From the NCBI RefSeq assembly GCF_027812955.1, contig NZ_JAPYZV010000005.1, positions 310,001 to 374,000 of the forward strand: a stretch of DNA of 64,000 nt, written 5' to 3'. This document shows positions 1 through 64,000 of this stretch, one piece after another. Origin of the DNA: Pedococcus sp. 5OH_020. Its GTDB lineage: Bacteria; Actinomycetota; Actinomycetes; Actinomycetales; Dermatophilaceae. The notes under the pieces were generated by a model. It was not told the DNA's origin and did no database searches. It saw only the letters and a program-made list of their open reading frames with translations. Made by a program: the position numbers and the translations under genes. Positions within the stretch are counted from its first letter, which is position 1, and every line of letters starts with the position of its first letter.

Positions 1-2
1 GC

Positions 3-776
3 CGACCGCCGATCGTCGACCGCGCAACGTGGCAGACGGCCAGAGACGAGCTTCTGGTCCGCGAGAAGGCCCACACTCGCGCGGGCGACGCGCTCGCCGC
101 AGCCCGCCGACGGCTGCCAATGGTGGAGCTCGACGGGACCGTCGAGGTGACCGGACCCGACGGCCCTGTCCCGTTCCTCGACCTGTTCCAGGGCCGCGAC
201 GAGCTCATCGTCTACAAGCACATGTGGTACGACGGCGCGCCGCACCAGGGGCAGTGTGAGGGCTGCACCACGACGGCCTGGCACCTGAAGGACGCCGTCT
301 ATCTCAACGCTCGCGGCGTCTCCTTCGCCGTCCTGACTTCAGGCTCCTGGGACGAGGTGGCTGCCTACGTCGAGTTCATGGGCTACACCCAGCCCTGGTA
401 CTCGGTGCGCGACGTGGAAGCGCCCGTCGGCGAAGAGATGGGCTGCATCGTCAGCTTCCTGCGCGACGGCGAGCGCGTGTTCCTCACCTACTCCACGACG
501 GGCCGAGGCAACGAGGTGGTCAACGGCTCCCTCGCCCTGCTCGACATGACGCCCTACGGTCGCGGCGAGGCGTGGGAGGACAACCCGGAGGGCTGGCCCG
601 TGATCGGCAGTGTGCGGGAGGGACATCCCGCCGACGGGGGCCAGGCCTGCTGGTACTGGCGCTCGGACGCCGACGGGGTGGCCACCTGGGGCCCGACAAG
701 CCGCCCCGTCCCCCAGTGGACCCGCCCCGGGGCGGCCCCCGTCGAGACGCTCGGCCGCCAAGGTCACGACCACTGA
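3..776 (+). CDS. DUF899 thioredoxin-like protein, 5' end outside window
   Basis: The frame is open from the first complete codon, and the residues before the internal ATG at 120 (WQTARDELLVREKAHTRAGD and onward) match the usual N-terminus of DUF899 proteins. The gene therefore starts just outside the window, and 120 is not its start. Members have a thioredoxin-like fold, and their reaction is unknown. Visible conserved parts are YKHMWYDG, a CEGC cysteine pair, the ARGVSFAVLTSG strand and the FLTYSTTGRG segment near the end. It is convergent with the response regulator gene that ends at 820. Family assignment is firm; no function can be inferred. Confidence 0.88.
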   Translation, partial: RPPIVDRATWQTARDELLVREKAHTRAGDALAAARRRLPMVELDGTVEVTGPDGPVPFLDLFQGRDELIVYKHMWYDGAPHQGQCEGCTTTAWHLKDAVYLNARGVSFAVLTSGSWDEVAAYVEFMGYTQPWYSVRDVEAPVGEEMGCIVSFLRDGERVFLTYSTTGRGNEVVNGSLALLDMTPYGRGEAWEDNPEGWPVIGSVREGHPADGGQACWYWRSDADGVATWGPTSRPVPQWTRPGAAPVETLGRQGHDH

Positions 777-819
777 GGCGCTCGCCTGGCCGGCGCAGGG
801 CTGGGAGGGCGCTCCCCGG

Positions 820-1497
820 TCAACCGCGTCGACGCAGGTAGCGGTGTTCGGGGCGACCGGTGGCACCGTACGCGAGGTCCAGGTCGAGCAGCTGCTTCTT
901 CACCAGCGTCGCGAGGTACCGCTGCGCGGTCGGCCTGCTGGCACCCAGGATCTCGGCCACCTCCGCAGCACCGACCGACCCGTCCGCCGTCGTCACGATC
1001 TCCAGCACCCGAGCCATGGTGGGCTGCAGCGACTGCGTTGCGGAGGCGCGCCGGGAGGGCGTCCCGCGAAGGCTGAACAGCGTGTCGATGGTGGGCTGGT
1101 CCGCCTCCGGTGCCCGGTCCACGCGCTCGGCCCACGTGCGGTACGACTCGAGCTGCTCCCGGAGGGCGGCGAAGCTGAACGGCTTCACCAGGTAGTAGAA
1201 CGCCCCGAGCTGCATCGCCGTCCGGACCGAGTCGATGTCGCGGGCCGCGGTCACGGGGAGGAAGTCGGGCACCGGCTCGCCGGACGCGGCGATCCCGCGC
1301 ATGAGGTCGAGCCCCGAGAAGTCAGGCAGGTACATGTCGAGCAGCAGCAGCTGCGGGCGAGTCGACGCCACGAGCTCCCTGGCCTCGCCACCGGAGTGCG
1401 CCTCACCGACAACCTCGAACCCTGGGAGGCGCCGCACGCTCAGGGCGTGGGCATGTGCGACGTGGTAGTCGTCGTCCACCACCAGGACCCGGATCAT
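820..1497 (-). CDS. CitB/DctR-type two-component response regulator
   Basis: A 225-residue regulator. The receiver domain comes first: acidic pocket VVDDD near residues 6-10, phospho-acceptor Asp54 in LLLDMYLPD and the conserved Lys in YYLVKPF. A C-terminal helix-turn-helix of the CitB/DctR/MalR kind follows (VGAAEVAEILGASRPTAQRYL). The ATG at 1497 is chosen because the receiver fold starts right there. The open frame continues upstream but lies inside the kinase gene. The kinase stop is 10 bp upstream, so the pair is an operon. Members normally activate uptake or metabolism of small carboxylates. The divergent ABC importer at 3307 is the obvious target here, by inference. Confidence 0.9.
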   Translation of the reverse strand: MIRVLVVDDDYHVAHAHALSVRRLPGFEVVGEAHSGGEARELVASTRPQLLLLDMYLPDFSGLDLMRGIAASGEPVPDFLPVTAARDIDSVRTAMQLGAFYYLVKPFSFAALREQLESYRTWAERVDRAPEADQPTIDTLFSLRGTPSRRASATQSLQPTMARVLEIVTTADGSVGAAEVAEILGASRPTAQRYLATLVKKQLLDLDLAYGATGRPEHRYLRRRG

Positions 1498-1507
1498 GAC
1501 GCCGCCA

Positions 1508-3115
1508 TCATGACGCGACCTCCCGCACCCGCATCGGCAGCACGACGTCGAACCGGGCGCCCCCCGGCGAGCTGGCGGTGATCGTCCCGCCGGCGCGAGA
1601 GACGAGGCGGTGGACCAGGGCAAGGCCCAGCCCACGCCGCATGGCGCCACGCGGCTCCTTGGTGGAGTAGCCGTCGACGAACACGTCCTGGAGACGGTCC
1701 GCGGGTATGCCGGGACCGCTGTCCATGACAGACAGCCGAACCGTTGAGCCGCTGACGCCGAGGCAGACCGTGACGGTCCCCCGCGGGCTCCGTCCGCTGG
1801 TCGCGGGGTCGTCTGCCACCGCATCCACCGCGTTGTCCACGAGGTTGCCGAGGACTGTCACGATCGGCAGGTCCCCGACCTGGTCTGCGGCAAGGCGGCT
1901 GCTGGGGTCGAGCGAGAGCACGACGTCCCGCTCGGCAGCCACGGTCGTCTTGGCCACCAGTAGCGCTGCCACCACAGGGGATCCGACCCGCGCCCGGATC
2001 TCCTCGCTCGCCATCGCGGTCTCGGACTGAAGCTGGGTGCTGTAGCGCGTGGCCTCCTCCACCTCGCCGAGCTCGAGCAGAACCGCAAGGACGTGAAGAC
2101 GGTTGGAGAACTCGTGCTCCTGGGCGCGCAGGGCGGTCGACAGCCCCTCCATCGAGTCCAGCTGGCGCAGCAGCGCCTCCAGCTCCGTCCGGTCGCGGAT
2201 CGTCACGACCCAGCCCGTGCTCCTGCCTCCGACCGCGACAGGCATGCGGTTCAGGACGAGCAGATGCTCGTCCGTGACGGCGACGAGGTCCGACCCGGTG
2301 ACCTCTCCGGTGACGATGCGCTGCAGGCGACCAGGCGCCAGGACCTCCTCGACGCGCTGACCCAGCGCAGCGGACTCAAGCCCTAGGAGCCGTCGGGCCT
2401 CGTCGTTGAGCACGTTGATCGCGCCCTTGGCATCGACCCCGAGTACGCCCTCGCGGACGCCGTGCAGCATGGCTTCGCGCTCCTGCATGAGCGCGGCGAT
2501 CTCCGCCGGCTCCACCCCGAACGTCACCCGCTTGATGGCTCTCGCGAGGAGCAACGAGGCCGCCACCCCGAAGGCGAGCGCGATGGAGCTGTACGCGACG
2601 ATGTCGAGGACCTCCGCCTTGAGCCGCACGCTGACCTCGGACTCCAGCAGGCCCACGGAGACCTCCCCCACTGCGCGGCCCGAGCCGTCGAGGACCGGCG
2701 CTCGTGCGTTGGCCGACCTGCCGAGGCTGCCCTCGTCGATGCCGGTGTGGACCTTGCCGTCGAGCGCCGCAACCGGCTCCTCGATGCGACGGCCGACGAG
2801 CGCCGGGTTCGGGTGCGAGTGGCGGATCCCGGCGCGGTCGATGATCACGACGTATGACGCACCGGTGCCGGCCCGGACGCTCTCGGCCAGCCGGTTGAGC
2901 GTCTTGCCTGGGTCGCCGTCGGTGAGCGCGCGGGCGACTGCCGGGTCACGGCCCAGCGTGGTGGCGATCGAGGCCGCCTGCTCGGTGGCATGGACGTCCG
3001 CCATCCGGGTGGTCAGGCGCGTGAAGAGTGCGAACCCGACCGCCAGGGTAACCACGACGATTCCGAGTACTGCCACCAGGATGCGCGACGCGAGCGTCCT
3101 GGCGAGCCGCGGCAT
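1508..3115 (-). CDS. CitA/DcuS-like sensor histidine kinase with periplasmic Cache domain
   Basis: A 535-residue kinase. It has a short cytoplasmic N-terminus, a transmembrane helix (residues about 10-30), an extracytoplasmic sensor domain resembling CitA/DcuS single-Cache domains, a second helix (about 185-205), a cytoplasmic PAS domain, a SpoOB-type histidine box (QEHEFSNRLHV) and a HATPase domain with NLVDNAVDAV and DSGPGIP. The start at 3115 is preferred over the longer frame to 3307 because it follows a GGAGAGG ribosome site and places the first helix near the N-terminus. The family senses citrate, C4-dicarboxylates and similar ligands. The ligand here is unknown. Confidence 0.9.
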   Translation of the reverse strand: MPRLARTLASRILVAVLGIVVVTLAVGFALFTRLTTRMADVHATEQAASIATTLGRDPAVARALTDGDPGKTLNRLAESVRAGTGASYVVIIDRAGIRHSHPNPALVGRRIEEPVAALDGKVHTGIDEGSLGRSANARAPVLDGSGRAVGEVSVGLLESEVSVRLKAEVLDIVAYSSIALAFGVAASLLLARAIKRVTFGVEPAEIAALMQEREAMLHGVREGVLGVDAKGAINVLNDEARRLLGLESAALGQRVEEVLAPGRLQRIVTGEVTGSDLVAVTDEHLLVLNRMPVAVGGRSTGWVVTIRDRTELEALLRQLDSMEGLSTALRAQEHEFSNRLHVLAVLLELGEVEEATRYSTQLQSETAMASEEIRARVGSPVVAALLVAKTTVAAERDVVLSLDPSSRLAADQVGDLPIVTVLGNLVDNAVDAVADDPATSGRSPRGTVTVCLGVSGSTVRLSVMDSGPGIPADRLQDVFVDGYSTKEPRGAMRRGLGLALVHRLVSRAGGTITASSPGGARFDVVLPMRVREVAS

Positions 3116-3204
3116 ACCTCTCCTTCGACCACACCCCAGGCCGGGGCACCGGCCGGCGACCACGGTGGCGCCGCTCCCAGCATGACTGAGCAGATCGCAC
3201 AAAA

Positions 3205-3230
3205 CCATCTCTATCGCGGCTATCTCTCCG
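3205..3230. promoter_or_regulatory. Imperfect direct repeat between kinase and importer genes
   Basis: Two similar elements, CCATCTCTATCG (3205-3216) and CTATCTCTCCG (3220-3230), lie about 15 bp apart in the divergent intergenic region 3116-3306, in a locally AT-richer patch. Repeats of this kind could be half-sites for the adjacent response regulator. There is no experimental or family-level motif to confirm it. Confidence 0.25.
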
Positions 3231-3306
3231 AACGAGCACAACGGTTCCGGGCGTGGCCCGCCGCTCCTTACGGTGACGCAACTCAACGAGGAGAGAGGTC
3301 GGGCCA

Positions 3307-4116
3307 ATGGCGGCCATCGAGCTGAGAAACGTGACCAAGAAGTTCGCCACAGCGGACGGCGGGACCTACACCGCGATCAAGGACCTGTCGCTGACGGTCG
3401 AGGAGGGCCAGTTCTGCGCCGTCGTCGGTCCCACCGGCTGCGGCAAGTCCACCACCCTGACGCTGGTCTCCGGTCTGGAGCGCCCGTCGCGTGGAGAGGC
3501 GCTCGTCCACGGTGAGCCCGTGCGGGGCATCGACATCGAGACCGGCTTCGTGTTCCAGCAGGATGCCGTCTTCCCGTGGCGCTCGGTGCTGGACAACGTC
3601 GCCGCCGGGCCTGTCTACCGCGGTGCCGGCCGCTCCGAGGCGACCCGGCTCGCACGGGACTGGCTGCGCCGGGTGGGGCTCTCGGGCTTCGAGGACCGCT
3701 ACCCGCACCAGCTGTCGGGCGGCATGCGCAAGCGGGTCGCCCTGGCGCAGTCGCTCATCAACCAGCCCCGCGTGCTGCTCATGGACGAGCCGTTCAGCGC
3801 CCTCGACGTCCAGACCCGCGCGATCATGTCGACCGAGCTGTTGCAGCTGTGGGACCAGACGAAGCCCGCGGTGGTGTTCGTCACCCACGACCTCGAGGAG
3901 GCCATCGCCCTCGCCGACAAGGTGGTCGTGATCACTGCCGGGCCTGGGACGGTGAAGGCCGAGTTCGAGATCGACCTGCCGAGACCGCGAGTGGTCCAGG
4001 AGATCCGTTTCCAGCCGGCGTTCACGCGCATCTACGAACAGGTGTGGGAGGCCCTTCGGGCCGAGGTTGCCGAGGCGTACGCCCGCACGACCCGCGTGGC
4101 GGAGCTGGCGTCATGA
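3307..4116 (+). CDS. ABC importer ATP-binding protein, nitrate/sulfonate/taurine type
   Basis: A 269-residue ATPase with Walker A GPTGCGKST, Q-loop VFQQDAVFPW, signature LSGGMRKRV and Walker B LLMDEPFSALD, then the H-loop VTHDLEEAI. The length and the FPW after the Q-loop are typical of NrtD/SsuB/TauB ATPases. The start follows an AGGAGAG ribosome site. The permease start overlaps its stop by 4 bases (ATGA), and a binding-protein gene follows, so this is a complete three-gene importer. The substrate is not evident; candidates for the family include sulfonates, nitrate, thiamine precursors and aromatic acids. It is divergent from the CitAB-like system, which probably controls it. Confidence 0.92.
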   Translation: MAAIELRNVTKKFATADGGTYTAIKDLSLTVEEGQFCAVVGPTGCGKSTTLTLVSGLERPSRGEALVHGEPVRGIDIETGFVFQQDAVFPWRSVLDNVAAGPVYRGAGRSEATRLARDWLRRVGLSGFEDRYPHQLSGGMRKRVALAQSLINQPRVLLMDEPFSALDVQTRAIMSTELLQLWDQTKPAVVFVTHDLEEAIALADKVVVITAGPGTVKAEFEIDLPRPRVVQEIRFQPAFTRIYEQVWEALRAEVAEAYARTTRVAELAS

Positions 4117-5018
4117 CGGACCTGCACACGCCCGTGACGCCGAGTGCCCACCCCGCACCTCTCGGCACTCCGCCCGACGAGGTACAGCCCGCAGAAGCCA
4201 AGTCCGGTATGGCCGCCGCCCGGCGGCGGCGGGTCGTGATGGCCGGCCTGCGCGTGGGCATCGTCGCCGTACTGCTGGTGACCTGGCAGCTGTGCGTCAA
4301 CGCCAAGCTGGTGGACCCCTTCTTCTGGGGCGAGCCCTCCGGCGTCTGGGCGTCGCTGCGGGACTGGGTGACCATCGGCACCCCGCAGGGGTCGCTCGGG
4401 GACCAGATCCTCGTCACCCTCGAGGAGGCGGTGCTCGGGTTCGCCGTGGGCTCGGTCCTGGGTGTCGTCTGCGGCATCGCGTTGGGGCGCGTCCGCCTGT
4501 TGGCAGAGCTGTTCGGCCCGTTCCTCAAGGCGGCCAACTCGATCCCGCGCATCATCCTGGGCTCGATCTTCACCGTGGCGTTCGGCTTCGGCATCCAGTC
4601 CAAGGTGATCCTCGCAGTCGTCCTGGTGTTCTTCGGCGTCTTCTTCAACGCCTTCCAGGGCGCTCGTGAGGTCGACCGGAACCTCATCGCCAACGCCAGG
4701 CTCCTCGGCGCCTCCCGCTGGCGCGTCACGCGGGACGTCGTCCTCCCCTCCGCGTTCACCTGGATCCTGGCGAGTCTGCACATCAGCTTCGGCTTCGCGC
4801 TCATCGGTGCGCTGGTCGGCGAGATCCTCGGAGCCAACCGTGGCTTGGGGCTGCTGATCCGCTCGTCGCAGAACAACTTCGACATGAACGGGGTCCTGGC
4901 CGGGATGGTGCTCGTCGCCGTCATCGCCCTGACCGCCGAAGCCCTCATCACCCTCCTGGAGCGCCGCCTCCTGCGCTGGCGGCCTCCCCAGACCCACGGA
5001 GGGGCAGCCGTCGAGTGA
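4113..5018 (+). CDS. ABC importer permease, SsuC/TauC family
   Basis: A 301-residue membrane permease. A proline- and alanine-rich cytoplasmic N-terminus of about 35 residues is followed by six likely helices, starting with the segment around VGIVAVLLVTWQ. The cytoplasmic coupling motif EAA-like loop is visible at NARLLGASRWRVTRDVVLPSA. The start at 4113 overlaps the ATPase stop by 4 bases. It pairs with the ATPase at 3307 and the lipoprotein at 5092. Confidence 0.9.
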   Translation: MTDLHTPVTPSAHPAPLGTPPDEVQPAEAKSGMAAARRRRVVMAGLRVGIVAVLLVTWQLCVNAKLVDPFFWGEPSGVWASLRDWVTIGTPQGSLGDQILVTLEEAVLGFAVGSVLGVVCGIALGRVRLLAELFGPFLKAANSIPRIILGSIFTVAFGFGIQSKVILAVVLVFFGVFFNAFQGAREVDRNLIANARLLGASRWRVTRDVVLPSAFTWILASLHISFGFALIGALVGEILGANRGLGLLIRSSQNNFDMNGVLAGMVLVAVIALTAEALITLLERRLLRWRPPQTHGGAAVE

Positions 5019-5091
5019 GCCACGGCCGCCAGGACGGCATACCCGCATTTCCCCGGCACACAGCCAAACCCGTACTCAGTAGGAGAGCTCA

Positions 5092-6150
5092 ATGAACATC
5101 ACACGTCTCTGCGCCGCCGGCGCCGCATTGCTTGCATCCACCACCATGGCGGCCTGCGCCAACAACGCCGCAGGCGTCCAGTCGTCCTCGTCGAAACCCG
5201 CCGCCAACGCACCCACCGTCACCATCATGGTGGGCGGCATGAGCAAGCAGATCTACCTGCCGTTCATGCTCGCCAAGGAGCTGGGGTACTACGAGAAGGC
5301 CGGAGTGAACGTCAACCTCATCGATGAGCCGGCCGGTGGGGACGCCACCCAGAACATGCTGGCGGGCCAGGTCCAGGGAGTCGGCGGCTTCTACGACCAC
5401 AACATCGCCCTGCAGGCACAGGGGAAGTCGTCCGAAGCGGTGGTGTCGATGCTTCAGATCCCCGGTGAGGTGGAGCTCTGCCGCAGCGACCTCAAGGGAA
5501 AGGTCACCAGCCCCGCCGACTTCAAGGGACTCTCCCTCGGGATCACGGACACTGGTTCCTCCACCGACTTCCTCACGCAGTACCTCACCAAGAAGGCGGG
5601 CGTCGACCCGGCCGCCACGACGCGCAGAGGCGTCGGCGCCGGCCAGACCTTCATCGCCGCCATGAAGCAGAAGGCCATCGCGTGCGGCATGACGACGGAG
5701 CCCACGGTGTCGCAGGCCCTCTCGGACAAGACCGCCTTCATCCTTCTCGACATGCGCACCGCAGCCGGCTCGAAGGCGGCGCTCGGCGGCACCTACCCCG
5801 CCACGTCGCTGTACATGCAGACCGAGTGGGTCAACAGCCACAAGGACACCGTGCAGAAGCTGGTCAACGCGTACGTCTCCACGCTGACCTGGATCCAGGG
5901 CCACACCCCCGCGGAGATCGCCGACAAGATGCCGGCCGACTACTACAAGGGCGTCGGGAAGCCGGCCTACATCCATGCGCTGACCAGTGAGAAGGGCATC
6001 TTCAACCCGACCGGCCTCATGCCGGAGGACGGCCCCAAGACGTGCCTGGCCGTGCTGGGCGAGTTCAACCCCAAGGTGCAGGGGAAGTCGATCGACCTCA
6101 CCAAGACCTACACCAACGAGTTCGTGAGCGCGGCGACGCCCGTCAGCTGA
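5092..6150 (+). CDS. Solute-binding lipoprotein of the SsuA/TauA/NMT1 type
   Basis: A 352-residue binding protein. The signal peptide ends in a lipobox-like TTMAAC, so Cys22 is the likely lipidated residue. The mature part begins with the typical strand VTIMVGGMSKQIYLPFMLAKELGYYEKAGV seen in NMT1/SsuA-like proteins [20-residue core IYLPFMLAKELGYYEKAGVN]. An AGGAGAG ribosome site lies 5 bases before the ATG. It is the third gene of the importer, 73 bp after the permease. The ligand cannot be read from the sequence; the CitA-like sensor nearby hints at a small carboxylate, but that is inference. Confidence 0.9.
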   Translation: MNITRLCAAGAALLASTTMAACANNAAGVQSSSSKPAANAPTVTIMVGGMSKQIYLPFMLAKELGYYEKAGVNVNLIDEPAGGDATQNMLAGQVQGVGGFYDHNIALQAQGKSSEAVVSMLQIPGEVELCRSDLKGKVTSPADFKGLSLGITDTGSSTDFLTQYLTKKAGVDPAATTRRGVGAGQTFIAAMKQKAIACGMTTEPTVSQALSDKTAFILLDMRTAAGSKAALGGTYPATSLYMQTEWVNSHKDTVQKLVNAYVSTLTWIQGHTPAEIADKMPADYYKGVGKPAYIHALTSEKGIFNPTGLMPEDGPKTCLAVLGEFNPKVQGKSIDLTKTYTNEFVSAATPVS

Positions 6151-6202
6151 CCCCACCGGTCCTGCCTCCTGCCAGGCCTCGCAGGCCTCGCCAAGGCCAT
6201 CC

Positions 6203-7174
6203 TCACGACCGACGATGTCCCGAGACACCCGCCAACGGTGTCTCGGGACGTCGCAGCTCAGGGGCATCGCCCTTGAGGCGCAGCGTGTGTCGCAGGATGC
6301 CCATGACAAGAATGACGATGAGAAGCTGCGTCGACAGGGCGCCGAGGGCGGTGTCCAGCTCTTTCACCGGCTCGGTGGACACCGCGCTCGGCACGCCTGG
6401 CAGCAGGGCCGCCGCGAGGGCCAGCCACGTCACGGCATGGACGCAGCCCGCGACCTTGCGTACGGCGGTCGACCCTGCCGCCGTCGGTCGTCCGTCGAAC
6501 TTTCCCGGCGGCCGGTCCCCGGTGAAGAAGGTCTTGTAGGTCTCGATCGTGGCGATCGCCGCACCGGCGGATGCCAGGCTCAGGAGGAGCCAGTCCTCGG
6601 TGCGCATGGACAGCGGCACCGCCCACGCCGTCGCCACCGCCGGGCTTCGGAGGAACTTCCAGCTGCTGAAGCCCTCGATGGGTGCATCCTTCCAGGCGCC
6701 ACCGACCGCCGTGGCCCATCCCGACCCTCCCCCCACCACGACGACGACGAGCCAGCTCGACAGGGACGACGAGACGTCGGCCCAGCGCAACGCCAATGCT
6801 GCGCCGCCGAGAGCGGCAAGCAGAAGGAGACCCGCCGCATACCGGATGGTGCGGTGGTCGACCGGGCGACCGCGGAACGCCAGACGCATGGGGATGGTGA
6901 AGGAGCTCTGGTCGTTCTCCCGCAGGATGGACTTCCAGCCCTCCGTCGCCAGGCGCTCCAGTGCATAGACCGTGAACGCCACGACGACGACATCCCGGCC
7001 GGTGGGGAACGGCCATACCCGGACCAGGGCGACGGCGAGCGCCACCGCCAGGACGATGCTGCGCAGGCACCTCGCCCAGTGGAACCCTTCGAACGGCGAG
7101 TCCTTGTACGCGCCCCAGGTCGCGGCGTGCATGCCCGCGAAGCATCCCATGACCACCCAGCCGAAGGTCGACAT
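6203..7174 (-). CDS. Multi-pass membrane protein with internal duplication, function unknown
   Basis: A 323-residue protein with about eight hydrophobic segments. I do not recognise the family. Its two halves repeat a signature: WGAYKDSPFEGFHWARCLRS near residue 20 and GGAWKDAPIEGFSSWKFLRS near residue 160, each followed by a hydrophobic helix and later by an E-x-x-K motif (ATEGWKS near 90, IETYKTFF near 225). This points to an ancient duplication giving a pseudo-twofold membrane fold, with charged K-D and E residues that could line a shared site. It stands alone on the minus strand. Its last codons overlap the terminator hairpin of the convergent importer operon. Confidence 0.75.
   Translation of the reverse strand: MSTFGWVVMGCFAGMHAATWGAYKDSPFEGFHWARCLRSIVLAVALAVALVRVWPFPTGRDVVVVAFTVYALERLATEGWKSILRENDQSSFTIPMRLAFRGRPVDHRTIRYAAGLLLLAALGGAALALRWADVSSSLSSWLVVVVVGGGSGWATAVGGAWKDAPIEGFSSWKFLRSPAVATAWAVPLSMRTEDWLLLSLASAGAAIATIETYKTFFTGDRPPGKFDGRPTAAGSTAVRKVAGCVHAVTWLALAAALLPGVPSAVSTEPVKELDTALGALSTQLLIVILVMGILRHTLRLKGDAPELRRPETPLAGVSGHRRS
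6217..6249 (+). terminator. GC-rich hairpin terminator after the importer operon
   Basis: A perfect 13-bp stem, GTCCCGAGACACC with GGTGTCTCGGGAC, encloses a 7-base loop, 66 bp after the binding-protein stop. There is no U-tract, as is common for actinobacterial terminators. It lies inside the 3' end of the convergent gene at 6203 and can fold on both strands. Confidence 0.7.
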
Positions 7175-7511
7175 CGAAGGCCACTCCTCTCAGTTGCGGG
7201 GCCCTCTGGCACCGCTCCCCGGCGAGAGGAGGGCGCCCATGTAGCGTCGGCCGGTGCGCGAGTGACTCGCGTCAGCGCTGCAGCCGGTGTGTGTCGTCCC
7301 GGGGGTGAGCGGCGCGTGGACCTGAAGACGACGGGGCTCGTCCGATCGATGTCGTAGGCCTGTCATCCGCGTGCTGGAGACCGCCCTCGGGCACAGGGGT
7401 GATCTTTGGTCCGGCCGTCGCTAGAGCTGCGGGTTCATCTGCTGGACAAGCGATTCGGCCCCTAGCGTGGAGCGGGTAGCTGCACCGAGTCCCCTTGCTG
7501 AGAGGCCTGCC
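7175..7511. other. Divergent intergenic region with a 15-bp perfect palindrome
   Basis: These 337 bases separate the membrane protein gene (minus) from the oxidase gene (plus) and contain no credible gene. The one clear element is the perfect odd palindrome CGCGAGTGACTCGCG at 7257-7271, which could be an operator for either gene. I found no convincing -35/-10 pair. Confidence 0.5.
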
Positions 7512-10500
7512 ATGCGCACCCGTGACCTACACCGGCGAGGCTCTCGGTTCGCCCGCGGCGCACTGGTCGCCCTTGTGGCGGCCTCGGCCGCCCTGGCACA
7601 CAGCGGTACCGGTATGGCCTCCGTCGAGGACGTCGACCCAGCGCGCGGTCTCGCCACGCAGACGGACGAGGAGCACGCCCACACCGACCTGGTCGGCGTC
7701 TCCATGGAGCAGCTGGAGCGGACTGCCAACCCGGCCGTGGGACGGCGGCCCACGACCGGTGCCGCCGCGAGGCAGGCAGCCGCCGCCGTCGCGGCCGGCC
7801 CGGAGGTGTCGGGCTCGTGGGGCCCCGTCGTGCCCGCCGCCGTGGTGCCGGCCTTCACGGCGCTCCTTCCCAACGGCAAGGTCCTCATGTGGGACTCCGT
7901 CGGGGACAACGCCACGGAGTCCTACCCCGACCAGACGTTCACCCGGGCGGCCGTCTGGGACCCGGCCACGGGGGTCTCCACCAGGATCGACGTGGTCGGG
8001 GCCAACATATTCTGCGCCGGTTTCGTCCAGCTCTCGGACGGCCGCGTCTTCGTCGCGGGCGGGAACAAGGACCAGGCGCTCAACGGCATACGGCTGACGC
8101 ACATCTTCGACTGGGAGACCCTGACCTGGACACGAGGCCCCGACATGGCCGGCGAACGCTGGTACCCGTCTGTGGCGGCCCTCATGGACGGGCAGGCGCT
8201 GATCGTCGCCGGCGGCCCCACCATCGCCGAGATCAGGGGCGTCGACGGCTCCGTGCGACAGCTGCCCGGGATCACCGCACCGTCTGGCCGGGCCTACCCG
8301 TTCCTCCAGAGCGCACCGGACGGCCGGGTCCTCAACTCAGGCTCCGACAACGCGGTGCGCCGGCTGAACTGGTGGGGCACCGGCTCCCTCGAGGCCAGCA
8401 TCGGCCGGGACGGCGTGGACCGCAGCTACGGCAGCTATGCCACGTACGCGCCGGGACTCACCCTCGTCACAGGGGGCGGCTCGTCGACCGTCAACGGCGT
8501 CGCAGTCCCCTACAGCTCCACCTCGATCATCGACACCCGCTCGGGAACCCTCGCGACCAGGGCCGCCGCACCGATGGCGAACCGGCGACGCCAGCACAAC
8601 CTCACGCTGCTGCCGGACGGCACGCTTCTGGCGACCGGCGGCATGTCGGTCACCGGTGACGGCCTCATCAGCCTGGCGAACGCCGTCTACGCCGCGGAGC
8701 GCTGGGACCCGGCAGCTGACTCGTGGAGCACCCTGGCCAGCGCCTCCGTGGTGCGCCAGTACCACTCGACCGCCATGCTCCTGCCGGACGGCCGCGTGCT
8801 CACCGGTGGCGGCGGCATCTGTGGCTCCTGCCAACAGCAGGGCTACCTCCGCAAGGACATCGAGGTCTACTCGCCCCCGTACCTGTTCGCGCGCGACGGC
8901 AGCGGCAGCCTGGCGCCTCGACCGACGGTCGCGCAGGCTCCCTCGCAGGTCACCCTGGACCGGCCCTTCACGGTGAGCTCGCCGGAGGCCGCCCGGATCG
9001 CCAAGGCTGCCCTGATCCGGCTTGGGGCACCGACGCACTCCCAGGACCAGGGCCAGCGCTACCTACCCCTCAGCTTCACGACCTCCGGTCAGCAGGTGAC
9101 CATCACTGCACCTCCGAACGCCGCCGAGGCGCCTCCCGGCTACTACATGCTCTTCGTCGTGGACGTCGACGGGGTCCCCTCCGTGGCGCCCATCGTCCAG
9201 GTGAGGTCCGCCGCACCAGGCACCTTCCAAGGCGGTGCCACACGCTCGGGAGGTCCCGCCGCCATCGCCTACGCGGGCACGGGGGCGACCGGCGTCGCGC
9301 AGCCGCTCGAACCAGGGACGTGGCGGGCCTCGCGCGGCAACCTCGCCACCGTGGGGAACGACCAGACGAGCTCGCTTGACCTTGCCGCCGGGTGGGCAGC
9401 GACCATCTGCGTCGACGACGCCATGACGACCTGCACCACGATGCTGCCGGGTCCGGCGACGTCGCTGCCGACCGGCTTCGACAACGCCATCAGCGCCATC
9501 CGCGTCCAGCCGTACGACGGTGACACCCAGGCCCCGACCGCGCCGACGGGACTCACCGCGACAGGCGGCCTGAGCCGCACGGAACTCTCCTGGAGTGCAT
9601 CCTCGGACGATGTGGGAGTCACCGGGTATGCCGTACACCGCGGCACAGCCTCCGGGTTCACCCCCACTTCCCAGACTCTGGTGGCAACGGTGACCGGGAC
9701 GTCGTACACCGACAGCCCTCTTGCGGCCGGCCGGTACTACTACCAGGTCACCGCCCACGACCTGGCGGGCAACACGAGCGCACCCTCACAGGAGGCAACG
9801 GCTCTCGTGACGGCTGACACGACGGCGCCCACGGTCTCCGTCACCTCCCCAACGGCCGGCTCCTCCGTCTCCGGCACCGTTTCGGTCACGGCAACGGCGG
9901 GTGACGACACGGGGGTCTCCTCGGTGCAGCTGCGCCTGGACGGGACCCCACTGGGAGGCCCGGACACGTCGCCTCCCTACCAGGCCATCTGGAACACCAC
10001 CTCGAGCACCAACGGCTTCCACACGGTCAGCGCCACGGCGACGGACGCCGCGGGCAATGTGGGCTCCTCCACGGCCGTCACGGTGACAGTGTCGAATGCG
10101 ACACCACCGCCGCCCGGCCTGGTGGGGGCCTGGTCCTTCGACGCGGGCTCCGGCACCACGGCTACTGACTCTTCCGGCCAGGGCAACACCGGCACTCTGA
10201 ACGGGCCGTCGTGGACCTCCAGCGGCCGCCTGGGTGGCGCACTGGTCTTCGACGGAGTCAACGACCGGGTCGATATCGCCGACAGCACGAGCCTGGGGCT
10301 GACCTCGGGGATGACCCTGGAGGCTTGGGTGCGCCCCACCACCACCAGCGGCTGGCGCTCCGTGCTCGTCAAGGAGCGCCCCGGCGGCAGGGCCTACTCG
10401 TTGTACTCGAGTGACGCCAGCAGCCACCCGTCGTCCGTCCTACGGCTCAAGTCCGACGTGGCCGTCGCGGGTCCGGCGGTGTTGCCCGTCGGCACCTGGT

Positions 10501-10733
10501 CCCATGTTGCCAGCACGTATGACGGTGTGACGCACCGGTTGTACGTCAACGGGCTGCAGGTCGCGGCGGTTCCCCGCAGCGGCAAGATCGGCACGTCGGC
10601 CAAGCCTTTGCGCATCGGCGGCAACACCATCGCCGGCGAGTGGTTCAGCGGAGCCATCGACGAGGTCCGGGTCTACAACCGTGCGCTGAGCGCCGCCGAG
10701 GTCGCGGCCGACCAGAGCCGCCCCCTTCCCTGA
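7512..10733 (+). CDS. Secreted copper radical oxidase (galactose/glyoxal oxidase-like, AA5) with FN3, Ig-like and LamG modules
   Basis: A 1073-residue exported enzyme. Order: an Arg-rich signal peptide, a linker, a kelch propeller of the galactose/glyoxal oxidase type, the galactose-oxidase C-terminal Ig-like domain (to about 570), a short domain, an FN3 domain (about 675-760), a bacterial Ig-like domain and a C-terminal LamG/concanavalin module. The radical-copper residues appear intact: Cys168 (NIFCAG) with Tyr218 (RWYPS) for the thioether pair, Tyr417-His418 (RQYHS), and His509 (THSQDQ). The family oxidises primary alcohols or aldehydes with O2, making H2O2. The modules suggest polysaccharide binding. 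Start 7512 follows GAGAGG; the earlier GTG at 7467 is not needed. Substrate unknown. Confidence 0.87.
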   Translation: MRTRDLHRRGSRFARGALVALVAASAALAHSGTGMASVEDVDPARGLATQTDEEHAHTDLVGVSMEQLERTANPAVGRRPTTGAAARQAAAAVAAGPEVSGSWGPVVPAAVVPAFTALLPNGKVLMWDSVGDNATESYPDQTFTRAAVWDPATGVSTRIDVVGANIFCAGFVQLSDGRVFVAGGNKDQALNGIRLTHIFDWETLTWTRGPDMAGERWYPSVAALMDGQALIVAGGPTIAEIRGVDGSVRQLPGITAPSGRAYPFLQSAPDGRVLNSGSDNAVRRLNWWGTGSLEASIGRDGVDRSYGSYATYAPGLTLVTGGGSSTVNGVAVPYSSTSIIDTRSGTLATRAAAPMANRRRQHNLTLLPDGTLLATGGMSVTGDGLISLANAVYAAERWDPAADSWSTLASASVVRQYHSTAMLLPDGRVLTGGGGICGSCQQQGYLRKDIEVYSPPYLFARDGSGSLAPRPTVAQAPSQVTLDRPFTVSSPEAARIAKAALIRLGAPTHSQDQGQRYLPLSFTTSGQQVTITAPPNAAEAPPGYYMLFVVDVDGVPSVAPIVQVRSAAPGTFQGGATRSGGPAAIAYAGTGATGVAQPLEPGTWRASRGNLATVGNDQTSSLDLAAGWAATICVDDAMTTCTTMLPGPATSLPTGFDNAISAIRVQPYDGDTQAPTAPTGLTATGGLSRTELSWSASSDDVGVTGYAVHRGTASGFTPTSQTLVATVTGTSYTDSPLAAGRYYYQVTAHDLAGNTSAPSQEATALVTADTTAPTVSVTSPTAGSSVSGTVSVTATAGDDTGVSSVQLRLDGTPLGGPDTSPPYQAIWNTTSSTNGFHTVSATATDAAGNVGSSTAVTVTVSNATPPPPGLVGAWSFDAGSGTTATDSSGQGNTGTLNGPSWTSSGRLGGALVFDGVNDRVDIADSTSLGLTSGMTLEAWVRPTTTSGWRSVLVKERPGGRAYSLYSSDASSHPSSVLRLKSDVAVAGPAVLPVGTWSHVASTYDGVTHRLYVNGLQVAAVPRSGKIGTSAKPLRIGGNTIAGEWFSGAIDEVRVYNRALSAAEVAADQSRPLP

Positions 10734-10781
10734 CTCGTTCCCGGCAGCGTGGTACCTCTCGAACACCGCCGAGCCGCACCG

Positions 10782-11180
10782 TCACTCAGTGATCGTGTCG
10801 GCATGGCGATGGGCCACGCGCCATTCACCACCCTCGCGGCGGTACACCTGAGTGGCCCGCAACGTGTAGGAGCGCGGCTGACCGTCCACGGACGCCGAGG
10901 TGTGCTCGAGGCCCGCGGTGTACGCCAGGTCGCCCACGACGTCGTACGCCAGGACCTCACAGCGGTACGAGATGCAGTCGGAGAAGCTGTGCCCCAGAGC
11001 GCCGAACAGCTCGTCGAGCTCGCGCTGGCCTTGGGCGTTGCGCCAGGCCCCCAGGACACTGACTGGTTCATGGCGGGACCACAGGGCCCGTCGGGGTGCC
11101 GGGTCGCCGTTATGGAGGGCGAGCTCTGCCTGGTACAGCGTGGTCCTGACCCACGCCAGGAACTCTTCACGGTCACTCAT
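10782..11180 (-). CDS. SnoaL/NTF2-like protein
   Basis: A 132-residue protein of the SnoaL-like/DUF4440 cone fold: an N-terminal helix (EEFLAWVRTTLYQAELAL), the HNGDPAPRRALWSRHEPVSVLG segment [shared core NGDPAPRRALWSRHEPVSVL], a central AYTAGLEHTSASVDG strand and the closing YRREGGEWRVAHRHAD. Members may be small enzymes or binding proteins; nothing here says which. A truncated relative of the same subfamily is found at 53702. It is convergent with the oxidase gene. Confidence 0.82.
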   Translation of the reverse strand: MSDREEFLAWVRTTLYQAELALHNGDPAPRRALWSRHEPVSVLGAWRNAQGQRELDELFGALGHSFSDCISYRCEVLAYDVVGDLAYTAGLEHTSASVDGQPRSYTLRATQVYRREGGEWRVAHRHADTITE

Positions 11181-11246
11181 GCACCCAGAATGCCGCCTCG
11201 GAGCCCAGGTCGGGCGCTCGCCGGCGCACGGCGCGTGCTTCGTCGG

Positions 11247-11453
11247 TCAGGTCGCCTGGGATGCCGTGTCCAGGTACTCCGGCTGCAGCGACTTGACGGC
11301 TTCCTCCAAAGTCTCGAACCGGCCCTGCAGCCGCCCTGCGAGGTCACGCGCCTCGAAACCCACGCCGAAGTCACCGTCGACGTTGCCCAGCGCCGCGCCA
11401 AGCTCGTCGAAGATGCGGAAGTGCCCGCGGGACAACCGGGTGGTCACTGTCAT
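11247..11453 (-). CDS. Small conserved-looking protein of unknown function (68 aa)
   Basis: The frame has good actinobacterial codon use, an ATG, and a weak GAAGG site 4 bases upstream. A plausible promoter lies about 40 bp further up. The protein is acidic with a repeated helix pattern (IFDELGAALGN, RFETLEEAVKSLQPEYL). I do not recognise it. A competing frame at 11177-11401 is less convincing. Confidence 0.5.
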   Translation of the reverse strand: MTVTTRLSRGHFRIFDELGAALGNVDGDFGVGFEARDLAGRLQGRFETLEEAVKSLQPEYLDTASQAT

Positions 11454-11491
11454 CGGCCTTCACTCTCAAGACGGACGTGCGCTGTGAGCCG

Positions 11492-11521
11492 ATAGTAAAG
11501 GGGAGGTAAAGATCCCTTCAA
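11492..11521 (-). promoter_or_regulatory. Candidate promoter for the 68-aa gene
   Basis: On the minus strand TTGAAG (11521-11516) and TACTAT (11497-11492) are separated by 18 bases in an unusually AT-rich patch between the small gene and larB. It is a reasonable housekeeping-type match but not a strong one. Confidence 0.35.
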
Positions 11522-11653
11522 GGATTGGTCAAGGCCGTGGGCGATACTCGGAGAATGTTGGGCCGAACAGGCTAGGTACGACCACAGCCCGCGCCCAGTG
11601 CGAACGGTTGGCGTGCCAGCGGTCAGGACCGGCGGTCAGGAGCCATCCGGCAG

Positions 11654-12355
11654 TCAGGAGCCATCCGCCTGCGGTACCGACGCGGCGACCTGGGCTGCGA
11701 AGTGCCCTGCGCCGTACCCGTTGTCGATGTTGACCACCGCCACCCCGGGCGCACAGCTGTTGAGCATCGTCAGGAGGGGAGCCAGCCCCTCGAAGGCAGC
11801 CCCGTACCCCACGGACGTCGGCACTGCCACGACCGGAGCCGAGACCAACCCCGCCACGACGGTCGGCAGGGCACCGTCCATCCCTGCCACCACGACGATG
11901 CAGCGCGCGGACCGGAGCTGCTCGAGCCGCCCCAGCACCCGATGCAGGCCTGCCACACCCACGTCCACCACGAGCTCGGCGGACCTGCCCAGGTGTCGAG
12001 CTGTGAGCAGCGCCTCGGCGGCCACCGGGAGATCCGACGTTCCAGCGGCGACCACGAGCACGGGTCCACCGGTCGGGACAGGAGGCTCCGCCGGCCAGGC
12101 GAGCAGCCTCGCCGTCTCGTCGTACGCGGCATCCGGCAGCCGCGCCAGCACCGCCGCGGCATGCTGCGGCTGTGCCCGCGTGAACAGCGTGCGGGCCCCG
12201 CGGCGCCCGACCTCCGCAGCGATCGCACCCACGTGCACGGCCGTCTTGCCTTCGCAGTAGACGGCTTCGGGATAACCCCGTCGAGCGGCGCGGTCGAGGT
12301 CCAGCTCGGCAATGCCCCGCAGCTGGTCCCCCGGCTGCCACGCCGGGTCAGCCAC
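11654..12355 (-). CDS. larB: LarB, pyridinium-3,5-biscarboxylic acid mononucleotide synthase
   Basis: A 233-residue protein. In established biochemistry LarB carboxylates and hydrolyses nicotinic acid adenine dinucleotide, the first step of the nickel-pincer cofactor (NPN) pathway. The C-terminal half carries the AIR-carboxylase (PurE-like) fold: VLVVAAGTSDLPVAAEA, then VVVAGMDGALPTVVAGL and VAVPTSVGYGAAFEG. The N-terminal half contains the LarB-specific segment around PEAVYCEGKT. The GTG start lies inside the last 8 bases of larE, so the two are translationally coupled. Together with larE it is divergent from larA. Confidence 0.93.
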   Translation of the reverse strand: MADPAWQPGDQLRGIAELDLDRAARRGYPEAVYCEGKTAVHVGAIAAEVGRRGARTLFTRAQPQHAAAVLARLPDAAYDETARLLAWPAEPPVPTGGPVLVVAAGTSDLPVAAEALLTARHLGRSAELVVDVGVAGLHRVLGRLEQLRSARCIVVVAGMDGALPTVVAGLVSAPVVAVPTSVGYGAAFEGLAPLLTMLNSCAPGVAVVNIDNGYGAGHFAAQVAASVPQADGS

Positions 12356-13199
12356 GTCCGACCGCCACCAGCGGAAGGGTGAACGCGCCTGACTGGAGAC
12401 CCGCGAGATCCACTGTGACGAAACGGAAGCCGGCCGTTCTGACGGCCGCTCTCACCCGGTCACGCATCGCAGGCTCTAGGGCCCTCGTCAGGTCCTCAGT
12501 CGGCAGCTCGACGCGGGCGACCTCTCCGTGGTGCCGCACGCGGCAGTCGACGAACCCCAGGGAGCGCAGGCCCGCCTCCGCAGCCTCCACCTGGGCGAGC
12601 TTCTCGGGCGACACCTCCTCGAAGTGTGGGATCCGTGAGGCGAGGCAGGGGGCGGCCGGCTTGTCGGCACAGGGCAGCTCCAGCGCCCGGGCGATGCGGC
12701 GTACGGCCGCCTTGTCCAGACCGGCGTCGGCCAGCGGCCGCAGCACGTGGTGGTCGGTCGCGGCGCGTGATCCCGGGCGGTCGAGGCGGCGGGCGTCGTC
12801 GGCGTTCTCGCCGTAGGCGACGGCATCGAGCCCGTACTGCTCGACGACGGAGTCGGCGATGCGGGTGAACAGCTCGTCCTTGCAGTGGAAGCACCGGTCG
12901 GGACCATTGCGCTGGTATGCCGGGTTGTCAGCTTCATGGGTGGGGACCTCGACGACGGGGGCGCCGATGAAGGAGGCCACCTCGTGGGCGCCCGAGCGCT
13001 CGTCACGGGCGAGGCTCGCAGACACCCCCAGGACCGCGACGACCCGCTGGGGCCCGAGCGCGCGAACGGCGAGGGCGAGCAGCGTGGCGGAGTCGACCCC
13101 GCCCGAGTACGCGACGCCGACGCGTCGATAGCCGGAGAGGCTTTCGAGGACGTGGTCGACAGCCTGCTGGTCCGAGCCGAACGTGACGTCGTGGTGCAT
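12348..13199 (-). CDS. larE: LarE, ATP-dependent sulfur insertase for the nickel-pincer cofactor
   Basis: A 283-residue PP-loop protein (AYSGGVDSATLL near residue 30) that adenylates the cofactor precursor and transfers sulfur to it. Cysteines are visible in RCFHCKDEL, LPCADKP and APCLASRIP. The last corresponds to the sacrificial or cluster-binding cysteine position of known LarE enzymes. The extra cysteines leave open whether this one is the single-sacrificial-Cys or the iron-sulfur type. Start 13199 follows GGTGAGGAGC. The open frame extends upstream to 14147, but that part is antisense to larA and rejected. Confidence 0.93.
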   Translation of the reverse strand: MHHDVTFGSDQQAVDHVLESLSGYRRVGVAYSGGVDSATLLALAVRALGPQRVVAVLGVSASLARDERSGAHEVASFIGAPVVEVPTHEADNPAYQRNGPDRCFHCKDELFTRIADSVVEQYGLDAVAYGENADDARRLDRPGSRAATDHHVLRPLADAGLDKAAVRRIARALELPCADKPAAPCLASRIPHFEEVSPEKLAQVEAAEAGLRSLGFVDCRVRHHGEVARVELPTEDLTRALEPAMRDRVRAAVRTAGFRFVTVDLAGLQSGAFTLPLVAVGRG

Positions 13200-13335
13200 G
13201 CTCCTCACCTTCTCACCTGTGTCCTCTGCATGCGCAGCGCGCCATGTTGGGCACCCGCGGGCACCGGCGTCCACAGGTTGCCACCAGCTGTCCGGGCGTC
13301 TTGCCAGACCCCGGACCCGAGGCAAGAGTGAGGCC

Positions 13336-14631
13336 ATGACGACGACCACCGAGGAGAGCCCCGCGCAGGCGGCCGGGCGCGCCGCACGCCTTGGCGACGA
13401 GCACGGCGTACTCACCGCCGAGCAGGTGAAGGGCTTCATCGCCGAACAGCTCGCGGCGACCGACGTCGACGGCAAGAGCGTCTGCATCGTCGTCCCCGAC
13501 GGGACCCGCACCTGTCCCCTACCCCTGCTGGTCGGGGCGGTCCACGCTGCGCTGCACGGTCGCGCGACGCGGATGACCACCCTGATCGCGCTCGGCACGC
13601 ACCAGCCGATGAGTGAGCAGGCGCTGGCGCGGCACCTGGGGTACGAGCCCGGCCGGCTCGAGGAGACGTATCCGGGGATGACGGTCGTCAACCACGAGTG
13701 GTGGGACCCGGACACGTTCGCTGACCTCGGCACCATCCCCGCGTCACGCCTCGCAGAGCTCTCGGAGGGTCGGCTCACGATGGACGTCCCGGTGCTGCTC
13801 AACAAGGCGGTGGTGGAGCACGACATCGCCCTCGTGGTGGGGCCGGTGCTGCCGCATGAGGTCGTCGGCATCTCCGGCGGCAACAAGTACTTCTTCCCCG
13901 GTGTCGCGGGCCAGGACATCATCGACGTCTCGCACTGGATCGGGGCGCTGATCACGTCCGCCGAGATCATCGGCACGACGTCCGTCACTCCGGTCCGGGC
14001 CCTCATCAACGAGGGCGCCGCCCTCGTCCCCGCCGAGAAGCTGGCCTTCTGCGTCGTCGGCGAGGCCGGGACCACCGACCTGCACTCCATCTCGTTCGGC
14101 GACACCATCGCGTCCTGGGCGAGCGCGGCAGAGGTCTGCGCAGCCACTCACGTCCACTACCTCGACGCCCCCGTCGCGCGGGTCATCTCGGTGATCCCAC
14201 CGATGTACGAGGACATCTGGACCGGCGCCAAGGGCTTCTACAAGCTCGAGCCCGTGGTCGCCGACGGAGGTGAGGTGATCCTCTACGCGCCCCACATCAC
14301 CTCGATCTCCACGAGCCACCCGGAGATCCTCGAGATCGGCTACCACTGCCGCGACTACTTCGTGAAGCAGTGGGACCGCTTCAAGCACATCCACTGGGGC
14401 ACCCTGGCTCACTCCACCCACCTGCGGGGGGCCGGCACGTACGACCCGGAGACCGGGCAGGAGCGGCTTCGGGTCAAGGTCACCCTTGCCACCCGCATCC
14501 CAGAGGAGCAGTGCCGGCAGGCGAACCTGGGCTACGTCGACCTCGCCTCGATCGATCTTGCGGCAGCCGAGGCCGACGGCGAGACCTTCGTGGTGCCCAA
14601 TGCGGGCGAGGTCCTCTTCCGGCTGCGTTGA
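13336..14631 (+). CDS. larA: LarA-family nickel-dependent 2-hydroxyacid racemase/epimerase
   Basis: A 431-residue member of the lactate racemase superfamily. Key residues are visible: the DGTR motif near 55, GTHQP with His89, PHEVVGISGGNK with His174 and Lys184 (the lysine that holds the nickel-pincer nucleotide), and SHW with His200 (nickel ligand). The superfamily includes racemases and epimerases for lactate, malate, phenyllactate and sugar acids such as gluconate, so the substrate cannot be assumed to be lactate. Its place between the cofactor genes and a beta-glucuronidase argues for a sugar-derived acid, by inference. The ATG at 13336 starts the conserved region; 13183 is upstream noise. 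A hairpin follows the stop. Confidence 0.88.
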   Translation: MTTTTEESPAQAAGRAARLGDEHGVLTAEQVKGFIAEQLAATDVDGKSVCIVVPDGTRTCPLPLLVGAVHAALHGRATRMTTLIALGTHQPMSEQALARHLGYEPGRLEETYPGMTVVNHEWWDPDTFADLGTIPASRLAELSEGRLTMDVPVLLNKAVVEHDIALVVGPVLPHEVVGISGGNKYFFPGVAGQDIIDVSHWIGALITSAEIIGTTSVTPVRALINEGAALVPAEKLAFCVVGEAGTTDLHSISFGDTIASWASAAEVCAATHVHYLDAPVARVISVIPPMYEDIWTGAKGFYKLEPVVADGGEVILYAPHITSISTSHPEILEIGYHCRDYFVKQWDRFKHIHWGTLAHSTHLRGAGTYDPETGQERLRVKVTLATRIPEEQCRQANLGYVDLASIDLAAAEADGETFVVPNAGEVLFRLR

Positions 14632-14646
14632 GCCGTCGTCGTACGC

Positions 14647-14673
14647 GATCACGGCGGTGGCTGCACCGTGATC
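14647..14673 (+). terminator. Hairpin after larA
   Basis: The perfect 8-bp stem GATCACGG/CCGTGATC with an 11-base loop starts 15 bp after the larA stop. It has no U-tract. If it terminates, the beta-glucuronidase gene needs its own promoter. Confidence 0.5.
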
Positions 14674-14692
14674 TCCCGGGCGTCCGTGGCAA

Positions 14693-14702
14693 TTGCCGGC
14701 AA
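14693..14702. promoter_or_regulatory. Palindrome upstream of the beta-glucuronidase gene
   Basis: A perfect 10-bp palindrome, TTGCCGGCAA, with a central CG lies 95 bp before the uidA start and just after the larA hairpin. It resembles LacI-family operator cores and may be a target of one of the two LacI regulators in the window. Confidence 0.35.
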
Positions 14703-14797
14703 CCGCTTGGACCTCCTGCCCAACTCCTGGGTCAATGGTGACAACCACCCCGACCTGGCAACCACCCGATAGACACTGCGAATGCGAGAGGCCCATC

Positions 14798-16579
14798 ATG
14801 CTGCGCCCCCAGGACACCTCCACCCGCGAGCGGAAGACGCTGGACGGCATCTGGGCGTTCCGGCTGGATGCCGACGCGGTGGGCGTGCAGAACCGCTGGT
14901 ATGCCGGCTCGCTCACCGAGGCGCGCGACATGGCGGTGCCGGCAAGCTTCAACGACCTCACGGCTGACGCGGCGGTTCGCGACCACGTCGGCGACGCCTG
15001 GTACCAGCGGACCGTGCGGGTGCCCCGGGGCTGGGACGGACACAGGGTGGTCCTGCACTTCGAGTCGGCCACGCACCGCGCCACCGTCTGGGTCGACGAC
15101 CTCGAGGTCGTCCGCCATGAGGGTGGCTACACCCCGTTCGAGGCCGACATCACCGACCTCGTCACGCCGGGCGAAGTGATCCGGGTCACCGCCCTGGTGA
15201 ACACCTCGCTGAGCTTCCAGTCCATCCCTCCCGGAGTCGTGGAGCAGACTGCGGCCGGCCCCCGTCAGAGGTACTGGCACGACTTCTTCAACTACGCAGG
15301 ACTGCACCGCTCGGTGTGGCTGTCCGCCACGCCAGGGGCTCGCATCGAGGACCTCACCGTCACGACAGGTTTCCTCGGGAGCACCGGCTCGGTGGGCTGG
15401 ACCGTCCAGGCCGTCGACCGCGAGGAGCTCGAGGTACACGTGGTGCTCAGGAACGCACAGGGCGACGAGGTCGCCACCGGCATCGGCGAGTACGGCTCAC
15501 TCGAGGTGCCCGACGTCAGGCTGTGGGCTCCGGGGAGCCCCTACCTGTACGACCTCGAGGTCCAGCTCGTCGACCACGGTGGGACGGTCCGCGACTCCAT
15601 CCACCAGCACGTCGGCGTCCGCACCGTCGAGGTCCGCGGCACTGAGTTCCTCGTCAACGGAGAGCCCTTCTACTTCAGGGGGTTCGGCATGCATGAGGAC
15701 CACGCGGTGCTCGGCAAGGGACACAACAACGCGCACCTCGTCCACGACTTCGAGCTGCTGCACTGGATCGGCGCGAACTCGTTCCGCACGTCGCACTACC
15801 CGTACAGCGAGGACGTGCTCGACTACGCGGACAGGCATGGGATCGTCGTGATCGACGAGACCGCGGCGGTCGGGCTCAACATGGGCCTCGGCGGCGGGAT
15901 CCTCGGCGGCCAGGGCTACACCACCTTCTCCCCCGAGACCATCAACGACACCACGCGAGAGGTCCATGCGCAGGCGATCCGCGAGCTCGTCGCCCGCGAC
16001 AAGAACCATCCCAGCGTGGTGCTCTGGTCGGTCGCCAACGAGCCGGAGTCACAGACGGAGGCCGCCGAGAGCTACTTCCGGCCGCTGTTCGACGTGGCGC
16101 GACAGGCGGACCCCACCCGGCCCGTGGGCTTCGTCAACGTCATGCTGGCCCCGCACGGTGAGTGCCGCGTGTCGCAGTTCGCCGACGTGCTCATGCTCAA
16201 CCGCTACTACGGCTGGTACGTGCACACCGGTGACCTGGCTGCCGCGGAGGACGCGTGGCGCCGCGAGCTGCAGAGCTGGGCATCGGACGGCAAGCCGATC
16301 GTCATCACCGAGTACGGCGCCGACACGCTCAGCGGCAACCACTCCCTCATCCCGCAGCCCTGGAGCGAGGAGTACCAGGTCGAGTACCTGGAGATGAACC
16401 ATCGGGTGTTCGACTCCGTCGAGGCCGTCGTCGGAGAGCAGGTCTGGAACTTCGCCGACTTCGCGACGACGTCCGGCATCGTGCGGGTCGACGGCAACAA
16501 GAAGGGCGTGTTCACGCGCGACCGCCGCCCGAAGTCCGCCGCGTTCGCGCTGCGCCGTCGCTGGACCGAGGCGAGGTGA
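14798..16579 (+). CDS. uidA: Beta-glucuronidase, glycoside hydrolase family 2
   Basis: A 593-residue GH2 enzyme: sugar-binding domain (residues about 15-180), Ig-like domain, and TIM barrel from about 285. The acid/base Glu415 is in ANEPES and the nucleophile Glu505 in ITEYGAD. The glucuronide-selective NxK motif is present in GNKKGVFTRDRRPKS (Asn567, Lys569), which separates glucuronidases from beta-galactosidases. No signal peptide is visible, so it acts in the cytoplasm on imported glucuronides. The ATG at 14798 starts the typical MLRPQDTxTRExKTLDGxW N-terminus; the frame upstream is larA trailer. It lies between larA and larC. Confidence 0.95.
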   Translation: MLRPQDTSTRERKTLDGIWAFRLDADAVGVQNRWYAGSLTEARDMAVPASFNDLTADAAVRDHVGDAWYQRTVRVPRGWDGHRVVLHFESATHRATVWVDDLEVVRHEGGYTPFEADITDLVTPGEVIRVTALVNTSLSFQSIPPGVVEQTAAGPRQRYWHDFFNYAGLHRSVWLSATPGARIEDLTVTTGFLGSTGSVGWTVQAVDREELEVHVVLRNAQGDEVATGIGEYGSLEVPDVRLWAPGSPYLYDLEVQLVDHGGTVRDSIHQHVGVRTVEVRGTEFLVNGEPFYFRGFGMHEDHAVLGKGHNNAHLVHDFELLHWIGANSFRTSHYPYSEDVLDYADRHGIVVIDETAAVGLNMGLGGGILGGQGYTTFSPETINDTTREVHAQAIRELVARDKNHPSVVLWSVANEPESQTEAAESYFRPLFDVARQADPTRPVGFVNVMLAPHGECRVSQFADVLMLNRYYGWYVHTGDLAAAEDAWRRELQSWASDGKPIVITEYGADTLSGNHSLIPQPWSEEYQVEYLEMNHRVFDSVEAVVGEQVWNFADFATTSGIVRVDGNKKGVFTRDRRPKSAAFALRRRWTEAR

Positions 16580-16673
16580 CGTGGGCGTCGGTTGAGGCCG
16601 GACACGCCCCGGAGCACCTGCGTCGCCGGTTCCCTGCCAACGGAACGGGGCTGCCCGGCTACCGTGCTTCTCC

Positions 16674-17987
16674 ATGAGCTCCATGACCACGTCACCGGAC
16701 CCCGGTCCGGCTCACCACCTGTGGGTCGACGCCAGTGCCGGCGTCGCCGGAGACATGCTGCTCGGCGCACTCGTCGACGCGGGCGCCGACCTGGCCGGGG
16801 TCCAAGCTGCCGTCGACACGGTCCTGCCCGGCACTGTTCTGCTCGAGACGGCCACCGTCACCCGCGCGGGGCTGCGGGCCCTCAAGGTCGACGTGCGGCT
16901 GCTGGTCGAGGACCAGCCTCATCGGACGTGGCGCGAGATCAGGTCGCTGCTGACCGAGGCAGCCCTGCCGGAGCAGGTACGGCAGGCCTCCCTCACAGTC
17001 TTCGGTCTACTCGCCGAGGCGGAGGCGCGCGTGCACGGGGTGCAGGTCGACGAGGTCCACTTCCACGAGGTCGGGGCGTGGGACTCGATCGCGGACGTCC
17101 TGGGCGTCGTCGCCGCCGTGGACCTGCTCGGCGTCACGGATGTCACGGCGAGCGCGGTGGCCCTGGGATCCGGCCGGACGCGTACAGCGCACGGTGACGT
17201 ACCGGTCCCGGCACCCGCGACGCTTCAGCTGAGCACAGGGTGGCCGGTGCTCTCCGGTGGCGAGGGCGAGCTGGCGACACCCACGGGCATGGCCCTCGTT
17301 CGCGGCCTGGCGTCAGCCAGCGGCGACCTACCGCCTCTGCAGGTCGACGCCGTCGGGGTCGGTGCCGGCAGCAAGGACACCCCCGGGCGGCCCAACGTCG
17401 TGCGGGTGGTGCGCGGCCCGCTGGCCGTGGCGGAGCCGGCTGGTGCGCGGACCGGTGCACCAGCCGGTGTCGCGGCCGCGGGGCACGGCTCCGGGCTGGA
17501 CCAGGAGCGGCTGTTGGTGCTGGAGGCCAACGTCGACGACCTCGACCCGCGTGTGTGGCCGGAGGTCCTGGCGCTGCTCCTGGACGCCGGTGCCGCCGAC
17601 GCGTGGTTGACGCCCATCCTGATGAAGAAGGGTCGCCCCGCGCACACCTTGTCGGTGCTGTGCCACGCCGGGAGCCGAGAAGGTCTGCGGGAGCTGGTGT
17701 TCAGGCAGACGACGACGTTCGGCATCCGTGAGCATCCGGTCGCACGGACCACGCTGCGCAGGGACTGGCGCCCGGTGTCCGTTCGGGGGCACACCGTGCG
17801 GGTCAAGATCTCGACGGATGTCCAGGGCGAGGTCCTGCACGCCACCCCGGAGTTCGAGGACGCGCTGAGTGCGGCGCGTGCCTGCGCGCTTCCCGTACGG
17901 CAGGTACTGGACGAGGCCGCTGTGGCGGCCGCAGCGGCGGGCATCGTGCCGGGCGTTGTTCCACCCGGGAGCCCAACCCCAGCCTGA
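16674..17987 (+). CDS. larC: LarC, nickel insertase for the nickel-pincer cofactor, single uninterrupted ORF
   Basis: A 437-residue protein catalysing CTP-dependent nickel insertion into the pincer cofactor. Visible motifs are WVDASAGVAGDMLLGALVDAG near the N-terminus [core DASAGVAGDMLLGALVDAG], the histidine-rich VDEVHFHEVGAWDSIADVLG, and in the second half EANVDDLDPRVWPEVL and TPILMKKGRPAHTLSVLC. In lactobacilli the gene is split into larC1 and larC2 and joined by programmed frameshifting. Here both halves are in one frame. It follows the beta-glucuronidase gene after 94 bp and is convergent with the GH79-like gene. Confidence 0.94.
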   Translation: MSSMTTSPDPGPAHHLWVDASAGVAGDMLLGALVDAGADLAGVQAAVDTVLPGTVLLETATVTRAGLRALKVDVRLLVEDQPHRTWREIRSLLTEAALPEQVRQASLTVFGLLAEAEARVHGVQVDEVHFHEVGAWDSIADVLGVVAAVDLLGVTDVTASAVALGSGRTRTAHGDVPVPAPATLQLSTGWPVLSGGEGELATPTGMALVRGLASASGDLPPLQVDAVGVGAGSKDTPGRPNVVRVVRGPLAVAEPAGARTGAPAGVAAAGHGSGLDQERLLVLEANVDDLDPRVWPEVLALLLDAGAADAWLTPILMKKGRPAHTLSVLCHAGSREGLRELVFRQTTTFGIREHPVARTTLRRDWRPVSVRGHTVRVKISTDVQGEVLHATPEFEDALSAARACALPVRQVLDEAAVAAAAAGIVPGVVPPGSPTPA

Positions 17988-18035
17988 CAGCCCTCGGCAC
18001 CGTCCCGACCGGGTGACGGGTGGGCAGGGCCATGG

Positions 18036-19706
18036 TCACTCGTCGTGGGAGAACGTCACGATCGACGCAGTGCCGGCCGGGACCGTGACCGTCGCGGACT
18101 TCTGCTGCACGTCGGCCGGGACCGAGGTCGGCACACCGTCGGCCGCACCGTTGGCCAGCACCTGCCGTCCTCCCAGGCTGATGGCCGAGGCGTCGGTCGA
18201 GCTCAGCCCGCCCGGAGCGTCGCTCTTCAAGGTGACCTGCTCGGCCTTCTGGAAGGTCGAGGGCAGGGTGAGGGTGACGGCGTCAGCGGTGCTCGTGAGT
18301 GAAGTGGGGTCTTGGACGTTGACCAGCACCGCGGTCACTGTGCCTTGCGGACCCTCCACCGCGTACGCGCGCAGCTGGGGCAGGGCGCTCGTAGGAAGGT
18401 CGAGGTCGAGGAACCGGCCGCCTTCCGGAACCTGACGGAAGGCCCAGAGGCCGTAGTACAGCGGTGTCGGGGACACCTTGTCCTGGTCAAGCTCAGCCTG
18501 GTCCTTGGCGCAGAAGGCGCCGTAGTACCGGTAGGAGACCGGGTAGTCGGCCGAGCTCCGCTCCTTGAAGTCGCCGCAGATCGCCTTGGTGTTCGTATGC
18601 AGGGCAACCCGGCCGATGCCCGCCTTGGCCGCCTGGAGCAGGTAGTCGAGCGACCACAGGGAGGTGGCATAGCTGTCACTGACCCCCGGCTGGCCGCTGC
18701 ACGAGGCGCTGTTCGACTCGTTCACGACCATCGGGACCGGGTGGGACAGCCGGTCCTGGAGCGCCATGACGCCGTCCAGCTTCGTCTGGGTCTTGGTCCA
18801 CGTGCTGGCCGACATGAGCGTCGGGATGCTGACGTTCGAGGAGCCGCAGTGGCTTCCGGGGTACCAGTGGGACGTGATCTCGGACAGCAGCCGTCGGGGG
18901 TCGCTGGAGGTGTCGGCCGCCACCGCGGTGACGAACTGGTCGAGTCTGGTGTTGGCTGTCGAGGTGTTGGCGGAGGGGCCCGTCAGCTTCAGGTCGACTC
19001 CGGGGACCCCGGCGCGGAGCTCCGCAGCGACCTCCTTGAGCTTGGTGTAGTACTCGGCACCGGTGAGGGTGCTGACGTTGTCGAACTCGTTGCCCAGCTC
19101 GACGGACAGCAGGTCGTCGCCGAGCGTGTCGTGTGCGGCCTTGACCTCCGCGACGACCTGGTCGATCGTCACGGCCGGCGACGGGTCCTTGGTGGGGCTC
19201 TTCACCTGTGAGGGGTCGAGGAGCTTCTTCAGCGGGACGCCGAGCGTGACCTTCCACCCGGAGTCGTCCAGAAGTGCCTTCAGGCCGTCCAGGTCGGCCT
19301 GGTCGACGGTGCCTCCGATTGCCTCCGGCGGAGCGGCTGTGCTGCTGTACCGTCCGAACGCCGGCCACACCAGGTCCATCGAGTACCCACCCAGCCGAAC
19401 CACGCCGTGGCGTCCCAAGGTCTTCAACCGCTGGGACAGCAGGGCCTTGGTGAGAAAGCCGTGGGCGAAGTCGGCGGACTCGACGGAGAAGCCCTGGTTG
19501 TCCCCGGTGATCCGGGGGTTCTGGTCGTTCTTGGTCGCGGTCAGCGTGAAGGCCGTGCTCGCGCCTGCGCCAGTGGTTGTGCTACCGACGGCACCGGTCC
19601 CTGCGGCGAGGGCGATCCCGGCGACCGCTGCTGTTGCCAGCACCGACCGTCGGAGGCCTCGCCGGCTTCTCCCTCGACGGGTCACCGTCGTGGACGTGTC
19701 GCTCAT
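18036..19706 (-). CDS. Secreted GH79-like glycosidase (beta-glucuronidase/heparanase type)
   Basis: A 556-residue exported protein. It has an Arg-rich N-terminus and hydrophobic signal segment (about 20-40), then a TIM barrel with a likely acid/base Glu207 in SVELGNEFD and a likely nucleophile Glu330 in VVNESNSAS, and finally a beta-sandwich C-terminal domain. This layout matches the GH79 glucuronidases and heparanase relatives. It lies 58 bp downstream of a diverged paralogue on the same strand, with AAAGGAG before the ATG, so they form an operon. It probably removes glucuronate residues from extracellular polysaccharide or glycoprotein side chains. Substrate not determined. Confidence 0.75.
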   Translation of the reverse strand: MSDTSTTVTRRGRSRRGLRRSVLATAAVAGIALAAGTGAVGSTTTGAGASTAFTLTATKNDQNPRITGDNQGFSVESADFAHGFLTKALLSQRLKTLGRHGVVRLGGYSMDLVWPAFGRYSSTAAPPEAIGGTVDQADLDGLKALLDDSGWKVTLGVPLKKLLDPSQVKSPTKDPSPAVTIDQVVAEVKAAHDTLGDDLLSVELGNEFDNVSTLTGAEYYTKLKEVAAELRAGVPGVDLKLTGPSANTSTANTRLDQFVTAVAADTSSDPRRLLSEITSHWYPGSHCGSSNVSIPTLMSASTWTKTQTKLDGVMALQDRLSHPVPMVVNESNSASCSGQPGVSDSYATSLWSLDYLLQAAKAGIGRVALHTNTKAICGDFKERSSADYPVSYRYYGAFCAKDQAELDQDKVSPTPLYYGLWAFRQVPEGGRFLDLDLPTSALPQLRAYAVEGPQGTVTAVLVNVQDPTSLTSTADAVTLTLPSTFQKAEQVTLKSDAPGGLSSTDASAISLGGRQVLANGAADGVPTSVPADVQQKSATVTVPAGTASIVTFSHDE

Positions 19707-19764
19707 CTGACTGACTCCTTTGTCATGGTGGTTGTCGCGCCCCGGCGGGCGGCTGCACAGCTCG

Positions 19765-21522
19765 TCAGTCGTCGTGCTGGTGGATCGCGATGACCGACGC
19801 CTCCCCTGCTCCCAGGGTCATCGTCAGCCGGTCGCCCTTGATCTGCTCCTGGGTTGCGTCGAAGCCCGGCCACGTGCCGTCGGCCGCCACCTGGCGGCCG
19901 TCGATGCGCACCTGCGCGGCGTCCAGGGTCTTGCCGGCGCCGGTGGGGTCGTAGGGCGTCATGCGGTCCACGAGAGCGGACGAGCCGGGCGCGTCGACGG
20001 TCAGGGTCACCGGGCGGTCGGACTTGTTGATCAGGAACAGCCGGCGCTCCGCGGCGCTGCCCTCCACCCGCCAGGCCTTGACCTGGTTGCCGGCGGTGGG
20101 GTCGTCGGTCGAGACAGCCACCGGCCGCAGGCCCGACGTGCCCTGCGCGAACTTGGAGAACAGCAACAGGGCGTAGTACTCCGGGGCCGCTGTCGGGGCT
20201 CCCATCGCCGGCGACGGGTCATAGTCGACGGCGTTGTAGTAGCCGTTCCCCTCCTCAGGGGAGAAGAACGCGCGGACCTCGGCGTTGTGCAGGTTGACGC
20301 CGATCGCGCCGGTGCCGCACGCGGTGTTCGCCGACGGGGCCTGTGGTGGCTGCGGGCAGGCTGCGTTGAACATCATGTCGAGGGCGTACGTCGCGCTCGC
20401 GGCGACGTTGCTCACGCCGTCCGCGCCGCGTCCCGCCGCGGTGTTCGTCTCCTCGAGGCGGTAGCCGAGGCCGTGGCGGGCAGCCTCCTCAGCGTGCTCG
20501 TAGACCTGGTAGTCGAGGCTCTGCATATGCTCGTCGGAGAGCAGGGCGGGAATCGTCGCGCAGCGGTATGGCTTCCCGTTGCAGGTCCGGGCGAGCGGGT
20601 AGAAGTGGTCGCTGGCGTAGGCGCCGAACGCTCCCGCCCGAGTCTTGGCCCCAGGCGCGAAGACGTCGAGGATCTGCGGCCAGTTCCAGAAGTACCGGGT
20701 CGGCCCTGCGGCGATGGTCTGCCACGGCAGGATGTCCTCGCTGGTGTTCGGTGCGATGACCGGGAAGGGGCCCGTTACTCCGCGCGCGGAGTACGTACGC
20801 AGGTCGTCCAGGTAGGCGCCATACCGGCTCGCTCCGTAGGACAGGTCCGTCTCGTTGCCCAGCTCGATGCCGGCGACGTACCGGGCGGCCTTGCCCGAGA
20901 AGGCAGGGGCCACTCCCTGGGTCACGAAGGTGTGGGCGTGGTCCGGGCTGACGAACGGTCTGCGGTCACTGGGCGGTGACATCGCCGTCCCCAGGACGAC
21001 CCCCCACGCGGGGCGCGCGGTGTCGGCGTCCCCGGCGTTGGTCGCGTCCAGGGTGGAGCGGATGAGGGCGAGGTCGTCCGGGGTGACGACCTCGTTCGTG
21101 TTCGTCGCGTCGGGCACGAACGGCATGAGGTCCTGCGACGAGCCGCCGATGCGAAGCACGCCTGTGCCGAGGTTCTTCAGCAGGTTGGCGAAAGCAGGAC
21201 GGGCGTTCGGTCCCATGTAGCGCTCGACCAGCGACCACTCGAGGCTCAGGCCCACGAAGTTCTGCGGGACTGCGCCACCCTCCTCGTGGCGGGGGTCGAG
21301 CCGCACGGAGGCACCCGCGCCAGTGCCATCGGCGCCAGTGCCATCGGCGCCGGTGGCTCCGGCGACGGGCTGGGAGCCGTCGCTGGCGAAGCTGGGCGCG
21401 GCGTAGGCCGACAGGGCCAGCGCCGAGACGGCGCCGGCGGCCAGCAGGCTGCGGACGGCCCGACGGCGATCTCGGCTTCGGGCGCTGCGGACGGGATGAG
21501 GTGAGGAGAACGGTGTGAACAC
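19765..21522 (-). CDS. Second secreted GH79-like glycosidase
   Basis: About 585 residues. It has a signal peptide, a low-complexity linker of repeated GADGT units, the barrel with acid/base Glu in GIELGNETD (about 224) and nucleophile in RLEETNTAA (about 358), and a beta-sandwich C-terminus. The GTG at 21522 is preferred because a GGGG site lies 8 bases upstream; a TTG at 21528 would add two residues. It is first in the operon with the gene at 18036, and the LacI gene is divergent on the other side of a palindromic operator. Confidence 0.75.
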   Translation of the reverse strand: MFTPFSSPHPVRSARSRDRRRAVRSLLAAGAVSALALSAYAAPSFASDGSQPVAGATGADGTGADGTGAGASVRLDPRHEEGGAVPQNFVGLSLEWSLVERYMGPNARPAFANLLKNLGTGVLRIGGSSQDLMPFVPDATNTNEVVTPDDLALIRSTLDATNAGDADTARPAWGVVLGTAMSPPSDRRPFVSPDHAHTFVTQGVAPAFSGKAARYVAGIELGNETDLSYGASRYGAYLDDLRTYSARGVTGPFPVIAPNTSEDILPWQTIAAGPTRYFWNWPQILDVFAPGAKTRAGAFGAYASDHFYPLARTCNGKPYRCATIPALLSDEHMQSLDYQVYEHAEEAARHGLGYRLEETNTAAGRGADGVSNVAASATYALDMMFNAACPQPPQAPSANTACGTGAIGVNLHNAEVRAFFSPEEGNGYYNAVDYDPSPAMGAPTAAPEYYALLLFSKFAQGTSGLRPVAVSTDDPTAGNQVKAWRVEGSAAERRLFLINKSDRPVTLTVDAPGSSALVDRMTPYDPTGAGKTLDAAQVRIDGRQVAADGTWPGFDATQEQIKGDRLTMTLGAGEASVIAIHQHDD

Positions 21523-21558
21523 GAGCAACGCCCCAATGGTTGTAGTCTGGATTTCCGC

Positions 21559-21576
21559 TCAGAAAACGTTATCTGA
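21559..21576. promoter_or_regulatory. LacI-type operator between GH79 operon and lacI
   Basis: TCAGAAAACGTTATCTGA pairs with its own reverse complement at 16 of 18 positions and has the central CG typical of LacI-family sites. It lies 37 bp from the GH79 start and 108 bp from the LacI start. The core GAAAnCGTT recurs at 34892-34907. Confidence 0.65.
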
Positions 21577-21683
21577 CAGCCTGAACCGAGCGGTGGGCCG
21601 CTGTCAAGACTTTCCGAGGGTCCAAGGTCGAGCCATGCGAGGCAGGTCCCGGGGCGCCTGTAGCCTCGGGGTGGACCGACGTC

Positions 21684-22745
21684 GTGGGGAGGAATGTGAG
21701 CGGGGCAGCAAAGCGAGCCACCATCATCGACGTGGCTCGTCAGGCGCGAGTGTCGATCTCGACCGTGTCGCGAGTGCTCAACGAGCGGCCCGTGGCCGAC
21801 CAGGAGCTGGTGGTGCGCGTCCGCGCGGCGGCCGACGAGCTGGGGTACCGGCCGAACGCGGTGGCGCGGGACTTCCGGCGCGGACGCACGACCAGCATCG
21901 GCGTGGTCGTCCCGGACCTTGCAAACCCGTTCTTCACCCATGTGCTCAAGGGCCTGGCCAACGACGTGCGCGCCGGTGAGCACCGGCTGCTGGTGGTCGA
22001 CTCCGGGGAGGACCCGGAGGAGGAGATCCAGCTCGTGGAGCAGCTGGCCGAACGCTGTGACGGCATGGTGCTGTGCTCGCCGCGCATGTCCCGCGCGCAC
22101 CTTCAGGCGGTCGCCGGACTCGACATCCCCGTGATCTGCACCAACCGTTCCGTCGCAGGCCTTCCCCTCGGCACGATCGGTGTCGACTCGGCCGTCGGTA
22201 TGGCGCAGGCGGTGACCCACCTCTACGAGCTGGGCCACCGTCACGTCGGCTATCTCGCCGGCCCGCAGTCGTCGTGGTCGGACGCGCGCCGCCGGGAGGG
22301 CCTCACCTCCGCCGCAGCGGCCTGCGGCATGGAGGTCTCCGTCACCGTGGCGGGTTCGGCGAGCGACGCCGGGTTCACCCGTCTGCCCGACCTGCTGCGC
22401 GAAGGCGTGACGGGGGTGCTCGCGTTCAACGACCTCGTCGCCGTGGGAGCGCTTGCCCGGCTGCGAGAGCTCGAGGTGGCTGTCCCGGGCGACCTGTCGG
22501 TGGTCGGCTTCGACGACATCCCGGTCGCCGCGTTCCTCGGCCCGCCGCTCACGACGGTCAGCGTGCCGAAGGAGGACCTGGGCCGCGCAGCGTGGGCCAT
22601 GCTGCGACAGCAGATGCAGGACGGTGAGGTGGCGTCGGAGCAGTGGCTCCCCTCGGCACTGGTGGTCCGCCAGTCGACAGCTCCGCACCCGAAGCGCCTG
22701 CAGTCCGGGGCTGGCCGACGGGACGGCCGCCGGGCCGCTCGCTGA
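21684..22745 (+). CDS. LacI-family transcriptional regulator
   Basis: A 353-residue regulator. The N-terminal helix-turn-helix and hinge (IIDVARQARVSISTVSRVLN) are followed by a periplasmic-binding-protein-like effector domain. It is a paralogue of the LacI protein at 33807: both share DGxxLCSPRM and AGPxSSWS in the effector domain, which suggests a related, probably uronate-type, ligand. Two GTG starts are possible, 21684 and 21696. The second gives the usual MSGAAKRATI start but has its GGAGG only 3 bases away. It probably controls the divergent GH79 operon and itself. Confidence 0.9.
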   Translation: MGRNVSGAAKRATIIDVARQARVSISTVSRVLNERPVADQELVVRVRAAADELGYRPNAVARDFRRGRTTSIGVVVPDLANPFFTHVLKGLANDVRAGEHRLLVVDSGEDPEEEIQLVEQLAERCDGMVLCSPRMSRAHLQAVAGLDIPVICTNRSVAGLPLGTIGVDSAVGMAQAVTHLYELGHRHVGYLAGPQSSWSDARRREGLTSAAAACGMEVSVTVAGSASDAGFTRLPDLLREGVTGVLAFNDLVAVGALARLRELEVAVPGDLSVVGFDDIPVAAFLGPPLTTVSVPKEDLGRAAWAMLRQQMQDGEVASEQWLPSALVVRQSTAPHPKRLQSGAGRRDGRRAAR

Positions 22746-22787
22746 CTGCGCGGGCCGGCGCCCACTCCTGCGGCGCGAGCCGCACAC

Positions 22788-22848
22788 CGGTGCCGGGCCA
22801 GGTGCCGGAACGCTCGTGGAGCTGTTCGTCGCACCGGACCCGGCACCG
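22788..22848. terminator. Possible shared terminator between convergent genes
   Basis: A perfect 10-bp inverted repeat, CGGTGCCGGG (22788-22797) with CCCGGCACCG (22839-22848), lies between the LacI gene and the convergent GH28 gene. The loop is long (41 bases), so termination is uncertain. Confidence 0.35.
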
Positions 22849-22862
22849 CCGTGACCAGGTCG

Positions 22863-24332
22863 TCAGGCCGCGGTGGCCCCGGCCACGACCAGCGGCTTGC
22901 CGTTCTCGGTGACGTTGCTCAGCACCAGGTTGTCGACGTACTCCACGGTCGGGGCCTTGGACGTGGTGCCGAAGTCGACATCGGTGAGGCGCACCCCGCG
23001 GATGTGGTCGTCGCTGTAGCCGCGCAGGTTCAGCGACTGCTTGGCGGACTGGACCGTCATCCTCTCGACGTTGATGTCGGACACCAGGGGGTTGAAGCCC
23101 TGGCCAGGCCCGTCCTCGTAGTAGAAGTTGATGTCGATGACGGCCTGACCGACCTGCCCGACGGTGATGTCGCGGGCGTGGAAGCCCGTGATGAACCCAC
23201 CACGCAGGGAGTTGGTCTTGAACCGCAGGGCGATGTCGAGGTTCGGGCTCGACATCTGGCAGTCACGCACGAAGACGTTCCGCACTCCCCCGGACATCTC
23301 GCTGCCGATCGTCACGCCGCCGTGCCCGTCGCGCATCTGGCATCCCTCGACGAGGATGTCCTGGCTGGGGACGTCGACCCGCCGCCCGTCGGTGTTCTTC
23401 CCCGACTTGATGGCGATGCAGTCGTCACCGGTGTCGAAGAGGCAGTCGCTGATGACGACCATCCGGCTCGACTCGGGGTCGCAGCCGTCGTTGTTCGGTC
23501 CGTGCGAGCTGACAGTGACGTTCTGCACGAGCACGTGGTCCGAGAGGGTCGGGTGGATCTCCCACATCGGCGAGTTCACGATCGTGACGCCCCCGATGAG
23601 GACGTTGCTGCAGCGGTACGGCTCGATGAACGCCGAGCGCAGGTAGTCGCCCTCGCCGAACTGCCGCTGCTCTACGGGCACACCGGCATCCGCCATGGCG
23701 CTCAGCCGGTCGCGCGCCGGGCCCTGCCACGGGTCGCCCTTCTTCCAGCCGAAGTCGGTCTTCCCCTTCCAAGGCCACCAGTGCGCGTTGTCCGCCTGGC
23801 CGTCGAGCGTGCCCGAGCCCGTGACCGCGATGTTCTCCTGCTCGAACGCGTAGATCAGCGGGGAGTAGTTGTAGAGCTCGATGCCCTCGAACCGCGTCAG
23901 CACCGCGGGCAGGTAGTCGGCGGGGTTCTGGCTGAACCGGATGCGCGCGTTCTCGGTGACGTGGAGGTCCACGTTGCTCTTCAGGTGGATCGGTCCAGTC
24001 AGGTAGTCGCCCGCCGGGACGACGACGTGTCCACCTCCTGCGGCGTGGCAGGTCGCGATCGCGTCCCTGAAGGCCTCCGTGCAGTCGACGGTGCCCCCGG
24101 CGACTGCCCCGTGGTCGGTGATGTCGAAGTACCGGTCGGGGAAGTGCGGTGCGCGCACCGTCGCCTTGATGTACTCGGCCCGCCCCCATGGGTTCCCCGG
24201 CGGGAACGGGCCCGGGCCTTCACCGTTCCCAGCCGCAAGGGCCGTCCCCTGCGCGCCGAGGGCGAACCCGACGGTGCCGGCGCCGATGGCCGTGAACCTC
24301 AGGAAGTCCCGTCGTGTATGCCGCTGAACCAC
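22863..24332 (-). CDS. Tat-exported GH28 polygalacturonase-like hydrolase
   Basis: A 489-residue exported enzyme. The twin-arginine signal is HTRRDFLRF, followed by a hydrophobic stretch ending in ALAAG. The beta-helix carries GH28 motifs: NNDGCDPES (the NxD group), DTGDDCIAIKSGK (the DD pair), GHGGVTIGSEMSGG (catalytic region histidine), and RFKTN in place of the usual RIK. The GTG at 24332 is chosen because AAAGGAG lies 7 bases upstream; the ATG at 24356 lies before that ribosome site. It is 90 bp after manD in the same direction, so it may be the last gene of the uronate operon. It releases galacturonate from pectin or related chains. Confidence 0.86.
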   Translation of the reverse strand: MVQRHTRRDFLRFTAIGAGTVGFALGAQGTALAAGNGEGPGPFPPGNPWGRAEYIKATVRAPHFPDRYFDITDHGAVAGGTVDCTEAFRDAIATCHAAGGGHVVVPAGDYLTGPIHLKSNVDLHVTENARIRFSQNPADYLPAVLTRFEGIELYNYSPLIYAFEQENIAVTGSGTLDGQADNAHWWPWKGKTDFGWKKGDPWQGPARDRLSAMADAGVPVEQRQFGEGDYLRSAFIEPYRCSNVLIGGVTIVNSPMWEIHPTLSDHVLVQNVTVSSHGPNNDGCDPESSRMVVISDCLFDTGDDCIAIKSGKNTDGRRVDVPSQDILVEGCQMRDGHGGVTIGSEMSGGVRNVFVRDCQMSSPNLDIALRFKTNSLRGGFITGFHARDITVGQVGQAVIDINFYYEDGPGQGFNPLVSDINVERMTVQSAKQSLNLRGYSDDHIRGVRLTDVDFGTTSKAPTVEYVDNLVLSNVTENGKPLVVAGATAA

Positions 24333-24422
24333 TGCAATCTCCTTTGATGGCAACAACTTCTTGTCATGGAAGCGGCGGCGCTCAGCCGCAGCCTCTGCCC
24401 ACGGGTCGGGGCCCGTGAGCGC

Positions 24423-25649
24423 TCACCAGTCGTGGACCGTGCCGTCCTTGAGCCGGTTGAAGGGCAGGTATGCCGGCTGGTACGGGAACCGGCCGGCCGC
24501 CTCCTCGTCGAGCTCGACCCCGAGACCGGGTGCGGTCCCCGGGTGTAGGTAGCCGTCCCCGAACGTGAACGTCTGTCGGAACACCTCGTTGGTGAGTGCT
24601 CCGTGCGGCATGTACTCCTGGATGCCGAAGTTGTGGATCGCCAGGTCGAGGTGGAGCCCCGCGGCGAAGCCGACGGGCGAGATGTCCGTGGGTCCGTGGA
24701 TCCCCGACTTGACCTGGTACTGGGCGGCGAAGTCGAGCAGCCTGCGCAGCGCCGTGACGCCGCCGGTGTGCGTGACGGAGGAGCGCACGTAGTCGATGAG
24801 CTGCTCGCGGACCAGCGTCTGGTAGTCCCACACCGTGTTCAGCACCTCGCCGATGGCCAGCGGGGTGGTCGTGTGCTGGCGGACCAGCCGCAGGGCGTCC
24901 TGGTTCTCCGCCGGCGTGCAGTCCTCGAGCCAGAACAGGTCGTAGGGCTCGAGATCCCGGCCGAGCCGCGCGGCCTGGATGGGGGTCAGCCGGTGGTGCG
25001 CGTCGTGTAGCAGGGGCAGGTCGGCGCCGAACTCGCCGCGTACCGCCTCGAACACGGTCGGGACGTGCCTGAGGTAGGCCCCGGTGTCCCAGTCCTCCTC
25101 AGCCGGCAGGGGGGCGCGCTGCGCGGGCTCGTAGTGGTGCGCCCGTCCGGCGGACCGGGTGGCCGGCACGCCGTACACCGCGTCGATGCCGGGCACCGAG
25201 GTCTGCACGCGGATGGAGCGGAACCCCTCCTCGAGGTGGTGGCGGACGGAGTCGAAGAGCTCCTCGGTGTCGCGGCCGGAGGCGTGCCCGTACGCCATCA
25301 CGCCGGTGCGGGAAGCGCCGCCGAGCAGCTGGTAGAGCGGCATACCGGCGGCTTTGGCCTTGATATCCCACAGGGCCACGTCCACTGCCGCGATCGCCGT
25401 CATCGTGACCGGACCGCGGCGCCAGTAGGCGGAGCGGTAGAGGAACTGCCAGGTGTCCTCGATCTGGTGCGCGTCGCGGCCGAGGAGGAGCGGGACGACG
25501 TGGTCGGCCAGGTACGACGCCACGGAGAGCTCGCGCCCGTTGAGTGTGCCGTCCCCGAGGCCGACGATGCCGTCCTCGGTCGTGATCTTCAGGGTGACGA
25601 AGTTGCGGTCGGGGCTCGTGACGATGACCTCGGCGGCGACGATCTTCAC
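24423..25649 (-). CDS. manD: D-mannonate dehydratase of the enolase superfamily
   Basis: A 408-residue ManD-type protein: the lid domain ([16 protein letters not shown]) followed by the barrel with [39 protein letters not shown] and [10 protein letters not shown], which hold the metal ligands and catalytic bases. It dehydrates D-mannonate to 2-keto-3-deoxygluconate, closing the glucuronate branch. Some ManD/RspA relatives have low activity or other sugar-acid substrates, but the operon context supports mannonate. The GTG start overlaps the reductase stop by 4 bases. Confidence 0.9.
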
Positions 25650-27094
25650 AGCAGCCCCTTCAGGTGGCCGGTCAGGCAGTCCTTGAAGGCCGCCGACTCA
25701 GGCAGGTCCTCTCCGAACACCTCCCGCACGCAGAGGAGGCCGTTCACGACCGCTGTGGCGTCACCGCCCGTGCCGGCGGCCTGGCGCAGTCGCTGGGCCA
25801 GCGGGTCGTCCAGCGGGAGCTCCTGGCCACGCCGATCCCGCGCGGTGGCGACATACGCCATCCAGGCCGCCACGGCGAGCGCGGCCCACTCAGGCGTCTC
25901 CCCCGCGGCCAGCCGGTCGCGGACCGTGCCGAGCAGCCGGAGGGGCAGCTTCTGTGAACCGTCCATCGCCACCTGGGTGGTGCGGTGCCGCAGAGCGGGG
26001 TTCGCGAACCGCTCGAGCACCTGCTCCCCGTAGGCCGCGACGTCCAGCCCCTGAGGCTGCACGAGGGTCGGGATGACGTCCTGGCGCATGAGGTTCCGTG
26101 CTGCGTCTGCCAGCTCGTCGTCCGAGACGGCCTGCGCGATGGTGTCGTAGCCGCGCAGGGCTCCGAGGTAGGCGAGCAGGGAGTGCGTGCCGTTGAGCAT
26201 GCGCAGCTTCAGCTGCTCGAAGGGCGCCACGTCCGCGACGAGGTCGGCGCCAGCGCGCTCCCACGCGGGACGACCGGCGGAGAACGCGTCCTCGATCACC
26301 CACTGGCGGAACGGCTCTGCGACGACGAGCGCCTCGTCGATGCACCCGAGCAGGGCGGCGGCGTCCGCCCGGTCGGCCTCCGTCGTGGCGGGCACGATCC
26401 GGTCCACCATGGAGCTCGGAAAGGAAACGTGCTGCTCGACCCACGCGCCGATGGCGCCGCCCTCCGCTGAGGGCAGGGCGGCACAGAAGTCCATGACGAG
26501 ACGGTGCAGCACGCGACCGTTGTCGATGAGGTTGTCGCACGAGAGGACCGAGATGCCGCCCGCGTCGGCCTCGGCCCGCGCCTGAAGGCCACGGACGATC
26601 TGGCCCACCGTGCTGCGGGCACCACCGGCGAGATCGGACTGCACGACCGGGTCGTCGAGGTCGAGCCGTCCGGTGGCCGCGCGCCGGTAGCCCTTCTCGG
26701 TGACCGTCAACGTCACGACGCGGACCGCGGGGTCGGTGAACCGCTGGGTGAGCCGGTCCCCCTCCTCGGCCGCGAAGAGCACGTCGGACACCTGCCCCAC
26801 GATGCGCGCGGTCGGCTCCCCACTCCCCCGCTCCAGCACGGCATACAGACAGTCCTGCGGCCGAAGCTGCTCGACGACCGACGCGGAACGCTGCGTGACG
26901 CCGCAGATGCCCCAGCCCGGCTCGTCGGCGGCCAGGGCAGCGTCCTCGGTGAACACCGCCTGGTGCGCCCGGTGGAAGGCGCCGATCCCCAGGTGCAGGA
27001 TGCCGACGCGTTCTGCGAGGCCGGAGGGCGGCGGCCCCGCCACCCGGGGGCCGGAGGGCACCTGTGGCAGCGAGGCCCGCGACAGGCGGCTCAC
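25646..27094 (-). CDS. uxuB: Fructuronate/tagaturonate reductase (UxuB-type mannitol dehydrogenase family)
   Basis: A 482-residue long-chain mannitol dehydrogenase family member. The Rossmann start is [15 protein letters not shown] and the catalytic region is [20 protein letters not shown], with the Lys, Asn and His of the family. It reduces D-fructuronate to D-mannonate with NADH. Because uxaA is present but no separate uxaB, it may also reduce tagaturonate to altronate; that is inference. The GTG at 27094 overlaps the uxaA stop (GTGA). The open frame to 27802 is antisense-like noise within uxaA. Confidence 0.9.
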
Positions 27095-28629
27095 AACACC
27101 GCCCCGAGCTGCCACGGCACGAACTCCTCGCCGCCCAGCGCCAGCTCCTCGCTGAAGGAGCGCCGCCCGGAGGCGGTGTCGAGGAGCAGGTCGTAGACCT
27201 GCCGGCCCATCTGCTCGAGGGAGACGCCCTGCTCGACCACGGCAGAGCAGTCCAGGTCGATGTCGCCGGCCATCCGCATCGCCAGGCTGGAGTTGGTGGC
27301 GAGCTTGACGGTGGGCACCGGCCTGCTGCCGAACACGGAGCCACGCCCGGTGGTGAAGCAGATGAGGTTGGCGCCGCCGGCGACCATGCCGGTCACCGAG
27401 ACGGGGTCGTAGCCGGGGGTGTCCATGAACACGAACCCGGGGGTGGGGATCGGCTCGGCGTACCCGCACACCGCGTGGAGCGGGCTGTGGCCGCCCTTGG
27501 CCACCGCACCGAGCGACTTCTCGAGGATGGTGGTGATGCCGCCCTCCTTGTTGCCAGGCGAGGGGTTGCCGTCGAGCGTCGTGCCCTGCGACGCGGTGTA
27601 GTCCTCCCACCACGCGATCCGGTCGAGGAGCGCCTGGCCCACCTCGGGCCGGACGGCACGCTCGGCCAGCATCTGCTCGGCCCCGTAGACCTCCGGGGTC
27701 TCCCCCAGCACGCTCGTCCCGCCGGCCGCGACGATCAGGTCGCTGGCGACGCCGAGCGCCGGGTTCGCGGTCAGCCCCGACCAGGCGTCGGAGCCGCCGC
27801 ACTGGAGGCCGAGGACGAGGTGCTCGACGCCCACCTCCTCACGCCGGGTCCCGCGCAGGTCAGCGGCCATCCCACGGACCAGCTTCTCCCCCTGGGCGAT
27901 CGCGGCAGCGGTGCCACCCGCGTCCTGGATGGTGAACGACTCGTGCGGCAGCGCCTCGTCCAGGCCCAGGTCGCGCATCAGCCCGCTCACCGCGTTGACC
28001 TCGCACCCCAGCCCCAGCACCACGAGGGCCCCGATGTTGGGGTGGTGGGCGTAGCCACTGAGGGTTCGCTGGAGCACATCCCAGCCCTGCCCTCGGCTCG
28101 CCATGCCGCATCCCGTCCCGTGGGTCAGGGCGACCACGCCGTCGACCCCCTCGGGGTGCAGGGCCGCAACCTCGTCCTCCATGCGACGCACCACCTGGCG
28201 CGCCACCGTGGCCGAGCAGTTCACCGTGGTGAGCACCCCGATGTAGTTACGCGTGGCGACGGCGCCGCTGGTGCGCCGGATGCCCTGGAAGGTGCGGCGC
28301 AGGTCGGCGGGCAGGCTGGGCAGACCCGCGGTCGACGCGCCGCCCGAGGCGAGGGCGGACGCGCCCTCCGGCAGGGCCAGGTTGTGGACGTGGATGTGCT
28401 CGCCGCGGCGGATGGGCGCAGTGGCGACGCCGATGACGTGGCCGTACTTGCGGACGAGGTCGCCGGCGGCGATGTCGTGCAGGGCCACCTTGTGACCGCG
28501 CGGGATGTCACTGGCGATGGTGACCTGGTGAGCATCACCGGGAAGCGAGACGGTGGCTCCGGCCAGGATCGGGTCGTGGGCGATGGCGACGTCGTCGCCC
28601 TCGGACAGGCGCAGCAGCTGCTCGCTCAT
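27091..28629 (-). CDS. uxaA: Altronate dehydratase
   Basis: A 512-residue full-length UxaA: an N-terminal SAF domain (VTIASDIPRGHKVALHDIAA, KYGHVIG) joined to the large catalytic domain, with VATRNYIGVLTTVNCS, THGTGCGM, LGLQCGGSDA and the metal-binding cysteine and histidine positions visible. It converts D-altronate to 2-keto-3-deoxygluconate in the galacturonate branch. Its start overlaps the kdgK stop and its stop overlaps the uxuB start, each by 4 bases. Confidence 0.94.
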   Translation of the reverse strand: MSEQLLRLSEGDDVAIAHDPILAGATVSLPGDAHQVTIASDIPRGHKVALHDIAAGDLVRKYGHVIGVATAPIRRGEHIHVHNLALPEGASALASGGASTAGLPSLPADLRRTFQGIRRTSGAVATRNYIGVLTTVNCSATVARQVVRRMEDEVAALHPEGVDGVVALTHGTGCGMASRGQGWDVLQRTLSGYAHHPNIGALVVLGLGCEVNAVSGLMRDLGLDEALPHESFTIQDAGGTAAAIAQGEKLVRGMAADLRGTRREEVGVEHLVLGLQCGGSDAWSGLTANPALGVASDLIVAAGGTSVLGETPEVYGAEQMLAERAVRPEVGQALLDRIAWWEDYTASQGTTLDGNPSPGNKEGGITTILEKSLGAVAKGGHSPLHAVCGYAEPIPTPGFVFMDTPGYDPVSVTGMVAGGANLICFTTGRGSVFGSRPVPTVKLATNSSLAMRMAGDIDLDCSAVVEQGVSLEQMGRQVYDLLLDTASGRRSFSEELALGGEEFVPWQLGAVL

Positions 28630-29615
28630 CGGTTGGTCAGCTCCTCAGCAGGCCGCGCGGCGACCAGGGCTCGGCGGGTCTCGGAAAGGGTTGGTACGTA
28701 GCCCGTGCCGCCCTGGCCCTGGACCGACAGCGCGGCGGCGCTGGTGGCCAGTCGGACGGCGTCGACGAGCGAGTCGCCGAGTGCCAGTCGGGCGGCCAGC
28801 GTCCCGGTGAGGCAGTCACCGGCACCGGTCTGGTCGACGACCCGGGGCGCGGGCAGCCCGGGGACGTGCTCGACTCCGGCCGGGGAGGACACCCAGGCTC
28901 CGGCCGGCCCACAGGTCATGACGACTGCGCCGGCCCCCAGCGCCGTGAGGGAGGTCAGGGCGGCCTGGGGGACGGTGTCGGCCGGTAGGCCGAGGAGCTG
29001 TCCGGTCTCGCCGGGCCACGACGGCGTGATGACCTCGGCGTGAGGGGCGATGCGGCGCAGTGCCGCCGACGCCTCGGCTGACGTGGTCAGCCGTGTGCGG
29101 AAGTTGGGGTCGTAGACGAAGCGGCCGCTCACCTGCGCGGCGTGCAGCACGGCCGCCGCCGCGGACGAGGAGATGGCGCAAGCGATCCCGCTCGCCACGA
29201 CAACCCCCGCCGTGCTGAGCAGGGAGTCGTCGAGGTCCTCCGTGCCTAGCTGCGACCCGGCGCTTCCCCGGCGCACATAGGTGAACGCGCGCTCACCGTC
29301 GGGGTCGGCATGGGTCAGGTACAGGCCATGCTGGCCAGGCGCCCGGATGACCCGCGACGTGTCGACGTCGAGCTGCCGCACGCGGGCGAGCAGCTCGTCG
29401 CCGAGCTCGTCGTCGGGAACCCGTGCCACCAGGGCGACGTGGGCACCGGCCGCGGACGCCGCGGCCGCTGTGTTGAGCGCGTCCCCGGAGAACCCGAGGC
29501 GGAAGGCGGCTCCGTCATGGAGCCCCTCCAGCGACGACAGCTCCACGAGGACCTCACCGAGCACGACGACATCCGGGGCGCCGCCCGGCATACGGCCGGT
29601 TGTCGGGGCGCTCAC
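28626..29615 (-). CDS. kdgK: 2-keto-3-deoxygluconate kinase
   Basis: A 329-residue PfkB-family sugar kinase. Visible are the N-terminal GEVLVELSS strand, the substrate motif GFSGDALNTAAAASAAGA, and the C-terminal anion-hole/base signature DQTGAGDCLTG. It phosphorylates KDG to KDPG, where the glucuronate and galacturonate branches meet. No KDPG aldolase gene is in the window, so that step must be encoded elsewhere. The GTG at 29615 overlaps the permease stop by 4 bases; longer upstream frames are rejected. Confidence 0.92.
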   Translation of the reverse strand: MSAPTTGRMPGGAPDVVVLGEVLVELSSLEGLHDGAAFRLGFSGDALNTAAAASAAGAHVALVARVPDDELGDELLARVRQLDVDTSRVIRAPGQHGLYLTHADPDGERAFTYVRRGSAGSQLGTEDLDDSLLSTAGVVVASGIACAISSSAAAAVLHAAQVSGRFVYDPNFRTRLTTSAEASAALRRIAPHAEVITPSWPGETGQLLGLPADTVPQAALTSLTALGAGAVVMTCGPAGAWVSSPAGVEHVPGLPAPRVVDQTGAGDCLTGTLAARLALGDSLVDAVRLATSAAALSVQGQGGTGYVPTLSETRRALVAARPAEELTNR

Positions 29616-30496
29616 GGCTCCGGCTCCTCCTTGACCTGGGCCACCAGCTGGGTGGGGTTCACGAACCGCAGGGCCACCACGAGCAGAACCATCATCACGC
29701 TCATGTAGATCACGGCCATCGCGTCCACCGACTGCTGCGCCCGGATGCCTGCGGCGTTCATGGAGTTGAACAGCGCCACCACGAGGGTGGTGGAGTCGGG
29801 GCCGGCGGTGAGGAAGGTGAGCTCGAACATGCCGACCGTGCGGACCAGGACGAGGATCGACGAGGCGAGGATGCCGGGCACCAGCAGCGGCGCGAGGATC
29901 CGCGTGAAGATCGAGAGCGTGCGGGCCCCTGACATGCGGGCGGCCCGCTCGATCGCAGGGTCGATCTGCTCGATGAAGGGCGTCATCGTGAGGATGACGA
30001 ACGGTACGCAGGGCACCAGGTTCGCGAGGATGACGCCGGAGAGGTTGCCCGCGAGGTTGAACTTGTAGAGCACCGTCGCGAGCGGGATGCCGTAGGTGAT
30101 CGGCGGCATCATGATCGGCAGCAGGAACGCGAGGTAGACGACCTTCTTGCCGGGGAAGTTGCGCCGCGCCAGGACATAGGACGCGGGAACCCCGACCAGC
30201 ACCGAGAGGACGACCACGGCGGCGGCGACCTCGAGAGTGGTGATGATGACCTGCAGGAGGGCGAAGTCGGTCCAGGCCTGGCTGTACCAGCCGGCGGTGA
30301 CGCCCTGCGGCAGCCAGGTGCCGAACCACCTCGTACCGAACGAGTTCACGAGGACGGAGCCGACGATGCCGACGAGGAAGATCATGAAGAGCACGACCGC
30401 TCCCCACACCGTCCAGGCGGCCGGGCTGGCGGCGATTCGCCGGCGTCTGTCGGCGGCGTGTGTGCCGCCCGCTGTTGGTGCGTTGACGGCGGTCAT
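29612..30496 (-). CDS. ABC importer permease 2 (polyamine/iron type)
   Basis: A 294-residue permease with six likely helices and the coupling loop RAARMSGARTLSIFTRILAP. It resembles PotC-like permeases of the polyamine/iron/phosphonate class rather than the usual sugar (MalG) class. The ATG at 30496 shares one base with the stop of permease 1 (TGATG); the longer frame to 30541 would overlap that gene. It works with permease 1, the ATPase and the lipoprotein, presumably importing uronates or oligouronides. Confidence 0.88.
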   Translation of the reverse strand: MTAVNAPTAGGTHAADRRRRIAASPAAWTVWGAVVLFMIFLVGIVGSVLVNSFGTRWFGTWLPQGVTAGWYSQAWTDFALLQVIITTLEVAAAVVVLSVLVGVPASYVLARRNFPGKKVVYLAFLLPIMMPPITYGIPLATVLYKFNLAGNLSGVILANLVPCVPFVILTMTPFIEQIDPAIERAARMSGARTLSIFTRILAPLLVPGILASSILVLVRTVGMFELTFLTAGPDSTTLVVALFNSMNAAGIRAQQSVDAMAVIYMSVMMVLLVVALRFVNPTQLVAQVKEEPEP

Positions 30497-31401
30497 CAGC
30501 CCTTGCCTCCTGTGGACCCGACGTAGAACCTGCTTCGCCACAGCAGCACCACGGCGATGACGAGCAGCTCGACAGCGCCCATCACCATCGCGATCGCCGA
30601 GGCGAACGGGTAGTCGTACTGCTCGTAGGCCGCCTGGTAGGCAGCGATGGAGATCACCCGCGTGGCGCCCGTGGGGTCACCGACGAGGATCGCCGAAGGG
30701 AAGACGCTGAAGGCCAGCACGAAGGTGAGGCAGAACGTCGTAGCGAGTCCGGGAGCCAGCAGGGGCAACGTGATTCGCTGGAACCTGGCTCGCCAGTCGG
30801 CGCCCAGCGTCGCCGCCGCCCGCTCCAGGCTGGGGTCGATCCCCGAGATGTAGGACAGGATCAGCAGGAAGGCGAAGGGAAAGCCGGTGATCACCAGGGA
30901 GAAGAAGACGCCCCAGTAGTTGTTGATCAGCCGCACCGGGTGGTCGACCAGCCCGATGCTCATGAGGGTGCGGTTGAACCATCCCGCCGGGCCCAGGAAG
31001 TTGAGCAGGCCCTCGGCCGTCAGCACCGTCCCCAGCGTGATGGGGATGACGAGCAAGGTGGTGATCAGGCGCTTCCCGCGGAACTTGCCCCGCATCCGGT
31101 AGGCGATCGGCACGGAGGCCAGCACGTTGAACAGCGCCGCAGGGACCGAGAGGCGCAATGTCTTCCAGATCGTGTCGCGCTGGAACGAGTCGGAGAAGAA
31201 CCGCTGGTAGTCCGCGAACGCGCCACCACCCTTCGCCGGCTGGAACGACAGGCCCAGGCCGTAGAGGAAGGGGTAGACGAACAGGCCGATGACGAAGACG
31301 ACGGCCGGCAGCAGGAGCAGCAGCTGGCTGTCGACACCGCGCTCGGCGAGCCGGTGCCGCACGCTCAGACCTGGGTGCTGGGTGGCCGCCTCGGTGCTCA
31401 C
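30496..31401 (-). CDS. ABC importer permease 1 (polyamine/iron type)
   Basis: A 301-residue PotB-like permease. A short cytoplasmic N-terminus leads into the first helix (LLLLLPAVVFVIGLFVYPF), and the coupling loop is LERAAATLGADWRARFQRI. The GTG start overlaps the ATPase stop by 4 bases. Confidence 0.88.
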   Translation of the reverse strand: MSTEAATQHPGLSVRHRLAERGVDSQLLLLLPAVVFVIGLFVYPFLYGLGLSFQPAKGGGAFADYQRFFSDSFQRDTIWKTLRLSVPAALFNVLASVPIAYRMRGKFRGKRLITTLLVIPITLGTVLTAEGLLNFLGPAGWFNRTLMSIGLVDHPVRLINNYWGVFFSLVITGFPFAFLLILSYISGIDPSLERAAATLGADWRARFQRITLPLLAPGLATTFCLTFVLAFSVFPSAILVGDPTGATRVISIAAYQAAYEQYDYPFASAIAMVMGAVELLVIAVVLLWRSRFYVGSTGGKG

Positions 31402-32576
31402 GGCGCCTCCCCGCCAGCCCGGCTGAGCACTGGCGCGCCGACGCTGCTCGATGCACCATCGCCCAGAACCGGGACACCGGCGGGCGGCGCCTCGTCGCCG
31501 AGCGGGAAGACGAGCAGCCGCTCTGGCGCCACGGAGACCGAGATCGCCTCGCCTGCGGTCACGCGCTCGGGAGTGCGTAGGTGGAGCCGGTGGCCCTCTG
31601 GGGTGCGCGCCTCCACCGCGAGCTCGCGGCCCTGGTACTCGACGACCTCCACCATGGCCCGTATGACGTTCCCCCCGCCGTTGGCGGCTGCCGCCGGCTG
31701 CACGACCAGGTCCTCGGGACGCACGCCGGCCACGACGCGCTCCCCGGAGGACACCTGGGCCATGGCAGTGGCGGCCAGCCGGATCCCCGGGCCCTCCACG
31801 ACGACCTGGCGCCCGCCGGCCTCCTGGACCTTCACGGTGAGGAGGTTGCGGAAGCCCATGAAGTCGGCCACGTGCCAGTTGGTCGGCTTGGTGTGCAGCT
31901 CCTCGGGGGTGCCGATCTGCTGCACCCTGCCCTTGCGCAGGACGACGAGGCGGTCTGCCATCGACAGCGCCTCCTCCTGGTCGTGGGTGACGTACACCGT
32001 GGTGAGGCCGAGGCTCTGGTGCAGCCGCCGGATCTCGGTGCGCATCTCGAGGCGCAGCTTGGCGTCGAGGTTGCTCAGCGGCTCGTCCATGAGGACGAGC
32101 GACGGCTCGAGTACCACCGCGCGGGCGATGGCGACACGCTGCTGCTGTCCACCGGAGAGCTGGCCCGGCAGCTTGCCGGCGTGCTCCTCGAGCTGCACGA
32201 GGCGGATGGCCTCCTCGGTGCGACGGGTGACGTCCGCCTTGGGAAGGCGGCGCATCTGCAGACCGAAGGCGATGTTGCTGCGTACCGTCATGTGCGGGAA
32301 CAGTGCGTAGTTCTGGAACACCATCCCGAACCCACGGCGCTCCGGCGGCAGGGTGTCTATGCGCTTGCTGTCCTGCCAGATGCTGCCCGCCGTGAGCGGA
32401 AGCAGCCCGGCGAGGCAGTTGAGCGCGGTCGACTTCCCGCAGCCTGACGGCCCGAGCAGAGCGATGAACTCGCCCGCCCGGATCGTCAGGTCGAGGTCCT
32501 GCAGAGCGTCCTGGCCGCCGAACCTGCGGCCGACCCCGTCGAGGCGGAGCTGCTCGAACTCGGTCTTCTCAGTCAC
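31398..32576 (-). CDS. ABC importer ATP-binding protein with C-terminal TOBE domain
   Basis: A 392-residue ATPase: Walker A GPSGCGKST, signature LSGGQQQRV, Walker B LVLMDEPLSNLD and switch VTHDQEEAL, followed by the regulatory TOBE domain typical of MalK/PotA proteins. The extreme C-terminus is Pro/Ala/Gly rich and probably disordered. The GTG at 32576 overlaps the binding-protein stop (GTGA). The class can be shared among transporters, so it might also serve other permeases. Confidence 0.9.
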   Translation of the reverse strand: MTEKTEFEQLRLDGVGRRFGGQDALQDLDLTIRAGEFIALLGPSGCGKSTALNCLAGLLPLTAGSIWQDSKRIDTLPPERRGFGMVFQNYALFPHMTVRSNIAFGLQMRRLPKADVTRRTEEAIRLVQLEEHAGKLPGQLSGGQQQRVAIARAVVLEPSLVLMDEPLSNLDAKLRLEMRTEIRRLHQSLGLTTVYVTHDQEEALSMADRLVVLRKGRVQQIGTPEELHTKPTNWHVADFMGFRNLLTVKVQEAGGRQVVVEGPGIRLAATAMAQVSSGERVVAGVRPEDLVVQPAAAANGGGNVIRAMVEVVEYQGRELAVEARTPEGHRLHLRTPERVTAGEAISVSVAPERLLVFPLGDEAPPAGVPVLGDGASSSVGAPVLSRAGGEAP

Positions 32577-33793
32577 TGCTTCTTCACCTTCGAGCCACCG
32601 ATCTCGCGATCCCACTTGTCGAAGGCGGCGACCATCGACTTGTTGTCCAGCGGAACCTCCTTGGGGGTGTCCTTGATCAGCGCGTCGTACTCCGGGCGAC
32701 CGAACTTGGCGATGGCGTCCTGGCTCTTCTTGGGGGCCATGGAGATGTCGACACCGTCGACGGCCGGGCCGGGGTAGAAGTAGCCGTCGTCATACGCCTT
32801 GGCCTGCTGCTCCTTGGTGAGCATGAACTGCACGAGCTGCAGCACGGCCGCCTGCTGGTCGGCCGAGGCGCCCTTGGGGATAACCGCGTAGTGCGCGTCG
32901 GTGACGAAGTGGAAGCCCTTGAGGGTGCTGATCTTCGCGGACTCGGGCACCGTGCCCAGGACGCGCGGGTTGATGTCCCAGCCGGTAGTGGTCGCCAGGA
33001 TGTTGACCGTGCCGTTGGCCAGGTCCTTCATCGTCGCGGTGGTTCCGGTCTGGTAGGTGTTGATGTACTTGCCCAGCTCAGCCAGGTACGCCCAGGTCTT
33101 GTCCCAGCCGTGGATCGGGTCCTTGGGGTCCTTGTCCCCGAGGATGTACGGCAGGCCCATGAGGAACGTGCGGCCCGGGCCGGAGTTGGCCGGTCGGGCG
33201 TACTCCACCTTGCCGGGGTTCGCCTTGGCGTAGGCGAGCAGCTCCTCAGCGCTCTTCGGGGGGTTCGGGACCTTGTCGGGCATGTACTCGAGGAGCGGCC
33301 CGGAAGGGTAGTAGGTCACGACGACGCCGTTGTTGCCACCGAGCTCCTGCATCTTCGCAGCGGGCTCCTGGTAGGTGCTCATGTTGCTCAGGCGATCCTT
33401 GTACTTGGGCAGGACCTCCTGCCACAGCCCCTGCTCACTGCCGGCCGACAGGCCGTCGGTGCCGGTGAGGACCAGGCCGATGTCGACACGGCCGGCGCCC
33501 TGCTGCGCCTTGATCTTGCCGACGAGGTCGGGCGCGGGCGCCTTGGAGTAGGTGACGCGCGAGATGACGTCGGGGTGCTGCTTGACGAAGTCGTCGATCA
33601 TGCCTTGGGTCAGCTGCAGGTTGCCGGCGACGTCGAGGATGTTCAGCGTCACAGCCTTGGACGGCTTGGTGGGGACCTCCCCGTTCCCCGAGCCGCCACC
33701 CTGGGCGGACGTGTTGGGGGCGCCGCAGGCGGCGACGAGCCCCGCGAGGACGGCGCTCGAGGCGAGCAGAGTGGTGCGCTGGGTGATACGCAT
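32573..33793 (-). CDS. Extracellular solute-binding lipoprotein of the uronate operon importer
   Basis: A 406-residue protein. Its signal peptide ends in LVAACG (lipidated Cys23), and a Gly/Ser-rich tether follows. The mature protein has the two-lobe layout of PotD/AfuA-like binding proteins, for example VTLNILDVAGNLQLTQGMID at the start and a C-terminal GRPEYDALIKDTPKEVPLDN. The family is normally linked to polyamines, iron, phosphonates or thiamine, so its place in a uronate operon is unusual. AAGGGAA precedes the ATG. It lies 13 bp after lacI and heads the structural genes. Confidence 0.88.
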   Translation of the reverse strand: MRITQRTTLLASSAVLAGLVAACGAPNTSAQGGGSGNGEVPTKPSKAVTLNILDVAGNLQLTQGMIDDFVKQHPDVISRVTYSKAPAPDLVGKIKAQQGAGRVDIGLVLTGTDGLSAGSEQGLWQEVLPKYKDRLSNMSTYQEPAAKMQELGGNNGVVVTYYPSGPLLEYMPDKVPNPPKSAEELLAYAKANPGKVEYARPANSGPGRTFLMGLPYILGDKDPKDPIHGWDKTWAYLAELGKYINTYQTGTTATMKDLANGTVNILATTTGWDINPRVLGTVPESAKISTLKGFHFVTDAHYAVIPKGASADQQAAVLQLVQFMLTKEQQAKAYDDGYFYPGPAVDGVDISMAPKKSQDAIAKFGRPEYDALIKDTPKEVPLDNKSMVAAFDKWDREIGGSKVKKQ

Positions 33794-33806
33794 GGTGTTC
33801 CCTTCT

Positions 33807-34835
33807 TCAGAGCCGCGAAGCGCGGCGCCGGCCCGACGGCTCGGACGTGGTCGTGGGGGCCGGTGCGGTGGTATGCCGTACCAGCAGTTCGGTGGGCAGC
33901 TCCCGCGCCGGACCCGTGCCGGCGGCCGGGTCGCCGAGCAGGTGCAGCAGGAGGTCGATGGAGGTGCGGCCGGCCTTCTCCTTGGGGATGTCGAGGGTCG
34001 TCAGCGCGGGGTGGACCATGGCCGACAGCTGGATGTTGTCGATCCCTACGACGCTGACCTGGCTGGGCACGTCGATGCCCCGGTCGCGCAGCGCGCTCAG
34101 CAGCCCCAGGGCGACGAGGTCGTTGTAGGCGATCACCGCGGTGACACCGCCGATGAGCGTGCCCTCGACGGACTCCATGCCGCCGTCGAAGGTCGGCGCG
34201 AAGTGGCCCAGCTCGACCAGCTCGACCGCCGCGGCGGCCGCCGCGGCGCGGAGCCCTCGCAGCCGCTCCTTGGTGGACCAGCTGGAGCGCGGGCCGGCGA
34301 CGAAGCCGATCCGGCGGTGCCCCAGACCGGCGAGGTGGTCGATGACCTGGCGCATGCCGTCGGCGTTGTCCATGGCCACGGCCGGGATCGAGCCGGCCTT
34401 GCGGTTGACGAGGACCACCGGGCAGTAGGTCGCGGCCTCCCGCAGCTCGGACGGCTTCATGCGGGGAGAACACAGAATGATCCCGTCGACCTGCTTGGCC
34501 AGAGACCGGACCAGACCGAGCTCGGCCGTCGGGTCCTCGTCGGTGTCGGCGACGAAGACCTGGTAGTCCGCGATGTGGGCCTGCTGCTGGATCCCCTTGA
34601 CGATGGAAGGGAAGAACGGGTTCGCGAGGTCGGGGAGGATCAGCCCGATGTTGCCGGTGCGTCCGGTGATCAGGCCCCGGGCCGCCCGGTTGGGGCGGTA
34701 GCCCAGGTGGTCGGCCACCTTCATGACCCGCTCGCGGGTGGTCGGGTCGACGATGTCCGGGAGCGAGAGGGCCCGGGAGACGGTGGAGGGAGAGACGCCC
34801 GCGGCCTTGGCCACGTCCCGGATGGTGACAGCCAT
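33807..34835 (-). CDS. LacI-family regulator of the uronate operon
   Basis: A 342-residue regulator with HTH and hinge TIRDVAKAAGVSPSTVSRAL and GYRPNRAARGL, then the effector-binding domain. It is the first gene of the uronate operon (13 bp before the binding protein) and divergent from uxaC, so it should control both directions and itself. It shares DGIILCSPRM and GPRSSWS with the LacI protein at 21684. GGGAGG lies 7 bases before the ATG. The effector is probably a uronate or a pathway intermediate, by inference. Confidence 0.92.
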   Translation of the reverse strand: MAVTIRDVAKAAGVSPSTVSRALSLPDIVDPTTRERVMKVADHLGYRPNRAARGLITGRTGNIGLILPDLANPFFPSIVKGIQQQAHIADYQVFVADTDEDPTAELGLVRSLAKQVDGIILCSPRMKPSELREAATYCPVVLVNRKAGSIPAVAMDNADGMRQVIDHLAGLGHRRIGFVAGPRSSWSTKERLRGLRAAAAAAAVELVELGHFAPTFDGGMESVEGTLIGGVTAVIAYNDLVALGLLSALRDRGIDVPSQVSVVGIDNIQLSAMVHPALTTLDIPKEKAGRTSIDLLLHLLGDPAAGTGPARELPTELLVRHTTAPAPTTTSEPSGRRRASRL

Positions 34836-34891
34836 CAGGGCCTCCCTCGTCGTTGAGTCGGTGTTCGTTGAGTCCGGTGTTCCGGAAGAGT

Positions 34892-34907
34892 CTGAAACCG
34901 TTTGCAG
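34892..34907. promoter_or_regulatory. LacI-type operator 1 between lacI and uxaC
   Basis: CTGAAACCGTTTGCAG is an imperfect palindrome (outer CTG/CAG paired, central CG) 57 bp before the lacI start. It shares GAAAnCGTT with the operator at 21559-21576. Confidence 0.55.
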
Positions 34908-35032
34908 GGCGATGTCAATGCCTTGCCGGAACTTTTTCTGCCGGGCCTCGGCCGCTCGGCTCCTTGCCGGATTCCTTTCAATGGCGCGAACTACGACTTT
35001 ACGCGCCAGGGTTGCAACTGCCCTGGACGGCG

Positions 35033-35046
35033 TGCAACGCTTTGCA
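35033..35046. promoter_or_regulatory. LacI-type operator 2 upstream of uxaC
   Basis: TGCAACGCTTTGCA pairs at 12 of 14 positions and lies 60 bp before the uxaC ATG. With the site at 34892-34907 it could allow repression of both divergent promoters, possibly by looping. Confidence 0.5.
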
Positions 35047-35105
35047 TCGCGTGCTCCGTCGCCGCTGTCGGCCGGCCGAGCCGACCGACGTCACCAGGAG
35101 CTCTC

Positions 35106-36527
35106 ATGTCCTCGCCCTTGACCCTGCACCCGGACCGCGCCCTGCCCGCAGAGCCCTCGATCCGCTCGATCGCACGGACGCTGTACAGCCAGACGGCCGG
35201 CCTTCCGCTGGTCTGCATGCACGGGCACGTGGAGGCCTCGGTGTTCTCCGACAACCCGGCGTTCCCCGACCCGGCCGGCCTGCTCATCACGCCGGACCAC
35301 TACGTCACGCGCATGCTGGTCTCACAGGGGATGTCCCCCGAGGACCTGGGCGTCCAGCGCATCGACGGAGCACCGGTGGAGACCGACGCCCGAGCCATCT
35401 GGCGCCGCCTCTGCGAGAACTGGCGTCTGTTCCGAGGCACCCCGTCGCGCTACTGGCTGGAGCATGAGCTCGTGGAGGTCTTCGGTGTCGACCTGCAGCC
35501 TTCTTCTGAGACCTCCGACGCCATATTCGACGCCATCGCTGCCCGGCTGGCGCAGGACGACTTCCGGCCCGTGCAGCTGCTCGACCAGTTCCGCATCGAG
35601 CTCATCTCGACGACGGACCCGGCGACCTCCACCCTGCACGAGCACAGCCGGCTCGGGGAGCAGGGGCTCGGAGAGCGCGTGGTGCCGACGTTCCGGCCGG
35701 ACGCGGTCGTGCACGTCGACAGCCCCGACTGGCAGCGCGACGTCAAGACTCTGGGCGAGCTGGCAGAGGCGGACACCTCGTCGTACGCGGGTTTCCTCGA
35801 GGCGCTGCGGTCACGGCGTCAGTGCTTCATCGCGGCGGGTGGGCTGGCCACCGACCACGGGCACCTGTCGGCGGACACGACGCCGCTGGCCGAGTCGGAG
35901 GCGACCGACGTCTTCCGGCGCGCGTGGAACGGCGAGGTGACCGCTGAGGAGGCCAGCGCCTTCGCGGGGCACATGCTGCACGTCATGGCTGGGATGTCGC
36001 GGGACGACGGTCTGGTGATGCAGATCCACCCCGGTGTGGCGCGCAACCACCACAGCGCAACGTTCGCCGCTTTCGGCGCCGACAAGGGCTTCGACATCCC
36101 GGTCGCCACTGAGTACACCCGGTCACTGCGGCCGATGCTGGAGAGCTACGGGCGAGACCCCGGCTTCCGCGTCATCCTCTTCACCGTCGACGAGACCGTC
36201 TACAGCCGCGAGCTCGCGCCCATCGCGGGGGTCTACCCGTCGGTCCGCCTCGGCGCGCCGTGGTGGTTCCTCGACAGCCCTGACGGTATGCGGCGCTTCC
36301 GGGAGCTGGCTACCGAGACGGCCGGCTTCTACAACACCTCCGGGTTCGTCGACGACACGCGGGCCTTCGCGTCCATCCCGGCCCGCCACGACCTGTCGCG
36401 CCGCATCGACGCCGGCTACCTCGCCCGGCTGGTCGCGGAGCACCGGCTGAGCGAGGACGAGGCCGCGGAGACGGCCGTGGACCTGGCGTACAACATCCCG
36501 AAGGCGGCCTACGCCCGCCGAGGCTGA
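35106..36527 (+). CDS. uxaC: Uronate isomerase (glucuronate/galacturonate isomerase)
   Basis: A 473-residue amidohydrolase-superfamily isomerase. The N-terminal metal motif is MHGHVEAS. The central domain includes HPGVARNHH and FTVDETVYSRELAP, and the C-terminal GAPWWFLDSPDGMRRFRE with FVDDTRAFASIPARHD is highly characteristic of UxaC. It converts glucuronate to fructuronate and galacturonate to tagaturonate, feeding the divergent operon. AGGAG precedes the ATG at 35106; the frame from 34902 runs through the operator region and is rejected. Confidence 0.95.
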   Translation: MSSPLTLHPDRALPAEPSIRSIARTLYSQTAGLPLVCMHGHVEASVFSDNPAFPDPAGLLITPDHYVTRMLVSQGMSPEDLGVQRIDGAPVETDARAIWRRLCENWRLFRGTPSRYWLEHELVEVFGVDLQPSSETSDAIFDAIAARLAQDDFRPVQLLDQFRIELISTTDPATSTLHEHSRLGEQGLGERVVPTFRPDAVVHVDSPDWQRDVKTLGELAEADTSSYAGFLEALRSRRQCFIAAGGLATDHGHLSADTTPLAESEATDVFRRAWNGEVTAEEASAFAGHMLHVMAGMSRDDGLVMQIHPGVARNHHSATFAAFGADKGFDIPVATEYTRSLRPMLESYGRDPGFRVILFTVDETVYSRELAPIAGVYPSVRLGAPWWFLDSPDGMRRFRELATETAGFYNTSGFVDDTRAFASIPARHDLSRRIDAGYLARLVAEHRLSEDEAAETAVDLAYNIPKAAYARRG

Positions 36528-36575
36528 GTCATAGGGCACGTGCTCAGCCGGGCCGTCGACAGGACGTCCGTCAGC

Positions 36576-37037
36576 TCAATCCCCCTCGACGAGCGCTGCG
36601 AGTCGATCGACTGACGCTTCCAGCCTTTCAGGAGTAGTAGCCCTGGCCCGTGGGATGCGTTTGTCATGATCGGGCAGCTGCGTCCAGTCATAGGTGTGGG
36701 TCACCCGGGTGCGCGACGAGTCGATCGGCTCGAGCTCCCACCGCCATAGATGACCGGGCGGTGCCTGACCCGGCTCGGCGGGTCTCCAAGCAATGCGGCG
36801 GCCCTCGACGAACTCGACCACGTGGTTCTCCCGAACATTCCCCTTTGTGGTCGTCATGGTGAACACCTCACCGACGGAATGCACTCGCTGCCCGACGGGT
36901 GCCTCTGCGAGGTTGTCATTGCCATCCCACCGCGGTTGCTGGGCCGGGTCGGCGATGAGCTCGAAGATGCGTGCAGCGCCGGACGCGATCTCGCGGCTCG
37001 CGCTCACGACCTGTTGGACGTCGTCATCACTCGTCAT
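36576..37037 (-). CDS. SRPBCC (START/Bet v1-like) family protein
   Basis: A 153-residue protein with the polyketide-cyclase/dehydrase pattern: SREIASGAARIFELIADPAQQPRWDG at the start [core GAARIFELIADPAQQPRWDG], NVRENHVVEFVEGRRIAWRP in the middle and TRVTHTYDWTQLPD near the end. The fold binds hydrophobic ligands; the role is unknown. The ATG at 37037 begins the domain, and the longer frame to 37145 adds an unrelated tail. It is convergent with uxaC. Confidence 0.82.
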   Translation of the reverse strand: MTSDDDVQQVVSASREIASGAARIFELIADPAQQPRWDGNDNLAEAPVGQRVHSVGEVFTMTTTKGNVRENHVVEFVEGRRIAWRPAEPGQAPPGHLWRWELEPIDSSRTRVTHTYDWTQLPDHDKRIPRARATTPERLEASVDRLAALVEGD

Positions 37038-37147
37038 GGGTCCATCCAAGCACTGGAAGCATCCGCGAGCCGGCGCCAGGAGCGCACCCGCCGACTGGAG
37101 TAGCGGGGATACTCCGGCAGTCGAGCTGACTCGGTAGCGTGCCACCC

Positions 37148-37585
37148 ATGTCCATCAAACTGGAGAACGTCGGCATCGCCGTCCGCGACCTCGAAGCGAC
37201 GATCGCCTTCTTCACCGATCTCGGCCTTGTCGTCGTCGGTCGTGACACGGTCAGCGGAGAGTGGACCGACACCGCGGTCGGCCTTGACGGCAACCACGCC
37301 AACATCGCCATGCTCCAGACGCCAGACGGCAACGGTCGCCTCGAGCTCTTCGAGTACATCCACCCGGACGCGATCGAGACGGAACCCACCCGGCCGAACG
37401 AGATCGGCATGCACCGCGTGGCGTTCTCGGTCGACGACATCGACGAGGCTCTCGAGATCGCCGCGAGGCACGGCTGCCGCCCGCTGCGCGCCGTGGCCAC
37501 CTACGAGGACGTGTACAAGCTCACCTATGTCCGCGGCCCCAGCGGCATCCTCGTGATGCTCGCCGAGGCACTGAAGAAGAGCTGA
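37148..37585 (+). CDS. VOC-family (glyoxalase/bleomycin resistance-like) protein
   Basis: A 145-residue protein with the paired beta-alpha-beta-beta-beta modules of the VOC fold: KLENVGIAVRDLEATIAFFTDLGL and MHRVAFSVDDIDEALEIAARHGC [cores IAVRDLEATIAFF and VAFSVDDIDEALEIAARHG], ending in YVRGPSGILVMLAE. Likely metal ligands are the glutamates of LELFEY and LAEAL with the MHR histidine. No ribosome site precedes the ATG, so it may be leaderless. The reaction is unknown. Confidence 0.8.
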   Translation: MSIKLENVGIAVRDLEATIAFFTDLGLVVVGRDTVSGEWTDTAVGLDGNHANIAMLQTPDGNGRLELFEYIHPDAIETEPTRPNEIGMHRVAFSVDDIDEALEIAARHGCRPLRAVATYEDVYKLTYVRGPSGILVMLAEALKKS

Positions 37586-37689
37586 CCTCGGGATCCCGGG
37601 CTGTCTCCTCCGGAGCCGGACGCGGGGGCACTGCGGCCACGGCAGGGGGAGGTGACAGTGCGCCGTTCCGCCGCGATCTGCCTTCCCGG

Positions 37690-37899
37690 TCAGTCGTCCT
37701 TCTTCAGGCTCGGATACTTCTTCTCGACCGCCGCCCGCACCTTCTTCTTCTCCGCCTCCGAGCCATTTTGAGCCACCCTGGCCAAGGCGTTCCGAGCGTG
37801 CTCGATATCAGGAATCGGGTACTTCCCCTGCTCCGGCAACGCGAACGACGACTTCTTCAGCTTCCTGCGGTTCTTGCTGCTACTCAGATCCTTCGACAC
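37690..37899 (-). CDS. Small basic conserved protein (69 aa), DUF6582-like
   Basis: A Lys-rich protein with the distinctive segment KYPIPDIEHARNALARVAQN followed by GSEAEKKKVRAAVEKKYP. This pattern recurs in many actinobacterial and phage small proteins of unknown role. The GTG start follows GGGAG at 7 bases. It is convergent with the VOC gene. Confidence 0.75.
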   Translation of the reverse strand: MSKDLSSSKNRRKLKKSSFALPEQGKYPIPDIEHARNALARVAQNGSEAEKKKVRAAVEKKYPSLKKDD

Positions 37900-38209
37900 T
37901 CCGGTCTCCCTTCCTGAGGGTCCCCCTCGGTGCTACCCGGTTGGCGCATCGCGCAATCCGAGGTATGGAGCCCGTTCTGACCGGCGTACCTCCTGATCGG
38001 TAACGGTCTCGGACGCCTCCGGTTGCTTGGGCCTGACCCGCTTGCAGCGGGAATCCGCCGCATCGCCATCGCAGGGCTGCGGGTTCGCGCGGGCTCGGTC
38101 GGGATCGGTCAGGAATCGAGAAGCCCGGGACAGGAACGGGCCCATAGCGTGGGTGCCAAGACGAACCGGCGGTCGAAGCTGTGGCCGCATTACTGATGAG
38201 GAGACGCAG
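37900..38209. other. Intergenic region without a recognisable gene
   Basis: These 310 bases separate the divergent 69-aa gene and the VOC gene at 38210. I looked for a tRNA, a small ORF and promoter boxes and found none that is convincing. GAGGAG before 38210 is the ribosome site of the next gene. Confidence 0.5.
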
Positions 38210-38539
38210 ATGAGTCCGACGATCCAAAGTCTGGTGATCCCGGTGTCCGATGTGGAGGCCGCCAAGGCGGTGTACACCGCCCTTCTGGGCTCCCCCCACA
38301 CCGACGAGTCGTACTACGTCGGGTACAACGTCAACGGGTTCGAGGTCGCTCTGAACCCGGCCGGGGAGGGCGGGGGCCCGGTGGCGTTCGTCGACGTCGA
38401 GGATCTGGACGCGGCTCGCGAGGCTCTGGTTGCGGCCGGTGCCACCGAGCGCGATGCGCCGCGTCAGGTCGCACCAGAGGCGAGGGTCTGCGTGCTGGCA
38501 GACAAGGACGGCAACCCGATCGGCCTGCGGGGAAAGTAG
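38210..38539 (+). CDS. Short VOC-family protein
   Basis: A 109-residue single-module glyoxalase-like protein: SLVIPVSDVEAAKAVYTALL at the start, NGFEVALNP and VAFVDVEDLDAAREALVAAG in the middle, and LADKDGNPIGL at the end. GAGGAG lies 8 bases upstream of the ATG. It would need to dimerise to make a full VOC site. Function unknown. Confidence 0.82.
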   Translation: MSPTIQSLVIPVSDVEAAKAVYTALLGSPHTDESYYVGYNVNGFEVALNPAGEGGGPVAFVDVEDLDAAREALVAAGATERDAPRQVAPEARVCVLADKDGNPIGLRGK

Positions 38540-38651
38540 TCGAGATGTGCCGCATGGGCGCGAGTGGCCACCTAGGCGTTCCATGGCTTGCCGGCATCGA
38601 CCGCCAGACCCTGCCGGACGGGCTGGGCAAGCCGGGTGGAGCGCACAACCG

Positions 38652-39167
38652 GTGATCCTCCCGAAGGTTCGGGACCCTCGCTTGGTGACGATCCGTCGCG
38701 GCGGGACTCTCTCTGACTCGGACCACCGTCTCCTCGCTCTGTGGGCCGCCTCGTGCGCGGAGCACGTCGTGGACCTTTTCGAGTCGGATCACCCTGACGA
38801 TCCACGACCACGTGAAGCAATCGCCCACGTCCGGGCCTGGGCCCGTGGCGAGGTCACGATGATGCAGTCCCGGGCGGCCGGCGGACACGCGATGGGCGCG
38901 GCCAGGTCCCTCAGTGGGGCAGCACGGTATGCCGCGTTCGCTGCTGGCCAGGCAGGGGCCGTCGCCCACGTCGCCGCGCATGACCTCGGCGCAGCCGCCT
39001 ATGCGATCAAGGCGGCACGAGCCTCGGCGCCGAAGGCAGAGAGCGAGGCGGCGGGGCGACTCGAATGCCACTGGCAGCGTCATCAGCTCCCGCAGGAGAT
39101 CCGCGAGCTTGTGCTGGACGACCAGAGGGTGCGGAACGACCTCTGCTGGTCGGTCTTCGACTGCTGA
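38652..39167 (+). CDS. Imm-5-like putative immunity protein
   Basis: About 171 residues. The order LPKVRDPRLVTIRRGGTLSD, HRLLALWAASCAEHVVDLFE, REAIAHVRAWARGEVTMMQS, RAAGGHAMGAARSLSGAARY, the Ala-rich AFAAGQAGAVAHVAAHDLGA and LVLDDQRVRNDLCWSVFDC matches the Imm-5-like domain, which was named from predicted polymorphic-toxin systems. No toxin gene is nearby, so this is an orphan or has another role. The start is uncertain: GTG 38652 fits the family, while ATG 38583 would add 23 residues. A triplicated hairpin follows 21 bp after the stop. Confidence 0.78.
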   Translation: MILPKVRDPRLVTIRRGGTLSDSDHRLLALWAASCAEHVVDLFESDHPDDPRPREAIAHVRAWARGEVTMMQSRAAGGHAMGAARSLSGAARYAAFAAGQAGAVAHVAAHDLGAAAYAIKAARASAPKAESEAAGRLECHWQRHQLPQEIRELVLDDQRVRNDLCWSVFDC

Positions 39168-39187
39168 GCAGGGCCGCGCGTCGTGCC

Positions 39188-39238
39188 GACCCATGCAGGT
39201 CGGCGACCCATGCAGGTCGGCGACCCATGCAGGTCGGC
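39188..39238. repeat. Three perfect tandem copies of a 17-bp hairpin-forming unit
   Basis: The unit GACCCATGCAGGTCGGC occurs three times without mismatch at 39188-39204, 39205-39221 and 39222-39238. Each unit folds (GACC/GGTC around CATGCA), and the first extends to a 7-bp stem with the preceding GCC. It lies just after the Imm-5-like gene and may act as a terminator or be a variable tandem repeat. Confidence 0.85.
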
Positions 39239-39285
39239 GGCCCTCCCGCGCCGGCTACGCACACCCCCGGGTCAGCTTCGACGAC

Positions 39286-39684
39286 TCATTCGGCAAGCAT
39301 GATCCCGACAAACAGCGTGGCCAGCGCGGTGAGTCCGGTGAGCGCGCCGAGGACCGCCATGGCCTTGCGCGAAGCCACTCGAGCGTGCAGATAGGCCGTA
39401 ACGCCGGAGCCGACCACCAGTGTGTACTTCACCATCAGGGTGTGCTGGTAGGCCGGTCCCTTGTCGCCTTCGGCGACCACGTTCCAGATACCGGTCAGCA
39501 CCAAGATCCCGAACGCGGGCCACGCGACTCGGTTGAAGGCATGGGCGGCGGCCTTCGGCACGTCGGTTCCGGCCGCGCGAAGTGCCGGCACCAGGGCCGC
39601 GAGGGTGATCTGGCCTCCAACCCACACCGTGGCGGCCAGGACGTGCAGGAAGAGGCGCAACGTCTCCAGGTTGACAGGACTCAT
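39286..39684 (-). CDS. Four-helix membrane protein related to CopD/DUF2269
   Basis: A 132-residue protein with four hydrophobic segments: LRLFLHVLAATVWVGGQITL, AWPAFGILVLTGIWNVV, LMVKYTLVVGSGVTAYLHAR and LGALTGLTALATLFVGIMLA. The HVLAATVWVGGQ start and LTGIWN are typical of CopD-type copper-resistance or cytochrome-b561-like membrane proteins, with the histidines as possible metal or haem ligands. The ATG at 39684 starts the first helix, with no clear ribosome site; the longer frame to 39837 is rejected. Confidence 0.72.
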   Translation of the reverse strand: MSPVNLETLRLFLHVLAATVWVGGQITLAALVPALRAAGTDVPKAAAHAFNRVAWPAFGILVLTGIWNVVAEGDKGPAYQHTLMVKYTLVVGSGVTAYLHARVASRKAMAVLGALTGLTALATLFVGIMLAE

Positions 39685-39993
39685 GACGCAAAGGGTGCCA
39701 ATTCCCGCCCGCACAAGCGAGGACCTGCCGCAGTCGGAACGCCCGACCACGGCCAGGGCCGCGTCGCCTCGAGTCGCTCCAGGCAAGCGGCCGGCCCGGT
39801 CCCCCTCTGGCCCGAGGAAGGCAGCGGTGCCGTCCACTCCGTATGGCAGCGGGCCCTGGTACGGGCACTTCTCATCGAGGTCGCGCGGTGGCTCGCTTGG
39901 CGGGAGGGCGGCGTCATGCCGCAGGATCGCGGCGTCGAGTTCCGTCAGCCCGGCGCCGGCGTCGAGCCGCTGGGCCCGTCTCGCGCCCCGAGG
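39685..39993. other. Intergenic region without a recognisable gene
   Basis: These 309 bases lie between the lactonase-like gene and the membrane gene, both on the minus strand. Open frames here are long only because of the high GC. None shows a family signature or ribosome site. Confidence 0.5.
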
Positions 39994-40665
39994 TCAGACG
40001 CGCCCCTCACGCTGTGGCCGCCATGGCTCGTGCTCGTGGGAGAGCCAGACCTCCTCCGGGTCGAGCGCGCGGATCAACCGCTGGCCCTCGGTGCGCGGCT
40101 CGTCGAGCTCGGCGAAGAAGACCGCCGTGTCGCCGGCGATCACGACAGGGCCCCCGCTCGCCTGGACGACGAGCACCTGCGAGCCTGGCGTGTGGCCTGC
40201 CGCTGGCACGAGTCGGAGCCCAGGCAGCAGCTCGAGCGGGCCGTCAACGGGTACGTACTGCACGCCGGGCGCCTCGACCCACTCGCGGATCGTGTAGTCG
40301 TCCTTGCCGCGCGCGTCGTCCAGCTCCCGGCGCTGGACGTAGATCGGCTTGCCGGTGAAGAGCCGGTTGCCGCCGCAGTGGTCGAAGTGCAGGTGCGTGT
40401 TGATGACAAGGTCGATGCTGGCCAGGTCGAAGTCCACCTGCTCGCTGAGTGGATCCAGGCGGGGATCCATGTCGGCCACCGCCGGGTGCAGCTGCGTCAT
40501 GCCGGTGTCGACCAGCACGCGAGCGTCGGGATGGTCGATCACGTGTACGTAGACCGGCATCCGCTCGCCCTCGGCAAGCAGCTCGGCCACGAGAACCGGG
40601 GTGACGGTCGGCGACGAGACGGCACTTCCCCGTGCCTTACCGACCTGGGCACCGAGATCACTCAT
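39994..40665 (-). CDS. Metallo-beta-lactamase-fold hydrolase, AHL-lactonase-like
   Basis: A 223-residue hydrolase with the metal motif NTHLHFDHCGGN and the downstream ligands in AAGHTPGSQV and IAGDTAVFF. The N-terminal PVYVHVIDHPDARVLVDTGM [core VYVHVIDHPDARVLVDTGM] and the absence of a signal peptide match the N-acyl homoserine lactonase branch (AiiA-like). It may quench quorum signals or open another lactone. The ATG at 40665 fits the domain start; a longer frame to 40731 is unlikely. Confidence 0.82.
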   Translation of the reverse strand: MSDLGAQVGKARGSAVSSPTVTPVLVAELLAEGERMPVYVHVIDHPDARVLVDTGMTQLHPAVADMDPRLDPLSEQVDFDLASIDLVINTHLHFDHCGGNRLFTGKPIYVQRRELDDARGKDDYTIREWVEAPGVQYVPVDGPLELLPGLRLVPAAGHTPGSQVLVVQASGGPVVIAGDTAVFFAELDEPRTEGQRLIRALDPEEVWLSHEHEPWRPQREGRV

Positions 40666-40850
40666 CGCGGACCGCCTGCGTCGTTGTCTTGTGTGCGGCC
40701 CGGTCGCCCGAACCGATGGTCCCGAACGCATCCATGCGTGCTCGCTTTCCTGATGTCGACGCGCCGCTACGGGCGGCTGCTAGCACCATGACTTCGCAAC
40801 TGCCCGAAAGTCATCAGCGCCAATGAAGGGCAATGTGGAACTCGACCTCG

Positions 40851-41110
40851 CTACGGGCTCCGGCGTGCTGTGCCCCGGTTGAGGGCCAGGTGACCGCCCA
40901 GGAATCCGGCGCCCATCATGGCGAGGTTCGCCTCTCGCCCCGACCGGGTGGCGGCACCATACCGACCGCGCAGCCTGGCGACAAGTGACCCCAGGGAAAG
41001 GAGGGTCGCGATGTCGGTGCCCAGGGCGTGCACAGCTCCGACCCAGCGCTGGCTGCCGCTCGTCTCCGCCCAGGCGGCGGCGCCCGCGACGGCGGTCGGG
41101 CACGCAGATC
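40851..41110 (-). pseudogene. Remnant of a DUF2231-type membrane protein
   Basis: The frame reads WAETSGSQRWVGAVHALGTD, TLLSLGSLVARLRGRYGA and MMGAGFLGGHLALNRG, which match the second half of DUF2231 membrane domains (TSGxxRRVGxVHAxxND and LGGHLxY). The N-terminal half of such a domain is missing and the frame upstream is not protein-like, so this is probably a decayed fragment. The open frame formally extends to 41240. Confidence 0.5.
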
Positions 41111-41162
41111 CGGCTCCGACGTGCGACGTCCTGTCTCGCGCCTGCCGTTCCGCTAACAGGCG

Positions 41163-41424
41163 ACCCGCGCCCAACCCGGCGCGCGGCCTCCTGCAGTGCG
41201 ACATCCGGGAGGTAGCCCCCTGGCCAGCACCGCATCTCATACCGGAAGGCGCGGAACCTGCCGAGCCACCTCAATCCAACCGGCCCCTCAGCGACGACAC
41301 CGCGGTCAGCGTCGGTGACGTTCCACACCGATCCCATCTCGATTGCGTGCGTCGTCCCTCGCGCCAAGGGGAAGGCAGAACAGGTCGACCGAGGGGTGTA
41401 CAGCTTCGTTGCCCATACCCTCAT
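41163..41424 (-). pseudogene. Probable fragment of an unrecognised gene
   Basis: In a different frame from the DUF2231 remnant, about 87 residues look protein-like: VWATKLYTPRSTCSAFPLAR, THAIEMGSVWNVTDADRGVV, and LGRFRAFRYEMRCWPGGYLP. After that the frame dissolves into Arg-rich noise up to 40780. There is no ribosome site at the ATG 41424. I do not recognise the family; it may be the stub of a frameshifted gene. Confidence 0.4.
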
Positions 41425-41498
41425 CGTCGCCAGGTCCCTGGTGCGCGGTCAGGGGCGAAAGTCGCTGCTTGTCCGATGGTCCGCAGGCGTCGACGCCT

Positions 41499-42791
41499 TC
41501 ACGTCGACTTCGACACGCGCGTCTGGTTCAGTTCCGCTCGACGACGCAGGACGGCCCGCTCGCTCTCGTTTCTCGTGCGCGCTGCCGCCTCGGTGAACGC
41601 CTCGCTCGCCTGCCCGTGTAGGTGGGCCCGCTCGAGCAGGTCCCCGCGCACGCTCGGGACAAGGGGTGAGTCGCCGAGCACCTCTGCGTCCAGATCCTCC
41701 AGCACTGCAAGACCCGCGTCGGGGCCGAAGGCGCGCCCGTGCGCCACGGCGCGGTTCACCTCGACCACCGGTCCTGGTGCGGCCTGGGCCAAGATGTCGT
41801 AGAGAGCCGCGATCCGGCCCCAGTTCGTGTCCTCGGCACGCTCGGCGCTGGCGTGCTGGGCGGCGACGGAGGCCTGCAGGAAGTACTTCCCGACCGGCTT
41901 CCCGCGAGCGGCGAGCCGCTCCGCCTGGTGCAGGGCGGCCACCCCACGCCGGATCAGCAGCTGGTCCCAGCGTTGGCGGTCTTGCGTTTCCAGCAGGACC
42001 GGCTCGCCGAGCTCATCGAGCCGGGCGGGCATCCGGGAAGCCTGGATCTCCAGCAGCGCCTGCAGCGCGAGGACCTCGGGCTCATGAGGAGCGAGGGCGG
42101 CCAGCATGCGCGCGAGCCGCATCGCCTCGTTCGCCAGATCGGGGCGCATCCAGTCCTCGCCGGCGGTGGCGGTGTAGCCCTCGTTGAAGATCAGGTAGAT
42201 CACGGACATGACGTCGTCGAGGCGCCTGGTCCGCTCCGCGCCCGTGGGAAGCTCGAACTCGGCCTGAGCCTGGGACAGGGTCTTCTTCGCACGCGAGATG
42301 CGCTGACCCATGGTGGCCTCGGTGGACAGGAACCCGCGGGCGATCTCGGCAGTCGTCAGTCCTCCGACCAGGCGCAGCGTGAGCGCCGCCCGTGACTCGG
42401 GGCTCAAGGAGGGGTGGCAGGAGAGGAAGATGAGCCGCAGGACGTCGTCCTCGATGTAGTCGACCTGGGCGTCGAGATCTGGCATTGCCTTCTCCTCACC
42501 CGCACTGGCCTGGTCGAGCTCCGCGGTCTTGCGGCGAAGGCTGTCGGCGCGTCGGAAGTGGTCGATTCCGCGCCGCTTCGCTGTCGTCATCAACCACGCG
42601 ATCGGGTTCTCCGGTATGCCGGCTGTGGGCCACTGCTCAAGCGCCGCGACCAGTGCGTCCTGCGCCAGGTCCTCGGCGAGCTCCACATCACGGGTCATCC
42701 GCGTGAGAGCGCCGACGAGGCGGGCCGACTCGGCCCGCCAAGCGGCGATGATGGCCTCGGCCGGGCCATCCGTGTTGCTCTCTGCCGGCAC
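41499..42791 (-). CDS. ECF sigma factor of the ECF42 type
   Basis: A 430-residue protein. Region 2 (VELAEDLAQDALVAALEQWP, NPIAWLMTTAKRRGIDHFRR) and region 4 (LTTAEIARGFLSTEATMGQR) are followed by a long C-terminal extension with LIFNEGYTATAGEDWMRPDL and TPR-like helices. This extension defines ECF42 (DUF6596) factors. They are encoded next to DGPF/YCII proteins, as here, instead of a membrane anti-sigma factor. The GTG at 42791 is the first usable start after the DGPF stop. It is read from the same strand, 23 bp after that gene. Confidence 0.9.
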   Translation of the reverse strand: MPAESNTDGPAEAIIAAWRAESARLVGALTRMTRDVELAEDLAQDALVAALEQWPTAGIPENPIAWLMTTAKRRGIDHFRRADSLRRKTAELDQASAGEEKAMPDLDAQVDYIEDDVLRLIFLSCHPSLSPESRAALTLRLVGGLTTAEIARGFLSTEATMGQRISRAKKTLSQAQAEFELPTGAERTRRLDDVMSVIYLIFNEGYTATAGEDWMRPDLANEAMRLARMLAALAPHEPEVLALQALLEIQASRMPARLDELGEPVLLETQDRQRWDQLLIRRGVAALHQAERLAARGKPVGKYFLQASVAAQHASAERAEDTNWGRIAALYDILAQAAPGPVVEVNRAVAHGRAFGPDAGLAVLEDLDAEVLGDSPLVPSVRGDLLERAHLHGQASEAFTEAAARTRNESERAVLRRRAELNQTRVSKST

Positions 42792-42814
42792 GACGGCAGC
42801 GTACTGAGTCTCGC

Positions 42815-43189
42815 TCAGTCGCCGGGCGCCTCCGGGCCCGTGGAGATCTGGCGCAGCGTCGAGATCACGGTGACCTCCGGCCAGTACTTCGCATGCAGCT
42901 TGGCGAACTCCTCCTGGTCCGCAATGGCTTCCTCGAGGGTGTCGTACTGCATGATTGCCCACCCCCCGACGACCTCCTTGGCCTCGGCGTAGGGTCCGTC
43001 GACCCGCGTGACGTCGCCCTGGCGGACCACGAAGTTCACGGCGTCCTCAGTGCCGTAGAGGCCGCCGCCGTCCAGGAACACACCCTTGGCGGCCCGTTCG
43101 CCGACGTGGGCGTCCATTGCGTCGAAGAGCGCCTGCGGTGGCGTGCCGACGCCCTCTTCCATCCTTACGAATCCCATGAAACGTGGCAT
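42815..43189 (-). CDS. DGPF/YCII-domain protein, partner of ECF42
   Basis: A 124-residue protein: MPRFMGFVRMEEGVGTPPQA at the start, then FVVRQGDVTRVDGPYAEAKE, with DGPY in place of DGPF, VGGWAIMQYDTLEEAIADQE and HAKYWP. Such proteins co-occur with ECF42 sigma factors and are proposed partners or targets. AGGAG lies 8 bases before the ATG at 43189. It is divergent from the small kinase gene. Confidence 0.88.
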   Translation of the reverse strand: MPRFMGFVRMEEGVGTPPQALFDAMDAHVGERAAKGVFLDGGGLYGTEDAVNFVVRQGDVTRVDGPYAEAKEVVGGWAIMQYDTLEEAIADQEEFAKLHAKYWPEVTVISTLRQISTGPEAPGD

Positions 43190-43318
43190 CTCAATCACTC
43201 CTGCGGGTTGTCGGGGAGTTGCTTCTTGCACATACGTCGAACGGCCGCCAGGCCTTTCGACATCAGGTGTGAAGCTTCTTCGAGCTTCGGGCATGAGGCG
43301 GTCGCTAGGGTCGAGACT

Positions 43319-43864
43319 ATGGCTCGGTTGATCCTGGTCAATGGTGCCCCCGGCTCCGGCAAGTCGACGATCGCCCACGCCCTCGCCCAGGAGACGCCAA
43401 TGAGCTTGGCCCTCGAGATCGACACCATCAAGCACTCCCTGGGACGATGGGACGACGATTCGCAGGCTTCGGGCCTGCACGCCAGACGGCTCGGCTTGGT
43501 GTTGGCAGGCGAACATCTGGCCGCCGGACTGGACGTCGTCATTGGCCAGTACGTTGCTAGGGCGGCGTTCATCGAGCAGCTCGAGGAGCTGGCCGATCTC
43601 CACGTCGCAGAGTTCCACGAGCTCGTACTCGACCTCGACGCTGTTGCCCTCGCCCGCCGCCTGGCTCGACGCGCCGGCGACCCCACCCGGCGTGAGCACG
43701 GTGTCAACAATCAGCTGGTAGGCCCAGAAGACGCCCCCGCCCTGGTGCAGTCCATCGGGAAACTGCTGCTGAGCCGCCCGCTGGCACACCGTGTCGATGC
43801 GCGAGGGTCGCTGTCCGCCACTCTCACCAGGGTGCGCGCGGCGCTCGAAAAAGCGCCAAAATGA
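43319..43864 (+). CDS. P-loop nucleotide kinase-like protein (AAA/zeta-toxin-like)
   Basis: A 181-residue protein with Walker A in LVNGAPGSGKSTIAHALA, a DTIKHSLGRWDDD substrate-binding segment, the LEELADLHVAEFHELVLDLD strand, and an Arg-rich lid (ARRLARRAGDPTRREHG). This pattern is typical of small actinobacterial kinases related to chloramphenicol phosphotransferase, gluconokinase or zeta toxin. No antitoxin gene accompanies it. The ATG at 43319 begins the first strand. Confidence 0.75.
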   Translation: MARLILVNGAPGSGKSTIAHALAQETPMSLALEIDTIKHSLGRWDDDSQASGLHARRLGLVLAGEHLAAGLDVVIGQYVARAAFIEQLEELADLHVAEFHELVLDLDAVALARRLARRAGDPTRREHGVNNQLVGPEDAPALVQSIGKLLLSRPLAHRVDARGSLSATLTRVRAALEKAPK

Positions 43865-44026
43865 CCATACCGCCCGGCTGCTCAGCGGGAATGCTGAGTG
43901 CGCGAGGTGGCGTCACTGACCCGCAAGGACTGCGGCGGCATCGCCTCGGTCAGCACACTCGGTGCGCTGACACCCCGAAGACACAGTCCACGGGCACAGT
44001 CTCTCCGGCATGGGAGCTGGGCATCG

Positions 44027-44064
44027 GATCGGGACCGGCGCGTCACCCGCGACCGGTCCCGATC
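44027..44064. terminator. Bidirectional hairpin terminator
   Basis: The perfect 12-bp stem GATCGGGACCGG/CCGGTCCCGATC with a 14-base loop lies between the convergent kinase (ends 43864) and subtilase (ends 44077) genes. The plus-strand side is followed by TCGTTGG. Confidence 0.7.
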
Positions 44065-44076
44065 TCGTTGGCTTGG

Positions 44077-45741
44077 TCAGCCGTTCGCCCTGTCGTTCGT
44101 CACCGCCGCCAGCGCATCCGTCTCACCGTTGCCGTACCACGAGGTGTGACCGGTGCCTGATCCTGTGCACTGCTGCACGGCGCCGCTCTGCGAACCGACG
44201 AACTGCGAGTAGGGCCGACCGGCGAGCGAGCCGGAGGTGGCGTTCGGCAGAGTCTGCGGGCACGCCTGCGGGTCGGCGGTCTGGGTGACGATCTGCTCCA
44301 CCTGGGTCGGGCGCATCTTGCCGTTCTGCGGGGTCCTCAGGTCGCCATACCGGCTGATCACGAGGGCGGCGACACCGGCGACATGCGGAGAGGCCATCGA
44401 CGTCCCCTGCAGGTAGCAGTAGACCGCGGTCGGGTACGTGACCTCGCCGGTCGGCTCCTTCACGCTGCGGCTGCAGGGCCGGGTTGCGGGCCAGGTCGAC
44501 AGGATCAACCCGTTGATCGCTGCGGCGGGGTCCGCCACGTTGCGGAAGTAGAAGTCACCACCGGGCGCCGCCACGTCGGCGGTGCTGACGCCGTAGGAGG
44601 AGTAGTACGACTTCAGATGGTCGGGGTAGTCGCCGGCCGTGGTGCCCTGCTGGAAGCTGCCCGTCGCGGTCACCCCGATCACTCCGGGGATCTCGGTCGG
44701 GATCACGACGCAGGCGTTGGTGACCTCGCGCGACTGCTCGCTTCCCGGCGGGAAGTCCGGACTGGTCGTGTCCATCGTCGGGTGGGAGAGGTCCTCGCTC
44801 TCGTTGCCCTCGGCCGCGACCACCGTCACGCCCTGGTTCATGGCGTACCGGATGGCGCGCTGCACGGCCTTCCAGATGACCCGCTGGGCGGCGTCATTGC
44901 GGCAGTTGAACAGGAACGGGTCGACGAAGTAGCTGTTGTTGGTGACGTCGAGGTGCCGGTCACCGGCCCACACGAAGGCGCACACGACCGCCTCGGGGAA
45001 GAAGAAGCCGTCAGCGTTGCCGGCCTTGATGCCTGCCACCCGCACGTGGGGCGCAACCCCGACGATGCCGACCCCGTTGGCCGCTGCGGCGATCGTGCCG
45101 GCAGTGTGCGTCCCGTGGCCGTTGTCGTCATCAGCGGCAGCTGCACCAGGCACCGGCGCTCCGCTGAGGCAGTTGGCGCTGTCGGCGTCCGAGACGTTCT
45201 GCCGCAGGTCAGGGTGCCGGTAGTCCAGGCCAGTGTCGATGTCCCCCACCACGACTGCGGGGCTGCCACCGGTGATCGCATGGGCCTCGGGTGTATGGAT
45301 CTGCCGCATGTCCCACTGCAAGGCGGACAGCGAGTCCGTGTCTGTCGCTGACGGGTTCGGCAGGTCGCCCGGCTGGGCGGCCGCCTCGCCGGCAAGGCCC
45401 AGGCCGCCGTCAACGCGGGTGGCGTACCCACTGGTGGCCTCCGCGCCCTCGACTGCAGCGTTGCCACTGATCACGGCGTCGAACGCAGCGTTGCTGCTCC
45501 GGGCGACCAGGACCCCGATCTTGGAGTAGTTGGCGACAACAGCCCCGCCGGCTGCGGTCACCAGGTCTGCGGCGTTTGACGGGCTCGACGACCCCTTGAA
45601 CAGAACGAGATAACTCTGGGCCTCTCCAGTGGCGGACGCCGTGGCGGACAGACCCGGTGTGGTCACTGCCATCCCGAACCCGGCCAACGCCACTGTCAGC
45701 GCGACTCGCAGGTTCCGTCCTCGCGAGCACGATCGGCGCAT
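44077..45741 (-). CDS. Secreted subtilisin-like serine protease (S8)
   Basis: A 554-residue exported protease. It has a signal peptide (AVTTPGLSATASA region) and an inhibitor-I9-like propeptide (SYLVLFKGSSSPSNAADLVT, then FDAVISGNAAVEGAEA). The catalytic domain carries Asp in VVGDIDTGLDYRHPDL, His in NGHGTHTAGTIAAAA, the oxyanion Asn in VTNNSY and Ser in GTSMASPHVAGVAAL. The triad is complete. AAGGGAG precedes the ATG at 8 bases. A perfect inverted repeat lies upstream in the gap shared with the nitroreductase gene. Confidence 0.93.
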   Translation of the reverse strand: MRRSCSRGRNLRVALTVALAGFGMAVTTPGLSATASATGEAQSYLVLFKGSSSPSNAADLVTAAGGAVVANYSKIGVLVARSSNAAFDAVISGNAAVEGAEATSGYATRVDGGLGLAGEAAAQPGDLPNPSATDTDSLSALQWDMRQIHTPEAHAITGGSPAVVVGDIDTGLDYRHPDLRQNVSDADSANCLSGAPVPGAAAADDDNGHGTHTAGTIAAAANGVGIVGVAPHVRVAGIKAGNADGFFFPEAVVCAFVWAGDRHLDVTNNSYFVDPFLFNCRNDAAQRVIWKAVQRAIRYAMNQGVTVVAAEGNESEDLSHPTMDTTSPDFPPGSEQSREVTNACVVIPTEIPGVIGVTATGSFQQGTTAGDYPDHLKSYYSSYGVSTADVAAPGGDFYFRNVADPAAAINGLILSTWPATRPCSRSVKEPTGEVTYPTAVYCYLQGTSMASPHVAGVAALVISRYGDLRTPQNGKMRPTQVEQIVTQTADPQACPQTLPNATSGSLAGRPYSQFVGSQSGAVQQCTGSGTGHTSWYGNGETDALAAVTNDRANG

Positions 45742-45866
45742 CGCGGTTCTCCCTTCACTCAGCGTTCCGAACCCCGCGACGAGCCGCGGACCCGAGGCGT
45801 GCGGCTACACCCCTAACGCGGTGGTCTACTCCTCTGAGATCGCGCGGTCAACGGGGACGGACCACT

Positions 45867-45898
45867 GATGCACCGCGAGGATCCTGCTCATCGCGGTG
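45867..45898. promoter_or_regulatory. Perfect 10-bp inverted repeat in a divergent promoter region
   Basis: TGCACCGCGA (45867-45876) and TCGCGGTGCA (45889-45898) flank a 12-base spacer, ending 49 bp before the nitroreductase start and 126 bp from the subtilase start. It could be an operator or a leader hairpin of the nitroreductase mRNA. Confidence 0.45.
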
Positions 45899-45946
45899 CA
45901 CAGCCGGTGCTAGCCACAAACGGTGCTGGAGGCGCAGGATGGCCCG

Positions 45947-46462
45947 GTGGAGACTTGGGACGCCCTGCGGGCGCGACGAAACGTTCGGCAGTTCACCGAG
46001 CAGCCAGTCCCGCAAGAGGCGCTCGACCGCATTCTCGAGGCTGGGCGTCGTGCCCCGTCCGCGAGCAACTGGCAGCCGTGGGACTTCGTGCTCGTCACGG
46101 ACCGGGCGCAGCTCGTCGAGCTGGCGAAGGTGTGGCAGGGCGCCAGGCATGTCGCCGGAGCGGCGGCCGCGATCGCGATCGTGGCGCCGGAGCCGGAGGA
46201 CGATCGGCAGTCGGCTCTTCTCCAGTACGATCTCGGCCAGGCCACGTTCGCCATGACGGTCGCCGCCGCCGACCTCGGCATCGGCACGGGCCATGCGGCG
46301 GCCGCCGACCAGAACCAGGCCAGAGCCGTTCTAGGCTTCCCCGAGGGACGATTCCTGGCCTACGTACTCTCCGTGGGATATCCGTCGGACAAGCCGCTGA
46401 CCGTCATCGAGCGGCTGAACCGACGGCCCTTCGACGAGGTCGTGCATCGCGGAGGGTGGTGA
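45947..46462 (+). CDS. Nitroreductase-family FMN oxidoreductase
   Basis: A 171-residue FMN-dependent protein: TWDALRARRNVRQFTEQPVP and RILEAGRRAPSASNWQPWDF at the start give the FMN-binding Arg and Ser residues, AADLGIGTGHAAA follows in the middle, and LSVGYPSDKPL lies near the end. The GTG at 45947 is chosen because AGGA lies 7 bases upstream and it gives the usual start; the GTG at 45923 would add eight residues. Substrate unknown. Confidence 0.85.
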   Translation: METWDALRARRNVRQFTEQPVPQEALDRILEAGRRAPSASNWQPWDFVLVTDRAQLVELAKVWQGARHVAGAAAAIAIVAPEPEDDRQSALLQYDLGQATFAMTVAAADLGIGTGHAAAADQNQARAVLGFPEGRFLAYVLSVGYPSDKPLTVIERLNRRPFDEVVHRGGW

Positions 46463-46590
46463 CCACCCGTACGGGCACGCCGACCGTTGCCTGATGGGTA
46501 GGCGCTTGCTACGTTGAGGCGCGGGCCCAGAGTCGCCCGCCGGCCCCCTCCGAGCGGTCAGCACGAGGGCCTTCACGAACATCGGAGCTC

Positions 46591-47487
46591 ATGATGCGTC
46601 GCACCGCCAGCGTGTTCGCAGTGGCCGTTCTCGCCGCCGCCATGGGCAGCGGTCTCGCCGGTCCCGCCGTGGCGAAGGTGACCCCGCCGACGGCGAATCC
46701 GCACGCCATCAAGACCTCTCCCTATGTGGCGCTGGGCGACAGCTACTCCTCTGCGGCCGGGGTTGCCCCGTTCGTCGCAGACGCTCCGCCCACGTGCAGC
46801 CGCTCGATGCTCAACTACGCCCATGACCTGGCGGCCCAGACCAGGCCGTCCTCGTTCACCGACGCCACGTGCAGCGGCGCCAAGACGTCCGACTTCTTCT
46901 CACCGCAGGCACCCGGCGTCCCGCCGCAGCTGGATGCGGTCACCAAGACCACGCGCCTGATCACGATGACCATCGGCGGTAACGACGAGAACGTCTTCGT
47001 CGACTCGTTCTCCGGCTGTGCCGCGATCTCGGGGACGGACATCCTGGGTAGCCCCTGCAAGCAGAAGTACGGCTCGGCCTTCACCGACGAGATCGTCAAC
47101 CAGACCTACCCCCATGTGGTCTCTGCGCTGATGGCGGTGCGGAGGAAGGCCCCGGATGCGACCGTCGTCATCCTGGGGTACCCCCGGATCCTGCCCGAGG
47201 CGGGGCAGCTGTCCTGCTATCGCTCGATGCCGATCGCCATGGGCGATGTCCCATGGCTGAACCACGAAGAGGACGTGCTGAACAGCGTCGTCAGCCGGGC
47301 GGCGGAGCAGACCGGAGCGAGGTTCGTCGACATGAGCTCGAGCTCCGCCGGCCACGACGCCTGCAAGCCCATCGGCCAACGGTGGATCGAGCCGGCCGTC
47401 GGACCCGTGAACGCCGCTCCGGTGCATCCGAACGCCACCGGCGAGGCGGCCATGGCAACGCAGACGCTGCTTCAGCTCGGGCACTGA
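46591..47487 (+). CDS. Secreted SGNH/GDSL-type lipase or esterase
   Basis: A 298-residue exported hydrolase. The signal peptide ends near GLAGPAVAK. The SGNH blocks are visible: the serine in YVALGDSYSSAAGV, the Gly/Asn block in TIGGNDENVF, and the Asp/His block in PVHPNATGEAAMA. Several cysteines (PTCSRS, ATCSGA, SGCAA, SPCKQK) suggest the disulfide-stabilised actinobacterial lipase subfamily. CGGAG lies just upstream of the ATG pair at 46591/46594. Confidence 0.88.
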   Translation: MMRRTASVFAVAVLAAAMGSGLAGPAVAKVTPPTANPHAIKTSPYVALGDSYSSAAGVAPFVADAPPTCSRSMLNYAHDLAAQTRPSSFTDATCSGAKTSDFFSPQAPGVPPQLDAVTKTTRLITMTIGGNDENVFVDSFSGCAAISGTDILGSPCKQKYGSAFTDEIVNQTYPHVVSALMAVRRKAPDATVVILGYPRILPEAGQLSCYRSMPIAMGDVPWLNHEEDVLNSVVSRAAEQTGARFVDMSSSSAGHDACKPIGQRWIEPAVGPVNAAPVHPNATGEAAMATQTLLQLGH

Positions 47488-47580
47488 GCGCCGACGCCAG
47501 AGGGGAGACGGGCGGCATGGCGCAAGGAGGCACGCCACCTCATTCGATGACTCCGAGGACGTCGGGGAGTCTGTCTTGCT

Positions 47581-48177
47581 ATGGCAACCGTGATCATGCA
47601 TGCAGTCGTATCGGTGGACGGTTTCATCGCCGACGAGAACGATGAGGTCGGGCCACTCTTCGAGTGGTACTTCAACGGTGACCTGCCCATCGCCGACGAG
47701 GCCGCGGAGCAACGTCATGCTCCGTTCCGGGTCAGCAGGCGGTCCCATGAGTACGTGAGCTCCTTCTGGGGCAGCATCGGCGCCACGATCCAAGGACGGC
47801 ACCTGTTCGACCTGACCAACGGCTGGGAGGCCGAGCCGCCGGCCGGGGAGCATCTGATCGTGGTGTCCCACAGACCGAAGCCGGAGGGTTGGCACCCGCA
47901 AGCTGATGTCCCGTTCTTCGAAGACGTCGCCGCCGCCGTCGAGGAGGCGAAGCACCGGGCCGGTGATCGCGTGGTTGCGGTCTGCGCCGGGAACGTTGGA
48001 GGCCAGGCACTTCGGCTCGGCCTCGTGGACGAGGTCGCGATGGACGTCGTGCCTGTGGTGTTCGGCAAGGGCAAGAGGTACTTCGGCCCGATAGGTTCGC
48101 AGCACCTGCTGGAAGATCCGAGCGTCGTCATCCAGGGCGAACGGGTCCTGCACCTGCGCTACCCGATCCGCCGCTGA
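47581..48177 (+). CDS. Dihydrofolate reductase-like (RibD C-terminal domain) protein
   Basis: A 198-residue RibD_C protein: MHAVVSVDGFIADENDEVGP at the start, TIQGRHLFDLTNGWE [the GR(H/R)TY-like NADPH motif], HLIVVSHRPKPEGW, the dinucleotide strand VVAVCAGNVGGQAL, and LVDEVAMDVVPVVFGKGKRY. Members reduce unknown pteridine-like or other substrates and are usually not true dihydrofolate reductases. It stands alone between the lipase and the luciferase-like gene. Confidence 0.87.
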   Translation: MATVIMHAVVSVDGFIADENDEVGPLFEWYFNGDLPIADEAAEQRHAPFRVSRRSHEYVSSFWGSIGATIQGRHLFDLTNGWEAEPPAGEHLIVVSHRPKPEGWHPQADVPFFEDVAAAVEEAKHRAGDRVVAVCAGNVGGQALRLGLVDEVAMDVVPVVFGKGKRYFGPIGSQHLLEDPSVVIQGERVLHLRYPIRR

Positions 48178-48348
48178 GCGCGCCTAGCGACGCTTGCGTC
48201 CTGCCGCGAGCGGATTCCCGTGTCGCACTGCCCCCCGGGCCGGTGTGCGACCCGGCTCTCATCGCGCCGGTACACGGTCTTGAGCGTTGAATGGGACTCG
48301 ACCGAGGCGAGCAACGGCACCGGCGGAGAGCGCGACGTGAGGAGTGGC

Positions 48349-49221
48349 ATGAAGCTAGGACTGCACATCTCGGACTTCACCTGGGACGGCGGGCCGAGCG
48401 CCCTGGCGGACACGCTCGGTGACGTCGCTGCGCGCGCCGAGAACGCGGGGTACGACCGAGTCAGTGTGATGGACCATCTTTGGCAGATCGCGCACTTGGG
48501 ACCGCCGGAGCACGAGATGCTCGAGGCATACACCACGCTCGGCTTCCTGGCAGCGAAGACGGAACGGGTCAAGCTGCTCACCGTGGTCACGGCCGTGGTG
48601 TACCGCGACCCCGGGCTGCTGGCCAAGGCCGTCACCACGCTGGACGTCCTCTCCGGTGGTCGAGCCATGCTCGGCATCGGGGCTGCCTGGAACGAGGAGG
48701 AGTCCCGCGGGCTCGGCCTGTTCTTCCCTTCCACGGCAGAGCGGTTCGAGCGGCTCGAGGAGGCGCTCCAGATCTGCCAGCGGATGTGGAGCGACGACGA
48801 GGGACCGTACGAGGGCAAGCACTACCACCTCGCCCGGACGCTGAACTCGCCCCAGTCCCTCAGCCGTCCCCACCCGCCGATCCTCGTCGGCGGCGCTGGT
48901 GAGCGTAAGACGCTGCGCCTGGTGGCCCAGTACGCCGACGCATGCAACATCTTCGACACGCCGGAGCTGGCCCACAAGCTGGGCGTGCTGCGCGAGCACT
49001 GCGAGCGGCTCGGACGCGACTACGACGAGATCGAGAAGACGGCCCAGCTCCGGTTCGACCTCGGCCGGAACGGCGAACGGGTCGAGCAGACGATCGAGCA
49101 CCTGCACGAGCTCGCCGGCTTGGGGATCGAGGTGGCGCATGGGGCCCTGGCCAACGTCAGCAAGCCCGGCACGCTCGAGCTGATGGCCGAGCGGGTGATC
49201 CCTGCAGTGGCGCAGATCTAG
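48349..49221 (+). CDS. Luciferase-like F420-dependent oxidoreductase
   Basis: A 290-residue LLM-family protein: KLGLHISDFTWDGGP at the start, RVSVMDHLWQ, KLLTVVTAVVYRDPGLLAK, DVLSGGRAMLGIGAAWNEEE and PPILVGGAGERKTLRLVAQY, the conserved cofactor and barrel segments. Actinobacterial members usually use F420, some FMN. GAGGAG precedes the ATG at 48349. The substrate is unknown and the gene is not in an obvious pathway. Confidence 0.88.
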   Translation: MKLGLHISDFTWDGGPSALADTLGDVAARAENAGYDRVSVMDHLWQIAHLGPPEHEMLEAYTTLGFLAAKTERVKLLTVVTAVVYRDPGLLAKAVTTLDVLSGGRAMLGIGAAWNEEESRGLGLFFPSTAERFERLEEALQICQRMWSDDEGPYEGKHYHLARTLNSPQSLSRPHPPILVGGAGERKTLRLVAQYADACNIFDTPELAHKLGVLREHCERLGRDYDEIEKTAQLRFDLGRNGERVEQTIEHLHELAGLGIEVAHGALANVSKPGTLELMAERVIPAVAQI

Positions 49222-49233
49222 CAGCGACAGGGC

Positions 49234-50700
49234 TTAGTCGAGGTGCCGGAAGCGCGGCCACAACAGGGACCACGGCCCGCGCGGATTGCGACAGACGGCC
49301 ACAGGCGCGCCTTGCTCCTCGTTGTCGACGCCCAGACCGTTGTCGAGTCGGGCCACCACCTCACAGGAGCCGAACAGGCGGTTCACGTGACGCAGCTGGT
49401 ATCCGACCATCAGCACGGCCTGCGTTCCCTCAGGTGGTGGTCCCAGCTCGTAGAGTGCGTTGTGCCCGCTGACCGGGTGCGGCAGCCCGTGCGCCGGCCC
49501 GAACCTGGCCACGGCCCCCGCTTCCCCATAGTTGGACGTGATCACTGCCCCCGGCGCCGGCCGAGTCGGTGTGCGGTAGGCCTGCGCGATCTGGTCCACG
49601 TAACGAGGCCAGCCGACCTGGTCGCCGACCAGCGGCGAGACGTCGGCCACTGGCGTCGACCCGACCGACGACACCGGCACCACGGGGAGCCCCAGAACAA
49701 CCGACACGCCGGCATTGACGACCACCAGCACGAACGCGCCGACCCGCCACGCCGGCCGGGGAAGGAGCCAGACGGCAACGGGGACAGAGCCGGCAGCGAA
49801 GGCCACGCTGAGCAGGTGGATCGGGTAGTGCGGCTGCGCGCCGGACACGAAGGTGAAGGTGACCAGCGCGGCAAGTGCCACCACGAGGAACCCGAGGGAT
49901 CCCCGGCGCTCAGGTCGCAGCAGCCAGCCGATCCCGACCACCCACACCGCTACGAGCGGAGGCCCCAGCATCACCACGAGCAGGAAGGGCAGCTGTGTGC
50001 GGACGTCTGCGGCGTTGTTCTCGGCCAGGGCCTGTCCCATGGCCAGCTGCGGCCAGTCATGGGCCGCCTGGTACAGGACGTTCGGGAGCCCCACGAGCAG
50101 CGCCACGACTGCGCCGACCCACGGCCATCGCGAGCAGAGCGACTGCCGCGGCCCCAGCAGAAGCACCCCGAGGACGAGGCCGACCAGGACCACGACCACC
50201 AGCAGACGGTTGTACGTCGTGACGCCGACGACAAGCCCTCCCCATATCCATGACACGGGATCGCCGCGGACGCCGCGCAGCACTGCCAGGACGACGAGCA
50301 GCAGCAGCGGCAGGTCGACGGTCGAGGTGAGCAGCAGGTGCCCCAGCATGAGGGGTAGGGCGGCGAAAGCGTAGCCCCAGGCCGTGAGCGACTGAGCCGC
50401 GCGCCTCCCACCCAGCTCGCGCGTGATGACTGCGAGCACCACCACGGAAGCAGCCGCTGCCAGGGTCGCCGGCACGCGCATGGCCCACGGCTGGTCGGCG
50501 AGGTGGGTGCTGAGCCGGGCCAGAAGCGGGGTGAGCGGGGGCTGGTCGACGTAGCCCCACGCCGATGGCAGCATCCGGTAGTAGAGCTCGTCGCGGTGGT
50601 AGCCGTAGCCGCCAGACCACACTGTGAGCGCCGCGGCCTGCGCGAGCACAGCGCTGAGCACCACTCGCCACTCGAATGGTGGTGGTCTCACTGAAGTCAC
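49234..50700 (-). CDS. GT39-type membrane glycosyltransferase
   Basis: A 488-residue protein. The first loop carries GGYGYHRDELYYRMLPSAWGYVDQPPLTPL [core YHRDELYYRMLPSAWGYVDQ], with the acidic pair of the PMT/ArnT (DUF2029/PMT_2) active site. About ten hydrophobic helices and a C-terminal extracytoplasmic domain (NYGEAGAVARFG) follow. Such enzymes move sugars from polyprenyl-phosphate donors onto cell-surface acceptors. The start may be GTG 50700 or GTG 50691. It is convergent with the luciferase-like gene, 12 bp apart. Confidence 0.86.
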   Translation of the reverse strand: MTSVRPPPFEWRVVLSAVLAQAAALTVWSGGYGYHRDELYYRMLPSAWGYVDQPPLTPLLARLSTHLADQPWAMRVPATLAAAASVVVLAVITRELGGRRAAQSLTAWGYAFAALPLMLGHLLLTSTVDLPLLLLVVLAVLRGVRGDPVSWIWGGLVVGVTTYNRLLVVVVLVGLVLGVLLLGPRQSLCSRWPWVGAVVALLVGLPNVLYQAAHDWPQLAMGQALAENNAADVRTQLPFLLVVMLGPPLVAVWVVGIGWLLRPERRGSLGFLVVALAALVTFTFVSGAQPHYPIHLLSVAFAAGSVPVAVWLLPRPAWRVGAFVLVVVNAGVSVVLGLPVVPVSSVGSTPVADVSPLVGDQVGWPRYVDQIAQAYRTPTRPAPGAVITSNYGEAGAVARFGPAHGLPHPVSGHNALYELGPPPEGTQAVLMVGYQLRHVNRLFGSCEVVARLDNGLGVDNEEQGAPVAVCRNPRGPWSLLWPRFRHLD

Positions 50701-50719
50701 TGTAGGCGTCCAGGCATTG

Positions 50720-50745
50720 CCGCGGCGTCGTGCTCACCGCCGCGG
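50720..50745 (-). terminator. Possible terminator after the aminotransferase gene
   Basis: The perfect 8-bp stem CCGCGGCG/CGCCGCGG with a 10-base loop lies 72 bp after the aminotransferase stop and before the GT39 start, on the same strand. Confidence 0.35.
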
Positions 50746-50817
50746 GCCTGCATCACGATCTCGAACATCCGAAAGACCGAACGCTGGGTCGGGCTAACGA
50801 CGGCTGTAGGGGTCCTG

Positions 50818-51939
50818 TCATTGCCCGAGGCGCTGTTCGAGTCGCTCCACAGCGCCGTCCACGTCAGTGAGCTTGTCGAGGCCGAAGAGTCCCACCCGGA
50901 AGGTGGAGAAGTCGTCTCCTTCGCCGCACATCAGCGGTACCCCCGCGGCGACCTGGATGCCGCGCTGCTTGAGCTTCACGCCGCTGCGGAGCTCCGGATC
51001 GTCCGTGAAAGCGACCACGACGCTGGGTGCAGCGAACCCTTCGGCCGCGACGGAGGGGAAGCCGAAGCTCGCGAGCATGGTTCTGACCCGGGTGCCGAGG
51101 GAGATCTGGGCCAGACGCAGCTCACGGAGCCCAGCGTCGCGAGTTTCGAGCATCAGGGCGGCGTCGTGCGCGAGCGTGTCCGTAGGCATCGTGGCGTGGT
51201 AGGGCGTCTGTCCCTGCGTGTAGGCCTCGGTGATCGTCAACCACTTCTGAAGGTCGACCGCGAAGCTCGTCGACGTCGTCGACATGACCTGGGCCCGCCC
51301 TGCCGCACCAAGCATCACGTAGCCCGCGCACGGTGAGCCGCTCCATCCCTTCTGCGGGGCGCTGAGCAGGACATCGACGCCCACGTCGGTCATGTCCACC
51401 CACAGCGCCCCGGAAGCGATGCAGTCGAGGACGAAGAGGCCGCCGACTGCATGCGTCGCCGCGGCGACGGCGCGCACATAGTCATCGGGCAGCACCATGC
51501 CTGCCGCCGTCTCCACATGGGCCGCGAAGACCACCTCAGGGCGGATCCGCTCGATGGCCTCGACCACCTCAGCGGCCGGGGCGGGCACCCAGGGAGCGTG
51601 CTGCTCGTCCGACAGCGGCCGGGCCTTGCAGACTGTGGTCTCACTCGTCACCGACCCGGCGTCGAAGATCTGCGACCAACGGTAGGAGAACAGACCGTTA
51701 CGCACCACAAGGCATCGCCGTCCCGTCGCCAGCTGACGGGCGACCGCTTCCATCGCGTAGGTGCCGCCGCCCGGCACCACCGCGACCGTCTCGGCGCTGT
51801 AGGTGGTGCACAGGACGTCGGTGATGTCCTGCATCACTGCGACGAAGCGTGTCGACATGTGGTTCAAGGACCGGTCGGTGAACACCACCGAGTACTCGAG
51901 CAGGCCATCGGGATCGACGTCGCGGCGAGGAAGACTCAC
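50818..51939 (-). CDS. Class V aminotransferase
   Basis: A 373-residue PLP enzyme of the alanine-glyoxylate/serine-pyruvate aminotransferase branch: AVVPGGGTYAMEAVARQ at the phosphate-binding start, AAHVETAAGMVLP, LDCIASGALWVDMTDVGVDV, and the lysine in LLSAPQKGWSGSPCAG. The N-terminus is short and lacks the usual GPT motif, so the substrate may differ from classical members. GTG start; no strong ribosome site. The RemA-like gene lies 50 bp upstream on the same strand. Confidence 0.87.
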   Translation of the reverse strand: MSLPRRDVDPDGLLEYSVVFTDRSLNHMSTRFVAVMQDITDVLCTTYSAETVAVVPGGGTYAMEAVARQLATGRRCLVVRNGLFSYRWSQIFDAGSVTSETTVCKARPLSDEQHAPWVPAPAAEVVEAIERIRPEVVFAAHVETAAGMVLPDDYVRAVAAATHAVGGLFVLDCIASGALWVDMTDVGVDVLLSAPQKGWSGSPCAGYVMLGAAGRAQVMSTTSTSFAVDLQKWLTITEAYTQGQTPYHATMPTDTLAHDAALMLETRDAGLRELRLAQISLGTRVRTMLASFGFPSVAAEGFAAPSVVVAFTDDPELRSGVKLKQRGIQVAAGVPLMCGEGDDFSTFRVGLFGLDKLTDVDGAVERLEQRLGQ

Positions 51940-51989
51940 CTGCGTAGGTTCCCACAGGTCCCCCTGCTGCGCCCTCGAGGACCGTGCGG

Positions 51990-52334
51990 CTATGCCGGCG
52001 CGGACTCGGTCGTCGAGGCCAGAAGCCGGCGCGCTCGCCGACCAAGGTCGCCGAGGTCGACCCGGCCGGCATCGGCGGCGGCCGCCAGACGCGCCGCCAG
52101 GTCCAGCGCCTCGTCGAGCTCCGGCCCGGGGATGGCCGCCTCCTGGCCCATGTCACGAAGGATCGTGCCTTCCGTCCTTGAGGCGATCAGGGGGTCGGAG
52201 ACTCCATCGACCCAGACCCGCGTGCGACGGCCGTCGCCGCGTTCCTCACCAGTGATCCGCTCGAGCGCGAAGATCCGATCCGCACGCGCGAACTTGCCGA
52301 AGCCCAAAGCCACCATGCGAGTGTCCGATGCCAC
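51990..52334 (-). CDS. Small protein with RemA/DUF370-like N-terminus
   Basis: A 114-residue protein. The N-terminal half (MVALGFGKFARADRIFALER, then GRRTRVWVDGVSDPLIASRT) resembles the RemA/DUF370 pattern INIGFGNxVxxxRIIAI with a GRRT segment. The C-terminal half is an Ala-rich helix. RemA is a DNA-binding activator in Bacillus, but this actinobacterial relative is uncharacterised. GTG 52334 has AGGAT at 7 bases; ATG 52316 is an alternative. Assignment is by eye. Confidence 0.6.
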   Translation of the reverse strand: MASDTRMVALGFGKFARADRIFALERITGEERGDGRRTRVWVDGVSDPLIASRTEGTILRDMGQEAAIPGPELDEALDLAARLAAAADAGRVDLGDLGRRARRLLASTTESAPA

Positions 52335-52436
52335 TCAGCCATCCTGACACCATCGATCCCCGTTCGGCCTGCGTGCCGCACCGACCTTCAGTGAGCTCGC
52401 GGCGTACTCCGCGACGACCATGGAGCAATGTCCGCT

Positions 52437-52454
52437 GGACGCGCGGACGCGTCC
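52437..52454. promoter_or_regulatory. Inverted repeat in the gap 52335-52532
   Basis: GGACGCG and CGCGTCC flank CGGA, a perfect 7-bp hairpin or operator, in the divergent region between the RemA-like and monooxygenase-domain genes. Confidence 0.35.
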
Positions 52455-52532
52455 GATGCACGGATGCGGGGCGTGGGTGCTTCGAGCGAGGCTGGACGAG
52501 CCATCCATTGACGACTGACTCCAGGAGACACT

Positions 52533-52835
52533 GTGTTCATCGCAATTCTTGACTTCTCGACCGCCGCGGGGGACCGCGTCCGTGCACTGGCCCAGCTTGA
52601 GAGCGAGCGCCCCTTGGTGCGTTCGATGTCGGGCAACCTCGCGTTCCGTGTCTATGCGTCGCGCGAGGACGACCGCACCGTGACGGTGGTCCACGAGTGG
52701 CGGGACCAGTCATCATTCTCCGCCTACCTCGCCTCCGATGCCTTCGCCCGCTCCAACGCCGTGCTGCGACCCTTGGTGACCGAAGGGCCGGTGAGCCGTC
52801 GCTTCCGGGCGGAGCTCGTCGAGTCCGTCGCCTGA
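52533..52835 (+). CDS. Antibiotic-biosynthesis-monooxygenase (ABM) domain protein
   Basis: A 100-residue dimeric alpha/beta-barrel protein: MFIAILDFSTAAGDRVRALA, the central NLAFRVYASREDDRTVTVVH and the typical EWRDQSSFSAYLASDAFARS. The ABM fold includes quinone-forming monooxygenases and haem-degrading enzymes, and many members are of unknown role. AGGAG precedes the GTG start. An AraC-type regulator follows after 41 bp. Confidence 0.85.
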   Translation: MFIAILDFSTAAGDRVRALAQLESERPLVRSMSGNLAFRVYASREDDRTVTVVHEWRDQSSFSAYLASDAFARSNAVLRPLVTEGPVSRRFRAELVESVA

Positions 52836-52876
52836 CTGGGTCAGCGTCACTACGATCGGCGTGTGGGAGACCTGCG

Positions 52877-53629
52877 GTGACCCGCGAGGCGTTCGCGTTC
52901 GCACGGTCCTTCGCGCCGACCGGGCCTACGAAGCTGCTCGTCGACCGTCATTACCTCTTGTGCGCCTCGAAAGGCTCACTGCGGCTGGAGGCTGGGGGTC
53001 AATACTGGTTGCTCCCGCCGGCCCGGGCCGCCCTTCTGCGCGCGGGGCGGCCCGCCACGGTCACCATCGGGCAACCGGCGACGACCGCCTCCGTCCTCTT
53101 CCACGTCGACTTCGTATCGCCGCCGTCGCAGGACCTCACCGTCTTCGACCTCGTCCCGTTGGCGCGCGCGCTCCTGGCCGAGTGCGGGAAGTGGCAGGAG
53201 GCGCCGGAGCCGCTGCCCGCCTACGCTCGGGCGATCTTCACTGCGCTGGCGGCGGTGGCCTGGCGCTCGGCCGAGCGCCCGAGTCCCATCGTCATGCCGG
53301 TGGGGCGCTCAGCCGAGGTGCAGACCGCCCTACGACTCACCGAGGAACGGCTCGGCGACGAAGTCCGGTTCGAGGAGGTGGCGGCCGCGGTCGGACTGGT
53401 GCCCCGCTCGCTGGCGCGGCGGTTCGAAGCAGAGGTCGGGATGACGTGGCGCGCCACCCTCCGTCGGATGAGGGTGTTGCGAGCAGTCGAGCGGCTTGCG
53501 GCGGACGACACCCCAGTGACGACAATCGCGCACGATGTGGGCTACGGCTCACTGTCCGCGTTCAACGCCGCCTTCCACGACCTGACCGGCGCGACGCCAT
53601 CGGGCTACCGCGCCACGTTCACCGCCTAG
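52877..53629 (+). CDS. AraC-family transcriptional regulator
   Basis: A 250-residue regulator. The N-terminal cupin-like part (LLVDRHYLLCASKGSLRLEA) is followed by two helix-turn-helix units: VRFEEVAAAVGLVPRSLARR and VTTIAHDVGYGSLSAFNAAF, ending in the GATPSGYRATF signature. GTG 52877 follows GGGAG; longer frames overlap the ABM gene. It may regulate that gene, being 41 bp downstream in the same direction. Confidence 0.88.
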   Translation: MTREAFAFARSFAPTGPTKLLVDRHYLLCASKGSLRLEAGGQYWLLPPARAALLRAGRPATVTIGQPATTASVLFHVDFVSPPSQDLTVFDLVPLARALLAECGKWQEAPEPLPAYARAIFTALAAVAWRSAERPSPIVMPVGRSAEVQTALRLTEERLGDEVRFEEVAAAVGLVPRSLARRFEAEVGMTWRATLRRMRVLRAVERLAADDTPVTTIAHDVGYGSLSAFNAAFHDLTGATPSGYRATFTA

Positions 53630-53701
53630 ACCGAGCTGCCATCCCGGCGGGTCGGCCCACAGCACCCTCTCCGACAGTTCCTCCCGCCCTACGGTTGCGT
53701 G

Positions 53702-53947
53702 ATGAGCGAGCTTGACGGCTTTGTTTCGCAGGCCGTCCAACGTCAGCGCCACGCGACGACGGGTGTGCGCAACGGAGATCCAACGACCTTCCTCGAGCAG
53801 CTGTCGACGCATGACCCCGTATCGCCTTTTCCGGCATCGCAACCAAGTCAGGAGGGCTGGCGCAACGTCAGGCAAGCGATCCGAAGGGTCGCGTCGGTGC
53901 ATCGGCGTGAGGGGGCCGAGTGGAAGCTGGTGCATCGCCATGCTGAT
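53702..53947 (+). pseudogene. Internally deleted SnoaL-like gene
   Basis: The frame starts like a SnoaL-type protein (SELDGFVSQAVQRQRHAT, NGDPTTFLEQLSTHDPVSPF) and then jumps at about 53896 straight to the normal C-terminal ending VHRREGAEWKLVHRHAD. The central strands expected between (compare the intact relative at 10782) are absent. The deletion kept the frame. The product would lack the core of the cone fold, so it is most likely dead. Confidence 0.65.
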
Positions 53948-54213
53948 GATGCACGTGGGGCGGGGGGACGGCGAGGAGGGGCTGAGCTGGCCCGACGAGG
54001 CCAGGATCGTCCGCTACGACGAGGGCGCGCCGGCCGTCAGCGACGGCCCGTTCCCCGAGGGGAAAGAGTTCCTCATCGGCTTCTGGATCGTCGACTGCGA
54101 GAGCGAGGAGCGGGCGTACGCCCTCGCCGCAAAGGCGTCGTCGTCCCCGGGCCCCGGCGGTTCGCCGATGTGCATCCCGATCGAGGTGCGCCCGGTCGCG
54201 GGCCCGCCGCAGG
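53940..54213 (+). pseudogene. Internally deleted YCII/DGPF gene overlapping the SnoaL remnant
   Basis: It starts at ATG 53940 with MLMMHVGRGDGEEGLSW and passes directly to PDEARIVRYDEGAPAVSDGP, FPEGKEFLIGFWIVDCESEE and the ending GGSPMCIPIEVRPV. The usual middle helix of YCII proteins (about 30 residues before the DGPF strand) is missing, and the normal stop is lost: the frame runs on to 54431. Confidence 0.65.
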
Positions 54214-54316
54214 TGGACGCCCGACCGGCGCCTCAGGCCAGCCGGCGCCCTGTCGTCGATGTCCACGCTGCGCCCCAAACTGCCCTCCGGCGGCACGGAC
54301 CCTCGCGACATCCGGT

Positions 54317-54397
54317 CGGCTGGGCGAGGAGCGGTTCCTCCACGAGCGGTTCGGCGCGCCCTACGAGGAGTACAGGCAGCGCGTACGTCGGTGGGTC
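54317..54397 (+). pseudogene. C-terminal fragment resembling an isoprenylcysteine methyltransferase-like protein
   Basis: A short frame reads RLGEERFLHERFGAPYEEYR followed by QRVRRWV, which matches the C-terminal end of ICMT/phospholipid-methyltransferase-like membrane proteins. No membrane helices precede it, so only the tail survives. Confidence 0.5.
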
Positions 54398-54482
54398 TCA
54401 CTCGACCCGCTCTCGCGCTTCTTGGCCCTAGAGTCGGTGGCAGTGCACGGAGGAGCGGCGAGGAGCAGCGGAGAGGAAAGCA

Positions 54483-54758
54483 GTGAAGCTATACATCTGC
54501 TGGAGCACCAACGGAAGCGCTCATCACGACTGCCACAAGGCGCACCAGGCGTTGGCCGACGCTGGCTACAGCCCAGACATAGTGAAGGCCAGAGGGCAGG
54601 AGCATCTGCCGAAGTTCCTTCAGTTCAAGGTCCGCCGCGAAGTGCACGCCCTGACCGGCTCGTTCTTCGTCCCGGTACTGGTGCTCGAAGAGGGCACAGC
54701 CATCAACAAGCCCGACGAGATCGTGGCATGGGCAAAAGCCCATCCCGCCGACCGGTAG
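54483..54758 (+). CDS. Glutaredoxin/GST-N-like small protein
   Basis: A 91-residue protein of the thioredoxin-fold group annotated as GST N-terminal domain proteins: KLYICWSTNGS at the start, HHDCHKAHQALADAGYSPDI, EVHALTGSFFVPVLVLEEGT and NKPDEIVAWAKAHPA. The first loop lacks a CxxC pair (CWSTNGSAHHDC), so a classical redox site is not seen. The GTG start follows GAGAGGAAAGCA. Confidence 0.75.
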   Translation: MKLYICWSTNGSAHHDCHKAHQALADAGYSPDIVKARGQEHLPKFLQFKVRREVHALTGSFFVPVLVLEEGTAINKPDEIVAWAKAHPADR

Positions 54759-54811
54759 AGGCTCATCCTGACGAGTGTCGGGCCACGTCTGATGCGCGGG
54801 GCCTCCTGGCG

Positions 54812-55768
54812 TCAGCGCCACATTTCGCCTAGAGGCGCCGCGAGGCGTCGGCCTTGGTCGTAGCCTCCTCGTGCCGCCTGCAGCCGCGTGGATGGATCCA
54901 GCGCATTGGCGTCGAACACGTCACCCGCCCCGCCATCCGGGAACACCGTTTCCACCCAGCTGCCGCCTGCGCGCAGCTCGGCGACCTGCGTTGCAAGGTC
55001 CATGCCCCACTCGAGCGGCATACGAGACCTGCCACCGAACGGTGACAGTACGAGCACCCGCGCGAAGCCCGCCGCCAGGTCGGCGTTCTCGCTGCGTCGA
55101 TAGCCGCCGTTCAGGTACCGGTCCTCGCCGATGCGGTAGGGCGTCATGGCGGACGTGCTGGCGGCCACAGCGTCCACCAGGTCCACTCCGCTGTGACGGT
55201 CGAACACCACCGGCTGCCCTGTCCGGGCGTCGACAGCCGTGATGAGGACGGGCTGTTGCGGCCAGTCATGGCTGGGAAGGCGAGTCGCGACGATGTCGCG
55301 CCACCGCGTCGGACCAGAGGCCTCCGACACGTCCATCTCGAGCGCCGCGGCGCCCATCCGGCGGCGCATGTCGGACGCGTCCAGCGAAGAGCCGATGATT
55401 CCGTTCGACCACTCCAAGTAGGTCGGGCCCGAGATGCCGGCCCCGCGTCCCTTGCCCGATCTGTCGTGGCCAGCCTGTGGCCGAGGGAGCTCGGCGAGGA
55501 CGGCGGCGTACAGTTGGGCCGGTCGTGTCCCGCTGGTGATCTGGGCAGCTACCGTCGCCCCTGCAGACGTCCCGATGATGAGATCGGCCTCGGTCACGTC
55601 GACCCCCGCACCGGTCAGGCCAGCGATGAGCCCGAGCTCCCAGGCATTCCCTGCCGCTCCGCCACCAGCGAGAACCAAGGCTCGTTCGTTCGAGGTGGCC
55701 GCCGGGCCGACCCCAGGGGAGGTGGTCGTCGTGCTGATGCGCCGAGTCGACGACGGCGTGGAGCTCAT
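54812..55768 (-). CDS. Patatin-like phospholipase family protein with altered catalytic Asp motif
   Basis: A 318-residue protein. The oxyanion loop ALVLAGGGAAGNAWELGL and nucleophile elbow IIGTSAGATVA are intact. The second catalytic block, normally D-G-G/A, reads DRYLNGGYRRSENADLAAGF, with Asn where the dyad aspartate is expected (AAC codon). Either an Asp two or more residues away substitutes or the protein is inactive as a lipase. The ATG at 55768 has no strong ribosome site. It is 31 bp downstream of the gene at 55800 on the same strand. Confidence 0.82.
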   Translation of the reverse strand: MSSTPSSTRRISTTTTSPGVGPAATSNERALVLAGGGAAGNAWELGLIAGLTGAGVDVTEADLIIGTSAGATVAAQITSGTRPAQLYAAVLAELPRPQAGHDRSGKGRGAGISGPTYLEWSNGIIGSSLDASDMRRRMGAAALEMDVSEASGPTRWRDIVATRLPSHDWPQQPVLITAVDARTGQPVVFDRHSGVDLVDAVAASTSAMTPYRIGEDRYLNGGYRRSENADLAAGFARVLVLSPFGGRSRMPLEWGMDLATQVAELRAGGSWVETVFPDGGAGDVFDANALDPSTRLQAARGGYDQGRRLAAPLGEMWR

Positions 55769-55799
55769 GGAAGTCCATTCTCGCGGCTTGCTTCGCAGG

Positions 55800-56762
55800 T
55801 CAGCACGAGTGCTCGTACCAGTCGAGCACGCGCAGTGCCCGCAAGGTGTTCCACCGGCTGGGTTGCCCGTCGCCGTCCTCGAACTGGAACTGTGCCTCTC
55901 CCGGGTGCGTGTTCTCCAGCATCCAGGTGCCGTCGGGTCGACGCTTGTCGCGGACGAGCTGCACCGCCTCGGCGATCCGACCATCCGGGGCTTCCCCAGT
56001 GAGCCGGAAGTAGTCGACCGCGCGCAGGACGTCGTAGTGCCAGCGGGGCGGCCAGGAGAACTGGAGCCATCGCTCGGACGGCACCTCGCCTGTGCTCTTG
56101 CGTCTGAACAGCTGCCGCTGCAGCAGGTAGTCCTCACCACGGCGGCGAGACTCGGCGACTGGGACCTGCCCACAGGACAGCTCGTACTCCAGCAGACCCT
56201 CGAGCACACAGATGGTCGAGTCGAAGGACGAGACGGTTGCCCCGTTCTCGCTGTCGCAGTTCCAGCCGCCCTCGGCGAGCTGGTCGTCGAGGAGGCGCGA
56301 CACCAGCCCGTCGACCTCTGCTCCGAAGTAGGCCCCGATGGCGACGGTCCGGCCGTTGATGCAGGGCTCCACCTCGCCGTCGAAGAACGCCTGGCCGTCG
56401 TGCTCCCAACGGCAGTTCGCCGCGACGAGCTCGATGGTGGTGCGCGCGGCCCGGCTCTGCGGATCCAGGCCGAGGTCGCGCAGTACCATCAGCGTGGGCA
56501 GTGTCGAGGTCCAGGGCTGACCGTGTGAGAAGTCGGGCTCGATGCCGGCCCGCCAGTCATCGGCGATGCGCCGCGGGAAGCACGCGCCCCCGTCCCACTG
56601 CCCGTCGCCATCCCGCAGGGCCAGCAGGCGAGCTCCCCAGCCCTCAGTCTCGACGCGGGCGCGCTCGACGGCCACCCGGTCGGCGGGGGCATTGAGCAGG
56701 TCTCGCAGCACCTGCCACCGAATCGCCGGATCACTGTCGAGGAGCCAGTCGATGACGTCCAT
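55800..56762 (-). CDS. Alpha-toroid (squalene cyclase-like) protein of unknown function
   Basis: A 320-residue protein beginning MDVIDWLLDSDPAIRWQVLR. Repeated helix pairs carry ARLLALRDGDGQWDGGACFP, LLDDQLAEGGWNCDSENGAT, RWLQFSWPPRWHYDVLRAVD and LVRDKRRPDGTWMLENTHPG, the QxxDGxW-type repeats of terpene-cyclase/prenyltransferase toroids. The cyclase acid motif DxDD is absent, so it is probably not a terpene cyclase. Function unknown. The frame beyond 56762 is rejected. Confidence 0.78.
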   Translation of the reverse strand: MDVIDWLLDSDPAIRWQVLRDLLNAPADRVAVERARVETEGWGARLLALRDGDGQWDGGACFPRRIADDWRAGIEPDFSHGQPWTSTLPTLMVLRDLGLDPQSRAARTTIELVAANCRWEHDGQAFFDGEVEPCINGRTVAIGAYFGAEVDGLVSRLLDDQLAEGGWNCDSENGATVSSFDSTICVLEGLLEYELSCGQVPVAESRRRGEDYLLQRQLFRRKSTGEVPSERWLQFSWPPRWHYDVLRAVDYFRLTGEAPDGRIAEAVQLVRDKRRPDGTWMLENTHPGEAQFQFEDGDGQPSRWNTLRALRVLDWYEHSC

Positions 56763-56848
56763 GGGAACCGATCCTAAAACCTGGGATCGCCACGCCTGCG
56801 CCTTTATTGGCGCCCGCCGGCGAGGGGCGCTGAGGTCACCCGCCAGGG

Positions 56849-57316
56849 CTACTGAAGTGGGATGTCGTAGTCCCCACTGCGTTCTTCGTCGTTGCGCGGC
56901 CCGAAGAAGCGGCGTTCGTCCTCGCTGATTGCGAGGTCGTTGATGGAAGCCTCCCGACGCCGCATCAGGCCGTTGTCGTCGAACTCCCACAGCTCGTTGC
57001 CGTAGCTCCGGAACCACTGGCCCGCGCGGTCATGACACTCGTACTGGAAGCGCACGGCGATGCGGTTGTCAGTGAAGCTCCACAGGCTCTTGCGCAGGAC
57101 ATAGTCCAGCTCGCGCTCCCACTTGGCGGTCAGGAACTGGACGATCTGCTCGCGGCCTGTGATGAACGTGTCGCGGTTCCGCCATACGGAGTCGGTGGTG
57201 TACGCGAGGCTGACGCGTTGGGGGTCGCGGGTGTTCCAGGCATCCTCGGCGGCCTGGACCTTCTGCCTCGCGGTGGCCTCGTCAAAGGGCGGGAATGGCG
57301 GACGGCCTTGCGTCAT
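56849..57316 (-). CDS. DUF1348 SnoaL/NTF2-like protein
   Basis: A 155-residue protein: [60 protein letters not shown] and [17 protein letters not shown] are hallmarks of DUF1348. The central [20 protein letters not shown] completes the match. The ATG at 57316 has AAAGG at 8 bases. Function unknown. It is convergent with nothing and stands alone. Confidence 0.88.
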
Positions 57317-57614
57317 GGGGCAACCTTTCACTGTGGCGCGTGCCCGCCATCATCCCCCTCGAAGGTGCGGACAGGCGACATGCCGATTGCACGAGCGCGC
57401 TGGCACGCCAATTGCACGAGCGCGCCTGGCACGCTGCCGCGGCCAGGCCGACGCCAGCGATTGAGACGTCCTTGTCGGTCGCCGCCAGCGGCGCGGCCAC
57501 CTCCTGGGCCAGCGGTCCCCCCGCGAGCTCCCGTGTCTGCGCGAGGTGGAGACGAAACTGCTCCTCGGTAGGGACGGTGCAGCCGAAGTCGCCCCACTCC
57601 ACCGCCAGTTCCAC
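57282..57614 (-). CDS. Doubtful ORF with protein-like first half
   Basis: The GTG at 57614 opens a frame with good codon bias for about 65 residues ([40 protein letters not shown]). It then becomes disordered and overlaps the DUF1348 start. It contains a duplicated segment at 57386-57434. It may be a truncated gene. No family recognised. Confidence 0.3.
57386..57434. repeat. Short tandem duplication
   Basis: ATTGCACGAGCGCGC followed by TGGCACGC occurs twice (57386-57408 and 57411-57434); the second copy has one extra C. Confidence 0.8.
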
Positions 57615-57630
57615 CCCTCTCGAGGGACAC

Positions 57631-58746
57631 CTAGGAGGTGAGTTCCAGGTGCAGGTCCAAGCCTAGGATGCGGGCCAGTCGCCCGGCCTCCTGTTCGATG
57701 GCGGCCCTCGGCTGCTGCCGCTCGTCCAGCCAGGTGACGGTAAGGTCCTCACCTCTTCGCACCCACGTCCCGCAGACCACCCCGCCGACGATGACGGGGT
57801 TGGCCTTGCGCGTGACGAGGTCGCGACGGGAAGTCGGCGTGACATGGGTGTCCTTGGTGCCCGGACCGATCACCCATTGGTCGTGGCCCGGGAGAAACCG
57901 CACGGCCTCCGACGGTACCGCCGTCTGCAGCGCATTGACGTCCTCGCGCAACACGTACGCCGTCGTGCCCTCGACGTCGACTTGGACGAGCTGCTCGCCT
58001 AGCGTGGAGATCCAGCCGCCGAGCCGTTTCCGGCCCGCGCTCAGGCCCTCTCCGAGCCAGTACTGGACGTGGTCGACGGTCGTCGGCCCGTACGTGCGTA
58101 CGTAGGCCGCGATGGCACGCGGGCCCGCCTCGTCGAGGTCCGGAAGGCCGCGCCAGCGTGGGTTCTGGTCGAGCCGCTGAAAAGTGGCCTGCCCGTCGCG
58201 GGGCGGACCGAAGCTCACGTCGCCTTGCCAGGTGAGCGGCTTGATGAGCGTGCCGGCGCCCTCGTCGAAGACCGGCTTCAGGTGCCGGTACGCAGGGCGT
58301 CTGGTGAGCGCCTCCCCCAGCTCGAGGACAGTCAGGGGTCCGTCGCTGAGCGCGTCCCGTACCGCGGCCCGGAAGTCTGGCCAGTCAGCTGGAGCCAGCC
58401 GGTAGTACTCCACCCAGCTCGGCAGCTCCCACTGGCGTCCGGCCGATCGGAGGGCGAGATAGACGCCGCCGTCCTCGGGTGAGAGATAGTGCATCGCACC
58501 GCGGAAGGCGAAGGCCTTGATCACCGTGCCGTCTGCGAGAGCCTTCGCGAGCTCACCGCGACGCGACGTCGTACGGCGGGTGCGAACAGCAAGCTCGGCG
58601 AGCGACTCGTCCATCGACAGCACCGCCCCGAGGCGGCGTACGACGCCGGGCACCGACTCAGACCCCACTGGATCGAGGAGGTGTCGCTCCATCCGCCAGG
58701 CCAGCGCCTGCGCCCAGGTCACTGAGACCTCGGTCGACGTAGTCAT
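57631..58746 (-). CDS. Winged-helix DNA-binding domain protein (HTH_42 family)
   Basis: A 371-residue protein: WAQALAWRMERHLLDPVGSE at the start, RRGELAKALADGTVIKAFAF with RGAMHYLSPEDGGVYLALRS in the first third, TYGPTTVDHVQYWLGEGLSA in the middle and FLPGHDQWVIGPGTKDTHVT near the end. These mark the AlkX/YcaQ-like HTH_42 family, whose best-known members are DNA-repair glycosylases; most actinobacterial ones are untested. The ATG at 58746 starts the conserved region. Confidence 0.82.
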   Translation of the reverse strand: MTTSTEVSVTWAQALAWRMERHLLDPVGSESVPGVVRRLGAVLSMDESLAELAVRTRRTTSRRGELAKALADGTVIKAFAFRGAMHYLSPEDGGVYLALRSAGRQWELPSWVEYYRLAPADWPDFRAAVRDALSDGPLTVLELGEALTRRPAYRHLKPVFDEGAGTLIKPLTWQGDVSFGPPRDGQATFQRLDQNPRWRGLPDLDEAGPRAIAAYVRTYGPTTVDHVQYWLGEGLSAGRKRLGGWISTLGEQLVQVDVEGTTAYVLREDVNALQTAVPSEAVRFLPGHDQWVIGPGTKDTHVTPTSRRDLVTRKANPVIVGGVVCGTWVRRGEDLTVTWLDERQQPRAAIEQEAGRLARILGLDLHLELTS

Positions 58747-58836
58747 GTCCGCACCCTCGCACGTGTCCAGCAACGGGGTGTCGTATTCGGCGACGGCTCC
58801 TCCGAGAGCACTCAGCACGACGGCGCAACGACCCCG

Positions 58837-59058
58837 TCACTCGCTCAGACTGAGAAGCTCGCCCGGGGTACAGCCAAGGGCGTCGCAGATTGCGGTGAGT
58901 GTGCTGAAACGGATCGCCTTGGCGTGGTTGTTCTTGAGAACGGAGAGGTTGGCGACGGTCACGCCGACGCGGGACGACAGCTCGACCAGAGTCATCCCTC
59001 TCGTTTCGAGAAATGCGTCGAGATGGACCGTGATCCGATGGTCAGGCGGCTCGCGCAT
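58837..59058 (-). CDS. Small XRE-type transcriptional regulator (YozG-like)
   Basis: A 73-residue Cro/CI helix-turn-helix protein: TRGMTLVELSSRVGVTVANL and SVLKNNHAKAIRFSTLTAIC, ending in DALGCTPGELLSL. The ATG shares a base with the DUF2975 stop (TGATG), the usual DUF2975-XRE pairing. It probably binds the tandem operator at 59668-59705 and represses the pair; that is inference. Confidence 0.9.
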   Translation of the reverse strand: MREPPDHRITVHLDAFLETRGMTLVELSSRVGVTVANLSVLKNNHAKAIRFSTLTAICDALGCTPGELLSLSE

Positions 59059-59654
59059 CAGATGAGGGTGTCGAGCTCTGCCCGCATGGCCACGCCCCGG
59101 CCGAGGATCCGTCCGAAGGCCGCGAAGATCAGCCCCACCGCCAGCCATGCCAGGGGCGTGGCTTGGGGCCTGAAGGTGAACGAGGAGCTCAGCATCGTCG
59201 TGCACAGCAGCCCTTGTCCCACCTGGCTCAACATCCACGTGCCGAGACCCGCGAAGGCCGTGAGCTTGCCAAGGGTCGCCAGCGCCTCCGCGCTCTCCGT
59301 GGTGAACGGGTCCCCGTCCTGGGCACCCCTCACGAGCCTGGCCATGCGACGGCCGATCTCCGCGACGAGAACGAGCCCGGGCACCTCGGTCAGCATGTGG
59401 AGCAGCCGTTGTGCGGGGGACGGGTCCTCGATCTGGAACGGTGACCAGCCGGACGGGTCAGGGACAACGCCGGCAACGACGCCGCCGGCCCGATGTAGCC
59501 CGGACAGCGCAGCCTCGGGGAGGTCCTGACTGACCGGTGACCCCGGGATGAAGGCGATGGCCAGGACCGCGACCGCGAGGCACAGCGCGGCAACGAAGAC
59601 GAACAGGGCGGCAGCGTGCAGCCAACGGAGCCCGCTGGTGAGACTCATCGACAT
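59058..59654 (-). CDS. DUF2975 membrane protein
   Basis: A 198-residue protein with four hydrophobic segments (ALFVFVAALCLAVAVLAIAF, PGLVLVAEIGRR region, GLGTWMLSQVGQGLL, LAVGLIFAAFGRILGRG) and the DUF2975 hallmark DGDPFTTESAEALATLGKLT. GGAGC precedes the ATG at 59654. The function is unknown; it is regularly encoded with a small XRE repressor, as here. Confidence 0.9.
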   Translation of the reverse strand: MSMSLTSGLRWLHAAALFVFVAALCLAVAVLAIAFIPGSPVSQDLPEAALSGLHRAGGVVAGVVPDPSGWSPFQIEDPSPAQRLLHMLTEVPGLVLVAEIGRRMARLVRGAQDGDPFTTESAEALATLGKLTAFAGLGTWMLSQVGQGLLCTTMLSSSFTFRPQATPLAWLAVGLIFAAFGRILGRGVAMRAELDTLI

Positions 59655-59667
59655 GGGAGCTCCGAGG

Positions 59668-59705
59668 GATATTGAGAAACGATATGGATATCGAGAAACG
59701 ATATG
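59668..59705. promoter_or_regulatory. Two tandem 19-bp operators over the DUF2975 promoter
   Basis: GATATTGAGAAACGATATG (59668-59686) and GATATCGAGAAACGATATG (59687-59705) abut each other. The second contains the perfect inverted repeat ATATCG-AGAAA-CGATAT; the first differs by one base. The second copy overlaps the -10 box of the promoter. Confidence 0.8.
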
Positions 59706-59726
59706 CCTGGCATTGGCCGCCGTCAA
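59698..59726 (-). promoter_or_regulatory. Promoter of the DUF2975-XRE operon
   Basis: On the minus strand TTGACG (59726-59721) and TATCGT (59703-59698) are spaced by 17 bases, 44 bp before the DUF2975 start. The -10 lies inside operator copy 2, so binding there would block RNA polymerase. Confidence 0.7.
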
Positions 59727-59750
59727 GGTTCCACGTGAGAGGTTGTCGGC

Positions 59751-60167
59751 ATGGCGGTGATCGCGGACGTCCGACCGCTCGGCGACGGCTTGGAGCGCTC
59801 CTACCAGGTCTACGTTCGCGGCAGGCTGAAGTTCCGAGTCAAGCAGATCGTCTACGTGGCGTTCTCCGTGGACGAGACCGTGATGGGCTTCGCATTCCCG
59901 AAGGTCGAGCGCGCGGCGCTCGTCGCGAGCGAGCCGCGCAAGTTCCAGATGCCCTCAGCGTCGGATCTGCGGTTCAACTGGCTCAACGCCGATCTCGCGT
60001 CACTGCAGCCGACGGAGGCCCGCGAGCTCGTCGTCGACGCGTGGCGCCTGGTCGTCCCCAAGAAGCTCTCCCGAGCCTACGACCTCACCCATCCCCATGG
60101 TCCTGGTCGACGCGAAGTGCCCGTAGGCTCGGTTCGTCCCAATGGCCGCAGCGCAGGGGAGAGCTAG
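59751..60167 (+). CDS. MmcQ/YjbR (DUF419) family protein
   Basis: A 138-residue protein with YVRGRLKFRVKQIVYVAFSV, MGFAFPKVERAALVASEPRK and ELVVDAWRLVVPKKLSRAYD, the CyaY-like fold signature of YjbR proteins, which are thought to bind DNA or other partners. The VOC gene starts directly after its stop. It is divergent from the DUF2975 promoter. Confidence 0.82.
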   Translation: MAVIADVRPLGDGLERSYQVYVRGRLKFRVKQIVYVAFSVDETVMGFAFPKVERAALVASEPRKFQMPSASDLRFNWLNADLASLQPTEARELVVDAWRLVVPKKLSRAYDLTHPHGPGRREVPVGSVRPNGRSAGES

Positions 60168-60575
60168 ATGATCAGCAGGCTGAGTGTCGCTTCCCTCTAT
60201 GTCCTGGACAAGGACGAGGCCCTCGACTTCTATGTCGGCAAGCTCGGTCTCGAGAAGAGCAACGACGTGCGACAGGGGGACTACCGCTGGCTGACGGTCC
60301 GTGTCCCGGGCAGCCGGGAGACCGAGATCTCGCTTGAGCTGCCCGGTCCGCCGCTCCACGACGAGGCGACGGCCGAGCGACTGCGCGAGCTGGTCACGAA
60401 GGGCGCTCTCGGTGGCCTCGTCTTCGTCACCGAGGACGCGCGTGCCCTGTACGACTCGCTCCGCGAACGCGGCGTCACGGAGTTCACCCAGAAGCCCACC
60501 GAGCACTTCTACGGCACCGACATGGCGCTCCGGGACCCGTTCGGCAACCCCATCCGGATTCTGCAGCAGGGATAG
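60168..60575 (+). CDS. VOC-family glyoxalase-like protein
   Basis: A 135-residue VOC protein: SVASLYVLDKDEALDFYVGK, LGLEKSNDVRQGDYRWLTVR, a linker, GLVFVTEDARALYDSLRERG, and GTDMALRDPFGNPIRILQQ. GGGGAGAG lies 6 bases before the ATG, and the stop of the YjbR-like gene is immediately upstream, so the two are co-transcribed. Substrate unknown. Confidence 0.87.
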   Translation: MISRLSVASLYVLDKDEALDFYVGKLGLEKSNDVRQGDYRWLTVRVPGSRETEISLELPGPPLHDEATAERLRELVTKGALGGLVFVTEDARALYDSLRERGVTEFTQKPTEHFYGTDMALRDPFGNPIRILQQG

Positions 60576-60601
60576 GTCGCGGAGCCCCGCCGCGGCTCAG
60601 A

Positions 60602-60630
60602 CCCTTCCGTACCACTTTCCCTTCCGTACC
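60602..60630. repeat. Direct repeat upstream of the mau-like promoter
   Basis: CCCTTCCGTACC occurs at 60602-60613 and again at 60619-60630 (17 bp start to start), 32 bp before the -35 box at 60662. It could be a pair of activator half-sites. Confidence 0.5.
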
Positions 60631-60661
60631 TCGTGTCCTCAAGGCCCCTGACATGCGGCTG

Positions 60662-60714
60662 TTGACAGTGGCCCGGCCGCTGCCATACTCGGGAAGTCGG
60701 CGTGACATATGTCA
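60662..60714 (+). promoter_or_regulatory. Promoter and palindromic operator of the mau-like locus
   Basis: A consensus -35 TTGACA (60662-60667) and a CATACT -10 (60684-60689) are 16 bases apart. The perfect palindrome TGACATATGTCA (60703-60714) lies just downstream, where it would overlap the start of transcription. A further TGACAT half-site is at 60649-60654. The first gene starts 45 bp further on. Confidence 0.65.
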
Positions 60715-60759
60715 TGCCGCTTCGGTTGGGCTCGATGAGAGCGGGGCCGGGAGGTCCAC

Positions 60760-61293
60760 ATGGTCGACGGCGTGGTCGCGGGCATCTCTGTGGCAACCTC
60801 CGCCGTGCTGTTCCTCGCCGGACCCGGCAAGCTCACCGCGCCCACCGCCCTCGCCTCGGCGCTGACCACCACAGTCCCGTACCTGCGGCCCGGGCAGGCG
60901 CGAACGGCTGCGAGGCTGGTCGGCGTTGTCGAGTCCTGTGTCGCGGTTCTGCTCGCGACCGGCAGCCGACCGCACCTTACGGGGACCGCCCTGGCTGCCC
61001 TCGGACTGGCGGTACTGGTCCTGTCCGTAGTGGCCGGCGCTCGGGGCCTCACCGTCCCGTGCGGCTGCTTCTCCGCAGTCGACGCGACGGACCACCGCAC
61101 CCTCGGCCCGCGCACCGCGGCCTACGGTGCCGGGTTCGTCGCAGTCGGCGCCCTCCACGGTCTGGCCACCTCCACCGGGCCTGCGGACCTCCGACTCACG
61201 GCGGCTCTCACTCTCGCCCTCGCCTGCCTGCTCGCAACCCACGCAGCGCAGCTTCGCCCCCTGCTTCTCCAAGGACTGGGGAGAGGCCAATGA
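60760..61293 (+). CDS. MauE-like membrane protein
   Basis: A 177-residue protein with four or more helices (VVAGISVATSAVLFLAGPGK, ALAALGLAVLVLSVVAGARG, ALTLALACLLATHAAQL) and the MauE signature VPCGCFSAVD. MauE belongs to the DoxX/VKOR-like group needed for disulfide formation in the methylamine dehydrogenase light chain. The start follows GGGAGG. Its stop overlaps the next start (ATGA). Confidence 0.83.
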   Translation: MVDGVVAGISVATSAVLFLAGPGKLTAPTALASALTTTVPYLRPGQARTAARLVGVVESCVAVLLATGSRPHLTGTALAALGLAVLVLSVVAGARGLTVPCGCFSAVDATDHRTLGPRTAAYGAGFVAVGALHGLATSTGPADLRLTAALTLALACLLATHAAQLRPLLLQGLGRGQ

Positions 61294-61835
61294 TCGTCGA
61301 CGTCCTCATGTTCTGCCTTCTCGTGCTGCTGGTCATTGCGGTGGTGGGGCTGTTCGCCATGATGGGCGAGCTCAGCTCGAAGGTGTCCGCCTCGGTGGGC
61401 ACCGAGTCGGATGAGGTGCTCTGGCCGGCTGAGAACGCGCGCATCGGCAGGCTCACGGACTGGCCGGCCGAGATCGACGGCGTGGTGCGCGAGGGTGGCG
61501 TGGTCGTGGTCCTCAGTCCCACGTGCGGCGCCTGCCACCAGATCCTCAGCGAGACGCCCAACCACCTCTCCGACCCACTCCCGCTCGCAGTCGTGGTCGT
61601 GGCCGGTGACGAGGAGGCGGGCCGGTCCTTCGTCGAGGAGTACCCGCTGCTTGCCCGCCTGCCGGTCCACGTGGACGTGGCGGGGGGATGGCTGCGTCAG
61701 GCGGTCGGGCTCGACTCCTCCCCCGCGGTCCTGCGCGTCGAGGACGGCCATGTCCTCGAGGTCTTCAACTTCAACCGGTCCAGCGCTGTGGTCGCTTTGG
61801 CCTCGGCGTCATCCAAGGAATCGAGGAAGGCATGA
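61290..61835 (+). CDS. MauD-like membrane-anchored thioredoxin-fold protein
   Basis: A 181-residue protein. It has an N-terminal helix (VLMFCLLVLLVIAVVGLFAM) and then a thioredoxin-like domain with the redox pair in VVVLSPTCGACHQILSE, plus LPVHVDVAGGWLRQAVGLDS and SPAVLRVEDG. The fold and the neighbour match MauD, which handles disulfides of exported proteins. The start overlaps the MauE-like stop, and the stop overlaps the Cys-rich gene start, each as ATGA. Confidence 0.83.
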   Translation: MIVDVLMFCLLVLLVIAVVGLFAMMGELSSKVSASVGTESDEVLWPAENARIGRLTDWPAEIDGVVREGGVVVVLSPTCGACHQILSETPNHLSDPLPLAVVVVAGDEEAGRSFVEEYPLLARLPVHVDVAGGWLRQAVGLDSSPAVLRVEDGHVLEVFNFNRSSAVVALASASSKESRKA

Positions 61836-62137
61836 AGGAGACAGCGGTCAATGCGCGGAGCCCGAGCGGGTGGGCCAGCAGACTGGCTCGTAGGACGGTC
61901 CTCGGTGGGTTCGGGGCCACAGCCCTGACCGCCGCGAGCGCCGTCTTCGGTCGACAGGTCGCGCAGGCAAGTCCAGCGTGCTGCAACCTGGCCTACGCGC
62001 CGTCGGGCTACCAGGCGTGCATGGACGGGCGCCACTACGCCTGGACCTGCCAGTGGACCAGCGGCAGGCACTGTGTGTGCTGCGAGCGGATGCGCACCAA
62101 TGGCACGTACTGGGCCTCCGCGTACAAGTGCTCGTAA
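61832..62137 (+). CDS. Tat-exported eight-cysteine mini-protein, MauA-like
   Basis: A 101-residue precursor. A twin-arginine signal (LARRTVLGGFGATAL, Arg20-Arg21) is followed by a likely AxA site at residue 46. The mature part of about 55 residues holds eight cysteines (50, 51, 63, 73, 81, 83, 84, 100) and three tryptophans (71, 75, 94), with segments YAPSGYQACMDGRHYAWTCQ and SGRHCVCCERM. The leader and Cys density recall the methylamine dehydrogenase light chain, but that protein is about twice as long, with twelve cysteines. It is coupled by ATGA to the MauD-like gene. Role unknown; a disulfide-rich exported peptide is certain only at the sequence level. Confidence 0.8.
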   Translation: MKETAVNARSPSGWASRLARRTVLGGFGATALTAASAVFGRQVAQASPACCNLAYAPSGYQACMDGRHYAWTCQWTSGRHCVCCERMRTNGTYWASAYKCS

Positions 62138-62161
62138 TCATGAGTATGGAGGTGGAAGCTC

Positions 62162-62464
62162 ATGGCTGTCCTGCCCACTGACCGCGGGTTCGTCGAGTTC
62201 CGGCAGTCCGCCCGTCGGCCTGGCGAGCTCGAGGTACGCGTCTACGCCGACCTGGTCGACGGTGTGCCCGGCGAGCTCTTCGCCGTCTACGACTCCCTGC
62301 CGCGCGCGGCGATCCGCATGCGCGGCAAGTCGGCTCACCGCGACGGACGTTCGCTGTCCGCCTCGGTCTGCTCGGTGTTCTGGAACGAGGCGGAACGAGT
62401 TCTGGAGGTCACGCCGGTGACGGCCACGAGAGCCGGCCAGGCGCTGCTCGGTGTCACCAAGTAG
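62162..62464 (+). CDS. Uncharacterised 100-aa protein of the mau-like locus
   Basis: It starts 24 bp after the Cys-rich gene, with GGAGG at 8 bases. The sequence is strand-rich (FVEFRQSARRPGELEVRVYA, GELFAVYDSLPRAAIRMRGK, VCSVFWNEAERVLEVTPVTA) and has one cysteine, no signal and no membrane segment. I do not recognise it. Its position suggests a cytosolic accessory or chaperone for the exported peptide. Confidence 0.7.
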   Translation: MAVLPTDRGFVEFRQSARRPGELEVRVYADLVDGVPGELFAVYDSLPRAAIRMRGKSAHRDGRSLSASVCSVFWNEAERVLEVTPVTATRAGQALLGVTK

Positions 62465-62481
62465 CCCCCGGGGACGTCGCC

Positions 62482-62541
62482 GTGGCTCTCTGGATCTTTG
62501 TGGCCGGCCTCGGCGGCGTTCTCCAGCTGCTCAGCCCCTGA
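62482..62541 (+). CDS. Possible 19-aa hydrophobic micropeptide
   Basis: GTG 62482 with GGGGA about 8 bases upstream encodes MALWIFVAGLGGVLQLLSP, a single hydrophobic helix, ending at TGA 62539-62541. It fills most of the gap between two genes of the locus and is in the operon direction. It could be a real small membrane peptide or chance. Confidence 0.35.
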   Translation: MALWIFVAGLGGVLQLLSP

Positions 62542-62550
62542 GGCCGCGCC

Positions 62551-63135
62551 ATGGTCGGAGTCTCCGGTCCCCTGAACACCTACGACCGTGGCGCCGCCAC
62601 GCGTTTCCTTGCGGGGCTGGCCACGGGGGTGGCCGCGACGACCGTGGCGCTCGCCCTCATGGTGTCCCTGCTGGCCACCCTCTGGGCGAGAACGCCGACC
62701 GTCCCCCGGGTGGGCCTGGCCGTGTCGCTGCTCCTGCTCCTGGGCGCCCTCGACCTGTCGGACCGGACGCCTGAGCTGGCACGCCAGGTGCCGCAGCGGT
62801 TCGCCAGGGTCCTCGACCCCGGCGCGCGCGGCCTGTTCTGGGGTGCCGACCTGGCGACCCTCGTCTCCACCCGCAAGGCGTCCTCCCTGCTCTGGGTGGC
62901 GCTCGTTGTGGCACCGCTGGCCGGACGGCCCACGGTGGCCGTCGCGGGGATCGTCGCGGCGAACGCAGCGTTTGTGGTCGGCGTGACGCTGCAGACGAAA
63001 GTGCCTGCCGCGAGCGTGTTTCGGGGAAGGCTGGGAGCGGTCAACATCAGCGGCGACATCCGCGCCCTGCGACGTGCCACGGGCCTGCTCATCCTGCTCG
63101 GCGCCGGACTGCTGCTCGCGGGAGGGCTGCCGTGA
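62551..63135 (+). CDS. Polytopic membrane protein of the mau-like locus
   Basis: A 194-residue protein with about five helices (RFLAGLATGVAATTVALALM, VGLAVSLLLLLGALDL, SSLLWVALVVAPLAG, VAGIVAANAAFVVGVTL, GLLILLGAGLLLAGGLP). No CxxC is visible. The arrangement recalls MauE/CcdA-like proteins without their cysteines. The family is not recognised. The stop overlaps the next start (GTGA). Confidence 0.68.
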   Translation: MVGVSGPLNTYDRGAATRFLAGLATGVAATTVALALMVSLLATLWARTPTVPRVGLAVSLLLLLGALDLSDRTPELARQVPQRFARVLDPGARGLFWGADLATLVSTRKASSLLWVALVVAPLAGRPTVAVAGIVAANAAFVVGVTLQTKVPAASVFRGRLGAVNISGDIRALRRATGLLILLGAGLLLAGGLP

Positions 63136-63764
63136 CTTTGCTCCGACTCGACCCACGCCTCGGTGACCACGTCGGCGGCGTCGTCGTGGTGACGCGGTTC
63201 GACTGCCCTCACGCGTGGATGCTGCTGTGGCTCCGCTGGTACCACCGACGTGTGGCTGCGTCCGTCGCCCGGGAGAGCGAGGGGTTCATACGCGCCCTGC
63301 TGACCACCGACCGACGAACCGGTACGGCGTACAGCGTCACCCTCTGGCGCAGCCCCACGTCGCTGTACGACATGGGCCGCGTGCCCGCACACATCGATGG
63401 GGTCCGGCGCGCCGCCCGGCTCGGCATCCGCGCGAATGCCGCCGTCTTCCCGTACGTCGACCACTGGTCGAACGTGATGTTCGGGTCGCACCTCGACGTG
63501 CCATCTCCCTTGGCCGCGCAGACGCGGTCGGCCACTGACGCCCGCCGTCCCGGCGGCGACGAGGACGCCGAACAGAGGACGGAGGGGGCGCACGGTGGCA
63601 CGCCGGATGTCCACGCAGTGCGAGGAAGTGCCGGGGGTCGCTGGGATCCGCCGGAAGCGAGAGGAGAAGCACATGAGCAGAAAGAGGATTCGCCGGACCA
63701 TCGGTGCCATGACGGTGGCCGGAGTGCTGTTACTGGCGTGGGCCCCGCCGGCGCTGGCGAGTGA
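63132..63764 (+). CDS. CrtA/ABM-like protein, C-terminus doubtful
   Basis: A 210-residue frame. Residues up to about 130 are protein-like: VVVTRFDCPHAWMLLWLRWY, ESEGFIRALLTTDRRTGTAY, SVTLWRSPTSLYDMGRVPAH, which resembles the spheroidene monooxygenase-like alpha/beta barrel, some members of which bind haem. The last 70 residues are Gly/Arg/Glu-rich and overlap the next gene by 92 bp, so the true stop may be earlier through a frameshift or the tail may be disordered. Coupled to the membrane gene by GTGA. Confidence 0.6.
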   Translation: MTLLRLDPRLGDHVGGVVVVTRFDCPHAWMLLWLRWYHRRVAASVARESEGFIRALLTTDRRTGTAYSVTLWRSPTSLYDMGRVPAHIDGVRRAARLGIRANAAVFPYVDHWSNVMFGSHLDVPSPLAAQTRSATDARRPGGDEDAEQRTEGAHGGTPDVHAVRGSAGGRWDPPEARGEAHEQKEDSPDHRCHDGGRSAVTGVGPAGAGE

Positions 63765-64000
63765 CCAGAGCTGGACGGCGATCAACAGCGCGGGCCAGAC
63801 GGTGGCGACGGCGCACTTCGACGACGCGGCCAACCGGGTCTACATCACGGACACGCGGTCCGACGGCAGCAGGGGTGGTGTGGCGGCCCGAATCGACATC
63901 TGGCGGGTGGGCAACATCGGCGGAACCCACGTGAAGTGCTCGGTCGGCAGTCTCGGATCCACCAACTGCCCGCTGATCTGGGTCGAGGACACCCACCTCA
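63673..64000 (+). CDS. Secreted protein, 3' end outside window
   Basis: ATG 63673 follows GAGGAGA at 6 bases. The first 29 residues form a signal peptide (SRKRIRRTIGAMTVAGVLLL, then AWAPPALAS). The visible mature part is a strand-rich domain (DQSWTAINSAGQTVATAHFD, RVYITDTRSDG, AARIDIWRVGNIGGTHVKCS) with two cysteines (KCSV, TNCPL) likely to form a disulfide. The frame is open to the window end. Not recognised; it may be a client of the MauE/MauD-like pair. Confidence 0.75.
   Translation, partial: MSRKRIRRTIGAMTVAGVLLLAWAPPALASDQSWTAINSAGQTVATAHFDDAANRVYITDTRSDGSRGGVAARIDIWRVGNIGGTHVKCSVGSLGSTNCPLIWVEDTHL

Follow-up and report, generated by a model that had tools for sequence, protein, structure and literature searches.

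We identified a six-gene module in Pedococcus sp. 5OH_020 that we read, with a probability of roughly 0.6, as a self-contained and probably mobile pathway for a secreted mini-protein with all of its cysteines in disulfides. The same six genes (E, D, C, T, M and A) recur together across many actinobacteria, which points to a peptide family, exported and modified, that is as yet uncharacterised, rather than to a shrunken methylamine enzyme. An undescribed exported peptide system had been the core of the original prediction for this locus, and it is supported by the finding of the whole module, including a protein with a predicted ABM-type fold, in 34/34 loci. Exported disulfide peptides are often stable and bioactive. 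The module provides, in several actinobacterial genera, a concrete set of six genes with which the making of such peptides can be tested, and in it MauE/MauD-type machinery apparently serves a function beyond methylamine metabolism.

Organization and distribution of the six-gene module

All coordinates refer to the window, i.e., the whole stretch of 64,000 nt that was analysed (NZ_JAPYZV010000005.1, positions 310,001-374,000), and all six genes lie on its forward strand. Reading of the sequence confirmed that a mauE-like gene, a mauD-like gene and the gene for a 101-aa Tat-type precursor form a chain joined by ATGA overlaps (E/D and D/C): E (60760..61293, 177 aa) encodes a membrane protein of the MauE type that carries a CxC motif (PCGCF), D (61290..61835, 181 aa) a MauD-like, thioredoxin-type protein that appears to be membrane-anchored, and C (61832..62137, 101 aa) the precursor of a predicted exported disulfide peptide. 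Downstream lie T (62162..62464, 100 aa), a small conserved protein, M (62551..63135, 194 aa), a multi-pass membrane protein as judged by eye, and A (63132..63764, 210 aa), a predicted oxygenase whose start shares a GTGA overlap with the end of M. These followers had initially been left unrecognised; they exist, and the genes starting at 62162, 62551 and 63132 are conserved partners of the first three. The gene at 63674 (P0004), a secreted-looking ORF that extends past the end of the window, is not, as none of the ORFs in the 34 loci is related to it.

Families E, D, C, T, M and A were found all together in 34/34 loci examined. Thirty of these loci were retrieved with M as bait, and the set amounts to 32 distinct ones, given that L030 and L060 are the same contig and L010 is near-identical to L031. 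Because the same six families occur together in every locus, their linkage is far above chance, and the synteny of the Cys-rich gene with mauE/mauD-like genes, on which the original prediction depended, holds strongly. Strong C matches that were found without the M bait also lie in a module (G029, G032, G612, a Streptomyces plasmid, three further Micromonospora genomes, one further Actinomadura genome and a second copy in G924), and the same holds for all 32 C matches in 28 module genomes, one of these matches being placed via its coordinates; in L093, among the loci found without the M bait, E lies off the fragment. A first genome scan with C had given 274 pattern matches and zero confirmed relatives. 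The gene order is EDCMAT in 21/32 distinct loci, with seven other orders in the remaining 11, and two copies of C are present in 4/32. Individual deviations include an A gene consisting of two separate ORFs (L031) and a short M (L055).

The module is carried by Streptomyces, Micromonospora, Actinomadura, Nonomuraea, Flexivirga, Virgisporangium and others, and its spread within genera is patchy: it was found in 8/160 genomes of the genus of a Micromonospora carrier, 2/392 of that of a Streptomyces carrier and 6/65 of that of an Actinomadura carrier. One copy resides on a linear Streptomyces plasmid, and the module is probably horizontally mobile; a phage or viral origin was rejected, with M having no match in phages or viral contigs. 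SARP or LuxR/LAL regulators, which are typical of specialised metabolism, border 12/32 loci as judged by eye (8 of those 12 were checked by Pfam), and in the other 20 no SARP or LAL was seen in the two predicted ORFs closest to the module on either flank. We noticed neither a transporter nor a protease that was constant across the module loci, and a lipoprotein considered as a constant partner is present beside only 5 distinct loci. Near the Flexivirga-family copies we observed sulfur-redox genes, named by eye. Furthermore, tRNA-Sec and sel genes adjoin five module loci, which prompted us to consider selenocysteine in C; inspection by eye gave no conserved-looking reading beyond the stops, and this idea was dropped.

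The precursor peptide and its conserved partners

The leader of C ends in RLARRTVLGGFGATALTAASAVFGRQVAQA and SPACC comes next; cleavage is predicted just before SPACC and would leave a mature part of 55 residues, in which we counted exactly 8 cysteines, matching the eight in about 55 residues that had been estimated before. Cut at this site, the unmodified peptide of the window has a calculated neutral monoisotopic mass of 6203.56 Da in the reduced state and of 6195.50 Da with four disulfides. A twin arginine is found upstream of the Cys core in 39/39 C peptides, and all 39 peptides listed (36 distinct) have an even number of cysteines (8, 10 or 14). Cysteines beyond the core were gained mostly in pairs and lost once as a pair. 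In the numbering of the C alignment, C42 and C61 are jointly absent in one row, C7 and C17 co-occur in 8 rows, C15 and C52 in 4/4 and a C-terminal pair in 3/3, a co-occurrence that partly reflects kinship between the rows, the two rows with 14 cysteines giving no clear pairing. A C42-C61 disulfide (C81-C100 of the precursor) is predicted, and in relatives with 10 cysteines also C7-C17 or C15-C52. Paired, even cysteines are as for disulfides, and the best reading of the leader and cysteine pattern together is a predicted Tat-type, disulfide-rich exported peptide. Among the 36 C peptides, a tryptophan (W32) is invariant within a Y/W-x-W-x-C motif (Y30 being present in 35, with Trp in the remaining one), the next-best Trp column reaches 5/36, and CCE is found in all 36. 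Searches of C against Pfam, NCBIfam and the PDB gave no meaningful match, the best PDB hit of its profile being an unrelated DMBT1 domain (0.017); the structure model was only moderate (pLDDT 75), and a fold search with it against the PDB returned nothing at E<=0.001.

The E protein of the window belongs to the Pfam MauE family (6.2e-11; 43.1 bits, above the cut-off of 27), as does the plasmid copy at 57.6 bits; an NCBIfam search of E gave no meaningful match. A CGC motif is conserved in 32/32 family members from distinct loci. D has an N-terminal helix by eye and a CxxC within SPTCGAC, with the CxxC retained in 34/34 members of its family. The D protein of the window has zero family matches in Pfam and NCBIfam, and MauD (TIGR02661) matches 1/27 members at 0.0012, not that of the window. 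The CxxC is in line with MauD, and D is called MauD-like here. The D family further shows weak TrbB and thioredoxin-type matches, and the best PDB match of its profile is DsbF (0.0058). MauE and MauD are thought to carry out membrane thiol oxidation for MauA, and by analogy E and D would oxidise the cysteines of C outside the cell. Synteny supports the pairing of disulfide-type machinery with a Tat-type, Cys-rich exported peptide that had been proposed for this locus.

T, whose family is present in 34/34 loci, carries PTDRG near its start and has no signal peptide by eye; searches against Pfam and the PDB gave no meaningful match, and we regard it as a candidate peptide-binding helper. An alignment of 28 M proteins revealed the motifs RTPxxxRQVPQ and DLxxLxxTxK and 0-2 cysteines per protein, none of them conserved. 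Weak matches are scattered over the M family (SfLAP in 3/28, best 1e-3; DsbD in 2/28, best 0.034), and a CcdA identity was rejected after hhalign against a single CcdA-like protein gave no match. M is a candidate maturation or export partner, or a candidate self-protection protein. For A, 12/29 members have a PF13826 (Monooxy_af470-like) match at E<=1, the strongest reaching 8e-5; the window copy is not among them, and the plasmid copy scores 14.5 bits, below the cut-off of 25. A fold model made on an Actinomadura relative (L035, 40% identical; pLDDT 86) gave 85 PDB matches at E<=0.001 with Foldseek, headed by SnoaB (1.8e-6, probability 1.00), and this model places A in the ABM superfamily with a ferredoxin-like alpha-beta fold. 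Homology of A stops near residue 126, the remaining ~80 aa of the window ORF having no counterpart, and T, F, C, G, H and F are invariant in the family. A thus shares a predicted fold and a weak profile match with the ABM monooxygenases SnoaB, ActVA-Orf6 and RslO4. The substrates of known ABM monooxygenases are small polyketides or terpenoids, and ABM folds have other roles too; unlike the SnoaB-type enzymes, A is linked to the gene of a peptide, and its set of invariant residues is its own.

A proposed pathway for the exported peptide

In the pathway that we propose, C would be made carrying its Tat leader, after which A, perhaps assisted by T, would probably modify it in the cytoplasm, most plausibly at the invariant Tyr-x-Trp. 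Tat would then export C, and the leader would be cleaved. In the exported peptide, E and D would form four to seven disulfides by membrane thiol oxidation, with M acting as a membrane partner or in self-protection. The product would most likely be a released natural product, either an antagonist or a signal; the role of a bacteriocin or surface factor, which had been suggested earlier, is a possible one. That A oxidises C is probable, the sole tie between the two being gene linkage. Taken as one complete scheme, in which an ABM-type A acts on the Tyr-x-Trp of cytoplasmic C by oxidation or cross-linking, export through Tat follows and a private MauE/MauD pair adds 4-7 disulfides, the proposal is tentative, and we consider it rather unlikely to be right in all of its parts. 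To our knowledge, it would be unusual for a small natural-product peptide to leave the cell through Tat, and also for an ABM oxygenase to have a peptide as its substrate; together these features would define a class of peptide natural products. Nor do we know of an enzyme assigned to the initial hydroxylation of Trp in TTQ-like cofactors, for which ABM chemistry on C would suggest a route.

It is possible, if somewhat unlikely, that C is a secreted bacteriocin-like antimicrobial with disulfides as its sole modification, for which M would confer immunity and A and T would be chaperones or regulatory proteins. The C peptide of the window is small and basic (pI 8.5), and C varies between its cysteines (mean identity outside the eight core cysteines is 30%, against 43% in M, though T also shows 30%); the duplicated C genes, the SARP/LAL regulators at module borders and the patchy genome spread point in the same direction. 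However, this account leaves without explanation that the ABM-fold A is kept in every module.

Comparison with methylamine dehydrogenase loci and other known systems

The module has in common with the mau cluster a MauE-family protein, a CxxC thioredoxin-type partner and a Cys-rich exported target in adjacent genes. The MauA leader carries a twin arginine, as does that of C, and the C target is about half the size of MauA. The module differs from the mau cluster in the 8, 10 or 14 cysteines, single invariant Trp and lack of detectable MauA homology of C, in that neither MauB nor MauG was seen, and in the three added conserved genes M, A and T. The MauA family (PF02975) matched 0/36 C members at E<=1, and searching the PDB with the C profile returned no MauA chain at E<=10; no relationship of C to MauA is detectable, and a very distant one is possible. 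A mauB or mauG gene just past the window would have turned the locus into a normal mau locus; visual inspection of an ORF list filtered by codon-position G+C showed neither in the 11 kb that follow the window, and the normal mau locus was rejected. In line with the original prediction, no dehydrogenase partner was seen beside the locus. Genome searches gave no match for mauA, in a search without a working positive control, none for mauB, for which the control genomes and 364 genomes of the class likewise all stayed below the cut-off, so that a mauB elsewhere in the genome is possible, and none for mauG (PF03150), with the control positive in 2/14 genomes.

These comparisons bear on the idea, also raised at the outset, of a mini-quinoprotein, i.e., a reduced MauA-like subunit, or one like the gamma subunit of quinohemoprotein amine dehydrogenase (QHNDH), that carries TTQ or CTQ and acts as an exported redox protein. 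The Pfam MauE match of E and the weak MauD likeness of D would fit this idea, as would the twin-arginine leader and Cys richness of C and an invariant Trp whose first hydroxylation could come from A. TTQ, however, requires two Trp and CTQ consumes one Cys: a single Trp column is conserved at 36/36, and the even cysteine counts leave none spare for a single Cys-Trp bond. The mini-quinoprotein is disfavoured for these reasons, and with no MauA homology detected and a mauG search that was empty while its control worked, we consider it very unlikely. The QHNDH gamma subunit, which carries CTQ, is itself a small, modified, Cys-rich peptide; C differs from it in its even cysteine number and twin-arginine leader, and no radical SAM maturase or catalytic partner of the QHNDH type was noticed by eye among the module neighbours. 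Also very unlikely is a peptide secreted to handle metals or redox chemistry (akin to a metallothionein or an electron carrier, and not an antagonist or signal), which would suit the high Cys content of C and the sulfur-redox genes near Flexivirga-family copies, but is at odds with cysteines that are even and co-occur in pairs, as in disulfides, and with oxidising E and D proteins that would counteract a thiolate metal site.

Among the papers listed by a literature search, a single one appeared relevant (PMC7794033); of the others, PMC13252029 is unrelated to the peptide module, and PMC13192320 and PMC9885265 had been matched through the name of an author. In the relevant paper, decRiPPter (2020) picked out clusters of Streptomyces that contain mauE, in one case together with mauD, and precursors of at least 8 cysteines; these mauE clusters were read as RiPP-like, under a strict filter that required transporter, peptidase and regulator genes (PMC7794033). 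In the passages compared, a Tat leader, an ABM protein and counterparts of M and T go unmentioned for those clusters, and the two have in common mauE, a Cys-rich precursor and, in one decRiPPter family, mauD (PMC7794033).

A six-gene module kept together across genomes

The window (G000:C28:310001-374000) carries six plus-strand genes: E (60760-61293), a Pfam MauE protein; the MauD-like D (61290-61835) and the 101-aa twin-arginine precursor C (61832-62137), each joined to its predecessor by an ATGA overlap; and, downstream of C on the same strand, the small protein T (62162-62464), the multi-pass membrane protein M (62551-63135) and A (63132-63764), a predicted ABM-fold oxygenase sharing a GTGA overlap with M. 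By eye, a purine-rich stretch lies upstream of five of these genes. In line with the original prediction, in which the followers of C were unrecognised, neither Pfam nor NCBIfam assigned T, M or A, or D, to a family with any confidence; the values there of 0.19 for T, 0.23 for C and 0.088 for E are noise. The A reading frame runs about 80 residues beyond the conserved domain (63510-63764), a tail that overlaps the start of the gene at 63674 and is absent from the other aligned A members.

Relatives were sought with C and with M. Among 186 genomes of the same family, C gave five matches. Besides the window's own, those in G029 and G032 were convincing, and in these two genomes the other five families surround two C copies. 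Five matches were found in 396 genomes of the order, the sole real one being the window's, and 11 in 394 genomes of the class, two of them real (the window's and one in G612). Sixteen weak places from these searches (E-values of 9.5e-5 to 1e-3) were looked at again: 15 lacked all six families and the remaining one held a weak C match only. A tblastn search of plasmids with the C of G029 returned one record, Streptomyces anthocyanicus NZ_CP109276, with the six genes in a row. An earlier genome-contig scan with C as bait gave no locus; with M as bait, 30 were found. With family profiles, each built up from three to five seeds, all six families were present in all 34 loci examined (these 30, in which M is present by construction, plus L018, L030, L010 and L002), so that a Cys-rich gene beside mauE- and mauD-like genes, the synteny singled out in the original prediction, is kept in 34/34. 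In Flexivirga meconopsidis the A gene is split into two ORFs (L031:7210-7620), with the near-identical L010 copy whole; M is short at L055:8001-8429.

An enlarged C profile matched 8 of 160 genomes (three new) in the genus of a Micromonospora, 6 of 65 (one new) in that of an Actinomadura and at least 2 of 392 (none new) in that of a Streptomyces, the last a lower bound with 15 first-look candidates scored per genome. All four newly found genomes have the module, with E falling off a 3 kb fragment in one (L093). Of 32 C matches in 28 module-bearing genomes, 30 were placed in known modules by sequence, one in the L036 module by coordinates, and one in a second full module of G924. This genome, Virgisporangium aurantiacum, holds the second complete six-gene module on a different contig (L094, G924:C13:40000-54000), and its other module has two C copies.

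A peptide with even, paired cysteines and its helper proteins

In an alignment of 36 distinct mature parts (positions follow the window's peptide, with 39 subtracted from the precursor number), C11, C12, L14, C24, W32, C34, C44, C45 and E46 are invariant, and P18, Y30, C42, S57 and C61 nearly so. All 39 listed peptides have 8, 10 or 14 cysteines. Gains, and one loss, mostly involve pairs: C42 and C61 are both gone in L050; C7 is accompanied by C17 in eight rows, and in a ninth the partner of C17 is shifted by one column from C7; C15 and C52 are found together in 4/4 rows and a C-terminal pair in 3/3, and in one row a further pair is inserted. Some of the rows are closely related, and the two 14-Cys rows show no clear pairing. 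Such even, paired numbers are expected from disulfide bonding; they would be upset by one Cys-Trp cofactor bond or by an unpaired thiol. The sole invariant Trp lies within Y-x-W-x-C (W-x-W-x-C in L050). None of the 36 members matches Pfam MauA, the best PDB match of the C profile is a DMBT1 domain at 0.017, and a three-stranded model (pLDDT 75) has no significant structural neighbour in the PDB. We consider the product very probably a disulfide-bonded exported peptide.

That no MauG is seen, as originally noted, holds genome-wide: a mauG search was empty with a working positive control, and no mauB- or mauG-like ORF was seen by eye in a filtered ORF list within 11 kb past the window. Genome searches for mauA and mauB gave no match, with both controls also silent; a later mauB search in 364 genomes of the class gave none over the cut-off.

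E has a CGC motif in 32/32 members and D a CxxC in 34/34. For A, 12 of 29 members give a weak PF13826 match, and a model of the L035 relative (pLDDT 86) is closest to SnoaB, followed by ActVA-Orf6, RslO4 and other ABM proteins; T21, F23, C25, G82, H87 and F117 (window numbering) are invariant. M is Cys-poor, with invariant R-T and R-Q-V-P motifs and scattered, weak family matches only, and for T no relatives of a recognised kind were found. By analogy with MauE and MauD, E and D would oxidise the cysteines of C following export, and linkage and fold suggest that A might modify C ahead of export, a tentative assignment to which we give slightly less than even odds. We put the whole scheme at a probability of roughly 0.6; what the analysis shows is the kept linkage, the leader, the even and paired cysteines and the folds. 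Whether the product is antagonistic or signalling, or neither, is evenly balanced.

The decRiPPter report describes mauE homologues in three candidate families, one of which also has mauD; every family has a precursor with eight or more Cys, and a role in RiPP precursor modification is proposed (PMC7794033). As described, these families share with our module mauE, mauD in one case and the Cys-rich precursor, and may be the same family. The open literature searched yielded neither the six-gene definition nor the Tat leader, the paired-Cys evidence or the ABM partner.

Gene order, probable mobility and genomic setting

The order EDCMAT is found in 21 of 32 distinct loci and seven other orders in the remaining 11, so the genes stay together despite reordering. 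The M tree separates the window's copy from that of Flexivirga, though both belong to the same family by the taxonomic grouping used; Flexivirga clusters with Streptomycetaceae (92/77), and the window's own placement is weak (69/84), next to a very long branch. With 12 of 25 inner branches open, these groupings make horizontal movement of the module likely, not proven; the plasmid copy and recombinase-like neighbours in G029 (by eye) agree with it. The G029 contig (G029:C4, 1-24662, with L010 and L011) is 24.7 kb long and carries, besides the module, three consecutive tyrosine-recombinase-like ORFs and rhodanese-, SQR-, DsbA- and CcdA-like sulfur-redox genes (these neighbours named by eye). 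Its ends are mutual inverted repeats (59/60 outer bases): either the contig is a mobile element or the assembly broke off at a repeat.

In all five Streptomycetaceae loci, a tRNA-Sec gene (L018:13670-13764, L032:9390-9484, L033:9399-9491, L039:9317-9412, L043:9352-9447), its 3' end toward the module, and then a selD-like gene lie directly downstream; in the one plasmid-borne locus of the five, selA and selB come next. By eye, no in-frame extension beyond the module stops is conserved. Perhaps the module moves jointly with the Sec island, or perhaps the tRNA gene serves as an insertion site.

A lipoprotein-like family (..KILW..PGCW..) adjoins the module in five distinct loci (L010:4537-5127, equivalent to L031:5024-5614; L032:5619-6482; L047:8934-9467; L051:8934-9473; L060:9220-9822). 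Two members had no match in Pfam, and the family is a candidate receptor or self-protection protein. SARP or LuxR/LAL regulators adjoin 12 of 32 loci by eye, and all eight of the 12 submitted to Pfam were upheld. On the minus strand of L041 (1976-6367), a 1464-aa ORF fuses a SARP-type regulator (BTAD, NB-ARC, TPR) to FAD-binding and D-arabinono-lactone oxidase domains, possibly an assembly effect, the record being a MAG.
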